Below, in pieces: positions 1 to 64,000 of a stretch of DNA of 64,000 nucleotides. How positions within the stretch are numbered: the first letter of the stretch is position 1; each line of letters starts with the position of its first letter. The notes under the pieces were generated by a model that worked only from the letters and a program-made list of their open reading frames with translations, was not told the DNA's origin and made no database searches. Both the position numbers and the translations under genes were made by a program. Source of the DNA: Topomyia yanbarensis (Eukaryota; Arthropoda; Insecta; Diptera; Culicidae); contig NC_080672.1 of NCBI RefSeq assembly GCF_030247195.1, forward strand, positions 392,477,037-392,541,036. Direction: 5' to 3'.

Positions 1-1570
1 GGGTGTACTCAACGATGTGTCCAATCGATTGTAGTCCGAACCAAAAACCGATATTCTCTGCAATCTCGAACAACTTTGGGTAATCATAGGTATACATGAT
101 ACTAGAATATCTGTGGGTGTTGGCTATCTTCTTCCCGATTTTGCCGATGACGTGTTATTCAGAAGCACATTGACTCCCAGGCAGTTCATTCACTATTAGG
201 AGACTATAATCAACCTGGTCTTGTTTGAAGAGATACTCATTTAGGGTATGCTGCTGTCCATGCCCCTCCTAAATCGACCTTCTCGAGGTCCAATATTGCG
301 TTATTGGACGGGATGTCTTTGTTAAACATGCAACAAATGTCAACGGCTACGAACCATCGCAATCGAACACTGAATCTTCTGTTTGTTAACGAGGAAGCTT
401 CCTTAATCTGTACTGTTTCGGAAGCACACGAGTCATTAGTTGTTATTGATTCACATCATTCCCTGCTACTAGTTTCGCAGGCATGGTCACGGATTTGACT
501 GAAAACAGAGAGTATAAGCCGACTTCACTGGGTTTCTTAACTCACTGCAGACAATTGACTGGATGTCCTTGCTAAATCATGCAACTGATATTGACTTTGC
601 AGTAGAAAGATTTTCGCTTCTCCTAAAACAGAATTTCAGTGGAAATGTTCCTGCACATCGTTCACAACCAAAACCACTCTGGTCAAACCGATGACTACGA
701 GTACTAAAACGCTCAAAGGAAGCTGCTCTCCGACATTATACTAATCAACGCAACCCATGACAAAACAGGAGTTCTAACACGCCTGTAACAACCATAAATC
801 GTACAACCACTTCCTTTGCTCTAGGCACGTTCCTTGCGATTTCATGAAGCTAGGAAGTATTCGTTTTCCAGAAGAAGACGCTTTTGTTGCCATAAAAAGT
901 TGAAGACTTCAGTGTCAGTTGATCCATATGGGATTCCAGCCATTATTATACGTTGATGATATTATGATACGCGAGTGCATTGTGTGTCATCTTTAACCAA
1001 CCGCTATCGCATGTGAAATTCCCTGTGCATTGGAAAAAGTCTGTCACGTTTCCCGTTTCCAATAAAAGAGATAAATAAAATATTGCAAATTGTAGAGGCA
1101 TAACTTCTCTTGGTGCTGGATCTAAACTGCTCAAGATCTTAGTAGGAAATTTAGCTCCGTTCATTTCGCATTTCATTCAAAACATAGAAAATGGTGCGCA
1201 GGTGAGGTCCGTATATACTGTTGTGAAAGCGGTTTTTGATTGTATTCATCATTCTCTGTTGTTGGCAAAAATTGAGCGGCTCGGAGCATCGCCTTATTTC
1301 ATCGAATGGTTTGAATCGTACCTCAGAAACGCGGTTCATTTTCTGTGAAATTGGGAAACAATGAGTCATATACTTTCACCAATTTTTCGGGTGTGCTGCA
1401 AGGGAGCAATCTTGGACCTTTGTTGTTCACCTTGTTCTTCAATAACGTTTGCTTTTTTATTCCGGCTAGATGCAAACTTGTCTACGCTGACGACCTCAAA
1501 CTGTTTCTCATTATACAATAGACTGTATTGAGCTGCAGTGACAACTAGATGCTGGTGTACTAGAAATTTA
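1..1570 (+). mobile_element. Decayed non-LTR retrotransposon (endonuclease + RT), jockey/CR1-like
   Basis: A broken LINE ORF2 reads along the plus strand from the window edge. The endonuclease domain is visible around 193-230 (LLGDYNQPGLV, then a stop where the family has W) and at 304-498, where NRTLNLLFVN and the ID-x-HH motif end the domain. A linker (WSN, then LKRSKEAALRHYTNQR) follows near 685-760. RT block NCRGITSLGAGSKLLKIL starts near 1088, VFDCIHHSLLLAKIERLG follows, then SGVLQGSNLGPLLF at 1387 and the catalytic YADD at 1483-1494. The frame changes between about 1350 and 1387, and several in-frame stops show it is dead. Homology fades after about 1570, so the RT thumb and 3' end are missing. 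The clade is inferred from the NxRGIT and QGSNLGPLLF motifs and is uncertain. Confidence 0.85.
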
Positions 1571-3019
1571 TTGACTATCAGCGAAGACTGCATATCAAGA
1601 AGACTGGCAACTCTGTCCAGAATCTGGAGACAGTAACAGCCACGCCACTTGCGGGTAAAGGTGCTGTGTCCCATAGTGATGCACACACACATATACACTT
1701 TTACATTAAGCTTCTTACCTTCCTCCAATAGAGGCGCTGTAACCTCTGTCGCTTCGCGTTTGTATGGGGTAAGGAAAGAGATATCAGTCTTCTTAATATG
1801 TAGTCTTCGCTATCAGTGTCTCTAAATGCTCTGTGATTTCTTTCACCTGGAATTGCGCAAAAGATGGATCCTCTACCAATATTTTAAAGATTACTTTTCC
1901 CCCAAAACAGAAACTTTGGCTTCATTGTGAGGATTGCTAAGGAATTTTCTTATCCATACTCGAGCGTAGTACTTTTCGCTTGTCAGTTCCGTTCTAGAAA
2001 CTAATTGTATCATGCTACATGCTCTTAAATATTTGCCATGGCGTAACACATTGGATCTGCCACCATACATTGATCGTTATTGTTTGTTGGATATGGATCC
2101 CGTGACATGCCCAAATACCGCGAGGTTAAGAACGTTTCAAGTAAAATGTAAGTGTAAAAATTCAAATTTTCGATGAATGGTTATAACTATCGCGTTAGCT
2201 CACTTCACATTAAATATATTTGCTATGAAAAATAAAAATTATACTGCTCATTGCTACAATCTTTTGGAAAAAAAATCATTGACGAACGACATGGCAATAC
2301 GCCTGATACCGCGCACCTCAGAGGGATGATTCCGAAAAGCGCGCAAAATAATTCCTAATACCGTGTACCATAAATTGAACTAAATAGTGGTGTAAATAAT
2401 GTAATTTGAGTGAAAACTTACAGAATTTATTGCAGAATTGATTTATCATACTTTTTTCAGTTTTTGGCGCTTATATTTCAGTTGAGCCTTTTTGTCAGCT
2501 TGGAGTTTTCTCTTGATTTGTCGTTCAGTTTTCTTTCTTCCCATTTCCTTCAACTCAGTCATTTTAATGTTCTCGATATTTTCCAGGTACTCATCGTAAG
2601 TAACACACTAGGTGCGGCCGAGGTTTTGGTTTAGCTTTCTGTAACATTTTAGGAGATCTTGGTTTTGGTTTAGCTTTTAGGAGGGAAAACACCTCACCTA
2701 ATACGTTCAGATGCTCGGCTGGACGATGAGACAGATGTAATGATGTGGTTTCGACAAGTGATTCTGGAAAAAATGGGTATCATTAGATTATAAAAATGTA
2801 CAGTTAAAATTTTATCACCTCGGTGTTCGTCGGAGCCTCTGGATAATAGTTCAGAATCTAGATATTCCTGAAATGGAATTTTTCCACGAAAAAGCCATGG
2901 ATGAAACACATTTCTCAGGTGAAGAAAAAAAGTATCTCATCGTTCAACTGGAATAAGTTTTCCCAGCTGCCCATTCTTTTAGAAGTCTTCGAAATTTTTC
3001 ACTAGGGATTCTTTGTTTA
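1571..3019. other. No gene recognised; AT-rich spacer
   Basis: I see no coding homology here. The only local structure is a short direct repeat of a TTTTGGTTTAGCTTT motif near 2622-2680. The minus strand just below the pogo-like relic (2690-3010) may be decayed transposase sequence, but I could not align it to anything. Confidence 0.5.
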
Positions 3020-3699
3020 TAAGGAGATAGCATCATAGCTGGTGCCAGCAGCGTTACCAGAGAAAACAGCCGTGTAGGATTCGTTGTCTAAATTGCCGGT
3101 CCAAGTATGAACTTGTCTTCTATCTGTTTCTGCTAGCACTACGTCTCAAATTGGAATCATGCGAACCGCAGTTTTATCCATGTTAAAAATTAGCTTTGGA
3201 CGTTTCCTAACCTCCTCTAACTGATTTTTCTTTATAAAATGTTATTTCTCCAAAACATCTCTTGATTTGCTCGAGGCTTACATTGGCTCTGACTTTTGGA
3301 CAATGAGCTCGCAACCCTATGCGAATTATTCGGGTGACGTTTCAAAAAATCAGTGACCCATCCCGGCTCAGGAACTCAAGCTGTGAATGGATTTTAAATC
3401 TTGGCTAATTTGATGTATTTCGCAACAAAAGCTCGAAGACGTAATGTATTTATGGGGAGCCCAACCTTGGCCATACCAATCGTCCATTCGGCCATACGAT
3501 CTTCGCCTTCAAGCCTGATGATGGGCGGGGCTCCTAGTGTAGAAGTCGAATATCGCTGTTTGATTTTATCGCGGCTGGTGCTTTCCGGAACTTCATACAA
3601 GCTAGACACAGCACAACCAGATCCACCTTTCGTCACACTATCCACTGCTGTGTACAGTTGCTCCAGATAGTACAGCATACGTTTTCTGAGAGCCATCAT
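3020..3699 (-). pseudogene. pogo/Tigger-type (Tc1/mariner superfamily) transposase relic
   Basis: Reading minus from 3699, an open stretch of 101 residues holds an N-terminal HTH of the psq/CENP-B kind (LEQLYTAVDSVTKG, then VPESTSRDKIKQRYS), followed by GEDRMAEWTIGMAKVGLPIN, the spacer that precedes the second HTH in pogo-like proteins. Beyond the first stop, homology continues in shifting frames: FLKRHPNNSHRVASSLSKSQ near 3340-3300, the start of the DDE core (FNMDKT-like, with the frame broken) near 3180, and a QVHTWTGNLDNESYTAVFSGNAAG-type block near 3100-3050. Frameshifts and stops mean it is not functional. No terminal repeats were found, and the family assignment rests on motif memory. 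Confidence 0.7.
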
Positions 3700-6639
3700 A
3701 ACTAAAATTCAGCCACGGTATTATGCATGAATTAGTATGGTGAAGCCCGAATTCCGTGACAATTTGTCTATCAATAAAAAAAACACCACCGATGATGATT
3801 ATCTAACAATTCTTACTCATGAGAATGAAACAAATGCAGTATAGCCCTGAATTTACTGAAAAAACAGAAGGTAAAACACTTTGAAATTTTCACGCCATTT
3901 AGACATTTTGCTAAGCGGAGAGCTACGTTTGACAGTTCGGAGCATGCATATTTTTGTTTATGTTTTTTTTCGTTGCGTAATGTGCATCAATATGTTCAAA
4001 TACTTATACCCCGACGTTGTGCGTAATACTACAGATAGAGCTTTACAAAAAATGTAACAAAATACATTAATTAGCCAAAATATGGCTGAATTTTTACGCG
4101 TATTTGAGGATTGTTTCTCAAATGGGCTTTTCCCATCCAAAGAATTTCATGGAGATCATATTAGGTCAGGAAAAATAAGGTAAATAAATAAATAAATATT
4201 GAAGCGAATTAATATTCGTTGAAAGTAAATAATATTTAAGTAAATCTCGATGAAACACCGTGTGGGGCTTTACTTTAACCCTTAAATGCATGAATTTTAT
4301 TTTTCCTTGGTATTCGTTTTTCGGGTTGGATACGATGTATACCTCGTGTTGAGGCTTTATATGACAAAATCGTCGTTACAAGTTCCTACAAAAAATAAAC
4401 TCTGTGAAAAATTTCATTCAACGATTTATCAAGCTCGCTGGATTGTCATTCAATGAGGAGTTCAGCTCTGGTGGAGTTTTCAGGATATGTAAAAGTAGAT
4501 AGGGTCTGAACTAGTTTTATTTTCATTGAAGCTTCCCTCCAAAATTTTATTTCGTTATAATTTGTTTGCATTTAAATAATATTTTTTTCCTAGATTGATA
4601 CTCTTATTTCAAGTTCAATAATAAAACAGAGCAAAAAGTAAGGGTGCAATTAAAACTAAGCAAGAAAAACAACTGCATTCAACTAAATAAAAACATTTGT
4701 TCAATTAATTTACTTTAGCGTCTATTAAATGATTTTACTCTATCTTTTACATAGGTTCAATAAAGTTCCATTCTGCCTTGCCTAGAGATACTTGTTTGTT
4801 TATGTTTGTTATACATTTATTTGTGTTGCCTATACCATTTGTTTTTTTTATTCCTCTTCAACTAAGTTAATTATATAATACGACTAAAAAGAGTACATAC
4901 ACGATGATAATAGTTGGTTTCTTACTTATTGGTCGCTAAAATTACAACTAAACTGTTACTTCTTCCCCGCTCGCTACACTAAGAAACGTATGTTATTTTT
5001 AATTTGTTTTCCTGTCATTTTATTCAATTGAACTAACTAGCTTATAATATATTGTTTTCATTTCCACACGCTTTGTGTAAACGTGAGTTAATTATGCGAA
5101 TGTTTTTTTTTGTTTAAGAATTTAGTATGGTTCACTAAATGATAATATTCTTTTTTAAATAGTACACTTTATTAGTACTGATTTCTGGTGTTACCTAATA
5201 TTATGAGATATACTCGCCATAACAGCTGTTTGTTTTGTTTTTTTTTGATCAACCCAATTCTACTCGTTCATTCAAGTTTCATCTATCCGATATTTTGCTT
5301 CAACTTCTCAAATATACTAACTATATACCTGTTAATTTTTTATGACAGAGTTACTATTAAAATGTATTTTTTTAATTTGCTTTATTTGTTTTTACTCTTA
5401 ACATACTCACACACGCAAACGCACACTTTTGTTTAGGTTAAATTGGTCACGAGGCGCTATTGGCATGTCTACTCCCGATCTGTTTCATCGATAATAGGGT
5501 TATTTGTATACATATTTACACACTTTTTACCAATCACGGCATACCCCTGCTCGTCCTATTCTGTTCTTTTAGGTAAACGGGACTATACCGTAACCAGTTC
5601 AAAGAGTTATGAACTTTCAAGCTTACCTGTACGACCTGCGGTCTGTTAACGAAATTTTCTACTTTATATGCGTCTTTTCATTGTATCGCTCGTCCGAATT
5701 TCCGGCGGCGTGTGGTTCTTTATGGTTGTGACATAATACACAGGCCATGACCTTTACTGATATGGATTAAGGCATATTCCTTCCGAAAGGCTCCTCTGTA
5801 TTTCTTTAGTATATCAGACTTAGCTTGGGTTCAGTTGACACATATTTTGTGATTAATTAATATTATTTTGGGGAAGATTCGTTTTTTGTTTACGGGGCTG
5901 GGGCATATAGTGAAGCGACCAGAGTCACGATTCCTAGCCAGTAAAAGCAAAAACGCAAAACTTTGGAATACTACTAATATTTCGCTGCTAGAGGTTTACC
6001 TTCTGGTTCGACAGACTTCGCATCCGATTGTTAAAGGTTACACAGAATTCTCCGTCCCTGATCCGGCATCTACCGAAATTTGAAAGGAATCAAGCTTTTC
6101 GTGACAACATCTCCAAACAGGACGTGACACTCTATTGGTGTACATGACACAATGCTACGATCCTACCGACCAATAATAATCCTTCCTGCCTGGAGTCTGT
6201 TATAATGTCTCATGACACCAGAGCCTTAGCCTTAGCGCCTTTTCCCTCTGAATTGCCACACCACCGTGACACTTTTACAAAAAGCTATTTTTGGTGTACG
6301 AGATAGTTGGGTGCCCACTCATTTCAACCGCATCAGCTATTATCACCATCTGTGGCAAACTATGTGTAAATTATCTCCACATGGGCGATGACTTGTCACA
6401 GCACAGTGCACCACAGATGCTATGTAGAACGACTAAATGAGTTACTCGAACTAGCGTTCTAGTGATTTAGGGAACCTTCGGTGTAGTTTATCAGAAATAT
6501 CTAAGTCTTTTTTTGAGAGGCGTTAGTGCCAAATTTTGCCGCACAGGTGGTAATCGAATCAAACATGTAAAAGAGTGAAATATTTGTTTTCCTAGAGGCT
6601 CGAATATAATGTGCCGTAACTTCCGTAGTAGACTTCATT
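3700..6639. other. Non-coding AT-rich spacer with one MITE fragment
   Basis: About 3 kb of AT-rich sequence with many short T- and A-runs. Open frames here are short and low in complexity. A fragment of a TTAA-flanked MITE sits at 4275-4365 (listed separately). From about 6090 the composition becomes more even, but I recognise no protein homology until the LINE piece at 6640. Confidence 0.5.
4275..4365 (+). mobile_element. Truncated TTAA-type MITE
   Basis: The left end TTAACCCTTAAATGCATGAA and about 90 bp of body match, in reverse orientation, the complete copy at 57046-57176. The shared body includes a TTTTTCCTTG stretch and ATACCTC. The right end is lost. Confidence 0.6.
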
Positions 6640-7280
6640 CAGTTGCAGGCGTTGCTCGATGTATTTGTCGAATGTGAACTGAATAGGCTAGTCGTCAATA
6701 TCTCTATTTGTACGGTAATGATTTTTCATCGTTCTAAGGATCCAACAAAATTCAAATACCATATCAATGATTGTGTTCAGAGTTGGGTGAACTTAGGTTT
6801 TCTAGAATCTAATATCCAAAAGTCGCTGAATCACGACAGCTGGAGTTCATCTTCCGTACTGCCAAATCATTTACGGATATATACTACCTAAAAATCTGTA
6901 CTGTTCTCTAGCCCGGTTGTCTCCAGAGTATTGTTCGACGATCTGGAGCCTGCACTATATGAACGGTTGCGACTGAATTGAAGGTATTCAACGCCCTGAG
7001 ACAGCTACAAATGCTATCCACCGTAGGGACACAGCAAGTACTCTGGTTGTCACCGATATGTTGTCAGCGCGCATCGATTATCAAGCCTTGATCGTCTAAG
7101 TAAACGTCTAAGCAAGAACTAGGGCGTTGCATAGCAACATTCTTCTGAGTGTACCTCTTCGGCGGTTCAACCACATAGAGAATGTGGCCATCGTGGGATT
7201 ACAGCGAGTTTTCTATCGTGTGACACACACCTGTTTGACTCTCATCTTGCTCGTAATGAGATAAGAACAAGGTTCATGAA
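6640..7280 (+). mobile_element. LINE 3' region (RT thumb to ORF2 C-terminus), jockey/CR1-like
   Basis: The 5' part is open at 6643-6891 and reads VFVECELNRLVVNISICTVMIFHRSKDP, the usual LxVNxxKCxxxxF block that follows the YADD box of insect LINEs. SLARLSPEYCSTIWS follows near 6910, then NGCDxIEGIQR near 6960-6985 and RRFNHIENVAIVGLQRVFYRV near 7160-7220, the standard ORF2 tail. Frames change several times, so it is a relic. AT-rich sequence after 7280 may be its 3' UTR. It could be a displaced piece of the same family as 1-1570, since that copy lacks exactly this part. Confidence 0.8.
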
Positions 7281-7366
7281 TTATTTTTAAAAGTTTTTAA
7301 ATATGTAAGTGATACCCGCAATTCTCTTCAAGACAGCAGCAACGTTATAGCTCACCAAAGCACAAG

Positions 7367-8207
7367 TAGGGGAGCCCGGGGCTAGTTGGCGGTTGGGGTA
7401 AGTTGGCGGAATCCCCTTTTCTCCGTTTCTATTAGATATAAAGCGCTGTCTCTCGTTGTGAACCTCCAGTAATGTGAAACGCATTATCCAATGTGTTTTT
7501 GATGCAAAACATTTTGTTTTGTAGAAGCTGTGGGCGATATTGTGTTTTTGAGCGCACTTTGTAAATTTTCTTAATTTTAAACATTTTGTGTTATTAAGGT
7601 GGTTTTCAATCTATTACCCGAATGATTATATTTTTCGATATCGTGTGAAAAGAGCTTTCTGTATCCGTATAGATATAACACATATCCATACAAAAAAGTA
7701 ATTTTTTAAACACTTTTTTATAAAATATGCGGTTGGGGTAAGTTGGCGGTACTATTTACAGTGCAGAAATAGTCATCAAATATTTTAATTTCTGGAATTC
7801 ACTCCAAAGTAAGAGAAGCTGTTTCTTGTGTCTCTCGTCACTACAGGAGACAATAATTTCGGCCAATCGTCTGAAGAATTTCGAAAATTCGCTTTTGAAT
7901 ATGGAGTATGCATCGAAGTCAAAATATCGGGATATTGAGACAGAAATATAATGAAGTGTCGAATAATATACAGTTTTTGTGAAAAGACAATCTTACCCTG
8001 GTGCTGGGGCAAGTTGGCGGCTTTTCCGCGTCACATATTTTTTCTCTAGAAATGAAGACAACGTATCAAACATTTTCATAAATTTCAGAGATGTTGCCAA
8101 CAGTCTGCCCTTTTATGCAACGTGTTCTATTTTGTAAGATCTACCACAATCAAAGCGATAAAAAAATGAAAACTGAAAACATCGCCAACTAGCCCCGGCC
8201 TCCCCTA
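7367..8207. mobile_element. MITE, family A, copy 1 (841 bp, TA-flanked)
   Basis: Terminal inverted repeats begin GGGGAGCCCGGGGCTAGTTG on the left. The right end, read in reverse, starts GGGGAGGCCGGGGCTAGTTG, one mismatch in about 24 bp. Both ends are bounded by TA, as for Tc1/mariner-type insertions. The motif GGGGYAAGTTGGCGG recurs inside near 7396, 7735 and 8006. No transposase ORF is present. A second, 930-bp copy lies at 52611-53540. Confidence 0.85.
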
Positions 8208-9390
8208 CCTGTCTATCAAACCCAGGCCCGCGCGAGAAAATTCGCAAGGGGAGGGTTTGGATTTTTTTTCATTTCTTTTAAAAGAAAGGTATGGAAACCC
8301 TAAAATTTTGAAGATTTTTTCCAAGATCTGGAGGGCCGAGTCTTGTGTACCAATCAACTCAATTCAACAGATTGGGTAACAGTCTGTTATCAAGAAGAAA
8401 TCTTCAATACACAGCTGCCTGCTGACTCATGATAGAGTCCGATTGGTTTGTACTAGTTAAGCCTACCGGCTAAACCTACACCTCTTCCATCTCGAATTCC
8501 TCATCCATCTGGGGCCATCGTTAGGTACTACTTCAGCAGGGATACCCTTGCTCTTTTTATTTTTGTGTTAATCGTTCATGTTTTTTTTCCGTTGTTTCTT
8601 TTTCTTGTTTACTGTCTCCAACCTTCGCGGTGTAACTGATTTGCTCAGGTCTGTTGCAAGGTTACCTGTTGAAGCACGAACCGATCCGGAGGTGTCGACC
8701 ATAATGACCATCACATCACTTTACCAACCACCAGGGTCTCTTATCCTTCTTGGCACTACTCGTTCCTATTTATCTACCTGCTGGTACTGATAGTTCCACG
8801 GCGGCGGTATTTCTCCCGATGCTAATGTCAATATTCGAGAGCCATTCAGCTACCAGCCACTCCGACGGAGAGATCATCGGCGGAGAAATTTCTCCAGACA
8901 ACAATATCTCGATTTTATTCAACTTCGTGTTTTTCCTCTTTAGCTCCCGTTGCTAACCCACTCGTTTTAGTTGGCCTGGGCTCAATTCCAGCCGAGGTCG
9001 TTAAGATTTTTCTTAGGCGAAAAAAAATCTGTGGTAACGTCTTCCTTCGGAAGGGAAGTACAGTCGTTGGTCCCCGGTCCATGAGTTGATATACGGCCTC
9101 TAGCAAAAACAAGTATCGGACTAACCATTCCTTCCCTTTCCTTCCGCGATCTACGTTCGGGCCTGGCCGGCGCCGGTATTGCTCAGTAAACACATGAGGA
9201 TTACCAGGAGTTGCACATTGAAAGATGTTTCGCTACTCCCAATTATCTACTTATTTCCTGTGCAACTTCAGCTAGTCCAGATCGATAACGGAGTAGCAGC
9301 CAGGGGTGGTCGCACAAGCTCAAGCTTTAGCTGCCGTTGCTAGCCCTGTGACCGACCTTTGCTGTTTACCCGGCCTACTCATAATTGTTG
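8208..9390. other. Repeat-derived spacer, no gene recognised
   Basis: I see no protein homology. The stretch near 8840-8895 (CTCCGACGGAGAGATC and GGCGGAGAAAT) resembles the CTCCGTCGGAGTAGACC motifs of the LINE tail at 10050-10395, so part of it is probably older R1-type LINE non-coding sequence. Confidence 0.45.
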
Positions 9391-9394
9391 TTTT

Positions 9395-10395
9395 TCTAAT
9401 CCGGTATGGGGTTCCTCCTGCCTGGGTGCGGCGTTGAAAACCAAGCGGAACCGTGAAAAGCTGAACAAGACATTCCGGCTGATGGTCGTACGAGTCGCGA
9501 GTGCTTTTATTTGTTGGAGACGAACCACTACGACCAGTATTTAGATCTATTGTGGAATGCCCCTTTCGAGTATCGCGAGTGGTTACAGAAAAATATCGTC
9601 GGAGGCATCATTCTGGCTGAGGACGTAGAATGCTACCAGCGGAGAAATGCACGTAATGCAAGAATGCAAGGAGACTGGCCCAAGCGGACTCCTTGGTTAA
9701 GGGGCAACATGAGTGGTTTGGGTGCATAGGAAGCATGGAGAGTTTAATTTCCATTTGACGCAGTTTTTGTCCGGTTACGGATGCTTCCAGAAGTACTTGG
9801 ATCGTCATCCCTTTGCCCAGAGTGTGTGAACGTGCAAGAGACACCAGAACACGTGGTCTTCGAATGCCCTAGGTTCGACTAAATTCGTAGGGGTACGCCT
9901 GGGGTGACAGTGGACAATATCGTTGAAAAGATATGCCACGACAAGCACACCTGTGACACTGTCAACAGAGTGTTTACGAGTATACTCTCCTAGCTGCAGA
10001 GGCAGTGGCAAAGGGACCAATACAGTAGCTCCATTGCATTAGCTAGAAAGTCGCCGTGAAATCACAAATTGAGATTCGCGAGAAATTCCGCCGCCGGGGA
10101 ACTCTTCGTCGGTGTAGACTAGGTCCACCGGAATCGCCGGACCGACCTCGGCACCCTACCGGGTAGCTCGTGAGTAGGCTAGGTCCACTGCCCACTGGGA
10201 CTATATCGAGTAGATCATCAGGTGAAAGCGGGGAGCTAAATGGCTCACGGAAACGAACATCGGTATCGGGAGAACCTCTCTCGCCGAGGAATTCTCCGTC
10301 GGAGTAGACCATCGTTGGGGACTGGACCGAGTATTTCACGACCAAGATTTTAGTAAATTCGGGAGCTGAATGGCTCATCGGGGAAGTTCACCGTG
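9395..10395 (+). mobile_element. R1/LOA-type LINE, ORF2 C-terminus and 3' tail
   Basis: VWGSSCLGAALKTKRNR at about 9403 and FRLMVVRVASAF near 9475 match the post-RT region of R1/LOA-type ORF2 proteins. VGGIILAEDVECYQRRNARN follows near 9600-9665. A cysteine-rich end reads CPECVNVQETPEHVVFECPR near 9815-9875, the CCHC-like motif typical of this group. Frames shift repeatedly, so it is dead. The 3' tail to about 10395 contains three related GGAATTCTCCGTCGGAGTAG-like or GAACTCTTCGTCGGTGTAG-like motifs, which look like a degenerate tail repeat. Confidence 0.75.
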
Positions 10396-10869
10396 TTTTA
10401 AAACGTCGTTTTCGTGCTCAAAATCAATAGCGTCCAAAGCGTTAACTTTATGAGTATAGTTTGATCGGAGAAGCTTTTGCCTTTATGATTGCGCATCTAC
10501 AGGAATACATTATTCAGTGATTAATTCACCTATAAGTGATATACGAAATTTATTTCCTGAACTAATTAAGATAGAAACTTTGTGCCTTCAGCAAAGCTGT
10601 AGAAAATATTACTAAAAAAGAAATTGCTGAAGACACCATATATCTAACTTCAATAGTTTTGGAGTTATGGAAAATTGTTGTATGGATGAACCCTTGAAAT
10701 TAGTTTTTCATGATAACTTTTTTAGCAATTCTTCCACGTTCTTGGAATCTTCCACAAAGTTGTTTGCGGTGTCGAATCACATATTTTTTGGAACAAAGTA
10801 ACTTCCTATCTGTTGTATTTGAGGTTGCTGGAGGCCCTGACAATGTTTCCTATGGTGCTTTCGACGACT
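10396..10869. other. Unassigned spacer
   Basis: AT-rich sequence without recognisable coding or repeat structure. Confidence 0.4.
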
Positions 10870-11330
10870 GGCCCTTATTCAGAAGTCGGTGATTTTCAGC
10901 GCAGTTCAAGCATTTTCTGCTTGACAAATCTTTCCATCTGCTCCTCTTACTACTTCTTGTATGCTTCCTGTTCTTCCCATCAAACACAAACACCAGGTCT
11001 CCAGTTTTGCAATAGCTTTCGGTTATCCATCCAATTTGGTCGATGATCCAGAGCTAGTAGACAGTTCCCAAAATTAGTTGGATATGACCGCTTGTGATGA
11101 TTTTGTTGAGCTTCGGTGGGGTCCAGAGTTTTCCTTTCGCACGTCCGTACTCGCCACGGCTCCACGGAGGGAGTGGTTGGGGTGATAGTTTCTTCCTCAG
11201 CTAATTCTTGTGGGATACATTTCAATGAACGAATGGTAATGATACAGGGCCTATTTAATGGATCGCACCATCCGTTCTCAAACGCCGCCCATATGTGGTG
11301 TTCCAGAAGGATCTAACAACCATGCGGTTG
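10870..11330 (-). pseudogene. BEL/Pao integrase C-terminal tail relic
   Basis: Read on minus, LKCIPQELAEEETITPT resembles the PLE-x-EALTPNHFL block near the end of BEL/Pao polyproteins. RPNWMDNRKLLQNWRPGV and a frameshifted GDLVFVCDGKNRKxxRxxxRGADGK-type block then resemble its W-rich C-terminal tail. Stops and frame changes are frequent. It lies on the same strand as, and downstream of, the integrase piece at 12240-12800, consistent with one element split by later insertions. Confidence 0.5.
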
Positions 11331-12239
11331 CAGTCTATGAGACTTTTTCACTCACTGTTGATCTTGGATGGATGGGTAATGTCTGTAACATAACCGAAGT
11401 TGCCTGACTACACTTCGGCCTATTCATTCAAATCTTATGATATTTATTTTTCCAAGAATTTTGATACCCATATTGCTAGTATTCCATTGAAATTCACAAA
11501 TAGTATCCCAGAACAGGAACATGCTTCCGGAAATCCGGATTCCCGGGAACCGATTGAAGTAACCCGATTCATTTTTATCAAGTCTAAAAGTGGATGAGGG
11601 CCCGAATTTAAAACACCCAAAAGTATCAAAATCGGTTGCAAATTACCTTAGTTATTGGCATTTCAATTTTATGGGTATCCCGGTACCCACGTCGGTCTGT
11701 TACGTAGCAAAAAAATCAGGAGTCCCTCCTCATCTTTTATTTGTATCGTCCACAAGTTTCAATCTATATGTTGCTTGTACGATGCCAAAGCAACGAATGG
11801 TAGAGAACGAACATGCGGGACCCTATATATTACCTCCCTTTACCACCCCAACCGTTTGGGTGCGTAAAGTTTAACCTCATATACTGCGCAGAATTGTCCC
11901 ATATGTATAGGGAATCCCATTGAACATGGGACAGTTATGCGTATAGCGGCAGTATGCCAGAGTGAAGTGCACTCAATAAATTTTGCGCGCGGCTAGAAAG
12001 CGGGTGTATTCCAATCCGTATGTTGCTCGTTCAAAACCCAAGCAACGAATAGTAGAAAACAAACACGGTATAATTCCGTTCAGTACAATGTAAGTTACTA
12101 GCATTCAAAAACTCTACCTGCTATTTTGTAATTTTGAAAATGGGCCTCAATATTGAAAGGTACTCGTAGTTACCACAAAAATGTTCAGTAGCTCCTCGCT
12201 TGCATGTTCCTGATTACCTTAAAGCTAGATTACGTGGTC
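11331..12239. other. Repeat-rich insert between BEL/Pao pieces
   Basis: No coding homology. Two related segments, near 11757-11820 and 12016-12072, share a TATGTTGCT...CAAGCAACGAAT core and look like diverged copies of one repeat. A CCCATATG/CATGGGAC pairing near 11898-11932 gives a small hairpin. Confidence 0.4.
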
Positions 12240-12800
12240 AAGCTGTGGAATACCTCCCGGTGTATAAGCTCTTTTCGGCATACACGAGAAGATCGCAACC
12301 CATCTTTTCTTCTTCCTACGTCCCATCGTGATCTCTTCAGGACCCAGCTAATCAACTAAGGAGTGGCAAGGGAGACGTGATGCGTTGATACGGCAGAGGT
12401 GTCATCGTTGAAATGCGAGGCACACAGCAATTCATTTTGCCCCAGACGCATTCTTTCGTCACTTGCTGTCTTGCACAGCGTGCATTTGGTATCCAGAACT
12501 TGTCATAATTTATTGAAGACGGTTTCACGATTCACATGGTCGTATATCTCAGAAATATGCAGGGTCAGCTTTTTCGTTATCTCGGACTTCCTGGGCAGAT
12601 CTACCGGATACCTTTTATCGAACGGGATTGACTCGTTCTTTTCCAACCTGCCTCGTAGTCTCAGTACACCTTCGGCACGAGCTTTGCCGTCACTTCTACC
12701 AGCTTTATCCATTGAGAAACAACAGAATTGACCACCGTATGTCATAGCATGCTTCATGGTCACTGATCGTGCGATTGATACAGAAAATATGAATCGATCT
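12240..12800 (-). pseudogene. BEL/Pao integrase (H2C2 and core start) relic
   Basis: The clearest block, at 12763-12503, reads VLRLRGRLEKNESIPFDKRY, then PVDLPRKSEITKKLTLHISE and HVNRETVFNKL. This is the conserved zinc-binding leader (H2C2) of BEL/Pao integrases. Below it, in changed frames, come LDTKCTLCKTAS, an RKEKRWVAIFSCMPKRA-like stretch and FHSLTT, matching the start of the catalytic core. Stops interrupt all frames. No LTRs were identified. Confidence 0.75.
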
Positions 12801-12929
12801 TCAATTCCGCATCGTTCTGTAATGGATGATTACACCCCCCATTTGGTGAACAGATCTGCAGCGTTTTGCTTCGATGGCACCCAGTACCAGTCTATCAACC
12901 TCGTGAAATTCAAAATCACCCCAACTCAC

Positions 12930-13135
12930 GTACCATGATGAGCGACCGATGCAACGGATATCAATACCTTCTGTTTGTAGATTTCCAGCCAGCGTACGAT
13001 TCAGTGAATCGAAACAAACTGTTGCAGATAACTTTTGAGCATCGCTTACCGACAAAACTGGTTGAGGTTGATGCGTATGACAATAGATGGGTCCAAATCA
13101 AGCGTCAAAATAGTCATAGTCAAATCCGACTCATT
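12930..13135 (+). pseudogene. RTE-type reverse transcriptase fragment
   Basis: GYQYLLFVDFQPAYDSVNRN, then KLLQITFEHRLPTKLVEV, is the RT motif A region (FVDFxxAYDSVxR) of RTE-clade LINEs. It is followed by QIKRQNSHSQIR. The piece is about 200 bp and abuts the fold-back MITE at 13188. Confidence 0.75.
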
Positions 13136-13187
13136 TGTGACGTCAAATCAATTGACAGGTGTTCTGTTCGAATCCAGCTTTTTACGT

Positions 13188-13418
13188 GGCGGTCTAAATT
13201 ATTCAGTTCGTAATACGTTTAATGGCCCATTTTTGACAATAATCGTTTACGTCAACCGCCCAGTGAAATTAAGTCATCTTACGTTATTCCAATGCGTTGG
13301 ATGTTTATTCAATGAACGCCCGGCATCTTCAACTGGACAATACTGTCAAGCTGTCGTAAACGATTATTTTCAAAAAAGGGCAATTAAGCATATTACAAAC
13401 TGAACAATTTAGACCGCC
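13188..13418. mobile_element. Fold-back MITE (231 bp)
   Basis: Terminal inverted repeats of about 60 bp start GGCGGTCTAAATTATTCAGT on the left and GGCGGTCTAAATTGTTCAGT on the right (reverse complement). Both arms run to AATAATCGTTTAC. It separates an RTE fragment on the plus strand from a longer RTE-type LINE on the minus strand. I found no clear target duplication. Confidence 0.8.
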
Positions 13419-13447
13419 ATTATATTATTTCCTGAGTATACATCATA

Positions 13448-15484
13448 TTAACATGATTTAATCTGTTCCACAATATTCCGCCACGTCACTCGGTCAGTTG
13501 CTGCTTGTCTCCAACCTCTCAGGTGCCTGATACTCGCCAGGTTCTGCTCCACTAGGTTCAGCCACCGGGAACGCTGCGCTCCTCTCCGTCTTGTACCCTC
13601 CGGGTTAGAGGTGAAAACCAACTTGGTGGGGTTGTTGTCCGGCATCCTCGCAACATGCCCTGCCCACCGTACCCTTCGAGCTTGAGCTACTTTCCGGATA
13701 CTTGGCTCACCATAGAGTCGCGCAAGTTCGTGGTTCATCCTTCTCATCCACACGCCATCCTCCTGCACACCGCCGAAGATCGTTCTCAGCACCATTCTTT
13801 CGAAGACTTCGAGTGCTTTCAGATCCTCCTCGAGCATTGTCCACGACTCGTGCCCGTAGAGAACCACCGGTCTAATCAGTGTGTTGTACATGGCGCATTT
13901 CGTGCGGTGGTGAAGCTTCCTTGATCTCAAAGTTTTGTGGAGCCCATAGTAAGCACGACTTCCAGAGATAATACGCCTTCTGATCTCCCGACTGGTGTTA
14001 TTGTCACCAATGAGCCTAGATAGATGAACTCGTCAACCACTTTGAACTCGTCGCCGTCGATCGTGATACTACTGCCCAAGCGCTCCCTATCGCGATTGGT
14101 TCCGCCAGCCAGCATGTACTTCGTCTTAGACACATTTATCTTCAGTCCTACTCGTTCTGCTTCGCGCTTCAGTCGGGTATACAGATCTGCTATTGTTTCC
14201 TTGTTTCTACCGATTATGTCCACGTCGTCAGCGAAGCACACGTACTGTCCGAACCTCGTGAAAATCGTGCCCCGCATGTTGAACCCCGCTCTTCGCATTA
14301 CACCTTCCAGCGCTATATTGAACAGCAGGCAGGACAACCCATCGCCTTGTCTTAGTCCCCTGCGTGTTTCAAACGGACCCGAGAGGCTGAAATTTTGACA
14401 CAACACCTTACACCATCCATTGTAGCCTTAATTAGTCTTATCAGCTTCCCAGGGAAGCCGTTCTCATCCATCATTTTCCATAGCTCCACACGGTCCACCG
14501 TGTCATATGCGGCTTTAAAGTCGATGAACAGGTGATGTGTCGGGACCTGGTATTCACGGCATTTTTGGAGGATTTGATCTGCCGTTGATGAAACCGGCCT
14601 GACAACTCCCGACAAATCCATTTACCAGCGGTGATAGGCGCCGGAACAGAATCTGGGATAGCACTTTGTAAGAGGCATTTGTCACTGTGATCGCTCTGTA
14701 GTTTTCACAGTCCAATTTGTCGCCTTTCTTGTATATCGGGGTGATGACCCGTTCCTTCCACTCCTCCGGTAGCTGTTCCCTGTCCCAGATTCTTTCGATT
14801 ATTCGGTGCATGCATTCCGCCAGTTTCTCCGGACCCACCTTGAAGAGTTCCGCTCCTAGACCATCCTTACCAACTGCCTTGTTGTTCTTGAGCTGTTGAA
14901 TAGCCTCGTTAACCTCATTCATAGTGGGCACCGGTACATCCCGTCAGCTGCGACACTGACATAATCGTCCTCCTCGAACGCCCGATTGTCGGCCTGCGCA
15001 CCATTCATATGTTCATTGTAGTACTGCCTCCACCTTTCGACCACCTCACGTTCGTCCGTCAAGATGCCTTCCTTGTCTCTGCACATTTCGGATCGCGGCA
15101 CAAAACCGTTGCGAGAGTCATTCAGCTTCTTGAAGAACGCCCGCGTTTCCTGAGAGCGATACAGCAGCTCCATCTCCTATCTCTGAGACTCTTCCAAGCG
15201 GCGCTTTTTGTCCTGAAAAAGACGAGTCTGCTGTTTTCGCTTCCGTCGATATGACTCCACGTTCTACCGAGTGGCTTCTCGTCCAATATCTCTTGGCACT
15301 CGCCATCGAACCAATCGTTCCGTCGACTCCTCTGTACGTATCCCAGGACGCTCTCCGCAGTGCTGCTTATGGCTGCTTTAGTCCTGGTCCAGCAGTTCTC
15401 AAGACGAGCATCGATGACCGCCATTATGGCATGTAAAAAGCTGAAAACATTGCGACCAGTAGGGACAAAACTTCTAGGATACAA
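13448..15484 (-). mobile_element. RTE-type LINE, nearly complete reverse transcriptase
   Basis: This is the best-preserved LINE in the window. From 15484 downward it has the endonuclease-RT linker (ETRAFFKKLNDSRNGF, DEREVVERWRQYYNEHMN), then NKAVGKDGLGAELFK at about 14880 and EWKERVITPIYKKGDKLDCE at about 14760. Next come HHLFIDFKAAYDTVDRVELW at about 14520 (motif A) and RRGLRQGDGLSCLLFNIALE at about 14350. FADDVDIIG at about 14225 is the catalytic FADD box. The C-terminal tail (NTLIRPVVLYGHESW, then VRWAGHVARMPD) ends at a stop at 13448. Frameshifts occur near 15170, 14935, 14600, 14390 and 13930. The endonuclease is absent, as expected after 5' truncation. It lies downstream of the kinase gene on the same strand. 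Confidence 0.9.
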
Positions 15485-15987
15485 CCTGTAATATCAGCCT
15501 TACTGCATAGTAGCGCAAAAAGTATTTTTTCAACAAGTGCATTCGGAGAAACAACACTTGAAGAGCTGATAAATTCGCAAGTCAGTCACATGTAGCTAGG
15601 GGATCCCGTACAACATGGAATTGACTTGCGATTATGGACAGAAAAGGAACGATACAATGTAGTCCAAGAAAAAAGGAATAGATATCGTTGGGGTGACTAC
15701 TTTTTAGTAGATGACCAAAAAAGTGTGAATCGCTATTAACACCATTATTGCATCCATTATCATTATCGAATTCTCCTTGAATCAGTTAACTATATCTCTT
15801 CGATGAACGGAGTATACCAAAAAGATTAATATAATATGTCAGAATCGTCCTTAAACACATTCACCGTGAGAGCATAACGCTTGTACTTCATTCTATACTG
15901 AAAAGTTTGAATAGAATGCTCATTTTAACTAACTGGTTTTACTGTACCCTCGCTTGATTGAAATTACTTAAAAAAGCATTCCAAGTA
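15485..15987. other. Spacer, nothing recognised
   Basis: About 500 bp with no coding homology, terminal repeats or tandem structure that I can see. Confidence 0.5.
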
Positions 15988-16233
15988 CAGTTGGTCGGTG
16001 TTAAGTCAGACCGGACTAAGTCGCAAAACATCAAGAAATGAGATAATGATATCACTGGATAAAGAATTTCGTCACCTACATTCAACATTTGCCAGATTTG
16101 AAATATGTAACAATAAACAAGAATTATGGCAAAAATTAATTTTCAATTATAATGTAAAGGGTACTTTAAACTCATTTTTCTCGATATTAATATTTTGTCA
16201 CTTAGTCCGGTCTGACTTAACACCGACCTGCTG
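15988..16233. mobile_element. MITE (246 bp)
   Basis: The ends are inverted repeats. The left contains GTCGGTGTTAAGTCAGACCG followed by GACTAAGT. The right is its reverse complement with almost no mismatch, and the outer bases are CAG and CTG. The body is AT-rich and non-coding. No convincing target duplication was found. Confidence 0.85.
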
Positions 16234-17340
16234 AACGTGGTAAATTTCCGTCCTAAAAAGAAGCTCCGACCAGTGATGCAAATTTTCAAATGCCAACCTT
16301 TAGTTCAATTCATCCCAACCGTGATTCAAATCCAAAGCCTCCCTTAATTATTCACTATCAAGTTCAAGGCGGGATTTTCATGGCTAAACCGTTTTACTTC
16401 TTTTCAAATTGATGCTTTTTCATTCACCAACCAAAGCTGTCATCTGCTCTGTAGAGGCCAGTTTAGATTAAATGTTGACATGTTTTTCGTTTTCAAGCTT
16501 AAATGAACAGTAAGAATTAAGTTCAGAGTAGTTTTGCTTGAAAAACCTGGTCACCAGTGGAGAGATATTCACAGGGTCAATAAAATTGAAAATGAATGGA
16601 AAATGATTGAGCAGCACGCCTGTTTGAAAAGATGATGCGAACAAACAAATGCGAATTGAACATAGCAGGGCATAATTTGAGATTTGTTCCTCCTTCAAGT
16701 TCAAATCAACCTGTTGAAAATTTGCAGCTCTGGCTCCGACAGTAATGATTCAACTATTGGTACAAGTATAAAGATTTATTTCACATCGGTATGTCCTGTT
16801 ATGCTGCTCTTTCCAACCTACGGAGGAGGTACGGACACTCTACGATAGTGACAAGCAAGAAACCGAATAAGTTTAGTTGTTCCTTTTTTCCTATAATTAT
16901 GCTCTTCGATTGTCGCCACCCTCTATTGCATTATTTACTTATGGTTTGTATGTGTTTGTGTGCTCGTTAAATTCAATTGGTAATCCGCTCTATAAGCTAC
17001 AATTTAGATTTAACGTTTTTTTTTCTGATCTCTAAATGGTATGTATTGTACAGTTGTAACAAGTCTAATAAGTGCACTTAATGGTCTGTTTTTTTTTGTC
17101 TTAACACCTAAGTGTCTCTTTACTTCAAGAGATAGGTGTTTGTAAAAATATATGGTAAAAGAAATTTATGTTTAATGTTGCATAAAATCCACACAGAAGA
17201 GCCCGTAGGAAAGATTGATTTAATGACTGATCCCGATAGCCTGCCGTGATACGCATAGGTGCCCCATATTGTACGGCATTTTCTATATATACACGTGACA
17301 ACTATGCGAAGAACGACAATCGAGTAGGTAAGAAGAATAC
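16234..17340. other. Region downstream of the kinase gene, including probable 3' UTR
   Basis: AT-rich sequence just past the kinase stop codon, presumably its 3' UTR in part. A minus-strand AATAAA (reverse complement of TTTATT at 16775-16780) is one candidate polyadenylation signal, about 560 nt past the stop. No other coding signal is visible. Confidence 0.4.
16775..16780 (-). terminator. Candidate polyadenylation signal for the kinase gene
   Basis: A canonical AATAAA on the minus strand about 560 nt past the stop at 17341. AT-rich DNA makes chance matches likely, so only transcript 3' ends could confirm it. Confidence 0.3.
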
Positions 17341-20300
17341 CTAGTACGCATAGCTCACAACATGTCGCACCCGTTTGGGTCTTTGAATAGTGGCGCTGTT
17401 TATCGTGGGTCTTCGTTTACGCAGATTCCGCAGTGGATTCAGGGTATAACTGAGCACGTCGGTGGCCGGCGGGTTTGGATACAACATATCGGCTTCCTCG
17501 AACCCGCTGAAATAATAAACTTCATCGAATTCAAATCCAAACTCGATCTTTTCGACATCAATTGATGCTCGAGTTCCCGCAAATAGTGATTCTTCCGAGC
17601 AGGAGGAAATGTCGCGTTCAATCGATTCGTCCAACTCGGCCGATTCTACTTCCTCTTGAATGACAACAGCGGGAAGAAGGCTTTCCTTCTGTCGTCCGGT
17701 AATTTCTTCGAGTATTAACGGAACAGTTGCGCTACTTGTTTCACTACTGCACGATCCACTTCTCCGCACATTCATCTCGGGCCGTTGCTCGATTTCCTTT
17801 TTCCGTACTTCTTCCTCAACAACATCTTCAACATCCTGTAAAATTTGGTCCACCAAAAATTCGTCTATTTCCCCATCTTCTTCTTCGTCTTGTTCGTCGT
17901 TTTCCTCATCCGCATCCTCCGCAGCATCCGATTCCATCTTGTTCACCTCGTTATTATTGCTCTCGGCCCCGCCTGCCTGCTTCGACTCTTTTTGCAGTTC
18001 TTCCTGTTCACAGCGATCGTCGCTATCCGCCTCATCTATCACTACCACTTCAGAGTTATTGGTCGAAACACTTGCTGTTCGCTGGTTGTGGTCTGATATC
18101 GAGCTGCTCTTGCTGGACTTACTTCGACCAATACCACTGGACGTGCTTTCCTCCATAGAACTGCTGTATTGGCTCTCGGTTGACTTTTTGGACTTGGTTC
18201 CATTCGTACGCCGCTGATTCGTGTTCGCTCGGCTGACTTCCCGCAGTCGGAATCCTTCCTCCTCGGCTCGTTTAAATGCGTCGTACGTATTTTTCACGTT
18301 TGCTTCCAGCCGCCGCAAGCTCTGCTGCGGATATACCATTTTCAGCTGTCTTCGCACGCCCGCAGTTCGATTCAAATCGAGCCACTCGTGCACTAGCAGT
18401 AGCTCCATCGTTATTCGCCTGTCCGGATCCACCGTTAGCAAGCGTTTCACTAAGTCTTTGGCCTCTTCACTTACACATACCCATGCCGAGGACGCCAAAT
18501 CGAACGAACCTCGACGAATTTTACCTATAATTATCTCCATCTGTTTGGCGGATGAAGCGAGATTCGCGTGACCGAAAAATTGCCGCGGAGTAAACGGAGC
18601 CTGTCCACATAGCATGGTATACAGTATCACTCCTAGGGACCAGAGGTCGCTCGATTCCAGCGCATACGATCGACCGTCGAACACCTCCGGTGCAGAATAG
18701 CCGAGCGTTCCAGCGTTCGGCGATGAAGTCAGACAGTTGTTATTCTCTATACTTTTCGCGAAACCAAAATCTATCAGCTTCAAATGCTCCGAATGAGGTG
18801 CTTCGAACAGTACGTTCTCCGGTTTGAGATCACAGTGGGCAAAGCCCTTCTGGTGCATGAAGGCAACCGCCTGCACCATCTGACGGAAGTAATGGCGCGC
18901 TTGGCTTTCAGTAAAACTTTTGTTCTGGTTTATCCGATGCAGCAGCTCGCTTCCCTCCAACAGTTCCAGCACTATGTAGATGTGATGGGAGTCCTTCAGG
19001 ACTTCAACGAATTTAACTACGTTGGCGTGACCTTGGCAGGCTTTAAGGGCTTCAATTTCTTGCCTCGCGTACCCAGCCGTCTCCGGGTGATTGAAGAGTA
19101 CTTTTACTGCGTAGTAGTTGTTACTGCTACTACTATTACTACTGCTACTATTACTATTGTGACCGTTGTTGCTGCTATTGCTGGCGGAAGATGAAGATAG
19201 CCGGCGGCACTTGAAGCACACTGAGAAGATCCCATCGCCAATGGATTGGTCGGCCGTTAGTTCGTACTTTTTGTGGAACGGGGAGCTCTGGAAGATTTAA
19301 GATAAACGGATTAGTTTACTTGATTTGTGGAAGGTGTTATTTCAGAGTCTACCAAACACTGTATTTTGTTCGATTGGCGCTGAATTAACCCACCATACAT
19401 ACCTTGCTAACATATCGCCGAACAGCAGCTTCACTCGGTCTAGTATTCTTATTTCTCATGTACTTGTTTCTATCGACGACTTTACTCGACAGTAAACTAG
19501 GTGAAACGTATGAATAACCTGTCACAAATGAACAAAAAAGAACGATTAGCTTTATTACTTTTGTAATTCGACCGATTTGTATCACCTCGGAACAGCCGCT
19601 CCGAATTCGGTGGAGCCGACGCCGGCGTATCGACCGGTGTTTGCCGCGTGAACTCATCGCTGAAATTATTCGTATCCAGCTCATCCTCGATCACCGGTTT
19701 GAATGGTGCTGCAATCTTTTTTTCTGCCAAAAGTCGCCAGTTGATCGATTTAAAGAAGCTGTGTGATTTCAGTTCCGAAGCATCCGCCGTACCACCGCCC
19801 AATCGCCGCCGGGGATCCTTCACCAGCAGTTTCCGGATGAAATCTTTTGCTTCACGCGAAAGATGATCAGGGATTATCGCCTCGGTGTTTGTGATTTTCT
19901 TCGATATTTCCGATTGGGTGGCGGGTTCTTCTGAGCTGAACGGTGAGCTGCCGGTCAGCAGCTCAAACGTCAGTACACCTACCGACCACCAATCGACGGA
20001 CGAGTCGTGTCCGTTTTGGTTGGATTTCACAATCTCCGGTGCCATGTACTCGATGGTGCCACAGAAGCTGTGTGCCCGCTCATTCTCATATACCAGCTCC
20101 CTTGAGAGACCAAAATCGGTCAGCACGATGTGACCATCGGAATCGATTAATATGTTTTCCAGCTTAATGTCACGATAGATGATTCCCAACTGGAAAATTA
20201 TGTTCAAACATTCGATTAGTTTAAGATTCAATCGGAAAATTTTACCGCCAGTACATACCTTATGAAGTTGTTCCAGAGCAACAATTATCTCCGCTATATA

Positions 20301-21908
20301 AATCCGAACCTCATCTTCGGTGAAATGTTCCTTGTTGTACAGATGTGTGAACAATTCACCGCCACTCACATAATCAAGGATGATGTGCAACTTGGAATCC
20401 GTCTGGAAAGCGTAGTGCATCGTCACCAGAAAAGGTGATCGTTTGATTGATTCTAGGACCTGGCGAAAGAAGGATAAACATAAAGTAGGCCGAGTGCGAT
20501 ATGCAAACTGACAGGAATTCAATTTTTATTTTTACTCTGCGCATTTGGAATTTCATTATTAGGTTTTTAGAATTAAAACACTACAAACAGATGTCTTCCC
20601 GCCTATCCTCGGAGCCTTCAACGATATCTTTCCGGTAAAATGTGTAGCCAATCAGTTCAATTATTGACTCATATGGAATATTTTCTTTTTTCTTAGCAAC
20701 TGCGCGATATGCATGGAACCGGTACAAGATCAACAAAAATTTCTGACATGTGCTCATCTTTTCCACGAGCCTTGCATCGACAAGTGGCTGGCGAGAAAGG
20801 GAATTTGTCCTGTTTGTCGAAATGAAGAGATTCCGCCCAAGAAAGTAGAAGAGACCCGATCGCGTTCCACCAATCGTGGCCAAAGGGTGATTGTAGCGGG
20901 GCCCACTATGTTACGACTGCGCCAGGTATCGGTGCAAGCACGGCGACAAGACAGGCGAACACGGCCTACCAGAACCCCCGCCAGATCTCGTTCCCGCAGA
21001 AGAGCGCGTTCACCTTAGAAGATCATCCAAGTCAAAATCTAAACATTTTAAATTATATTTGTATTTTTGTTATGCCTTTTATGCTATAAATATTGCAGGA
21101 CGATTAAAATCTTTATTCTTTTTATTTATTACCTTATTTTCATCATTATGGATAGTAACCATCTTTTGTTTGTAATAACTTCAATTTCAATTACAATTCT
21201 GGAAGAGCACACTCTTTTCCCTATATATTAACCCTCCGGAAGTCGCGCAAATGACTCACTGATCGAGCACCCGCTGGTGCCCTCAGACAATTTCGCTAGA
21301 TTTTCAGAGCAGCGTGCACTCAGTGCACTAGCACGACTCCCGGAACGTTAAGTTTGAGTACACGGGGCCAATGTCGGCTGAACAAAAATGAAATACTTTT
21401 TCTTCGACATTAGCATCAACAACGTGCAAATCAAGATCGTCAACTGAAGGCCTAGCAGATGGTAATGTAACAATTCGGGGGAGCTACGACGAGGTTGTAG
21501 TTTATCGTTAAAATCCATATCGATTATTCACAAATGTTAATTGATATTGGCCAAGAACGGAGCAAAAGCTCATGAGTGGTCTCTTAAAGCTAATAACTAA
21601 GACTTAATAATTAGCCTATACACATACCTGCCGCTCAGTTTTTGTATGTTCGGCTGTCTTTTTCTTCTGACAGATTGTAGACTTCTTCAGCACCTTCATC
21701 GCATACAGTTTGTTGTGGTCGACGCCTCCCAGTTTCCGAACCAGAAATACTTTTCCGTAAGCTAGAATGCAGTAAGTTTTGTTTAAAGATATCGTTGGCA
21801 ATAACGTTTGAAGTGCTCAATATGGACAAACCAACTTACCACCGGTTCCGAGAACCTTGAGTAGCTTAAAGTCATCTATGGTGACAGTATCCTCCTCGCA
21901 GAGTTTGA
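17341..21908 (-). CDS. JIL-1: JIL-1/MSK-type tandem Ser/Thr kinase (5' exons missing)
   Basis: Six exons on the minus strand join in one frame: 21908-21840, 21761-21628, 20459-20259, 20189-19586, 19518-19403 and 19287-17341. The introns of 78, 1168, 69, 67 and 115 nt are all GT-AG. They encode about 1,022 residues. The first domain (residues about 12-270) is an AGC kinase: GTGAYGKVFLVRK loop, AMKVLKK lysine, YRDIKLEN, DFG, and SFCGTIEYMAPE with the activation-loop Ser. The linker carries the hydrophobic motif FRGYSYVSPS. The second domain (about 378-670) is CaMK-like, with GDGIFSV, YAVKVL, HCDLKPEN, DFGFAKS and GTLGYSAPE. A Ser/Asn-rich insert of 27 residues sits between its glycine loop and VAVK lysine. 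The tail is Ser-rich, then strongly acidic (about 800-830), and ends in a basic NLRKRRPT/RPKRVRH patch. This order matches MSK1/2 and Drosophila JIL-1, the interphase histone H3 Ser10 kinase. JIL-1 is preferred because of the acidic-basic tail. The N-terminal exon or exons upstream of 21908 were not found. Confidence 0.93.
20591..21018 (+). CDS. Small RING-H2 zinc-finger protein (putative E3 ligase), nested gene
   Basis: Two exons, 20591-20634 and 20697-21018, are joined across a 62-nt GT-AG intron with a TTTTCTTTTTTCTTAG acceptor. They give an uninterrupted 121-residue protein. The start ATG at 20591 yields MSSRLSSEPSTISF, and the splice completes the codon R15 directly before the finger. 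Reading through the intron would hit a stop. The finger, starting CAICMEPVQ, has spacing C-x2-C-x12-C-x1-H-x2-H-x2-C-x10-C-x2-C. This is the RING-H2 (C3H2C3) pattern, and members of the class are usually E2-dependent ubiquitin ligases. The rest (residues about 57-121) is Arg/Ser/Thr-rich and ends SRSRRRARSP, probably disordered or nuclear. There is no membrane segment. It lies on the opposite strand inside the 1,168-nt intron of the kinase gene. I do not recognise a specific orthologue. The intron argues against a processed pseudogene. Confidence 0.75.
21228..21351. mobile_element. TTAA-flanked MITE, copy A (124 bp) in kinase intron
   Basis: TTAA duplications bound a 116-bp core starting CCCTCCGGAAGTCGCG and ending with its imperfect inverse. 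The interior has GTGCACTCAGTGCAC, a short palindrome. TTAA targets plus CCC ends suggest a piggyBac-related non-autonomous element. A second copy is at 26791-26914. Confidence 0.85.
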
Positions 21909-22054
21909 CTGCAATGAAACAAATAAAATAGATTATTATTAGATTTGTATGAAAACGGAAAGAAATTAAAATGAAATAAAATTAGAATACAATTAAAATA
22001 ATCTAAACCATTCGGGTCAAAGTTTGGGAATTCAATTACTCAATTTATTTGATC

Positions 22055-22285
22055 GCGGGACATTAAAAGATGGCGACATGCATTTCAGACGCGTTGTGAC
22101 CGGGTTTGTATTATCGCGAAAGGCTCCAGTGTTTGTATTTTATTGTGCGCCTTCTTTTTTCGCATGTGCGTTCATATATATTACGTATGCGTTTGTAATT
22201 TCGTGTGTACTAGTGCGATTCTATAACCACGTGGTTGTTTGTATATTCCGGTGTGCTTTTGTGTGTTTCCGAGAGAGAATTTAAT
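22055..22285 (+). repeat. Fragment of long repeat family G
   Basis: The sequence shows GTTTGTATTATCGCGAA and recurrent CGTGTGT/CGCGTGT motifs, as in 25700-26160, 37700-38110, 60640-61340 and 61640-62300. It is non-coding and of unknown class. Confidence 0.5.
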
Positions 22286-22679
22286 TAAACATTCATTCAA
22301 TAAAGGCTAGATGGTCGTGCGACTCGTATAAATGATGATATATATTAGTATTCCGAACACCACACCAATACTACAAATGATAACTACTGGCTCTTTTTTA
22401 GTTTTGGCATTTGATAGTTTCAAAATCATGCAGCATGAAAAAGGCTCTATTAACCCTCCTGCCCTCCCCGCATTGCCAGCTATGGTCCATACCACCTTAG
22501 TGAATGTTCGTCTGACTATGCTGACGAGAAGAGAAAATTCGAAGGTTATGAGCGGCTCGAAACAACGTCTGTTCTGAAATGGGCAGCTGAAGGAGAAATG
22601 CGGCATCTCGTAAGCTATATCCAATGTGGCGAGACGAGGTTTTGCAGCTCTAATTAAGCGGCATGGCTAATAATCAGCC

Positions 22680-23080
22680 AAAAAGTCTGGAAAATGACAC
22701 AGGGTGGAAGAATCGACCAAGGACGCGAAAATGTTTAACGGAAACTGATGGAAAACTCGTTACTTGAAACATCAGAACTCTGTCGATAATTGCGTAAAAC
22801 GGTTCTGCTTGTTCGAGCTGCAAAAAGTTGAAGTGTAGATTATAGGGCTTCGGGATGTTCAATTACGCGACACGGCCGAATGTGAATTCCGAGCATAAAC
22901 TGAACTGCGGGTATCTTGCTCAAATACAACATTTAGTACAGTGATGTCGAAAAAGCAGGGCAAAGCGATGATGTACAAGAAGAGTTCTATTAGCGTCTAG
23001 ACAAGGCCTACGGAGATTTCCCAAAACATGACGTGTAAGTCCCATCATCGGGAACAGAAATACACAGATCAGACGGGGTC
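22680..23080 (+). pseudogene. RTE-type LINE endonuclease relic
   Basis: ENDTGWKNRPRTRKCLTETD, then GKLVTxNIRTL near 22690-22785, is the N-terminal leader and first endonuclease motif (WNVRTL) of RTE-type ORF2. Further on, LDKAYGDFPKHDV near 23000-23035 and IIGNRNTQIR match the later endonuclease block (KHDVxIIxGDxNAQIG). Frames are broken throughout, and the copy stops at the minisatellite. Confidence 0.7.
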
Positions 23081-23084
23081 TGGG

Positions 23085-23360
23085 TCAATTGGCATCAAGT
23101 CATTTAGCATATAACGGACATTTGGCATAACGGTTATTTGGCATAATGGTCTTTTGGCATAATTTTGAGAATTGATCACACTTAAGGTCATTTTACATAA
23201 CGAACATTGCATAACGGTCATTTGACATAATGGTCATTTGGCGTAATTTTGAGAACTGATCATACTGAAGGATATTTGGCAAAACGGACATTTGGCATAT
23301 CGGACATTTGGCATAATTTTGAGAAATGATCACACTGGAGGTCATTTGCCATTCTTTTAA
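23085..23360 (+). repeat. TTTGGCATAA minisatellite
   Basis: About a dozen variants of a 15-16-bp unit, CATTTGGCATAACGGT, occur in tandem. They are grouped into three larger blocks, each ending in TAATTTTGAGAATTGATCACACT or a variant. This gives a higher-order period of about 100-110 bp. It separates an RTE endonuclease relic from a LINE ORF1 element. Confidence 0.85.
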
Positions 23361-23389
23361 TTACAGGGAGACACATAATTTAAAACTGT

Positions 23390-24625
23390 GCGAGAAGTCA
23401 GGTAATTCGTTGTTGTTGATTCGTTCGTACCGCCGCGTTGTAAATCTGTGTGTTCCGACTAAATTACTTTGTTCTCGCTGTAAAACCGCTTGCTTCGGTT
23501 GATAAACTATACCAAATCGTAGTTGTACTATCAACGTTTTGACTGCATTGATTAGTTTCTTCGCAAAATTGTGCGCAACCCAAATAATTCGATTTCATCT
23601 CGCCGCCGAAACAAAACTCTCCATTGTTTGGTCATTTTGTGTTGGAAATACTACTTCGTGATCATGAACCAGCTAGTGGATAAACCATCCGGAAAGTGTA
23701 GAATGGCACTGGGTAAATCTGACCCAGCAGTGTGTGACGGCTTCTGCGATGGATTTCGTTATTTTCACAAACACTGCACCGGCCTAACAGAAGATGAACT
23801 GTCTGCGTGTAGTGGCTCAAATGTGCTATGGATGTGTGACGATTGCCGTAGCCTACTGGAAGACGCAAAATTTCGTAATTCGATCAGCTCGGTTAAAGCC
23901 GCCCATGAGAGACGAGAGAAACAGCGCGATAATGAAATTGGATGTTTAAGGAAAAGTATCGAGTCATTGAACTCTACGATGGCTAAGCTTATAAACTGCA
24001 CAAAACCGAGTTCATCTGTGCAATGCAACGAAAGTGCCGTGGTCAATGTAGAACACCACCATTCTTCTCCAATATCATTAAACTGCTCAGAAACAATGCA
24101 TCCTGAAGGAGCTGCTAACGATAGTTTCACGCTATTTCTATCGAATATCAAAAACGACGTCAGCGAGCAGGAAATTTCGATTCTGGTAAAAGAATGCTTA
24201 AAAGTAAATGGTTCTGCAAAGGTCAAAAAACTCGTCTCGAATAGGCAAGACGTTAGTACGTTAGACTACGTTTCATTTAAAGTGGAGCTAGACACAAGTT
24301 TGAAAAAACACGCTCTTTCATCCAGTACATGGCCACACGGAGTACGATTCAGGGAATTTCGGGATCTTCGCCGTAATGAACCTTGGATGCCAACCGTTCG
24401 AATGGATTCTTCTAGATCTTAAACCGATTTCCATGTAATGTTGTCGAAATTGTTTCACTGTTCAAAAATGTTACTGATTGTGCATTTGATATGAATTCTT
24501 GTGGTAGTTGTTATAATTATGTTTCTTGTTGATTTAGAGTGCTACACATTAGTTTTAAGTTTTCAATTAGACTGTAAATGTCCGTTGAATATACAAATAT
24601 ACAAATAATGTTGTGCCGTGTTACT
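23390..24625 (+). mobile_element. LINE-derived element with ORF1 only
   Basis: A possible 5' leader (from about 23390) is followed by an intact ORF1 (23664-24422). About 200 bp of AT-rich 3' sequence follow, ending in a short GAATATACAAATATACAAAT repeat. There is no trace of endonuclease or RT. This resembles half-LINE (HAL1-like) elements, in which ORF2 is deleted but ORF1 and both ends persist. The boundaries are estimates, because I found no target duplication. Confidence 0.5.
23664..24422 (+). CDS. LINE ORF1 protein with PHD-like zinc finger, intact
   Basis: 252 residues without a stop. The ATG at 23664 (MNQLVDKPSGKC) is preferred over 23571 because the extra 31 residues look like leader sequence. 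Residues about 12-60 carry a Cys/His cluster ending WMCDDC, the PHD-like finger often found in ORF1 of CR1/jockey-type insect LINEs. A stretch rich in charged residues (about 70-105, with KAAHERREKQRDNEIGCLRK) could form a coiled coil. Residues about 150-245 (FTLFLSNIKNDVSEQEISIL, then VSFKVELD) look like an RRM-like RNA-binding domain, followed by WPHGVRFREFRDL. ORF1 proteins bind the element's RNA. It is unusual here because ORF2 is absent downstream. Confidence 0.7.
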   Translation: MNQLVDKPSGKCRMALGKSDPAVCDGFCDGFRYFHKHCTGLTEDELSACSGSNVLWMCDDCRSLLEDAKFRNSISSVKAAHERREKQRDNEIGCLRKSIESLNSTMAKLINCTKPSSSVQCNESAVVNVEHHHSSPISLNCSETMHPEGAANDSFTLFLSNIKNDVSEQEISILVKECLKVNGSAKVKKLVSNRQDVSTLDYVSFKVELDTSLKKHALSSSTWPHGVRFREFRDLRRNEPWMPTVRMDSSRS

Positions 24626-24871
24626 GCTGAAGGTCTTTCCATTTTCATTTTGCAGCGTTTGGTAGGGCAATGAGAGCGCAATTCAGTCCAAGGCCGATGA
24701 TAGGAGGGGTAATAGCAGAATAGTCTATGCGGACCACCAAAACGCCATGGAAGAGGAACAGGGTGTGGGTTGGGGTAGGGTTAATGTATTGATGTATACT
24801 TGACGAATAATTGCGCTGCAGAATGTGATGAAAAGGTGCATTGAACAATACTATTGTTGGCTGTTCAGAAA

Positions 24872-25629
24872 TAAAGGGCGAACACGAAATTATTGCGACA
24901 CATTCAACAGGGCATAACTTTTTTACCATTGGGTAAAAATCAACCAAATTTTGCACACTTTCTTATTGATGTGTATTGTTTACATGCTGTCAAACTCGAA
25001 GTCGTGTTTTTCGATTCAACGAAAATGGAGGTGAACTAACGCGAGTCGAGAGAACAAATTCTTTCCAAACACCTGGTATTTCCTGACCTGTCGCACCGGC
25101 AGTTGGGAAAAATGTTGAACATTCACCATTCAACCGTCCCCAGAGTGTTGAAGCGGTTCCAGGAGCGGTTGACGTTGGACCACGGCAAAGGAGCTGGAAG
25201 AAAACCGGGACCGGAGAACAAAAGGACGGAGAGAAAGGTGAACCGGATGATTAAAGCAAATCCCATCGTCTCAAGCCGTGATTTGGCTAAAAAGATTGGC
25301 ATGTCGCCCGGTGGAGCAGTACTGGGCAATGATGAAGCGGGAACTTCGGAAGAGCAAGAAGACAGTCAAAGACGAGAAGGACATTAAATTAAGAAAATGG
25401 AAAAAAACTGAGAAACTGGTACCGGATGACACTGTAAAGACTTTGATGGAGGGCATCAAGCGAGAATGCGTTCAATTTTACACTCAAGGCTCCATCGATT
25501 AACTTTTAACTTGATTTTTGAAGTAAATATATGTATAAAACTACCCTAAAATTTTGGTTTGATTTTAAACATTATAAGAAAATTGTCATGACATTTTTGG
25601 TGTCGCAATAATTTCGTGTTTGCCCTTTA
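24872..25629 (+). mobile_element. Tc1/mariner-type transposon, internally deleted (758 bp)
   Basis: TA duplications flank inverted repeats AAGGGCGAACACGAAATTAT / AAGGGCAAACACGAAATTAT (reverse complement), which continue to TGCGACA. Two transposase pieces remain. An N-terminal HTH region lies at 25040-25305 (LSHRQLGKMLNIHHSTVPRV, RKPGPENKRTERKVNRMIK, SRDLAKKIGMS). The C-terminal end lies at 25305-25502 in another frame (RPVEQYWAMMKRELRK, ending QFYTQGSID). The catalytic DDE core has been removed by a deletion joining them near 25305. It is non-autonomous but could still be cross-mobilised if its ends are recognised. Confidence 0.88.
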
Positions 25630-25689
25630 AATACAATACGTTTCTCCATAAGGTTTGATAGCTAATGCATGTATTTTGTGATAATGTGA

Positions 25690-27705
25690 TGCCAATTTAT
25701 AAGTGTTAGAAGATCGGGAAAAGCTCAAGCGCTTGTATGTTCACGTGTGTGTTGTGTATGCCAGAACGAATGCGATTTCGCGTGTATAAATTCGATTTTG
25801 TAACTGCGTGGCCATATGCATATTCGCGTGTGTTCTTGAATGATCGCGCGGACTGTGAGTTTGTTGCTTAGTTTTTAGTGTACGGTTCAGGTACTGGAAG
25901 ATAACTCTCCCATAACACTAGAGTTCCCTGTCACGTTTCCAATTGCATGTTCGCGTTTGTGACCCGGTTTGTGTTATCGCGAAGATTAGCGGCGTTTGTA
26001 CGTTTTGAATAAGATACTATGAGTGTATATGAGAGAATATGCAATTGATTGTGTTAGTGAGTGTTATAATGAATCTAAATTAGGATATAGTGATAAAAGG
26101 AAAAATAACATGCCGAATTAAAAGAAAAAAAAAATGAAGACATTAAGTAGAAGCGTATAAATTGACAGATTTTTTGGTTTACATGAGTAGTGGAAAAGCA
26201 AACCAATAGAAGAAAAACAAAAACAGCCAAATGAAGTAGAAGAAAAGAACGGGAGGGACGTATTCTAAGTTGCTTATATTTGGGAACATATCCACTTTAT
26301 TTGACGGTTTGGTTCGCGTGGATGATGGTTCTTCAAAATTACTAGGCACATTTTGAACATTTGACTTAATATGATCCCAATACTTTGGATAGTTCACTTA
26401 AATTTTAAATTCAATACATTGTGCAATTGAATGATGCTTACTTTAGATTTGGGGTTAAATTGGTATGATCCGAGTACTTTGGCTAATTGTGTTAATGCAT
26501 TGTGCAAATTGAATGATATTTAATTTAGATAATATGTAATGAACCATCAACTATAGGATACTGCGTCGGTCTGGATCTAGTTGAATAGATAGCAAAAATA
26601 ATTCAACCTTCCAGTCGTCAGGGTATCCCTTCGCTTCTATCCACCAACTGAATCACGCACCGTGTTGCTATTAGATTTTAGGGACCGACAGAATCCAAGG
26701 TCTCCAAGCTACGAATCCCTCAGCATAAAAATTTACAGTCTGGAGTCCACCGCCAAGCCCACGGAGAAGAGTTAGTATTGTTACTGAGTATTAACCCTCC
26801 GGAAGTCGCGCTTATGGCACACTGAACGAGCAGCCGCTGGTGCCCTAAGACGATTTCGCTAGATTTTCACAGCAGCGTGCACTCAGTGCACTAGCGCGAC
26901 TGCCGGAAGGTTAATTGAACAACACACATGTAACATGCATTAAAACTACTTGGAATCGTCTAAATGCCAGAAAATGAGATATATTTACCATTAACAACAA
27001 TTGCATTCCGTTAGAAGTTTCTCATTCTATGCTGATCGGGAATGGATGATTGACGTGCGTCGGTAAATTAATCGTACCTTCATTTATCCAATCCGAATGA
27101 ATCGAATCGAATGCACGAATTGAACACCGATGATCCCAAGAAGGATTACCCACTATTCTATCATATAAGCCAGTTCTGCATCCATTCCCTGACCCATATG
27201 TCACAAGTACTCAGGCGAACACATACACAGATAGACATACGACTAGCACATAACAATTTTACACTAGTAAACTACAATTATTACAACACAACACAACTAA
27301 TAGGTTTCAACTGTTATTTTTTTCAATGCGCATGTGCACGTTGACGAGGTCGACCGATAAATCGACACACAATGACTCCCACTGCGAGCCGTGCTCAATG
27401 ACAATGACTCCCACTGCAGCCGTTAAGCTGTTGAACAATGTCTGCAAACAGAGCCCACAGAAAAAGTCAATGCACGGCGACCCGCCAATCGGCCACGCCA
27501 GTGTGCACAGGCTCTTAGTTGACTTAGTTTGGGCTGGTGCAGAGTATGAAATAACACAAAACATAAAAAGGCCCATAAGCCCTCTCGGTCTCCTCGATGT
27601 ACCACTATCGAGGCGTGATGCAACAACCATCTTAAAGCAGTTGTCTGCTCAAATATGCCTGAAGATGTTTGCAGTACCGTCAAACCCGTCAACCTAGGCG
27701 AGGGA
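25690..27705 (+). repeat. Long unclassified repeat, family G, copy 1
   Basis: Three blocks (about 25700-26160, 26935-27300 and 27350-27650) align collinearly with 61160-62420, 62455-62830 and 62870-63960. Shared landmarks include ATGAGTAGTGGAAAA, GCCAGTTCTGCATCCATTCC, CAGGCGAACACATA and ACCACTATCGAGGCGT. Open frames here are not conserved between the copies. A TTAA MITE and about 560 bp of extra sequence (26240-26930) are absent from copy 2. It could be an LTR or 3' UTR of an unrecognised element. Confidence 0.6.
26791..26914. mobile_element. TTAA-flanked MITE, copy B (124 bp)
   Basis: Same length and ends as the copy at 21228-21351, with TTAA on both sides and CCCTCCGGAAGTCGCG at the left. 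Substitutions are scattered. It is nested in repeat family G. Confidence 0.88.
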
Positions 27706-27959
27706 AGCTATTTTTCAACCTTTTTTAATCATTTAACATTTTTAATCGATTTTTAATCCAATTTTTCCTGGCTCGATGTTTGTCATTATCGATTTTTTTT
27801 AATTAAAAATAATCAATGCGACGAAATCTATTTTTCTTTTCAAAATACCCGTCCCTATTCGAGAGTAATAAATATCGCAGTATAACGATACGATACGCTC
27901 CCGTGTTCTGTTTAGCAAACTACGCATCTTTTAGCAAATATCAAAACGGATTACAAGTA

Positions 27960-28440
27960 GGGTGACGAATTGTGGCAGATAATGCTTGAAGAGGGTGGCT
28001 GTGAAAATAGAAGTAATTATAAACTCTGACAAGACCTACTGCATGGTAGCTGGTAGAGAACTAAGCAATCCAGAGGGTGTTGGTTTCAAAGGAGAAATGG
28101 TTAGCCAGAATATGAAAAGGACTGTTGCAGCTGCGAGTAGAGCCTTCTGCGGTTTGCGTAGTCAGCGTAATATCCGTAGGCTAAGGACATCCACAAAATT
28201 TGATCTATATAAATCGCTGTTATTCCCTGTTATTCTGTACGGTAATGTAACGTGTTCGTAGCAGCAGACAGATTACTCAATTCTGTGCACAATGAAGAAT
28301 GAAGGAAGATGCAGTCGCATAAACCACGAGCTGTACTAAGCGTATAAACGTGTAGCGCGAATGCCGAAAGAAAGACCAGCTCAATTTATGATCAGTAGAT
28401 CCCCTGCAGCTTCTCTCCTCTTGTCTGCTTCTCCGTTGTG
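27960..28440 (+). pseudogene. RTE-type RT C-terminal fragment
   Basis: INSDKTYCMVAGRELSNPEG, then MKRTVAAASRAFCGLRSQRN and FDLYKSLLFPVILYGNV, is the RTE tail that follows the FADD box (INxxKTKYM, then RxIAAASRAFYGLR, then LYGxE). An internal deletion removes the DEFxYLG block. It is truncated at both ends. Confidence 0.8.
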
Positions 28441-29064
28441 AGGTTATGAACCCACTGGTTATTGAAAATTTAGAAGGGTTTGTTCGGTATCGAAAACCAG
28501 ATTTATGGCAGTATGTTTCAATCCTATGGCTCCAAGTAATAATCTTTCTGCGTATGCTTCCATCCACGCCAATTTACAAGTTTCAGGTTTGTGCCTTTTG
28601 CGCATTGGTTTACTGGCTAAAACAAGTTGTGGTTTAGACATGACTTATCAACAAGCACAACTTCTTCCCTTACAAGATATCGTAAGCTGAGAGTCGTTTA
28701 GTGTGTTCACAAGTAGTGCTTTTAGTAGTCAAGTGCCATGGTTCTGCAGAGGCGAACCCGCAGCGCAAACCCGTGAACTTATGTAATTAGGTTTTGTACT
28801 CTTTAAGCAATACGTTTTTTTTGAACAAATTTTTTCCTTAGGGAGAAATATTGCATATCATTTTGATTTAAGTAAATATTTAAATACTTACAAAATGGTT
28901 CGGTAAGTAAGAGTAGTGCTTAGGATTGAAACAGAATGTCAACAGTGCGAGTCAGACGATTCCGAGTCTTACTCCCCAAATAATACAATACTCACTAAAT
29001 TCCGTTTGGCCATTTTCGGACCGGAAAGAAACTGGTTAATACTGAAACTTTTTCGAGACCTGAC
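28441..29064. other. Spacer, nothing recognised
   Basis: No coding homology or repeat structure visible. Confidence 0.45.
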
Positions 29065-29648
29065 TAACGTATGCGGAATGAAATTTGGACAACGCTTCCA
29101 GCATTAAAACAAAAATGCAACCGGTTGCAAGGCATCATACTAAACGTCATAATCTAGGCACACTTATTTTAAACATCCAGTGTTAATTTCGACCCGCTAG
29201 GAGATACCATGTGAACGAAATGGCAGCGAACGCCCAATCTGGCACCTAGCTAATATGCCAAAAAAAGTTTTGGCGCATTGGAGGATTACGACATACTTTT
29301 TGTACCAAAGGCTGATAAACCTCCAAATGTACCAAAATTTCGCCCAAATGAGGATTTCTGGAATAATTTGAAGCAGAGAGTATATGCCAATAATGTTCGA
29401 CCTAAAACAAACAAACGTGATAATCAAAATTAAGAAAGAAATTAAGAATATGCCAACATCAATTTTTTTGACTTCTTTGCAAAAAGTTCCTGTAAACTAT
29501 CATAAAGCTTCTCCAATGGGCTCAATTTTTTGTTCTACATTAAGTTAATAAGCTGACAAATGTTTTCATACAGAGAGAACATTTAATAAATGGTTTTCTA
29601 AAAAAAATGCCTTTTGAATTTTGTCCAAATTTTATTCCGCATACGTTA
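29065..29648 (+). mobile_element. Tc1/mariner-type transposon, internally deleted (584 bp)
   Basis: TA flanks and inverted repeats ACGTATGCGGAATGAAATTT (left) and ACGTATGCGGAATAAAATTT (right, reverse complement) define it. The plus strand keeps only the transposase C-terminus. LFVPKADKPPNVPKFRPNED, then FWNNLKQRVYANNVRPKT near 29290-29410, is the last catalytic block (RPxEDFW). After stops come NMPTSIFLTSLQKVPVNYHK, then ASPMGSIF. The N-terminal HTH and first two catalytic Asp are deleted. Confidence 0.88.
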
Positions 29649-29876
29649 CTACTGCTGTAACCCCGATAACACGTGTTACAGTTAATGACCTGGGCCAGGT
29701 AAACAAAATTTCTTTACGCGGGATCAAGCGTCTACGTACCAGCAATGATCGTAGAAATTGATGGCGCTTTATGCGAACCGAGTCTGAAGAGCAAAATCTT
29801 TCGAAGCACGGTATTAGTTGCTTCTAGTAGCCGTCACTTTAAAAGACGACCGATAAGATGAGAGGGTTAATACTAC

Positions 29877-30011
29877 TTAACCCTTAAAGGCGTAAATCAA
29901 TTTTTCTAAAATTTTGTGGAAGCTGTCTCATAGTTTGGAACGTCACTGTGATAATTTTGAGATGATTTTCGCAATGTTGTTTTAAAACAACATTGCGCAT
30001 TTAGGGGTTAA
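29877..30011. mobile_element. TTAA-flanked MITE (135 bp)
   Basis: TTAACCCTTAAAGGCGTAAA at the left and GCGCATTTAGGGGTTAA at the right form short inverted ends with TTAA targets. Its ends resemble those at 4275 and 57046, but the interior differs. TTGTTTTAAAACAA near 29980 is a small palindrome. Confidence 0.7.
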
Positions 30012-32320
30012 TTTCTATCACAGTGATTCTCAACCTGAGGTCAGCGGGCCCCTAGGGATACTTGAAGTCATTGCTGGGAGTCTACAGTGGTGATTATCTT
30101 TTCGAGTTTATCTTTTCGACTGAAAATGATATATTGATGGCATACAAAATCAATATGTTAACGATGGGGATTTATAACCATCCAAGGTGATTATGAAAAG
30201 GTCCGCGATACAAACCAGGTTGAGAATAGAGGTGTGCGCCGATGCATTTTTAATCGGCGGCGGCGTAAGCGACATATTTGGCCGGCGGCGGCGGCGTTGT
30301 CGGCGTCACGCCGTTGGACCCTATCGGCGGCGGCGCGCCGGCGTGTGTCGGCGTGACGAATATTAACGCCTATGTAACCACAAAAACTTCTTGGCAGGAA
30401 TTTTCGGTTTCTCTTGTAACAGACTTCGCAGCACTTACAAACAGACGTTACAGCTTGAAGAAAATTCTAAAAAAAAATCATTGCCTACGATGTACTACCG
30501 ACTACGACAAAATGTAATTCGTGCAACCAGATCAAATAATTTTTGTTTCAACTGAAGCTCCAATAGTGCCCACCCTGCATGCCAAATGCAAGATAATAAA
30601 TGAAAGATGGAACTATTTTTACAGTTGTAAAATTTGAAGAACGAAATAGAATAATTGTCGATGTCGCATACTACGACTTCGCATGGAATAATGATTGCAA
30701 TTGACAAATTTGAAGAATGCAGAGTAACGACTGTATTTCAATGGCCCATAATAATTATTTATTGTTCTATATTTGAAAATTTAAGCAACGGTAAAACAGT
30801 TTTTGTTTTGTTTGAGGAAATTAATTTTTGTCGCTTCATTGTTTTTTGTTTCCATTTAGTCTTCTTTGCCGTCGCTCTTTTAGCATCCCGCAGATATCAG
30901 GTACCCTAACACGAGGCGTTATTAATGGCATTACTGCGCAGAAATGTCACTTTTAATGATCGTGGACACCTTTCAAGGTAGACACATGACTTTATTTTCC
31001 AGGCTGACGTTTACTTTTATTTCTTGTAAGTACCAAATCGCCGCGATGATAAGGCGATGATAACGATTCCGTGGCCCCACATTTTCTTTCAACGTAAGAT
31101 TTGCTTCTATCTTGAGTGCAAAGTATGCTCGATGTGATGGAATCATACAGATCCACACCCTGACGAAACCTAAATATACAGTTACTATCATTCATAATAA
31201 TTCCACAACTTGATGTTTTAGCTCCTGTTGGGTTCAAACTGATCACTAAACAAGCCTGATTGAAAATGGTCCGAGCGTATCTCTAGTTTTCGTAGCACCT
31301 GCACCCCGCCAATTTCTCCAGCAGTTCCGGGGACCAACAAATTCTAATCCATTGCATACATCTAGTTAGATTCGGATCACCGAATCAATTAAATTACTAA
31401 CAACCTATCATGGGCTTAGTCACCGATCGGCATCTAACTTAAGAAATGATTGTGAACAACTCCCGCCTTGCGCATTTCGACAAGAATGAATTTCACATTT
31501 CCGGCCCATTTTGCTTGTTTTGAGATTAAAAAGACGGTAACGTTTTCGGGTGGGTGCGGAAACTATGTAACGCATTTAGCTCTGTGTCGAATTCTCTTCA
31601 CTAACGCCACGCTCGTTGATATGGTGCATTTTTTGTAATTTAAATCGACCGTTTTTTCTACGAGTGATGAAAATTCATTTCGTGTTACGTCTTATATGTC
31701 TGTGATACCGGGCTGATGCAACTGACACTGAAAATCTTTCTTGAGTGGGGCTAGATCACACGATGAATAATTTATTGCTCGTTTCATCTGTAGATAGACT
31801 TACGTGCACATTTATAAAGCAGCAAAATAAATATTCTCACGTTAAACTGCATGGCGGACAGCAAATAAACAAACCAAACATTTTATGCACAATCCTAGAG
31901 AAGGCGTTAAATATTGTTTTTGTTAACCACCGCAAAAACCAAACTATGGTAGATGCGGTGCGAGCATATTTTCGTGTGACAAAATTATTTTGCTGTGAGT
32001 ATTTGGGGGTAAAATTCCTACCCTCCGCATCGCCACATCAGTACACCAGCATCGCGAAAAGTCAAGATCACTCTGCTCAACTATTCTTCGAGAAAAATTT
32101 CAAAATAGGTCACTAGTCAATCAATGATAAATGAATCTCATATTGAAAATAATTATTGTGTTTTTACAAAACTAGTTCACGCAAAAAAAAGATGAAATTA
32201 TACTCAAATGTTTAGTAGGTGGTTATGTCTGAATATGTTTAATATTTTTATGATTCTAGTTCATAACTTGATGATACATTGATTTGTATTAACTTTATTG
32301 ACTAAAAACCTGTTTTAATC

Positions 32321-33174
32321 CACCTATAGGTGCAATTGTGCCTTTCTCATTTCTCCAAACTATGATTTAATAACTGGTTCGTACAATATAACATTATGGA
32401 AATGTCTTTCATTCTTATTACACTTGGTAAGTATATATAAGAGCACCTTTTTGCATTCATCGAGGTATCGGTTTGAATCGGAGTTTTCTATGTGATCGCA
32501 CTCCACAACCCGTAACTCCGGATGGAATTTAATATCAGTTTCCGGGGACGCAACACCTTTCATTTGAGACTAAGTTGATCAAATCGTTCTAGCCATTTTC
32601 GAAAAACCAATATAACCGTTATTCTGAATTTGGATGCTTCCGGATCCGTCGATGGTGGTCAGTGTGGCCAAAGAGACTTTGAATGACTGTTGGTGACCTA
32701 GATCTACAAATTCAACAGTTGTGTTTATATTTTGGAAAAAAATCACCTCACCAATTCATCGCAGAATTCGTTAGAAACGGGATTTGCTGCGTGATCGTAC
32801 GTATCACCCTGTAATTCAGGAACCAGAACTCGGATCCACACAAAATTCAACAGCAGCTGATGGACCTTTCATTTAAAATCAAGTTTGTCAAAATCGGTTC
32901 AGAAAATTCCGAGAAACCGATGTGGACAAATCAACAAATTTTGTTTTGTAACCATACTCTTCAACTCGTAATCCGGAACAAGATGTCGGTTGAAAATGAA
33001 ATTCAATAGCAACCTATGGGAATATTATACCTTTCAGTTGAATCTTAGTTTGTAAAAAACGGTTCAGCCATCTCCAAGAAACCGATGTGGACATTTTGTT
33101 AACAAATCCGCACATACACACATACATACATACATACATACATACATACATACATACATACATACATACATACA

Positions 33175-33208
<34 letters not shown>

Positions 33209-33370
33209 CATACATACATACATACATACATACACACATACATACACACAGATATTTTGCGATCTCGGCGAACTGAGTCGAATGTTGTATGAGACTCGGC
33301 CCTCCGGGCCTCGGTTAGAAAATCGGTTTTTGAAGCAATTGCATAACCTTTCTATATGAGAAAGGCAAAA
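32321..33370. repeat. Interspersed repeat with ATGAGAAAGGCA ends, copy 1
   Basis: The left end CACCTATAGGTGCAATTGTG runs into TGCCTTTCTCAT. The right end is ATGAGAAAGGCAAAA, its inverse. Internally, phrases such as AACTCCGGA, TTCAATAGCAGC and AAATCGGTTCAGCCATCTC recur several times, so the body is itself a diverged tandem array. The 3' part (ACTCGGCCCTCCGGGCCTCG) matches copy 2 ending near 34542. Confidence 0.75.
33106..33250. repeat. (CATA)n microsatellite
   Basis: About 145 bp of nearly pure CATA/TACA repeats with a few CACA and TATA variants. It sits at the same relative place in the host repeat as the (CA)n tract at 34390-34425. Apparent ORFs encoding poly-YVCM or HTYI are artefacts of it. 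Confidence 0.97.
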
Positions 33371-33419
33371 GAATAATATTTAATTAGCTTAATAAGCATG
33401 AGTTCAATGTTATGTTCAT

Positions 33420-34542
33420 GTGATTATAATTTGGAAAGGTTGGTGGAATGGGTTTGAACGTGTAGGGAATGGGGGATTAGTAGAGTGGGAGTGGAGGATG
33501 CGTCAGAAATCCTTCATCTTATTTCGGTATACGGGATGGATGAAGGAAATGCGGGCGTGAGGGTGGTCCAAGGGGAGGGGAGTGATGAAGGAGGGAGGTG
33601 TAAGGGCAAGACGGGGGGGGGCGGCGACGCAATACTCAACTGCATATTTTGCCTTCCATTTGAGACTTGGTTTGCGAAAATCGGTTTAGTCATCACCGAA
33701 GAATCGATTTGACTTTAATTGTGGAATATGCCCGGAATTCCGGACTTCCGGAATCGTCGATAGTGGACAATATATTCAAAGAATGTTTGATTGGCAATCA
33801 GTGATCTAGATCTGCGATTAGAAGTTATTTGGTGACCATTTTAATAGTTTTTAGCCTCTGAGGTATTACGATTGTACCGATTTATATGGGAAATTCCAGT
33901 GTATCCTTACTAACACCCCTGTAACTCCGGAAGCAAGAGTCAGAACCGAATGAAATTCAGCAGCAGTCAATGGCATTACTGTATCTTTCATTTGAAATCA
34001 AGTTTGTAAAAATCGGTAGAGAATTCGTTGGCGAATGGATGTGATATTAGCTTAGGAACTTGGCGGGTTCCCCGGGGGCGTCATGAACCGTCATAGGTGG
34101 CCAATGTGGTCAAAGCTGCTTTGATTGATCATTAGTGATCCAGACACGCAAACTAGAGTAATGTTACATCAATTTTAATATGTTTTACATCATTTGAACA
34201 TCATGGTGATACCAGTTTATATGGGAATTTGCTGTGTGACCGCACTCTTCAACCCATAACTCCGGAACCGGAAGTCGGATCAACTAAAAATTCAATAGCA
34301 GCTTATGGGAGCGTTATACCTTTCAGATGAAACTAAGTTTGCGAAAATCGGTTCAGCCATCTCTGAGAAAATTGTGTGAGTTTAAATGACACACACACAC
34401 ACATATACATACACACACACAGACATTTGCCGATCTCGACGAACTGAATCGAATGGTGTATGACACTCGGCCCTCCGGGCCTCGGTTAAAAAGTCGATTT
34501 TTTCAGTGATGCATAGCCTTTCTTTATATGAGAAAGGCAAAA
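33420..34542. repeat. Interspersed repeat with ATGAGAAAGGCA end, copy 2
   Basis: The right end (ATATGAGAAAGGCAAAAA) and about 200 bp before it, including the CA-rich tract and ACTCGGCCCTCCGGGCCTCG, match copy 1. The left end is not preserved. Repeated CCGGAA, AAATCGGT and CCTTTCAT phrases recur at intervals of about 200-300 bp. Confidence 0.65.
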
Positions 34543-34554
34543 AGTCAAAAATTG

Positions 34555-35480
34555 AACGATGTGCAACGATTTTCGTAAATTCTCGTCGTGTTATCGTGAT
34601 ATTTTAGTCTTGAGCTTACCGTCGCATTTTTTACACAGAGTCACGTGTCTTATAGTTTTCTTAATTATTTCATGGACATGGATTGTGGCTAGGTAATGTA
34701 TTTTTGGTGCTCAGCGCAATTTCATTTAATTCCGAACATTACACTGAATTTTAACAAAAGAGTAGCAGGGTTACGTATGTCCTATTAGTTTCTTCGTATC
34801 TAATGCTCGCGCCTTTGAGACTGGTTGCTAGCAGTTGTACACAATAGCTCACATAGAAATTTCGAAACCAAAGAGCAGAGCGAATAATCCATGAATAATA
34901 GTCTGAGTTCCTTGTAATTGTTTACGTAAGTATATTGAGATTGTGTGGAAAATTAATTACTTCATGAACTATATCATGAACAGTTTCACGAGCTCGACTG
35001 ATGAATCGTGTCTAGTATATTAGGAATCATGAATCGGTTAAAAAATCGATGAATAATACACTACGTTCCAGTGAAATTGACTACGTGCAAAGATTAAGAT
35101 CAGGCACATAATCGTAAATTTAATTAACTATATCTTGAATGTGGAAGTGTTTTTTTTGGGAATTTTTGCAACATTCCACGCGCACGAATGGTGAATTGTA
35201 ACTTATATACTCGCAATCATAACCAGTTGACGAAGCAAGAATGGATCCATCAATTATATTCCGAGTGTCGTGTAATGATTTTCGAGAAAATATCAAGACT
35301 TTGTTAATTTTGTGATCTAATTCACAACCACTAATACCAAATAAAGATCAATATGTGATAAATAATAAATCAGTTTATGTCGTATATTCGGACCATAGAC
35401 AATGTTCCTAGATTTGTGGATAAAATTATGAGTCAACGAGTCAATTTTCGAGATCACGACTTGTCGGCGTGAGAAAAAGG
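34555..35480 (+). repeat. Satellite-like block shared with 57.8-59.95 kb
   Basis: It contains diverged units built on TCATGAACTAT...CACGAGC...TGATGAATCGTG...AGGAATCATGAA, the same consensus as 58950-59650. A leader (GGTGCTCAGCGCAATT, ACATTACACTGAA) matches 58020-58070. It lies inside the hAT-type element, so the array at 57.8 kb may derive from a related element. Confidence 0.65.
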
Positions 35481-35573
35481 CGTCTTCCTTTCGGCGTCGG
35501 CACTTGTTAAAATTTACCGGCGGCGGCGTGGCGTGGCGGCGCACAGGTCTAGTTGAGAACCGCTGCTCTATCA

Positions 35574-36669
35574 GGCTGGTTTCGGGTGTGCTCCTTGACA
35601 AAGTTCGTCTACCGTGGGGATCAAATTTAGCGCTCCATTAAGGAACGCCAGAAGTGCACAAATACTAAATAATGCTTTTTCGTAGGTCTTTCCTGAAAAT
35701 TTTTATGCCCTTTTGACTCGTGTTGAGCATGAATCTGACTGCCTTTTTTGTTAACACCGGGTCTAAATATTTCCTCCATGGTTCTTTCCTATGAATGCGC
35801 ACCGCCTACATCTCATAAATCTAATGGAAGTGCTATCTTAAACCCGAAGTAAGTTGCTCCCACACCTGGAAATTTCAGATCCAACAAGGAGTACCTACCA
35901 CATCCAGGGACACCAAAAATCCCAAGCGTTCTGTTTTTTTCCAAACAAATACACAGTTCAGTACAGATTCTGACATCGTTGGTTTCATTTTCACAGCTTT
36001 TAATATTACTGATCCTCTTAAAAGCCGTCTGATAACTTTACTCGCTGTGGTGAAAACATGTTTAAAATAGTTGACTGCTAAATGAACCCTCCTTCGATCG
36101 CTAAGTCATCGAACTAGGTTATCGATACGATCACTGTTCTACAGTGAAAATGCAGTAATATTCTTCCGAAATACAATTCAAAATTATACTAAACAGTTTA
36201 GGATGTAATGCACTCGAATCATTCAAAACTTTTAAGCATTAAAAAGTACTGTTCTTTCGATGAAATTTCCCTCGTTTCGAAACCAAGTTATCGAAGTTTT
36301 CGCTGGGCAACATCAAATCGAAAACAGACTTTGCTTTGCTTTTACTTATATTCCCCCCAGGAGCCTCGGTAGGAAAATTACGGTTTGCAATATCACGGAA
36401 TCCGCGGCTACGACATGGGGTGGTCTTTATGATGATAACAAATAACTTTAATCCAAGATCTTCGTGACAATTTCGACATGACTCTTTTAAACGTGGGATA
36501 AATGGTAAGGATTCCTATAGCACCAGCACACGCAATCGCGTTAGTTTTATCGATTTATCGCCTATCGAACCGAAACAAAACCATTAGAAACAATGTCTCA
36601 TATGACCCTCACACGAAACGTTGATTGGAAGATTTATGAAAGAGTAAAGGTTTTCAGCTGGCTTGATTC
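35574..36669. other. Spacer, nothing recognised
   Basis: About 1.1 kb with no recognisable protein homology, terminal repeats or tandem units. Confidence 0.45.
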
Positions 36670-37430
36670 TCGAGACCGACCCGCGGACAGTCTCTCTTAC
36701 CCCGTGGTGGAACAAAGAGTGCTAAGACGTGTACGCAGAAAAGTCCACTGCGTATAAGGCCTCCCGGACGGCCGGGGTTACCCGCTACCTAACTACTGTA
36801 CACACGACGTTAGAAACGCAAATAAAGAGTTTGATGAGTGACAAAAAACGTAGTCATTGGCGCCAGTTCGTTGGCGTGTTGAAGAGAGAAACATCGCTGA
36901 GCACTCTTTTTGTGCGCAGCTCGACATATACGTAAGCGAAACAGTACCAACGAGAGCGTAGAATATTCAAACCATTGGATATTTGGTCTGTCCAGACTCT
37001 GTCTCAGTACAGAGAACTTACCGGGCCCTCACAATATCGCGAACGAAACACCGCTTTGGAATTGACACCCCGGAGATATCGACAGAATCAGATTCAATTT
37101 GTTGAAGAATCTGCCCGCCCCTCATGACTGGAGGCAAGAGAAGATCATCGCCATTTTAAAATCAGGAAAACCAGTTGGTTGAACAGTGGTTAAATTACAT
37201 TACCTGGAAAGTATCGACGAACACTTGGTTAAGCAGGACGGATGTGGGATGGGACGTCATTCGTGTAATGTCTCGGCTTATGTCCAACGGCAATTGCGAC
37301 GTATTGGGCTTGTAGAAAGTAGTCTGTGCGCTTGTGAAGAGGGCTATCACGACATCGAACACGTTGTTTGGGTATGTATCAGGTATTGTTACACCAGGGG
37401 TTAGTTAAGGTTCAAGTAACTTTTTAAGCA
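36670..37430 (+). mobile_element. R1/I-type LINE relic with internal deletion
   Basis: At 36729-36935, the open stretch YAEKSTAYKASRTAGVTRYL, then LETQIKSLMSDKKRSHWRQF and VLKRETSLSTLF, matches the linker between endonuclease and RT of R1/I-type LINEs. Short frameshifted pieces follow (DIDRIRFNLLKNLPAPHDWR near 37075-37135). The end, near 37310-37390, reads CACEEGYHDIEHVVWVCIRY, the terminal Cys/His motif. Most of the RT is missing. Confidence 0.75.
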
Positions 37431-37539
37431 TGTATAAAAACGCTTGGTAATATGCGTTGGTAAACTTGCGTACAGCTTTGCCACCAATTTATCAATATAA
37501 AACATTTATTAAACTAAAAGAAATTCAAATGATTCAATT

Positions 37540-38110
37540 TTTTTCGAGAGTTGTCCTTCTGGAGCCGTAGAGCTAGGTTCTCGGAAGGGCTCCCCATCAG
37601 AATCACATACTATAACTGCAAACGAGACAGGCAATGGCGCCCACTAAAACACTGCTTTACGCCAATTGCAACGGGCCGTGATTCTGAATGTGATATTCAT
37701 TGTACTGTTCAGACTTCGCAATCGCGTATACCATCGCGAAGGGTTTGAGCATTTGTACGTTAGCGTGTTCAATCGTGTGTGCGATTGTATGTCGCTTGTG
37801 CTAACGTGTATGAAACTTCGCGTGTATAAATTTTATGTGATCTTGGATGATCGCGTGCGAACCGTGAATCTGATACTTAATTTTTGGTGTACGGCTTAAA
37901 TACTGGAAGAAAGTGAGATCTTCCATATCACTACAGTTCCCGGTCATGTCGCCATGGAAGATGTTGTCTAGTGGATATGAGCTTTATTTTTTAATTAGCC
38001 CTGCTGAATGTATGAACCTAAGTTGCGAGGACGCAGGGAAATGGTTTCTGGACGTGACCGATACATGATCGCGCGAATACGGACGTTTGTAGTTTCGCGT
38101 TTGAAACTTC
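37540..38110 (+). repeat. Long repeat family G, copy 3 fragment
   Basis: Matches 60560-61345 and 61561-61720 in order, including CGAGAGTTGT...GAGCTAGGTTCTC, GTTTGAGCATTTGTACGTTA, CTTCGCGTGTATAAATTTTA and GTTGTCTAGTGGATATGAGC. The last phrase is the uninterrupted version of the site occupied by the hAT-type MITE at 61353. Confidence 0.7.
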
Positions 38111-38214
38111 GTAAGTGCTAAAACGTTCACCTTATTCCCGAGTTGTTATCAAGTTTGCGCGATCGTGGGCGTGGGTGTGCGATAAAAATACTCATTTCTT
38201 GACAAACATATGAT

Positions 38215-38415
38215 TACGGCTTAAAAGCCAACTGTCAAAATTCTCTTTGAAAAGAAATTCCGGACAAACCGTTACTTGCCAATCACAGATGTTGGTAGTG
38301 AACAAAAAAGAATAGTTTTCTCTTTCATTAATTGCTATGAACTGTGTTTAGCCAGTAACGGTTTGTCCGCAATTTCCTATCAAAGAGAATTTTGACAGTT
38401 GGCTTTTAAGCCCTA
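38215..38415. mobile_element. TA-flanked MITE (201 bp)
   Basis: Inverted repeats of about 62 bp start GGCTTAAAAGCCAACTGTCA and reach ACCGTTACTGGC with a few mismatches. TA lies at both ends. The interior is about 70 bp and non-coding. Confidence 0.85.
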
Positions 38416-38432
38416 ATAATATGCTTGTCGAG

Positions 38433-38790
38433 ATTTTCACTTAAAAGATGTTACCTTTTAAAATTTCACAAAACTTTGGTTTTAAACTGTGAAGTCCGGT
38501 TACGATTTTTTTTTTGAATTTCTTCGCAATGATTTAGTTGGAACCCTAAATCCTTGCCCCCATTTGAGTTCGTTCTGCTCCCAAACCCAGTTCGTTCTGC
38601 TCCCAAACGCAGTTCTTTTCACTTAAAAGATGTTATTTTTAAAAATTTCACAAAGCTTTGGCTTTAAACAGTTAAGTCCCGTTCCAATTATTTTCAAAAA
38701 GCTCTTCACGATGATTTAGTTGGAAACCTAAATTCCTGACATTTTTTTATTTGTTCAGCTTCCAAGCCCAGTTCATTGGTTTTTTTTTGA
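38433..38790 (+). repeat. Tandem duplication, two ~175-bp units
   Basis: The phrase TTTTCACTTAAAAGATGTTA begins near 38433 and again near 38613. Both are followed by AATTTCACAAA, CTTTGG and GATGATTTAGTTGGAA-type blocks and a GAGTTCGTTCTGCTCCCAA motif, which itself is doubled in the first unit. Confidence 0.8.
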
Positions 38791-38826
38791 AACCATAAGG
38801 CATTACAATAAAATTTCTGATTATCG

Positions 38827-38992
38827 AGGGGGACGGGGCATAGCGTAGTTGGTAAATCGATTGCCTTGTACGCTGCTCGTCTGGGTTCGATTCTCAATCC
38901 AGTACATAGGGTTAGAGATTTTTTCAAAAGAGATTTCTCTAGCCCGAAAAGAGACAAATTACCCTAAGGTCAAAATAAATCAAAATAAAAAA
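38827..38992 (+). mobile_element. tRNA-derived SINE, copy 1
   Basis: The tRNA-like head has a box A-like GCATAGCGTAGTTGG and box B GGTTCGATTCTC. It is followed by a body shared with the SINEs at 60401 and 60829 (GAGATTT, AAGAGATTTCTC, CCCGAAAA, CCTAAGG) and an A-rich tail (AAAATAAATCAAAATAAAAA). It resembles the tRNA-related Feilai class of Aedes SINEs, but that name is from memory. Confidence 0.8.
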
Positions 38993-39059
38993 AGGATTGA
39001 TCATCGATTTCAAGGTTTCAAAGTCCGTGGAATTAGAAAAAAATTAAATTTTTGAGTAG

Positions 39060-39400
39060 TTCGGAATCATATTCATATTTTTTTCAATTGATCGTAATTA
39101 TTTCTTCTCGTATCTTAACGATTTATGCATAAATTTTTGTTTTGTAGCGATTTTTTAGGAAAAACTATTATTTATTCAACTAATCGTTAAGGTATGAGGA
39201 ATACTCATATAGTAATGGAATTTTTCGAGTTTTGGTATTTTTGTTCATCTATTGGTCTTCGATTGTGATCACCGAAAACCTCTTAAATAAAAAAGGGTTT
39301 TGGGAAAAAAGCGATAACTCCGCCAATTATCAATATACTTTTTATAAGCTTATGATGATGGTCTCACCTACCCCTACAAAGGTGTGAGCTGAAAGATTTA
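39060..39400 (+). repeat. Fragment of the fold-back family at 45.8-48.4 kb
   Basis: The block around TTATTTATTCAACTAATCGTTAAGGTA, ACCGAAAACCTCTTAAATAA and GCGATAACTCCGCCAATTA aligns with 46680-47000. No ends are preserved. Confidence 0.7.
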
Positions 39401-39592
39401 TCTAGAAAATAATTAATATTTTAACTCGTGACAAGACCAGTTAACAAAAAAACTAGGAGTGGGTAATGTCCGGGACGTAACCGCGGTGTTGACGTAGGAC
39501 TAAACTTGGGCATATCATATGACATTCATGGATAATTTGAGCCAATGCACTTTTTGAATGAATGTTTACTGGAAATTTCATGTCGAATGAGA

Positions 39593-40876
39593 TTGCCACA
39601 TTCACTGATTTTCTAGGACTTGCAAAAACCTTCGGGTTTCTAGATTAATTTGATAAACATTTGCTTATATGAATCACTGGTAAATGTATACAAGAATTGA
39701 CAGGCGCAAACTTATTAAATGGAACTTTCTAATTCAATTCTTTCTCCATTATGTTTTCATCCTAAAAAGAACGGTTTGTAGATAACTATGTTTGGTGATA
39801 CCAGACGAGAATCCTTGCTAACGATTCGAACCTTGCCCGAATTCGCTTCTGCTGCGTACATACACGAACATTCCCCTTTCGCAGCTCACATCGAATGAGC
39901 ATTGTATGTCGGAATGCGATCTCTTTTATAAACTTCTTAGTGCAGATGGTAGTCCATCCCTTTGTGCGACAAATGAAAATATTTTCATCATTCGTTTTGG
40001 CGTGGCATTCGCTTAGTAGCAGGGTTGCCACATTCACTAATGTTCTAGAAAGATTTGCATTGTAGATTAATTCGATAAACATTGGTTTATATGTGTCATT
40101 GATAAAGTACAGCAGACTTGACAGGCGCAAACTCAATCCAAGTTATTAAAAGGAGCTTTCTAAATAAATTCTTTCTCCATTATATTTTCATCCTAATAAG
40201 AACGGTTTGCAGATAACTATTTTTGGTGATACCAGACGATTACATACACCAGATGCGTACATACACGAACATTCCCCTTTCGCAGCTCACATCGAATGAG
40301 CATTGTATATCGGAATGCGATCTCTTTTATAAACTTCTTAGTGCAGATGGTAGTCCATCCCTTTGTGCGACAAATGAAAATATTTTCATCATTCTTTTTG
40401 GCGTGGCATTCGCTTAGTAGCAGGGTTTCCACATTCACTAATGTTCTAGAAAGATTTGCAAAAACCTACGGGTTTGTAGATTAATTCGATAAACATTGGT
40501 TTATGTGTCACTGCTAAAGTACAGCAGACTTGACAGGCGCACACTCAATGCAAGTTATTAAATGGAACTTTCTAATTCAATTCTTTCTCCATTATGTTTT
40601 CATCCTAAAAAGAACGGTTTGTAGATAACTATGTTTGGTGATACCAGACGAGAATCCTTGCTAACGATTCGAACCTTGCCCGAATTCGCATCTGCTGCGT
40701 ACATACACGAACATTCCCCTTTCGCAGCTCACATCGAATGAGCATTGTATATCGGAATGCGATCTCTTTTATAAACTTCTTAGTGCAGATGGTAGTTCAT
40801 CCCTTTGTGCGACAAATGAAAATATTTTCATCATTCCACATTCACTAATGTTCTAGAAAGATTTGCAAAAACCACC
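39593..40876 (+). repeat. Tandem array, three ~400-430-bp units plus a partial
   Basis: Units start with TTGCCACATTCACT or TTTCCACATTCACT near 39593, 40025, 40426 and 40834, giving periods of about 432, 401 and 408 bp. Each carries GACAGGCGCAAACT, GAACGGTTTG, GATACCAGACGA, CACGAACATTCCCC and GTGCGACAAATGAAAA in order. Units 2 and 3 are closer to each other than to unit 1. Minus-strand open frames in two units (116 and 73 residues, TRTKGWTTICTKKFIKEIAF-like) follow the repeat and show no known domain. Confidence 0.9.
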
Positions 40877-41314
40877 ATTCAAAGCACGGCTAATTAATGC
40901 TTTTACAAAATCATTTCTATCAAAATTTACGGTAAAATCTACGGAATCTACTACACAATTGTTTTAATTATTTCCCAACAAATCGCGCAAAAATCTGTTC
41001 CGTACAGCACAGCGCAAATAATTGACGTTGGAAAACAAATCGGCAACTTCAGCTGCCAAACACTTAGAAACGATCGAAGCATTTTTCCGTTAATATCACT
41101 TTTCTGACTCAAATTGTTGTAGGTATTTTATTGCTTCCGTCCAATTGGTCAGTTTATTGGTTTTATCGCACATTTTTCGGATATTATTATAGAAAATAAC
41201 TAACCCGATAAGAGGGAAGTTATTTTCCAAAGCACGAAATGGAAATTTCAATTGTAATTCTTCTGAGAACGATTTTGTGGTCCTAATAAGGACCGTTTGT
41301 TGTGAATATTATTT

Positions 41315-41680
41315 CGCCGTTTCCCGCTCGGCATGATGATTATTCGCTTGGTATGGATAGCGCACAGATTGATGTCTTCCAATAAACTAACCAGGCAGGC
41401 CTCGCTGGCTTCTTAGAGGGACATTACGGCTGAGCTCCGCAAGAGTAGATCGGTTTTGAAATGCTTGCAATCTCACGGACCAGGCACTGGAAGAGCAGCT
41501 TGCGAATTAGTAACTCTGTCCACTTCTGAGAGCAATGAATTTCACGCAGGGCGACGACTGTTCTTGGTTGGCAGCGATAAGGCAGTAGCTATGATCTGGT
41601 TGGTGGTCAAAATGCAGCTTCTCGTTGAGCAGCACACGTACGTGTGTTCTGCTCTGTGGCTTACACACGTCTGGCTTTAA
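41315..41680 (-). pseudogene. Histone H3 pseudogene
   Basis: Reading minus, [20 protein letters not shown], then [15 protein letters not shown] matches the H3 alpha-N/alpha-1 region ([32 protein letters not shown] in intact H3, compared in two parts). After a frameshift, FKTDL-like, SSAVMSL, a stop, [20 protein letters not shown] and TKRIIIMP follow the alpha-2 helix and loop. The N-terminal tail is poorly preserved (an AAQREAAF-like stretch near 41635), and the C-terminal ARRIRGERA end is lost. Internal stops and one frameshift make it non-functional. Histone genes lack introns, so a retrocopy and a decayed array member cannot be told apart. Confidence 0.85.
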
Positions 41681-41778
41681 GAAAAACTGTGACACCCATA
41701 TTTATAGGTTTTAGCATTAATGTTGATTCGCATTAAAAGTAGTTTTTGAACTTTTTAAACAAGTTTTACATAGCAAAC

Positions 41779-42308
41779 AAGGTATCAATAGCTCTACAGC
41801 CCCCCTCTGAATATCTTGACCAAGCATTAGTCTCCGCTAAAAAAGTTCAAATTTGTATTCTGTATTCCTAGTTTTAAGATAGTTGTAATTTTACCTCTTT
41901 GTTAAAACTATTGTCCCCCATCTTGTAAATAGTATTGTATCCCTAGTCTTAAAACACCTGCGAATTTTCTCATAAATATTTGTTCCCCCTTTTATGTACC
42001 AAACTATATTGTTAGTTTTAAGATAACTGTAAATATTTCCTAAAAATTATTACTATTGAATTCCTTGTTTTAAAATTTTTTCATAAAAAAAAATCTTTCG
42101 TCCCCTCTCTTGTATATAGAATCTTATTTCTAGTCTTAAGATAGCTGTAAAATTTTTCTTTTTTAAAAAAATATTTCAACATTGTAACCTCCTAGTTTTA
42201 AAATATAAAAAATGTAAAAACAAAAGAATTTGGCACCGCCAAGCTAACGCATTTGTGCCTATCAAATAAACGAAATGAATAAAAAAAAAAAAAAAAGGTA
42301 TCAATAGC
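41779..42308 (+). mobile_element. 5'-truncated LINE 3' end with poly(A) and 14-bp target duplication
   Basis: The exact direct repeat AAGGTATCAATAGC (41779-41792 and 42295-42308) brackets a 3' UTR. That UTR carries several diverged TAGTTTTAAGATA-GTAA-type units, then GGCACCGCCAAGC, ATCAAATAAACGAAATGAAT and a run of about 16 A. This is a textbook target-primed insertion. The repeated TTTTAAGATAxCTGTAA phrase is probably a feature of the 3' UTR of its jockey-type parent. Confidence 0.9.
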
Positions 42309-42489
42309 AAGCGTTGAACGTTTTCCTTTCGATTTATGAAACAAAATTAGTAATTCCTTGAGTAGGAGAAAAGTTATTAGAGTTCAAAGTGTACGTAACG
42401 CATCCGTTTTGAAAATTTTGAAATGACACCCAGTATAGTAAAGAAAGACGTAAGTCCTACGTCAAAAACGGACTGGTTCAATTTGCAGA

Positions 42490-42645
42490 CAAGGCCCTGT
42501 TTGTTTTACTGAAAAATGTGCTACCAAAATACTATAAGTTTGATGTAATGAAATCATTGCTTTATGCATTTATGTAAATTCAAATTTTCTTGATATTTTT
42601 CGCACAAAAATGTATGTAAGCCCTTAATGAGCCAATTGTAAATTC
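42490..42645 (+). repeat. Fragment of the fold-back family at 45.8-48.4 kb
   Basis: GAAAAATGTGCTACCAAAAT and the following 110 bp (GTTTGATG, ATGAAATCATTGCTTT, TATGTAAGCCCTTAA) match 47015-47135. Confidence 0.75.
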
Positions 42646-42672
42646 TCGAAAGCCTTACATGTAATTTGAGCA

Positions 42673-43564
42673 CCGTAAACCGGGGTGACTGATCATCGGG
42701 GTGACTTTGATCACTCGAAACTTTTTTCGTAGATCGCTTATTAAACCAGAATAGTCTACTGAATCATTTTAATTTGAAATAATAATAAAATACTGACTTA
42801 TTATACTTATTGAGTATATTGTTCGGTTTTTTGGTACAAAAAATACAAAAAACCGAAATTTGACGAAACTTCGTAAAGTGTCTATAAAACAAATAAATCT
42901 CAGATTTGAGCAAGAGTAATAAATTATAAAATTACAAGCATTTATTTTCCTTTAGAGTGGGATGTGCCAAATTTACTTTAAAGAGTTTGTTTATTTTAAA
43001 TACAATTTTATAGGAAACTAGTTGGCAATTATATCAAATTATTTTAAGCTGAAATTCGCAACATTTTTTTGTTTTTCAATATTCCAACGTATTAAAATGG
43101 ATGAAACTTTTTGTACATTGATGAAGCACTGAAATAAAACAATTTTAGCAGTTTTAAAGGTTTTCAGAATCTTTTATTCTAGTTGGACACAAATTATACG
43201 AATTTTGGTTACGCGAATTTTACAGTACATTCAAATACCAATACCAATTAACATCTATATAACAATGAGTATCTTTCCAGAATTAGTTTAAACAAACATT
43301 TGAATGAAAAACATTGACATCAATAACTTAATGTGGGTGAACATGCAGGTTATCAAAGTTACCCCGGAATACGAAAACGGACTTCAACTTGAAATCATTT
43401 TTGGAAAAATAGCTGAAAGCGGACAATTTTAGGTAAAACCATTCCATCTTGTTCTCCATACATAAGTACATGGTTTAAAAATATTTAGCTTGAAAAAAAT
43501 GTGTTGCGTCTAAAAATATGTAATGATTACTCCAAAAAGTGATCAATGTCACCCCGGTTTACGG
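42673..43564. mobile_element. MITE, 892 bp, CCGTAAACCGGGGTGA ends
   Basis: The left CCGTAAACCGGGGTGACTGA and the right, in reverse CCGTAAACCGGGGTGACATT, match over 17 bp and continue with GATCACT. The right flank is TA; the left is CA, perhaps a mutated TA. CGGGGTGAC recurs just inside the left end, and GTTACCCCGG occurs near 43360. The body is AT-rich without coding homology. Confidence 0.82.
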
Positions 43565-45090
43565 TATGCCGGGAACGTTTATTTTATGAATTTAACAAGA
43601 TTCATTAATGAAAAATCGTGCTCCAACTTATGCCGTTTTAGTTTTTGATAGTGCACTACACCGGTGTAGTCGGTGCTACACTCATTCAAACTTGGGTGTA
43701 ATCAGTCTGTCTCTTTTTTGCACTACACCGGTGTAGCACCAGGTAAAAACGAAAACGCTATTAAACAAATGTGTCTAGATTCCCGTATATTTATGATCAG
43801 ATGGTCAGCTCACATTCTTCCCTTCGCTACACCACAGGTATTAATTTAGGTTATTACTCGACAAAAAGGCGTTTGGTAGAAAAAAAATTGGAATATTACA
43901 AAAATGAGTACCCTCGAAAATCTAGAAAGCAAAACTATGTCACGAATGGTGGAACGTCATCACGCAATAAACGAAACACCGCTGTTTTCGTTTGATTCCA
44001 TACAGAACATCGCGACACAATTTACACAAGTTAGCTGACCTACTTTGGCGCCGCTAGTAGGCCGCCAACTGCATCCATATCTATAAGCCGCCTGGCTGCG
44101 TCTGATTATTTGGCTGTATGTGAGAAACGGCACGTAGGTACAGTCAGCCGATCGTTCCAAATAAACACTCGTGAATCACACTGCTTTTGAAGGCTTCGAA
44201 CGAACGAAACATCTTCTAGCCAGCCAGACTTGCTTCGTAGCATAACAAACCAGTACCCATACCCATACCATGGCCGAAGTCATAAAGAAACCGCGGAACA
44301 TATGATTCTAGCAAACACCAACACACGGCCGTGCACTTAATTCCCCCCAGTTCCGCACTGTATCACCTGTAGTCTGTGGTAGTGGGAGGCTTGGTTCAGA
44401 ATAAAAACACCACCCAACACATAGGTCTGGTGCTTTTACCGGTACTCGGTGTTTGATAGTGTCGGCCAGTAGTAACGCCACACAACATATCGCATAAAAT
44501 AGGGGAAAGGGAGTTTGGTTTTCCGTCTGATTCGTTACGTTTGTGTTAGTAAAGTCAATAACGACAGCAGCGCAGCAACAACAATAACAATAACAGCACA
44601 GCTCAAGTCGAAAACAATGTTGAAAGTGTATTGGCTGTTTTATATAACTGCGCTTTCTCGCGGGGCGCATTCCTACACACACGAATGGGGATTAGCTGCT
44701 GTCGTACCCGTCTTCCGCTGCACGGAAAATAAGAGGAATTTCATTGCTATTTAGCAATTTGACACCTGTAGATTGAGTCGTGTTTGCCTTTTCTCATGCT
44801 CTCTCTCTCTCTCTGTCTCTATCGCGTCGGCAGCTAATTGTCAGTCGGTTGTGCTGTGATTACCTGATGGTTTGTTGTGATGTAGTTTGCAATCTGATGT
44901 TGATCAATTCAACTATTTAGATACATACAACGCATAACGATAAAATGCTATGAGGGTGCTTTGATAAATTCTTGGCATAAGTGATAAACGCGTTTCACAT
45001 TTTTTTTTGCTATGGCTGATTACTGTGAACGGATTTTTTCTCGGATTTATGCGAGCAACTTTATCTCAATGGAAGCCTTTTGAAGTTCCG
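43565..45090. other. Mostly unique sequence; two palindromic motifs and a CT microsatellite
   Basis: This is one of the few stretches without clear repeat homology. CACTACACCGGTGTAG, a perfect palindrome, occurs near 43663 and again near 43721. A CAG/CAA-rich tract lies at 44565-44605, and a (CT)n run at 44797-44822. TCAGT at 44851 is initiator-like. These traits occur in insect 5' UTRs and promoters, but I found no supporting exon. I therefore only note it as a possible place for a distant 5' exon. Confidence 0.35.
44797..44822. repeat. (CT)n microsatellite
   Basis: A run of CTCTCTCTCTCTCTGTCTCT, pure apart from one G. Confidence 0.9.
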
Positions 45091-45135
45091 GTTGACTATG
45101 GAGTATTTCGAGAATCGAAATACTCCATAGTCAAC
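45091..45135. repeat. Perfect hairpin, 20-bp arms, 5-nt loop
   Basis: GTTGACTATGGAGTATTTCG is followed by AGAAT and then the exact reverse complement of the arm. There is no flanking element that explains it. Confidence 0.95.
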
Positions 45136-45623
45136 CCATAGTAAGGTCTGTACGGCATAGCAAGTATTCCGTCTACCAATATTTTACTGAGACATATGAT
45201 CCGGGGCTTCAGGGTACACGGGATCGAATTTAGTGACAATTGCCGCGGACATAAACAATTCGATACTCGAAATGTTTCATAGATAACGAAATGCACACCC
45301 CTAGCATTCTGGGTATGGATGCAGGCGATTTGGGTATCACATATTGGGTAACATTATGCTAATTCATAAAAAAGTTTTTAAAATTACAATTCTACAACGA
45401 CAACCTTACTCCAAAACTTATGAGGATGGGACGAACTACGGCAGAATGGTTACTTCCGATGAAGAAAGCTTCTACCATTCTGCATATGGTTCAAGGAGGT
45501 TGACTCTTTGAACTCTTTGAATCGAACACTCGATGGTCAACAAGTTTTAATAAGCAATACAGATGGCAGATATTGTTTAGGCATGGCTATGTGAATAGAC
45601 GGACTTCGCTGATTAGTATGATG

Positions 45624-45646
45624 TTGGTTGGTTGGTTGGTTGGTTT
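45624..45646. repeat. (TTGG)n microsatellite
   Basis: About five units of GGTT in a row. Confidence 0.9.
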
Positions 45647-45817
45647 AGTCAGTCCCGTAGATAGACTAAACCGCGCACAAATCGCTGATACTCCCTGTTG
45701 CTTCGTAAGGCTACGAAACGACGATGGAGACAGAAAATCGAGTGCTCAGGGAGAAGAATTGTGAATAGACGCATGAACAAAGGGCTGGTACTAAATATAC
45801 AAACAAGTTGACCAATG

Positions 45818-48419
45818 ACGAATTTCGCGCTAAATCGTATTCAGTGTTGGCAGCACCCTCTCAGATTCTAATGAAACTTTCTGTACATGAAGACTTTGTC
45901 ACAAAAAGCCACTTTGCATCTTTTGTTTTTCCAAAAATGATCTAGACTGTCTTTTGAATAGGGCCAAACTATTTTACCAATTTTTTTCAAATGGCTATAG
46001 TCTAAAAATGACAAATCCTACAAAAAATGTTGTAGGAGAGGTTTTCACAAAATTAGTCAAATTTTCGAATAAAAATTTTGAAAAAATTGACTCCTACACT
46101 GAAAAAATCGATTTTAGAATTTAAAGTCGATTTACAAAAAAAAACCATTTTTGATTTGGATGAAATTTTGTTCCAAGATAGATAATTATCTATCTTATCT
46201 ATTATCTATGTTCCCTACCTACCGTCAAAAATTCAAGTTGGGCACATTTAAGAAAAAAAGTTATTTGAAAAAAACTTTCTTGTCCAAACTGAATTTTTTT
46301 CTTCAGTATATTTTCATCGAAAACTAAACCAATGAAAGTCATAATCATCTTAGAATCCAATAAAACTCAGTTTGTGAGAAGATATTGGCTAATTTAACAA
46401 CTAAGCATATTTTTATTAAGGGATACTACTTTTTCATTTTCCATGATATCGAAATTTTTTTATTACTTTATCTGAAAGTACAACACCTTGAGAATGTTTT
46501 CCCAAATTTTTAAAAAAGATCCGAGAAATAGATCGAAAGTTACAGCGCTTCCAAGCGCGCTTCGTCTACCAAGAGCAGTGGTAATTTGAAATTTTAAACT
46601 CGTATATTTCGAAATGTCGCATTACTAAAAATGGCTATTCCGTGATCACGATTGCCGAAAAACTACTCAATCTATTTTCTTAATTTTTTTTCAACTGATC
46701 ATAATTAATTTTTCTTGTACTTTAACGATTCCTTTTTCATTCATAAATTTTTGTTGCAAGGATAAAAAATTTTAATGCAATTTTTAGAGCTTAAAACGGA
46801 GATTTTTTTAAAAAAATATTATTTATTCAACTAATCGTTAAGGTACGAGGAATCATCATATACTAATGAAATTTTTTGGGTTTTAGGATTTTAGATGTTC
46901 TATTGGTATCCAATCGTGACCACCGAAAACCTCTTAAATAAAAAAGGGCCTCGGGGAAAAAGCCATAACTCCGCTAATTATCAATTTATTTTTATAAATT
47001 TATGCTTGTTTATTTTACTGAAAAATGTGCTACCAAAATATTTTAAGTTTGATGGAATGAAATCATTGCTTTTTTCCATTACGTAAATTCAAACTTTCTT
47101 GACATTTTCATCACTAAAAGGTATGTAACCCCTTAATCAAGAATCCCATTGAAAAGATTTTATGTCGTTAAACATTACTACTTTTTTATTTTCTTGTTTA
47201 GTGCTGAGGATGAATCAGAGAAAGAAATAAAAGAAATAACCACCACAACATTATGCATTGAATTTTACATAATTATTTATTTATTTTTATATATTTCATT
47301 TGTCTTAAAACTATCTTCATGCATACTATTTTGTATTATTTCTATGCAAGGAAAATATTTTTGGTTGATCTTCTGAATTAGAATTCCTTTTCGTCTCCAC
47401 TTTGCCCCCAGGAATAGGCACAAAACTGTGGAATTTTTGAGTTCCAGATATTGTTTTGGCGATATTATACAGTTCTTAGAGTTCTTCTGACATTTTGTTG
47501 TACTGTTCAGTGAATATGGAGCAGAAAATTCATTTTCTGATATTTTTTATCAGTTTGTTCAACTGCCCAGTTATATAACTCTAGGGGACTTGTTATGGGA
47601 TTTCCATAATCGCGAGCAAGACAGGCTCTTTTTGTCATTCACTTGAGAGTGCCACCAATAGCATCACAGGGTCCTTTTCCATGGGATGCTGCAACAAAAT
47701 TTTCATGGCACTGTGCATGAAAAGTGCATCTTTCATGTAAAATGTAAAGTCTTCAAGTCGTCCAGTCTTCTTGTCTTTCAGTCTTCCAGTTTTACAGCCT
47801 TTCAGTATTCCATTCCTGTAGTCTTCCAATCTTCCAGTCTTCCGATCTTCCAATCTTCCAGTCTTCATTCAAGTTTGCTATGAATATATACCAAATTCGT
47901 TACTGATACTTTTTGCATGTATCAGGCAACTCGCGCTGGGAAAATGGATTCTGAGATGATGATGATGGATTCTTATGACTATCATTGGTTTAGTTTTCGA
48001 TAAAAATACACCGAAAAAAAATTCAGTTTGGATAAGGAAAAAAATTCAAATAACTTTGTTTCTTTGAAAGTGCCCAACTTGAATTTTTGGCGGTAGGTAG
48101 GGAACATAATTACCTATCATGCAACACAATTTCATCCAAATCAAAAATGGTTTTTTTTGCAAATCGACTTTAAATTTTTAAAATCGATTTTTTTCAGTGC
48201 AGGAGTCAATGAAATTTTTTTTCAATATTTTTATTCAAAAATTTGACTAATTTTGTGAAAATCACTCCTACAAAATTTTTGTAGGATTTGTCATTTTTAA
48301 ACTATAGCCATTTGAAAAAAAAATTGGTAAAAAAGTTTGGCCCTTTTCAAAAGACAGAAAGTTTCATTAAAATCTGAGAGGGTGCTGCCAACATTTATTC
48401 GAGTTGGAGCGAAATTCGT
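45818..48419. mobile_element. 2.6-kb fold-back element with ~450-bp inverted arms
   Basis: The left arm (45818 to about 46350) and right arm (about 47985 to 48419) are imperfect reverse complements. Paired landmarks include ACGAATTTCGC, TTGGCAGCACCCTCTCAGAT, GGCTATAGT, TCCTACA, AAATCGATTTT and AGTTGGGCAC. The middle (46350-47985) has AT-rich sequence, fragments of which recur at 39060-39400 and 42490-42645, and a minisatellite at 47750. No transposase ORF was recognised. The exact ends and the target duplication are not certain. Confidence 0.82.
47750..47876 (+). repeat. TCTTCCAG minisatellite
   Basis: About 13 imperfect copies of an 8-10-bp unit (TCTTCCAG, TCTTCCAAT, TTTCAG). On the minus strand they give a spurious GRLEDRKTGRLED-type repeat ORF. 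Confidence 0.93.
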
Positions 48420-48544
48420 TCAATAGAACACGGCAGATTATAGTAAGATGAGCATGAAGCGCGAATGCCGGAAGATACAGGTTCAAATTAGGTTCAGCAT
48501 ATAACCTGACAGAGATCGTCGACTTTGGGACAGACCCCGCATTC

Positions 48545-49062
48545 ATAGGCTGCGTGCGAGCGTGATTCTGATTCTGACGTCGAAAATGTAAAATTCATAT
48601 TGGCGGCGTCTTAGAAGGGGGTTTTCGGGGTCGCTGATTCTGATTCTGACGTCGAAAATGTAAAATTCAAAATGGCATACCCAATATGGCGACTGTGCTT
48701 GGCTAAATTTCATGTTTTTTACATTGCTCTAAAACGTCTTTCAAGGGGGTTTTCGGGGTCGCTGATTCTGACGTCAAAAATATAAAATTCAAAATGACAT
48801 ATCCAATATAGCGACTGTGCTTGGCTAAATTTCGATTTTTTATATTGTCCTGAAACGTCTTACAAGGGGGTTTTCGGGGTCGCTGATTCTGATTCTGACG
48901 TTGAAAATGTAAAATCAAAGTGGCGGATCCAATACGGCGACTGTTTTATGCTCATTGCAACAAAATTTGCAAAAAATGGCTGCTATTGTGTAGCCGCTAT
49001 TTCGAATTTTCAAATTCTGTTATCAGAATCGTAATCAGCGACCTCGAAAACCACATTATCTA
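48545..49062 (+). repeat. Tandem repeat, ~125-bp units
   Basis: GGGTTTTCGGGGTCGCTGATTC occurs near 48618, 48748 and 48868. Each is followed by GACGTCGAAAATGTAAAAT, CCAATATGGCGACTG and AAAACGTCTT. A partial unit precedes it, and an inverted piece of the unit start (AATCAGCGACCTCGAAAACC) lies near 49033, so the array ends in an inverted repeat. Confidence 0.88.
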
Positions 49063-49199
49063 TTTTTATGCTAGTTGAGAAGATATCCCTGTCTCTCAAA
49101 ATTATTTATATACCAACATAATAATAAACTCCATTTTTGCATATTTTGATAATTTTTTTTCGAAAAAAACTGACCTACGAAAAATTCTGCAAAAAAATC

Positions 49200-49362
49200 T
49201 ATTATTTAGACAGAGAAAGAATGACCGGAACGGTGAGAATAAAGAAACGGTGAAAATTCACCTTTATTGGAAACACTGAGAAAAGATATGTCCTCAAGCA
49301 GGAATCGAACCTGCGATCTACCAGTCTATAGTTGGGTGCGTTAACCACTCCGCCATCGAGGA
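49200..49362 (-). mobile_element. tRNA-headed SINE
   Basis: The minus strand at 49362-49291 folds like a tRNA. It has a 7-bp acceptor stem (TCCTCGA/TTGAGGA, one G-T pair), a GCG/CGC D stem with the GAGTGGTTAA loop, and a CTATAGA anticodon-like loop. The T arm is GCAGGTTCGATTCCTGC. The anticodon stem has mismatches, so it is not a normal tRNA gene. A body of about 90 bp (ATATCTTTTCTCAG, CAATAAAGGTGAA) follows. Confidence 0.65.
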
Positions 49363-50460
49363 ACTGTGATGATGCCATCACATGTTCCCAACAGTTTTTG
49401 TGATCACCACCGCAGCCTCCAACTCCTCCCAATTGACCCATCGACCCCCAATGTCTCCTATAAGCAGATCGTCACCTCTCCCTCTCACCGATCGGGCCAA
49501 ATCTCTCTCGTTATCTATTTTTAGGTCCAGTGGACTGCGCTCAAGGCTTGAGATATTTATTATCACTGTTTGCCTCCTTTTCCTAACTCAGTCGCCACCA
49601 GACAGTTGGCAGTGAAAGAGCTATGGAGGGACATGTTGATGTTCTGCCTATCGGCAGAAGCTAACGACAAATCCAGCCGTTGATGGAATTTTATATATTC
49701 CTGTTTTCCAGTTGACACGTTCATAAAAATCCTTAAGAAAGGAAAAATAAAGACTCACATCCAAACAAGCAATATATATAATTATCTAGTTCAATGTTTG
49801 AGATACTTGCAAAAAAAAATTAGATCTCTAGGACTTTTAGTTCAGACACAGCCGAATTTATTGTAAAAAAACGAGATTTTCGAGTTTTAATTGTTTATAA
49901 CTAGTAAGTAATTATCAAATTTACATAATTTTTTGTGCTAGTTGTACTCCTTACATCCCTAAGAGTTGATAAAAAGAATTAATTCATATTTATTTGTCAA
50001 CGCTAACTAGAAACCCAATGTCTCCTATAAGCAGATAGCTCATAATACCTCTGTTTTTATGGTCCAGATTCACCCCAGATTGGTCTTTTTAAGGGGTTGT
50101 ATGATGTTTGAGCCCACGAGAATTTGTTATCAACCTGTAATAAGCATGGTAAAAGTTTGTGCAACAAATTATCAGTAAGCAATATTAGCACCAAACGGGA
50201 GAAGCTTGGTCGAATACCCACTATTCTATCACCGATGAGATGCGATAATCGATACAGAATAATGTTTTGTGAAATATATAGTGCACACAATAAAATTACA
50301 AAAAGAACTGTCAGGTAACTACATCACATTAATACTTATTCATTTTTAGAGAGTTTTAATATTAGGGTCATTCACCACATTTTTCATGATAGAAAAATTT
50401 CTAACCCTATGTGTGGGATTGGCGATCGACCCCAAGTGAGTTACGTACAAGGTAATATGG
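49363..50460. other. Spacer, nothing recognised
   Basis: No coding homology. CAATGTCTCCTATAAGCAGAT occurs twice (near 49449 and 50017) in unrelated contexts, suggesting a short dispersed repeat. Confidence 0.4.
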
Positions 50461-50629
50461 GGCCCTTACACGTTCAATATTTTTGTCAATACAAAGTATT
50501 GACGATATTGTTACAATATTTCAATCCCATTTGAAGTCCACATCGTCAGTACAACTTTTTTCCATTACACGTACAATACTTTTGTCAATACTCTCTAGTA
50601 TTGTCAAAAATATTGAGCATGTAAGGGCC
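50461..50629. mobile_element. Small MITE (169 bp)
   Basis: GGCCCTTACACGTTCAATAT at the left pairs with the right end (reverse complement GGCCCTTACATGCTCAATAT), then TTTTGxCAATAC. Internal AATACTTTTGTCAATAC repeats part of the arm. Confidence 0.82.
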
Positions 50630-50689
50630 GCTATAGACTTACTAACTATGCTATACTCGCTTCTACAGTCATCTTAAGATGGACATGAA

Positions 50690-51330
50690 CATTGTAGGTT
50701 TGAAAATCCAATTGTTAGCAATCGCATATCCGCTTCTTTCAACGCACATGTGTTATGCCCATACAGAGCAACAGGGAGTATTATCGATTTGTAAAGAGCA
50801 AGTTTTATGCGCGTTTACAGGCTACCGATAGAATAAAGTCCTATTTGCAGCCGTAACACGCCTTGTCCGGTCGCAGCGACCATCGTTAACACATATAGCT
50901 AGTGTTGATACATTAAATCGTCAACAGCCTCGTACCGCACACCATCGCTTTTCATCATGTACTTGGTCTTGTCAGAATTTATAGTCAGCTCGATTCTCGC
51001 AGTCTCTTTTAAAAGGTAGAAATGTCTCTTCCACTGCTCTGCGATCAACGCCAATGATGTCCATGTCATCCGCAAAGCCAAGAGCGTGTGAGATTTCGAG
51101 ATGATGGTTCTATTCCTTTGCATATCTGGTCTTCGTATCGAACCTTCGAACGCTATGTTGAGCAATAGATTAGAGAGTGCATCGCCGTGCTTCAATCGAT
51201 CTAACGTAACAAACAAAACGGATGTGTATTTGGTTATTTTGACGCTTGATTTGAACTGATCCATCGTCTTACAAATAAGACCAATCAGTTTTGTCGAAAA
51301 GCGGAAATTACAAACAGATAGCGAGTCTGC
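50690..51330 (-). pseudogene. RTE-type reverse transcriptase relic
   Basis: From 51320 downward on minus: FRxxTKLIGLI, then MDQFKSSVKITKYTSVLFVT, LDRLKHGDALSNLLLNIAFE and GSIRRPDMQRNRTIISKSH. After frame slips over the FADD region come KETARIELTINSDKTKYM and SDGVRYEAVDDLMY, then NDG-x-RTRRVTAANRTLFY and a decayed ILPVALYGH-like stretch near 50760. It matches the same family as 27960-28440. Confidence 0.85.
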
Positions 51331-52610
51331 AAGTTGTGTCCCCGGAATTCATCCCGGATTTGTCACAGGGCAATTATTTGTTTGTTTAATGATCGTCATT
51401 CTCAAATCCCACTTTAATTGTCTAATAATTATCGTTTTCGCTGGAATAAAGAGAAGAGCAAAATACATTAGCTGCACGTTGTTAACCAATATCCGGTTTA
51501 ATTAAATATTGTTAATAAAATTTTGGACTAATATAGCAAACTTTAAATCTTAAAAGAAACATCTCGGCAGCCAGCTGCCTAGAGCAACTAATACCCGATC
51601 CGTTACTATGCATAATTTGCTCGAGGTAACCCGTCGAATTATCAGTCCCCTTTGGTCTCTACAGGCTACATGTATCGGACTAAGGTTCTTTCCTTCCCTA
51701 TCAATGTGCAGGGATCCATATAAATTGCACGGCGTGAAACACCGTGTCATTCCCAAGCATGTTGTTTCAAATGATGATTTTTCATCTCAATTGGTCATGT
51801 TCAACAACGGAGTAGCAACCACGGACGATCTCTTATACTTTTAAAATAAGACCTGATCACGAATTTTTCACCTCAAAAAATTTCAACGACCTAAAGCCAC
51901 TGGGGTGAGCAGCAATCACGCACGCTTACGTCTCAACCAACGTATCTTTTTGTTTCATATGTACGGCATACAAAGGTTGTATAAAAAAGATATTACGAGG
52001 CGTTAGACCCTACTAACGCAGTATTTCCGTACTTGTAGAATCGTCTTCTATTAGAGAATCTAAATATATTGGCTCGGTTGGCACGTTCCCCATGTTCCCA
52101 AGTCGTCTAATCCTTTCCCGATGGAAAGGGAAAGGAAGGTGAAAAAGGATGAGAAATGGAAAATAACACAATTCAATCACAACACAAAATAATAAAAAGC
52201 CTGGATTCTTTGCTCCCAAAGAAATAATGGACCCTCCCGATAAAGCCTATAGCTCTTAAGCACACTGCGTAAGGAACAATAGTATGTACTTGGGGTTTAG
52301 CTCCAGGTACACAGGTTCATCTATCAGTCAGGAATCAGTAGCGACTGACTCAAATGGCACGTTCCCCATGTTGATCAGAGATTTGTGCCTTGCATGATCT
52401 TGCAATTAAATCAGTCATTCTACACCCTCGGAAGGATGCTGAACGATCTGCAGGTGCTATAATAGCAGAAATAAAGCTTCCAACCCCCGGAGGGATTTAG
52501 TGAGCTGATATATCGGATATACCTCCAAGGGGATATTGAGATAACAAAACGACAACAGCCACGAAGAGATATTGTCATTCAAATACGGCCTAAACTATAG
52601 CTCTTTACCA
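51331..52610. other. Spacer, nothing recognised
   Basis: No coding homology that I can support. GGCACGTTCCCCATGTT occurs twice (52080 and 52358), a short direct repeat. Confidence 0.4.
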
Positions 52611-53540
52611 TAGGGGAGCCCGGGGCTAGTTGGCGGTTGGGGTAAGTTGGCGGAATCCCTTTTTCTCTGTTTCTATTAGACATATAGCACTTTCTCTTCT
52701 TGTGTACCTCAAGTTATGTGAAACCCGTTATCCAATGTGGTTTTGTTGCAAAACAATTTGTATGGTGGAAGTTGTGGGTGATATTGTGTTTTCGAGCATA
52801 CCAAGTACATTTTCAAAAATTTAAATACTTTGCGTTATTTACCGTGATTTTCAAACTATTTCCTGAATGATTATATTTTTCGATAGCGCGTTAAAAGAGC
52901 TTTCAGTATCCGTATAGATATTACAACTATCCACAAACAAAAGTTATTTTTTAGATAGTTTTTAATAAAATATGCGGTTGGGGTAAGTTGGGGGTTCTGC
53001 ACGCGGGGCAAGTTGGCGGTACTATTTACAGTGCAAAAATGTCATCAAAAAATTTTATTTGTGGGATTCACTCCAAAGTAAGAAAATCTTTTTCTTGTGT
53101 ATCTCACCAATGTAGGTGACATTTATTCTGGCCAGTTGAATGAAGAATTTCGAAAATTTGCTTTTGAATAGGGGGTATGCGTCAAAGTCAAAATGCCGGG
53201 GTATTGAAACTGAAATATAATAGCAAATGTCGGTTAATATACAGTTTTCTCGAAAAGACATTCGGCACGTTCCAAAAGGACCCTTGAAGTAATTGAATAT
53301 CCATTTGATTGCTTAGTTTTTGGCGTATCATCACATACCGCCAACTTGTAAGTTGGCGGGTTTTCCGCGTCACATATTTTTGTCTCTAAAAATGGAGACA
53401 ATACATCAAACACTTTAAAAAAAAATCAGAGATGTTGCCAACAGTCTGCTCTCACATTCCGCGTGTTCTATTTTGCAAGATCTACCTACATCAAAGCAGT
53501 AAAAATTGAAAACACCGCCAACTAGCCCCGGTCTCCCCTA
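52611..53540. mobile_element. MITE, family A, copy 2 (930 bp, TA-flanked)
   Basis: Same ends as 7367-8207 (GGGGAGCCCGGGGCTAGTTG and its inverse) with TA on both sides, and collinear similarity through the body. It has an extra GGGGCAAGTTGGCGG near 53007 and about 90 bp of additional sequence near 53260-53340. The direct comparison shows the family is repeated, not a chance palindrome. Confidence 0.9.
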
Positions 53541-53749
53541 CTGGATTATGAACAATAGCATATCCCTGAGCTAGCGGTTCATAGGTTCTTCTATGTATGG
53601 AGAACCAAAAATCAGGACACGCAATTGCATTACTACATGGTAGTCATGTATTAAATGATTTGAGGTTCCGTAATGGGATTCACAAAGATCACTTTAATCA
53701 CTATGCTGAATCATTATTACTATTCAGCACGCTGATGATGTGATAATTG

Positions 53750-54440
53750 AGTTTGCAATGTCCAGTCAGTACCCTGAATAGAATACAGCATTTGTGCTTA
53801 GAAAATACATCAAATTCTTCGACATTTTTGGGCTCACATCCGGAAGAAAAGTTTTTGCTTGAACGCAAGTTTGCAAGCTACGCCAATGATCGGCATGTAC
53901 GGATGTTGCCCAAGAGCGAATCTTGTGCTTTATCCTACTTATCGACTTTGGTAGAACTGGTACTGGACTAACGTCAGTCAGTCGCAGCGCCCGCTCTAGT
54001 CAGCTCGTCAACCCATTAATTTACAGTAATACCAGAATGATCGGGTACCCATAAAATGTACTTGGGTTTGAGTCCTTGAGATTTGCTGAAAGCTCGTCTA
54101 AATTGGCCGAAGACTATGCAAATTTTCTCGATTCTGAAATCGATGTGAGCTGACTAATTTAGTTTAGAGTCAAAGAGCTCCGGTTGTAATCCTTCGTTGC
54201 GTGAAAAGTTCCATTGATATTTTATTTGGATATACTGATAGACCAACATGAAAACTCGATTGCTCAACAACACATAAGGCCTGCTGCATCAAATCAAAAA
54301 GTGTGTTGATGCAAATTCTGGCGAAAGTTATATGATAATCGTCGGCGAAATCGTATGTTGGAAAGCCAAGCTCATTAAGTTGAGGACATCCTTATCTCTA
54401 CTTATCTTAACGATGAGCACAGATGTCAGTTGCTAAGCAT
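53750..54440 (-). pseudogene. I-type LINE relic: RT end joined to RNase H
   Basis: On minus, near 54380-54340, DFADDYHITFARICINTLFD holds the RT catalytic FADD box, then LMQQALCVVEQS and SVYPNKISMELFTQRR. The RNase H domain follows near 54090-53960: KYILWVPDHSGI, then a broken NxxVDELTRAGA, the motif with the third and fourth catalytic residues in the I clade. An internal deletion between RT and RNase H brings the two close. Stops and frameshifts are frequent. Confidence 0.8.
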
Positions 54441-56067
54441 TGCGTGTATCCAGTTTGTGATATATAAAGGAACTCTATGACCTTCGGTTGATAGCTAATT
54501 AAACTACTAACACTTATTTGAACACTAACCGTTAATAGTATTATCCGTAGAACAGAAATTATTGCAACTAATCTGATTGGATTTTGTTTGAAGAGTGATG
54601 ACAGTATCGATTAACGATAAGAAATGAGAATTTCATAAATTTTCGTTGCTTCGAAATATTATTGAAAACTGATAAAATCTATCAGTTCTATTGTAGCAAA
54701 TTCTAGGAGTCCTTGTGTTGAGCAGGCGCTCCAATAAAAGTTAGGCATTGGGGGGTTAATACATTACGTTACGCGAAATATATTGGCAATAAAACGCTCG
54801 TAAATATGATGACTGCATACATACTCCTATAGATAAGTTATTTCATAAATGCCATGAAATACCTTTTCAGCGCAGTTCTTTGGCAACGCAGCTTTTCGTA
54901 ACATCGATTTTACAGATAACAAAAAATAATAAAGGATTTATACACAATTTTGAATTTACGCAGTGTATATATCCCGCGTAAAATAAGCTGGCTATATTTT
55001 TATACAATACTGTCGTAAAATGAATAAGCTCAACTTTTCATTGCCTGCCTTTTAACCATGTATAGTTTTTGCAGTAGAAGAAAGCTCGGGATGATTCATA
55101 TATCTTTTCGACTTTTTGCAGGTTTTTACCTGATGATCAGGCGACCGATCGGGAATACAGATTGAGGTGGCCCTGACTGGACAAATGTCTCACACAAACG
55201 GAATGACGTAGATGGGTGGACGAGCAATGGTGGGTAATGCCAAATTAGTCCTTGTGTCCTCGTCAATGATCGTCCGTCGCCATCGACGACGGCAGTAGTG
55301 GTGCCTATTGTTTTCCATATTTATAACCACAGCATAGCTAAGGGAATGAAAATAGGATCCGGTATTTATGGCGCATTTACCGAAATTGACTCGGCCTCGT
55401 TTGAATTTCGATTATGTCGTCTTTCAGCGCCATGGCAATGCAATTCTACACATGACTGTCATTGAAAGTTTTCGGAATCTCGATGTTCCTTTTTGTTTAC
55501 TTTCGTATAACTAATGGAGGGGTGCACTGTCGATCGCAAAGTAAGCTACTTCTACCTGGAACCATTAAACTAGACATATGAACGGCATTCCGTTATTTCA
55601 GCAGAATAAAGCCTGGCTTCATGGAAATTGAACTTGTATATAGGCAAACTTGAAATCCGATTATAAGGGAACAGTTGCTAATTTTTTTGACTGTATAATT
55701 GACGAAAAAGTGTGGCACCACCATGGGACCAAAATAGGCTCATCTCTCTAAATTATCTCTAACAGAGAGGACAATAAGGTATAGAATATAAAACTGACTA
55801 GTGCAGCCACTGTATGTCTGTTTTCCAACGAATCGATCAACGTAGATGATGAGTCGATGATGGAATCACATGACAGCCGGCCATCAAGCGACCCACACTT
55901 TCACAGTTACCGGGGCTGAATTACGCAGATCTGATTGTGAATGAACGAATAAACAAAAGCAAACGAAGCAACTTTTACTTTCATTTACGCTAGCTTCGCA
56001 CGGATCTGTCTATCTTAGATTCGAACGAATCAAAGTCTGGCTGATTGTCTTTCATGTAATAAATAAC
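54441..56067. other. Mostly unique spacer
   Basis: About 1.6 kb without recognised coding or repeat structure. Confidence 0.4.
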
Positions 56068-56520
56068 GTGTGATGCTAAAACAGTTTTTGTGGTGGAAGT
56101 TTTAATTTAGAAAATTGTCATTATCCATCATGCACACAAACATACATGGGTTTCACAAATAACACGGGTTTATAATGGTGAGAGAGAAGGAATAGCTAAG
56201 TAATAAAAAATCGCGTGTGAGAATCCCAGACGGATTATTTAAATTTTATGTGGTGTATGCTGGTATTAGGACACGTGTCTTGAATGAAGGAAGTAAATGT
56301 TAACCTGTATATATACAGGTTAAAATATACTTCCTTCATGAATGGCACGTGTCTCAATAGCACCATGCATCATATCAAATATTAACATTCCGTATTGTAC
56401 TCTAACCGGCACTTGTTTTTTTAAACTTAGTAACTCTCTCTCAGCATAAAAACCTATGTATGTTTGTGTGCATGATGGATAACAATTTTCTAACTTCACT
56501 AAAGCTGTTTTAGCATCACT
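56068..56520. repeat. ~450-bp imperfect palindrome
   Basis: The arms begin GTGATGCTAAAACAG and converge on a perfect centre, AACCTGTATATATACAGGTT near 56302-56321. Paired blocks include CCATCATGCACACAAACATA and GAAGGAAGTA. The arms differ by small indels and substitutions. The 69-residue minus-strand frame at 56320-56529 falls in one arm only and is not preserved in the other. Confidence 0.85.
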
Positions 56521-57045
56521 TTGATTCATTTGAATCTACGATTGAACCGTGGGAAGCTAGGTTTTGAAACCAGACCCTGCCAGATATTGAGGACATCATG
56601 GGCAAATATGACCCAAGTAACCAATAAGCATTATAGCGTAGCCTAAAATCTGATTTACATATAAGGCAGTCGTAAAGAGCCGTTAGCCATATATTCTGAT
56701 ATAATGCCAGTATTATGCCAGAAAAGGCGAAATACTGTGCTATTACTGTGCAGAGATTGACAGCTCGTTTTTGCGGTACCAATGCTATAATATAGCACCA
56801 GAGTACAAATGCCAAATTCGAAAGACTGATATTGGCACCGGTCATGGTATTAGAAAGCTTGACTTGGCTGTTATTTTCCGAAATGCGGTATTGCAACGAT
56901 TTTGTTTGTTTCATTTTCGGTATGATGAACAAAAACATAAAAACTGTTTAGAATCGTAATTGACGACCTTCTAATGCATTGTAATGAGTATCCTTATCGG
57001 AATTTCATTCTCACCCGATGTAAATAATGTTTGATGAAATTTAAC
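56521..57045. other. Spacer, nothing recognised
   Basis: No recognised coding or repeat homology. Open frames of 140 and 62 residues on opposite strands overlap and show no domain. Confidence 0.4.
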
Positions 57046-57176
57046 TTAACTCTTAAATGAATTCTATTGCCTTTTGGCAACATACCGAATTCTGGGATAT
57101 AACAAGAGGTATATATCGCATCCATCCAGAAAAATGAGTATCAAGGAAAAATGAGCTTGATGCATTTAAGGGTTAA
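57046..57176. mobile_element. TTAA-flanked MITE (131 bp)
   Basis: TTAACTCTTAAATGAATTC at the left and GATGCATTTAAGGGTTAA at the right, with TTAA on each side. The right half matches, in reverse, the fragment at 4275-4365. Confidence 0.78.
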
Positions 57177-57389
57177 GTCTGAAACAGAGGTACCTCATCT
57201 CTCACGGCAAGTGCACTGCTTTTGCTGTTTAGGTTATTGTTGCATAACAAATAAACCCACAACATTACGATGGCATTATATCGGCTTATTTTCACTATAA
57301 AACACGTGTAAAATATATGTTCAAACTCCCTTGCGTATAGTCTGGGTATAACAATACTACCCAGCACTATTCATTGCAAGAAAATGAAA

Positions 57390-57760
57390 ATCACCAAGAA
57401 AGGTCCGGTTTGCGATGACATTTACTTCACTACGTTGAACAATTACCTAGAAAGGGCATCGTTCTGCTTCAACCCATCGAACGTCACAAACGAGTTGGAT
57501 AGTTCTGCGGCTATTCTGACCCAACCAGCGTCATACGAATCAACTGAATCATCGTCTATTCGTAAAACTATGTTCAAGCATTATCTACCACAGTTCGTTT
57601 CGTTTCGCTGAATCGTGCGCTGCCTTCAAATCCACAAACAGATCTTTGACCGTCCTTCTCGAACCAGCGTTGACATTCGCCGATCAAGGATTCGGCCACG
57701 AGGGAGCAGTGAACTTTATAGGCGATAGTGGGAATCAGTATGACTCAATAGTTACTACAC
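57390..57760 (-). pseudogene. RTE-type reverse transcriptase fragment
   Basis: On minus, VKDLFVDLKAAHDSAKRNEL near 57645-57590 is RT motif A. It is followed in shifting frames by IMLEHSFTNR, an LVGSESAVELS-like stretch, and SFVTFDGLKQNDALS near 57460-57440, the region before motif B. A leading SxTIAYKV, ECQRWFE stretch precedes it. The plus-strand frame at 57384-57611 is its shadow. Confidence 0.72.
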
Positions 57761-58362
57761 TAGAGTTTATGACATTTCAGAGCTCATGATCTTAGTCAAA
57801 CGATTGTTGTAATTTCTATTCACGATATCGTGAGATTTTAGTCAAAAGTTGAGTTATGTGTTTTCATGCTTTCATGGTCGTAGTCCCTCTTTTTAATATT
57901 TTAGTCGAATTTTTCACTCGGAGTAACGTGGCAATACGAACTAAGTCTTTCTGACTGATTCGCGGTATACTGTTTTGTGAACTATATTACGAACACGATT
58001 TGTGGTTCTGTAATGTAATTTTGGTGTTCAGTGCAGTTCTGTCGGGACATCACACTGAACCTTATCGCATGAATAACGATGTTCAAGGCCCTAGTTGTTT
58101 TCGTACAGCTGCTGCTCACACGCTAGCAGCTGGGCTTAACTCAAAATTTTGTGAAATAGTTCACGTGAAAATTTCATGACCATGTACAGATTTGCTTGAA
58201 ATTGAAAATGATTAGGGATATCTTCTAAATATCACAAGCACTTAAGATAGATCGTGAATCATGTACTATGCATCATGAAACAGTCCACGTTTCCATGCAT
58301 ATTTCACGATTTTGTGAACTATTTTGTTGGAACACATGATCAGGCGTAAATATTATACTTAG

Positions 58363-58437
58363 TTGCGTTTCGGCTTCGCCTCATCAGAAACCGACACTAA
58401 CTTATTGTCGGAATAGATTAGCGCCGGCTTGACGCAA
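58363..58437 (-). ncRNA. Hammerhead ribozyme, type III (left arm, minus strand)
   Basis: Read on minus: TTGCGT, C (cleavage base), a 13-bp stem I beginning AAGCCGGC, CTGATGA, stem II GGC-GAA-GCC, then GAAA and CGCAA. Stem III (TTGCGT with ACGCAA) has 6 bp. Every core nucleotide of the hammerhead consensus (CUGAUGA, GAAA, GUC) is present. Predicted cleavage is 3' of the base complementary to 58431. Confidence 0.8.
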
Positions 58438-58735
58438 ATCCCTCAAAACTAAAACACACTTTGTGTTTCAATCGAACGACTGATCAAACGTGATGTCCCG
58501 TTCGAGCAGAAGTTCTGTTAATGCCGATGAGACACAAAAAAGCCGAAACTTGTCTTGGCTTAGCAGGCCTATGCGAAAGCATAGCATAGTGCTTTCGCAT
58601 AGGCCTGCTAAGCCAAGACAAGTTTCGGCTTCACTGTGTCTCATCGGCATAAACAGAACTTCTGCTCGAACGGGACATCACGTTTGATCAGTCGTTCGAT
58701 TGAAACACAAAGTGTGTTTTAGTTTTGAGGGATTA

Positions 58736-58806
58736 GCGTCAAGCCGGCGCTAATCTATTCCGACAATAAGTTAGTGTCGGTTTCTGATGAGGCGAAGCCG
58801 AAACGC
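58736..58806 (+). ncRNA. Hammerhead ribozyme, type III (right arm, plus strand)
   Basis: GCGT at 58736-58739 pairs with ACGC at 58803-58806 (stem III, 4 bp). The cleavage base is C58740. Stem I pairs 58741-58753 (AAGCCGGCGCTAA) with 58771-58783 (TTAGTGTCGGTTT), 13 bp with three G-T pairs. CTGATGA is at 58784-58790, stem II GGC-GAA-GCC at 58791-58799 and GAAA at 58800-58803. Stem III is 2 bp shorter than in the left copy, because TTGCG became TAGCG, so this copy may cleave less well. Confidence 0.78.
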
Positions 58807-59950
58807 AACTAAGTATGATATAAGGATATGTGCCCTCCTGTACAAAGACTGGTTCTACCAAAAAAATTTCACCCTAGTGGTAAATTTTGGTTTTTACCAA
58901 ATTTTCCTCCTTAGGGTGAAATATAGCATAGTAAATATTATACCAGTTCATGTTTTCATTAATAAGATTTCATGATTTTGTGAATTATTTCACGAGCACG
59001 AATTATGAGTTATAACTAATATACTAAAAACCGTGAACCAGTTCACAAATACAGAACATTTCATGATTTCGTGAACTATTGTCCGAGCACGAATGATGAG
59101 TCGTGTCTTACTCGCTAGGAATCATAAATGTGTTCTCAAATACATGATTATGTTCCGATTTTGTGAACTATTTCCTGAGCACAAATGGTCAGTCGTGACT
59201 ATTAACAAGAAATTATGAAGTAGTTTTCGAATAATTGAACAACATTTCATTATTTTTTCTCGAATACATCAATAATATTTTATGATATTGTGAACTACTC
59301 CACGAGAACGAATGGTGAATCGTGGCTAATTCGCTAGAAATCATGAATCAGTTCGCGTATACATGATATTTTATGATTTTGTGAACTATTTCGCGAGCAC
59401 GGATACTGAATCGTGACTAATATATTAGGTATCATGAACTAGCTCACGAGTGAAGGGAAACATGAATAATATTCCGAGTTTCGTGAAATAGTTCACGAGA
59501 AAATGTTTTGATTTTGTGAAAATAACTCACAACCACGAAACCAGATTATGTTCAAGATGTAATAAATCATGAATCAGCTCACGTCGTATAGTTAGACTCT
59601 GAATAATGTTCCCAAATCTATGAATAAAATCATAACACCTTTGGTTTTTTGAATAACGTTCATAAAGTTGTGCAATAGTTAACGTACAGAAAATCGATTT
59701 GGGGAAAAAACATGGCAGAAACCGCGGATGACGTTCACAACACCAAAATAAATATCTCCAATAATAGAAGCGTTATGCAGGCGTTACTGAAAAAAAATTG
59801 AAATAAACACATTATTTTTGTTCATAGTCCAATTTTTGTAACGTAAATAACGTGATTGTTCCAGAATCTATGTCTCTTTATTCACGATTTTGGGAACAGT
59901 TTTTTCCGTGCTCACATTAACGATATCGGAGAAATGTCAGCCGTCTATCT

Positions 59951-60365
59951 CAACGTAGTCGATTTGGGAGCACGTTTCGCCATTCAGGTGTCCCCAATTG
60001 TAGTCTCGAATATTCTTTGCATATAACCATGCCGGTTAGATTGATCAACCTCCAGGTGTTATCGCTGGTTGTTGAGCGGAGGCTCTAGTTTACAATTACA
60101 GGACGAAAGGATTCTTCCTTCCGATCTACGCATTCGCATCCCCGATTATGAGTTTTACGTCACTCTCCGCAGGTTTTGTCTAGATGGTCATAGAACTCAT
60201 CTTTCATATCATCGGGTTTGTCATTTATCGACGCGAAGTCGTTGATCAGGTTATAGGTATAGCATTTCCTCTGATACAGTCCGGCACATATAATTTATAT
60301 AGAATTTTGCAGGATTTGCTCTCTACTTCCAGCTTCAAACTTTTTTGGCTGCCGTTTTGAACATT
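59951..60365. other. Spacer, nothing recognised
   Basis: No coding or repeat homology that I can support. Confidence 0.4.
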
Positions 60366-60400
60366 TAAAAGTTGTTTGAGAGAAAAGTTGGGTTAGATCA

Positions 60401-60547
60401 GGGGAACGGGCATGGCTTAGCTGGTACATCTATTGCCTTGTAAGCAACTCACCTAGGGTCGATTCCCAACTCCGCACATGGCAGAGATTTTCCTAAAGAG
60501 ATTTTTCTCACCCGAAAAAGTGATAAATGACCTTAAGGATAAAGCCT
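60401..60547 (+). mobile_element. tRNA-derived SINE, copy 2
   Basis: Box A-like TGGCTTAGCTGG at 60413-60424 and box B GGTCGATTCCC at 60457-60467 are followed by the shared SINE body (AGAGATTTTTCTCACCCGAA, CCTTAAGGATAAAGCC). It matches 38827 and 60829. Confidence 0.85.
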
Positions 60548-60828
60548 ATATATTTTTTTTCGAGAGTTGTTCTGCTGGAGAGCTAGGTTCTCACTTGTTA
60601 TGTCCAATTTCAGATATATGGGATCTCACGATCGCGTGTATCGTCATAAAGGGCTCGAGCGTTTGCACGTTAACGTGTTCGATCGCGTGGGCGTTTGTAT
60701 GTCGCGTGTGCTAGTGTGTATGTAACTTCGCGTGTATAATTTTGATTTTATTACAGTGTGCCAATTCGCATATTCGCGTTTGTTCTTGTTTTTTAAAAGT
60801 TGTTTGAGAGAAAAGTTGGGTTAGATCA

Positions 60829-60976
60829 GGGGAACGGGCATGACTTAGCTGGTAGATCTATTGCCTTGTAAGCAACTCACCTAGGAACGATTCCCAACTC
60901 CGCACATGGCAGAGATTTTCCTAAAGAGATTTTTCTCACCCGAAAAAGTGGTAAATGACCTTAAGGATAAAGCCTA
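60829..60976 (+). mobile_element. tRNA-derived SINE, copy 3
   Basis: Nearly identical to copy 2, with TGACTTAGCTGG for box A and AACGATTCCC for a weakened box B. It arose by the segmental duplication rather than by a separate insertion. Confidence 0.85.
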
Positions 60977-61352
60977 TATAATTTTTTTTCGAGAGCTGTC
61001 CTGCTGGAGCTGGAGAGCTAGGTTCTCACTTGTTACGTCTAATTTCACATGTATGGGACCTCACGATCGCGTGTATCGTCATAAAGAGATCGAGCGTTTG
61101 CACGTTAACGTGTTCGATCGCGTGGGCGTCTGTATGTCGCGTGTGCTAGTGTGTATGTAACTTCGCGTGTATAAATTCGATTTTGTTACAGTGTGCCAAT
61201 TTGCATATTCGTGTTTGTTTTTGAATGATCGCGCGCAAAGCCCTGAATCTGATACTTAATTTTCGTTATACGGCTCAGATGCTAGAAGAGAGTGAGTTCT
61301 TCCATATCACTAGAGTTCCTGGTCATGTCGCTATGGAACGTGTTGTCTAGTG

Positions 61353-61560
61353 CATCGGTTCTCAGCGGTTTATAAATCCCCCCTGAGAACCCCCGTGGAT
61401 AAACATCGATTGTGTATGCTATCAACTTATTATTTTCAGTTTGTTAGGAAACAAGACGGAATTTCAATCTGCACTCCAAAAAATTTTTTTTCTTCGTGGA
61501 CCCCCAGCAACGACTTGTCGACCCTCTAGGGGTCCGCGGATTAGAGGTTGAGAATCACTG
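61353..61560 (+). mobile_element. hAT-type MITE, copy 2 (208 bp), exact 8-bp target duplication
   Basis: The ends CATCGGTTCTCAGC and GGTTGAGAATCACTG are inverted. GTCTAGTG repeats exactly at 61345-61352 and 61561-61568. The paralogous sequence near 37970 (TTGTCTAGTGGATATGAGC) is the empty site. This copy is the uninterrupted, opposite-strand relative of 30021-35565. Confidence 0.92.
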
Positions 61561-61568
61561 GTCTAGTG

Positions 61569-63970
61569 GATATGAGCGTCGTTTTTATAGGTCTAACTGA
61601 TAGCATGAACCTAGGCTACTAGGGCCATGAGTTGGGACTTCCGTACGTAACTGATTCGCGATCGCGCGAACACGGGTGTTTGTAGGTTCACTCTTGGAGC
61701 CGCGTTTGTAAATTTATGAGTACTGATGCGTTCACTTAGTCATCGGGGCGGTATCCTGTTTGAAACATCGCGAGCGTGTGATAGCAGCTATGTAACTTCA
61801 CGTGGATAATTTCGATTTTTTAACCATGTGGCCATTCGAAGACTCGCGTGCATTCTTGAATGATCGCGCAGACCGCTAATCTGGTTAATTTTCAGTGTAC
61901 GATTGTGGATATGATCTACATTTTTTTTATTTTCCCAACTGAAGGCATGAGGCTAGGCTGCTATGACCGAGGGTTAGCGACCTCCGACCATGATCGCGTG
62001 AGCGGGGGTTACAGCTTGAGAACACCCTTGTAAATTCGTATGTGCTAAAATGTTCACTCTATTACCGGGGTGTTTTGATGTTGGTTGGAGATCGCGGGCG
62101 TAAGTATGTGTTGATGATTGCAATCGCATGTACGCGTTTGTTATCAGGTTTGTGTTATCGCGAAGGTCCCGAGCGCTTGTACGTTTTGAATGAGAAAGAT
62201 TGTGAGTGTATATGAAAGAATATGCAATTGTTTGTGTTAGTGAGTGTTAGTATGAATCTAATTTAAGATATTGTAATGAAAGGAAAAATAACATTCGTAA
62301 TAAAGAAGAGAAAAAAGATGCAAAGAGATTAAGTAAAAGCGCATACATCGGCCGATATTATTTTCGGTATACATGAGTAGTGGAAAACAAACTACAGCAA
62401 AATCAGACTAATGAAGTAGAAGAAAAACACCGTGAAACATGCAATCAAACTACTTGAACTCGTCTAAATGCCAGCAAATGATATTGACGACAATTACATT
62501 CTGTTAGAATTTTATCATTTATCATGATATGCTGACAGGGAAGAGATGATTCACGTGCGTCGGTAAATTAATCGTACCTTAATTTATCCAATTCGACCTT
62601 CCCGAATGAGTCGAATCGAATGCACGAATTAAACACCGGTAAAAATGAACAACGAATCCTAGGATAGATTACCAACTATTCTATCAAATACGCCAGTTCT
62701 GCATCCATTCCTTGGCGCAGCTGTCACAAATACTCAGGCGAACACATATACAGATAGACATACGACTACCACATAACAATTGTACACTAATACTAAAAAC
62801 TAAAATTGTTACATCATAACCACTAATAAGCTTCTACCTTTATATTTTTTGATTTTTTTAATTATCCTGTCCACGACCGAGAAATCTACACAGAATGAAC
62901 CTCACTGCGAGCCGTGCGCACAAACACTGCTATTAAGCTGTTGAACATTGTTTGCAAACACAGCCCACAGAAGAAGTCAATCCATGACGACCCGCCACAT
63001 AGAGGAGTAACTAGAACAAATTCTTGGCCAATAACCAGTTAGTTATATTTTTTTTAGATACTTAAAAGCATACTGTATATTGTGGCAAAATAAAGAGTAT
63101 GCCAAAAATTGCTAAAGATTTTTTGCATGGATGCAAAATGGTGATATTTTAAGGGTTTTTAATCTTTTTTTATTATATATCCAGCAAAATCGCTTTCAAA
63201 TGATGATGACTGTATTAAATTAGACAGTATTATAACAAACGTAATAGAACACAACTATTTGAATAACCTCTGCTTGTTGCTGTTGTTGGACCAGCTTTAA
63301 AAACACCTTTTTTAAACAAGTTTTTCCAAATTTGAATGATAAAAAAGTTACATTATACGGCAAGATCCGGCAAAGCTGCTGAAACAACATTACAAAACAA
63401 GATTCCGGCTATTCAAAAAACATTCAATCTCTTCCGATCTTTTCCGATCCATAAATTCCAAGCGATTTGAAAATATTGATATTACGCTAAAATGCTGTAG
63501 GGTCAAAAACTATGTTTTGCAAAATGAATCTTTATGAATATGTCCACAGGTATCCCTTTTCTTCTTCCTTTTCCATTGACCAACTGTTCATACAGCGGAA
63601 AAAAATAAATGTATTCACAAAGATCACCTCGAAAATACTAGTATTCGGGATGATCTAGAAAATTGACCCCTGCACTGGTAAGTGGATAGATGCCAAATAG
63701 TCCCCAAAACCAGTTATTTTCTATTTGTAGTTCATATTAAGGCATAATAACAGCAATAGCCGCAATAAATAGTTTTGGCCAGGATTCGACCCCAGTTACT
63801 CCTCTGTGCGTCAGTCGGCCATGCCAGTGTGCATAGACTGTTGGTTGACCGTTAGTTTGGGCTGATGTAGATTATGAAAAAACACAAAACATTCTCGGTA
63901 TTCCACTTCCGATGCACCACTATCGAGGCGTAATGCAATTACCATCTTAAAGCAGTTGTCTGTCAGTGGT
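61569..63970 (+). repeat. Long unclassified repeat, family G, copy 2
   Basis: Collinear with 25690-27705, continuing to TCTTAAAGCAGTTGTCTG near 63960, with the insertion 62998-63808 as the main difference. Repeated CGCGTGTxT, GATCGCGCG and ATCGCGAAGG phrases mark the first half. No conserved ORF between copies. Confidence 0.65.
62998..63808. mobile_element. 811-bp DNA element nested in family G
   Basis: The inverted ends CATAGAGGAGTAACT and (reverse) CACAGAGGAGTAACT, with TCTTGGCCA/TCCTGGCCA further in, bracket sequence absent from the paralogue at about 27485 (CGACCCGCCAATCGGCC). The flanks suggest a 5-bp target (CGCCA/CGTCA, one mismatch). No transposase is visible; the interior is AT-rich. 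Confidence 0.75.
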
Positions 63971-64000
63971 TCTTTGAACTGATGGACAAATGGTCGGTGA

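Follow-up and report, generated by a model that had tools for sequence, protein, structure and literature searches.

The window analysed here is a stretch of 64,000 nucleotides from the genome of Topomyia yanbarensis, and the element under study is located towards its right end (Table 1). An exact 13-bp repeat on either side delimits an insertion of 58359-58930, which therefore includes the sequence to the right of a long palindrome. The insertion is composed of two head-to-head pieces, which read as cDNAs of one 342-nt unit (numbered u1-u342) in opposite senses. The match of piece 1 to the unit continues to approximately u231 within the left target repeat, and the last two letters of the unit are common to the right target repeat. 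Since the central ten letters are identical to the last ten of the unit, the right piece, with 352 nt, is longer than the 342-nt unit itself, and the template must have been circular or multimeric. The whole insertion is situated inside an array of degenerate repeats with a spacing of ~91 bp (TTTTGTGAACTATTTC..., 57973-59600), and its empty site is compatible with one unit of this array.

Table 1. Parts of the insertion and of the 342-nt unit (positions in the window; u, position in the unit)
Feature	Position	Strand	Remarks
Left target-site repeat	58346..58358	no strand	GTAAATATTATAC; 13-bp exact repeat
Piece 1	58359..58580	-	cDNA, minus sense, u1 to u222; end at site A
Left-arm hammerhead	58363..58437	-	u144-u218; 6-bp stem III; predicted cleavage between 58431 and 58430; found by descriptor
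Piece 2	58581..58930	+	cDNA, plus sense, u333-u342 then u1-u340; end at site B
Central 10 nt	58581..58590	+	ATAGCATAGT; identical to u333-u342 (58923-58932)
342-nt unit	58591..58932	+	u1-u342; direct copies elsewhere spaced 342-344 bp
Right-arm hammerhead	58734..58808	+	u144-u218; 4-bp stem III; predicted cleavage between 58740 and 58741; found by descriptor
Site A	58813..58821	+	GTATGATAT; u223-u231
Stretch between sites A and B	58822..58930	+	beyond the palindrome; imperfect hairpin
Site B	58923..58932	+	ATAGCATAGT; u333-u342
Right target-site repeat	58931..58943	no strand	GTAAATATTATAC; 13-bp exact repeat

A palindrome with near-identical arms had been noted in a preliminary description of the locus, and is confirmed as an inverted repeat of 58350-58821, with arms of 232 nt each (58350-58581 and 58590-58821) that are 97% complementary and separated by an 8-nt spacer. 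Positions 58350-58358 have a double role, being part of the left target repeat and, in eight of nine letters, of the inverted repeat. The arms of the window copy differ at six positions over u1-231, one more than originally counted. Five of these are private to one arm when compared to the family and the sixth (u227) is inside the target repeat; the earlier conclusion that the arms have diverged since their formation still holds. It had also been suggested that the palindrome is a head-to-head dimer of a small ribozyme-bearing retroelement, or is derived from circular RNA. The head-to-head arrangement, the small retroelement and the circular or multimeric template are all retained, whereas the palindrome is not itself the unit, because the insertion bounded by the 13-bp target repeats extends to 58930. 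Furthermore, the unit contains one hammerhead only, at u144-u218, with cleavage predicted at u150|u151. Both arms were copied as cDNA from the same RNA strand, which means one ribozyme in each unit and no two-ribozyme design.

The complete type III hammerhead that had been proposed for each arm was found in both by a structural descriptor, which with looser limits gave no match in 20 Mb of first-order Markov sequence (one strand). Each arm encodes the GUC, a 14-bp stem I with four G.U pairs, CUGAUGA, a stem II of only 3 bp closed by a triloop, and GAAA. These parts, and a stem III of 4 or 6 bp, agree with the preliminary description, apart from stem I, which had been given as 13 bp. The 4-bp stem III of the right arm is a private mutation, as u145 is an A there, whereas all 99 other aligned copies have a T. 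A competing fold is often predicted for the hammerhead, and no contact between its loops was identified. In a predicted circular fold, u31-57 pairs with the core and could possibly switch the ribozyme off. The idea of a decayed second ribozyme within the arm was unsupported, its score being reached in 96 of 2000 shuffles, and in 456 of 2000 when the gap costs were changed; in the predicted circular fold, the stretch concerned would pair with the core of the ribozyme. Upstream of the hammerhead, 58634-58711 aligns with it (TGTGTC ... TTGATCA ... GAAACACA), with a broken core and probably by chance.

The search for relatives covered the same genome assembly (1.168 Gb, 1044 contigs). With the palindrome arm as query, at least 51 matches of 92-100% identity were obtained (40 of 1040 candidates scored), and a 26-nt hammerhead core was found 5,318 times genome-wide when up to one mismatch was allowed, compared to none for the reversed pattern. 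The first 100 core matches listed, all exact and all on one contig, represent 67 loci. Neighbouring cores within 2 kb among these 100 are divergent in 19 cases, direct at 342-344 bp in 14 and convergent in none. Two divergent copies had been regarded as unusual, but in this listed sample they make up 19 of the 33 neighbouring pairs. Direct tandem copies, which it had been recommended to look for, are thereby found in the same genome. A decayed older copy of the family, with matches of 27 nt (81%) and 40 nt (85%) to the unit and a destroyed core, is present in the window at 28742-28857. Phage records gave nothing beyond 8% coverage at E 6.

Two sets of loci were used for comparison. Set 1 consists of 40 loci that resemble the arm of the window copy, and set 2 of the 40 that come first among the 67 listed loci, all from one contig. 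After removal of L027, L046 and L063, which have the same flanks as L026, L045 and L062, and of L084, which is the same locus as L044, 76 insertions remained, the window copy itself (L047) being counted among them. Some pieces exceed one unit, with 911 and 494 nt in L032 and 747 nt in L033, and u342 is seen to continue into u1.

The preliminary description had proposed a search with the Rfam type III models and had held that scores below threshold on both strands would refute the observation. Formally, this is the outcome: each arm scored 18.7 bits with Hammerhead_3 (RF00008), below the gathering score of 48.5, and no hit reached the threshold. On a sister copy, the Rfam register makes use of another GUC, with stem I nearly absent. 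We consider this shortfall to be outweighed by compensatory changes in stems I and II and by the starts of genomic pieces at the predicted cleavage site. The hammerhead structure cells are paired to 93.5% in nine distinct sequences, compared to at most 44.4% with the partners slid by 1-3 columns. Compensatory changes were seen in three pairs (two in stem I, one in stem II), carried by two older copies; their number was reached in 29 of 500 shuffles and the covariation score in 1 of 500, and as the two older copies may represent one lineage, we count the covariation events as few.

A total of 14 out of 119 pieces start at u149-153, the predicted cleavage site (P 3e-9; 8/58 in set 1 and 6/63 in set 2), and this is the top 5-nt window of the unit for piece starts, tied with a neighbouring window. 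Smaller clusters of starts are found at u273-277 (eight) and u338-342 (seven), and the cleavage site of the Rfam register (u186-191) has 2 of 123. On the family evidence, the register of the descriptor is to be preferred to that of Rfam. Starts at the predicted site suggest that the hammerhead is cleaved in vivo. If stem I merely arrested reverse transcription, the stops would be expected on the 3' side of the stem, and starts at u151 would therefore point to an RNA that had been cleaved. A hammerhead model was also built from ten sequences; the right arm of the window is among them, so the scores of this model for the window are no independent test. Very divergent hammerhead relatives were detected with it in L058 (1549-1638 and 2288-2340; 30.4 and 20.6 bits), and another, by profile only, in L085 (465-512), suggesting an old and larger family.

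In set 1, 27 of 38 insertions are bordered by target repeats of 8 bp or longer, and in set 2 the same is true of 31 of 39 (L063 still counted); the corresponding values for mispaired flanks are 5% and 6%. Wider search windows raised this to 59 of the 76 insertions, with a repeat length of 11 bp in 22, 12 bp in 15 and 13 bp in 8 (11-13 bp in 45/59). The outer ends are of two types: end A, which in sense orientation reads ...GTATGA and is located at ~u228, and end B, ...ATAGCATAGT, at ~u342. When typed automatically through alignment, 48 of the 59 insertions were A/B, eight B only, three A only, and none A/A or B/B. The single-end cases L039 and L054 (B only) and L060 (A only) look by eye like chance repeats. 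An earlier pattern-based typing, which gave five "AA" and one "BB", was replaced, as it confused A and B through their common letters CATAGT. Both outer ends are 3' ends of the same RNA strand, and the divergent layout is thereby forced.

The target has a palindromic tendency, with AAC|A at the left edge and the same at the right edge on the other strand. A C precedes the cut in 35/59 insertions on the left and 31/59 on the right, and an A follows it in 33/59 and 32/59; exact AAC at the left edge is found in 15/59 and GTT at the right edge in 13/59. The motif is a preference and no rule, and the target of the window copy fits it partially. A 9-nt complementarity to the target at the left junction was considered for primer placement and dropped, as the same end occurs with unrelated targets at other loci.

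The divergence between the two opposite pieces within an insertion is 2.0% (32 insertions), compared to 3.8% for copies from different insertions. No difference at all was seen between the opposite pieces of L053, L071 and L087. Set 2 shows this contrast clearly (1.9 vs 3.7%), set 1 weakly (2.3 vs 3.0%). Over u1-228, tandem copies within one piece differ by 2.4% (19 pairs), opposite pieces by 1.6% and different insertions by 3.6%. The pieces that exceed one unit establish a template longer than one unit for the family, whereas divergence does not tell a circle from a multimer. Tandem copies within a piece differ more than opposite pieces do, which would not be expected if a single closed circle had been copied repeatedly; a multimeric RNA of unequal units is therefore at least as likely as a closed RNA circle.

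Metazoan non-LTR retrozymes have been described as small non-coding RNAs of ~170-400 nt with a type I hammerhead, tandem copies and no LTR (PMC7229834). The present family is similar in having a small non-coding hammerhead unit in direct tandem and no LTR, and retrotransposed copies with target repeats (59/76). However, its hammerhead is of type III instead of type I, and it is consequently termed retrozyme-like here and not a metazoan retrozyme as described. Divergent two-ended insertions with fixed A and B ends are not mentioned for metazoan retrozymes in the available text of the same source. The type III hammerhead and a proposed circular RNA intermediate are shared with the plant LTR retrozymes, which differ in their size of ~600-1000 bp, their LTRs with PBS and PPT, and their 4-bp target repeats (PMC7229834; PMC7761336). 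Insects with type III hammerheads have been mentioned in passing (PMC7761336). Furthermore, hammerheads were reported in 2011 from interspersed repeats of Aedes aegypti, which are likewise high-copy repeats of a mosquito (PMC3088659) and may be related to this family. In the published example from Aedes aegypti, loop III is closed and palindromic and a dimer is required, whereas stem III is open here. Our literature search, covering titles, abstracts and partial texts, returned no description of this two-ended hammerhead arrangement.

Penelope-like elements (PLEs) offer a closer parallel for the mode of insertion. Those of a rotifer have head-to-head inverted repeats, target repeats of 8-10 bp and an optional tail on one repeat (PMC3846280). 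Cleavage and extension of both strands have been described for the PLE protein PAc, with internal starts at two sites that show no difference between top and bottom strand (PMC11167929). The hammerhead family resembles endonuclease-bearing PLEs in its head-to-head inverted repeats, of which one inverted end is extended, in the priming of both target strands, in the internal start sites and in having a hammerhead nearby (PMC3846280; PMC11167929). With both target strands primed, head-to-head pieces and one end extended, a PLE-like insertion mode of the hammerhead element is well supported. There are also differences. Target repeats are mostly 11-13 bp here and ~8-10 bp in published PLEs (PMC3846280), and the extension is ~110 nt compared to 30-40 (PMC3846280; PMC11167929). 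Start sites A and B are restricted to opposite strands, in contrast to those of PAc (PMC11167929). The hammerhead is of type III with a long stem I instead of a minimal type I, and the unit has no reading frame (PMC3846280; PMC11167929). As 342 nt is too short for a reverse transcriptase and GIY-YIG frame, the unit is not a PLE and is at best a non-autonomous passenger.

A GIY-YIG search of the genome revealed at least five matches (150 of 439 candidates scored), all of one PLE family. L094, L095, L096 and L098 contain pieces of a Penelope-like reading frame, and Pfam identified RVT_1 and GIY-YIG on L098. L097 matches the same PLE and is divergent, with one short end, another end ~40 nt further in intact sequence, and a 13-bp repeat. 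At L095, the repeat of the PLE is 11 bp long and has GTT on its right, AAC being missing on the left, and no target repeat longer than 6 bp was found at L094, L096 and L098 (three of the five PLE loci). Only one of the four edges at the two repeat-bearing PLE loci fits GTT/AAC, namely the right flank of L095. The unit and the L095 PLE have no sequence in common beyond 11-nt words. In L095, a 35-nt stretch that matches the hammerhead (80%) precedes the PLE by ~300 bp and is probably a neighbouring old copy. At L095 6063-6110, a minimal type I-like hammerhead motif with a palindromic stem III was seen by eye in the PLE repeat; Rfam gave no match for it.

We propose, with a probability of roughly 0.68, that the locus is one insertion of a non-coding, retrozyme-like unit of ~342-344 nt that carries one type III hammerhead, most likely made by a PLE enzyme. 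Tandem genomic copies would give rise to a multimeric RNA, which the hammerhead probably cuts between u150 and u151, as supported by the genomic piece starts. This RNA would then serve as template, in linear or circular form; pieces longer than one unit speak for its length, and a closed circle is one way to account for it. A symmetric, probably dimeric endonuclease would cut both target strands near AAC|A ... |GTT and leave 3' overhangs of mostly 11-13 nt, consistent with the repeat lengths and the motif. As the ends show, one target strand primes cDNA at site A (~u228) and the other at site B (~u342) on RNA of the same sense. The two cDNAs, each extending towards the 5' side of the RNA, would be joined head to head, and a palindrome with outward-facing hammerheads would result where both copy the same part, as in the window. 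The enzyme most likely stems from a Penelope-like element, copies of which are present in the genome, and we infer that the hammerhead element uses this genome's own PLE. Counting against this reading are the missing sequence link between unit and PLE, the poor fit of the PLE edges and the three PLE loci with no repeat above 6 bp, the separation of A and B in contrast to the start sites of PAc, the partial fit of the window target to a motif that is a preference only, the divergence of tandem copies, the Rfam scores below threshold and the other start clusters.

A more specific proposal is that a small hammerhead RNA parasitises the PLE enzyme. A dimer would bind one RNA at two internal start sites, cut the target symmetrically and make one cDNA per target strand in a single event. 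Insertions that are divergent and often palindromic would then be the normal product, and the ribozyme cut would be recorded as the 5' end of many cDNAs. We put this forward tentatively, at slightly under even odds.

Alternatively, LINE-type machinery could have moved the same hammerhead retroelement, with the palindrome as a product of ordinary twin priming. Twin priming is known for L1, and LINE insertions are also known with inverted 5' pieces and target repeats of 8-14 bp; a LINE-like reverse-transcriptase remnant is present in the window, and the lack of a sequence link to the PLE agrees with this view as well. We nevertheless find it unlikely, since the outer ends are fixed at A and B with no A/A or B/B among 59 insertions, the target is symmetric, 45 of 59 repeats fall within the narrow range of 11-13 bp, and none of the insertion ends inspected carried poly-A. 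It is more doubtful still that the hammerhead-like letters are due to chance or are an inactive fossil in a family that spreads for other reasons. The sub-threshold Rfam scores, the competing fold, and a 3-bp stem II with no loop-loop contact identified would agree with such a fossil, but it leaves the absence of descriptor matches in 20 Mb, the compensatory changes (29/500 shuffles for pairs, 1/500 for the covariation score) and the accumulation of piece starts (14 of 119) where cleavage is predicted unaccounted for.

A fold-back or MITE-type DNA transposon, with a hammerhead by chance in its terminal inverted repeats, was the first structural idea; a long inverted repeat, a high copy number and target repeats are features that such an element would share. 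It was dropped because of the 13-bp repeat outside the palindrome and the layout of the other copies, and is already contradicted: outer ends A and B differ, arm lengths are unequal between loci, direct tandems occur at 342-344 bp, and in the window the target repeats flank a longer stretch than the palindrome. We regard it as very improbable. Palindromes are sometimes assembly artefacts, and one could likewise imagine a late local inversion-duplication of a single copy. Either would have to explain six arm differences in the window copy and unequal divergent pieces with A and B ends at many loci, each with target repeats of its own, and this explanation is the least credible of all.

If the PLE-parasite reading is true, it would identify the machinery by which at least one animal retrozyme is spread, and it would show the ribozyme of this retrozyme at work in the animal. 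The proposed insertion of a retrozyme-like unit by a PLE enzyme bears on which enzyme spreads animal hammerhead retrozymes in general, and on whether their ribozymes cut in the animal. The family, with its thousands of copies, is suited to such questions, as both ends, the target repeats and the cleavage-site starts can be read from the genome. It also provides a testable enzyme candidate, the GIY-YIG PLE of the same genome, and a concrete model, with a single RNA on which the two strands of one target cut are both primed.

Several other features were noted in the window. At 60364-61223, a 435-bp unit that looks by eye like a tRNA-derived SINE is present twice in direct tandem, the two copies being 93% alike. 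The minus strand carries the LINE-like reverse-transcriptase remnant (RVT_1) at 13927-14406 and, at 17341-20522, two protein-kinase reading frames that by eye look like two domains of one kinase gene. A tRNA-like gene on the minus strand, at 49290-49362, is the sole match in the window at Rfam gathering scores.
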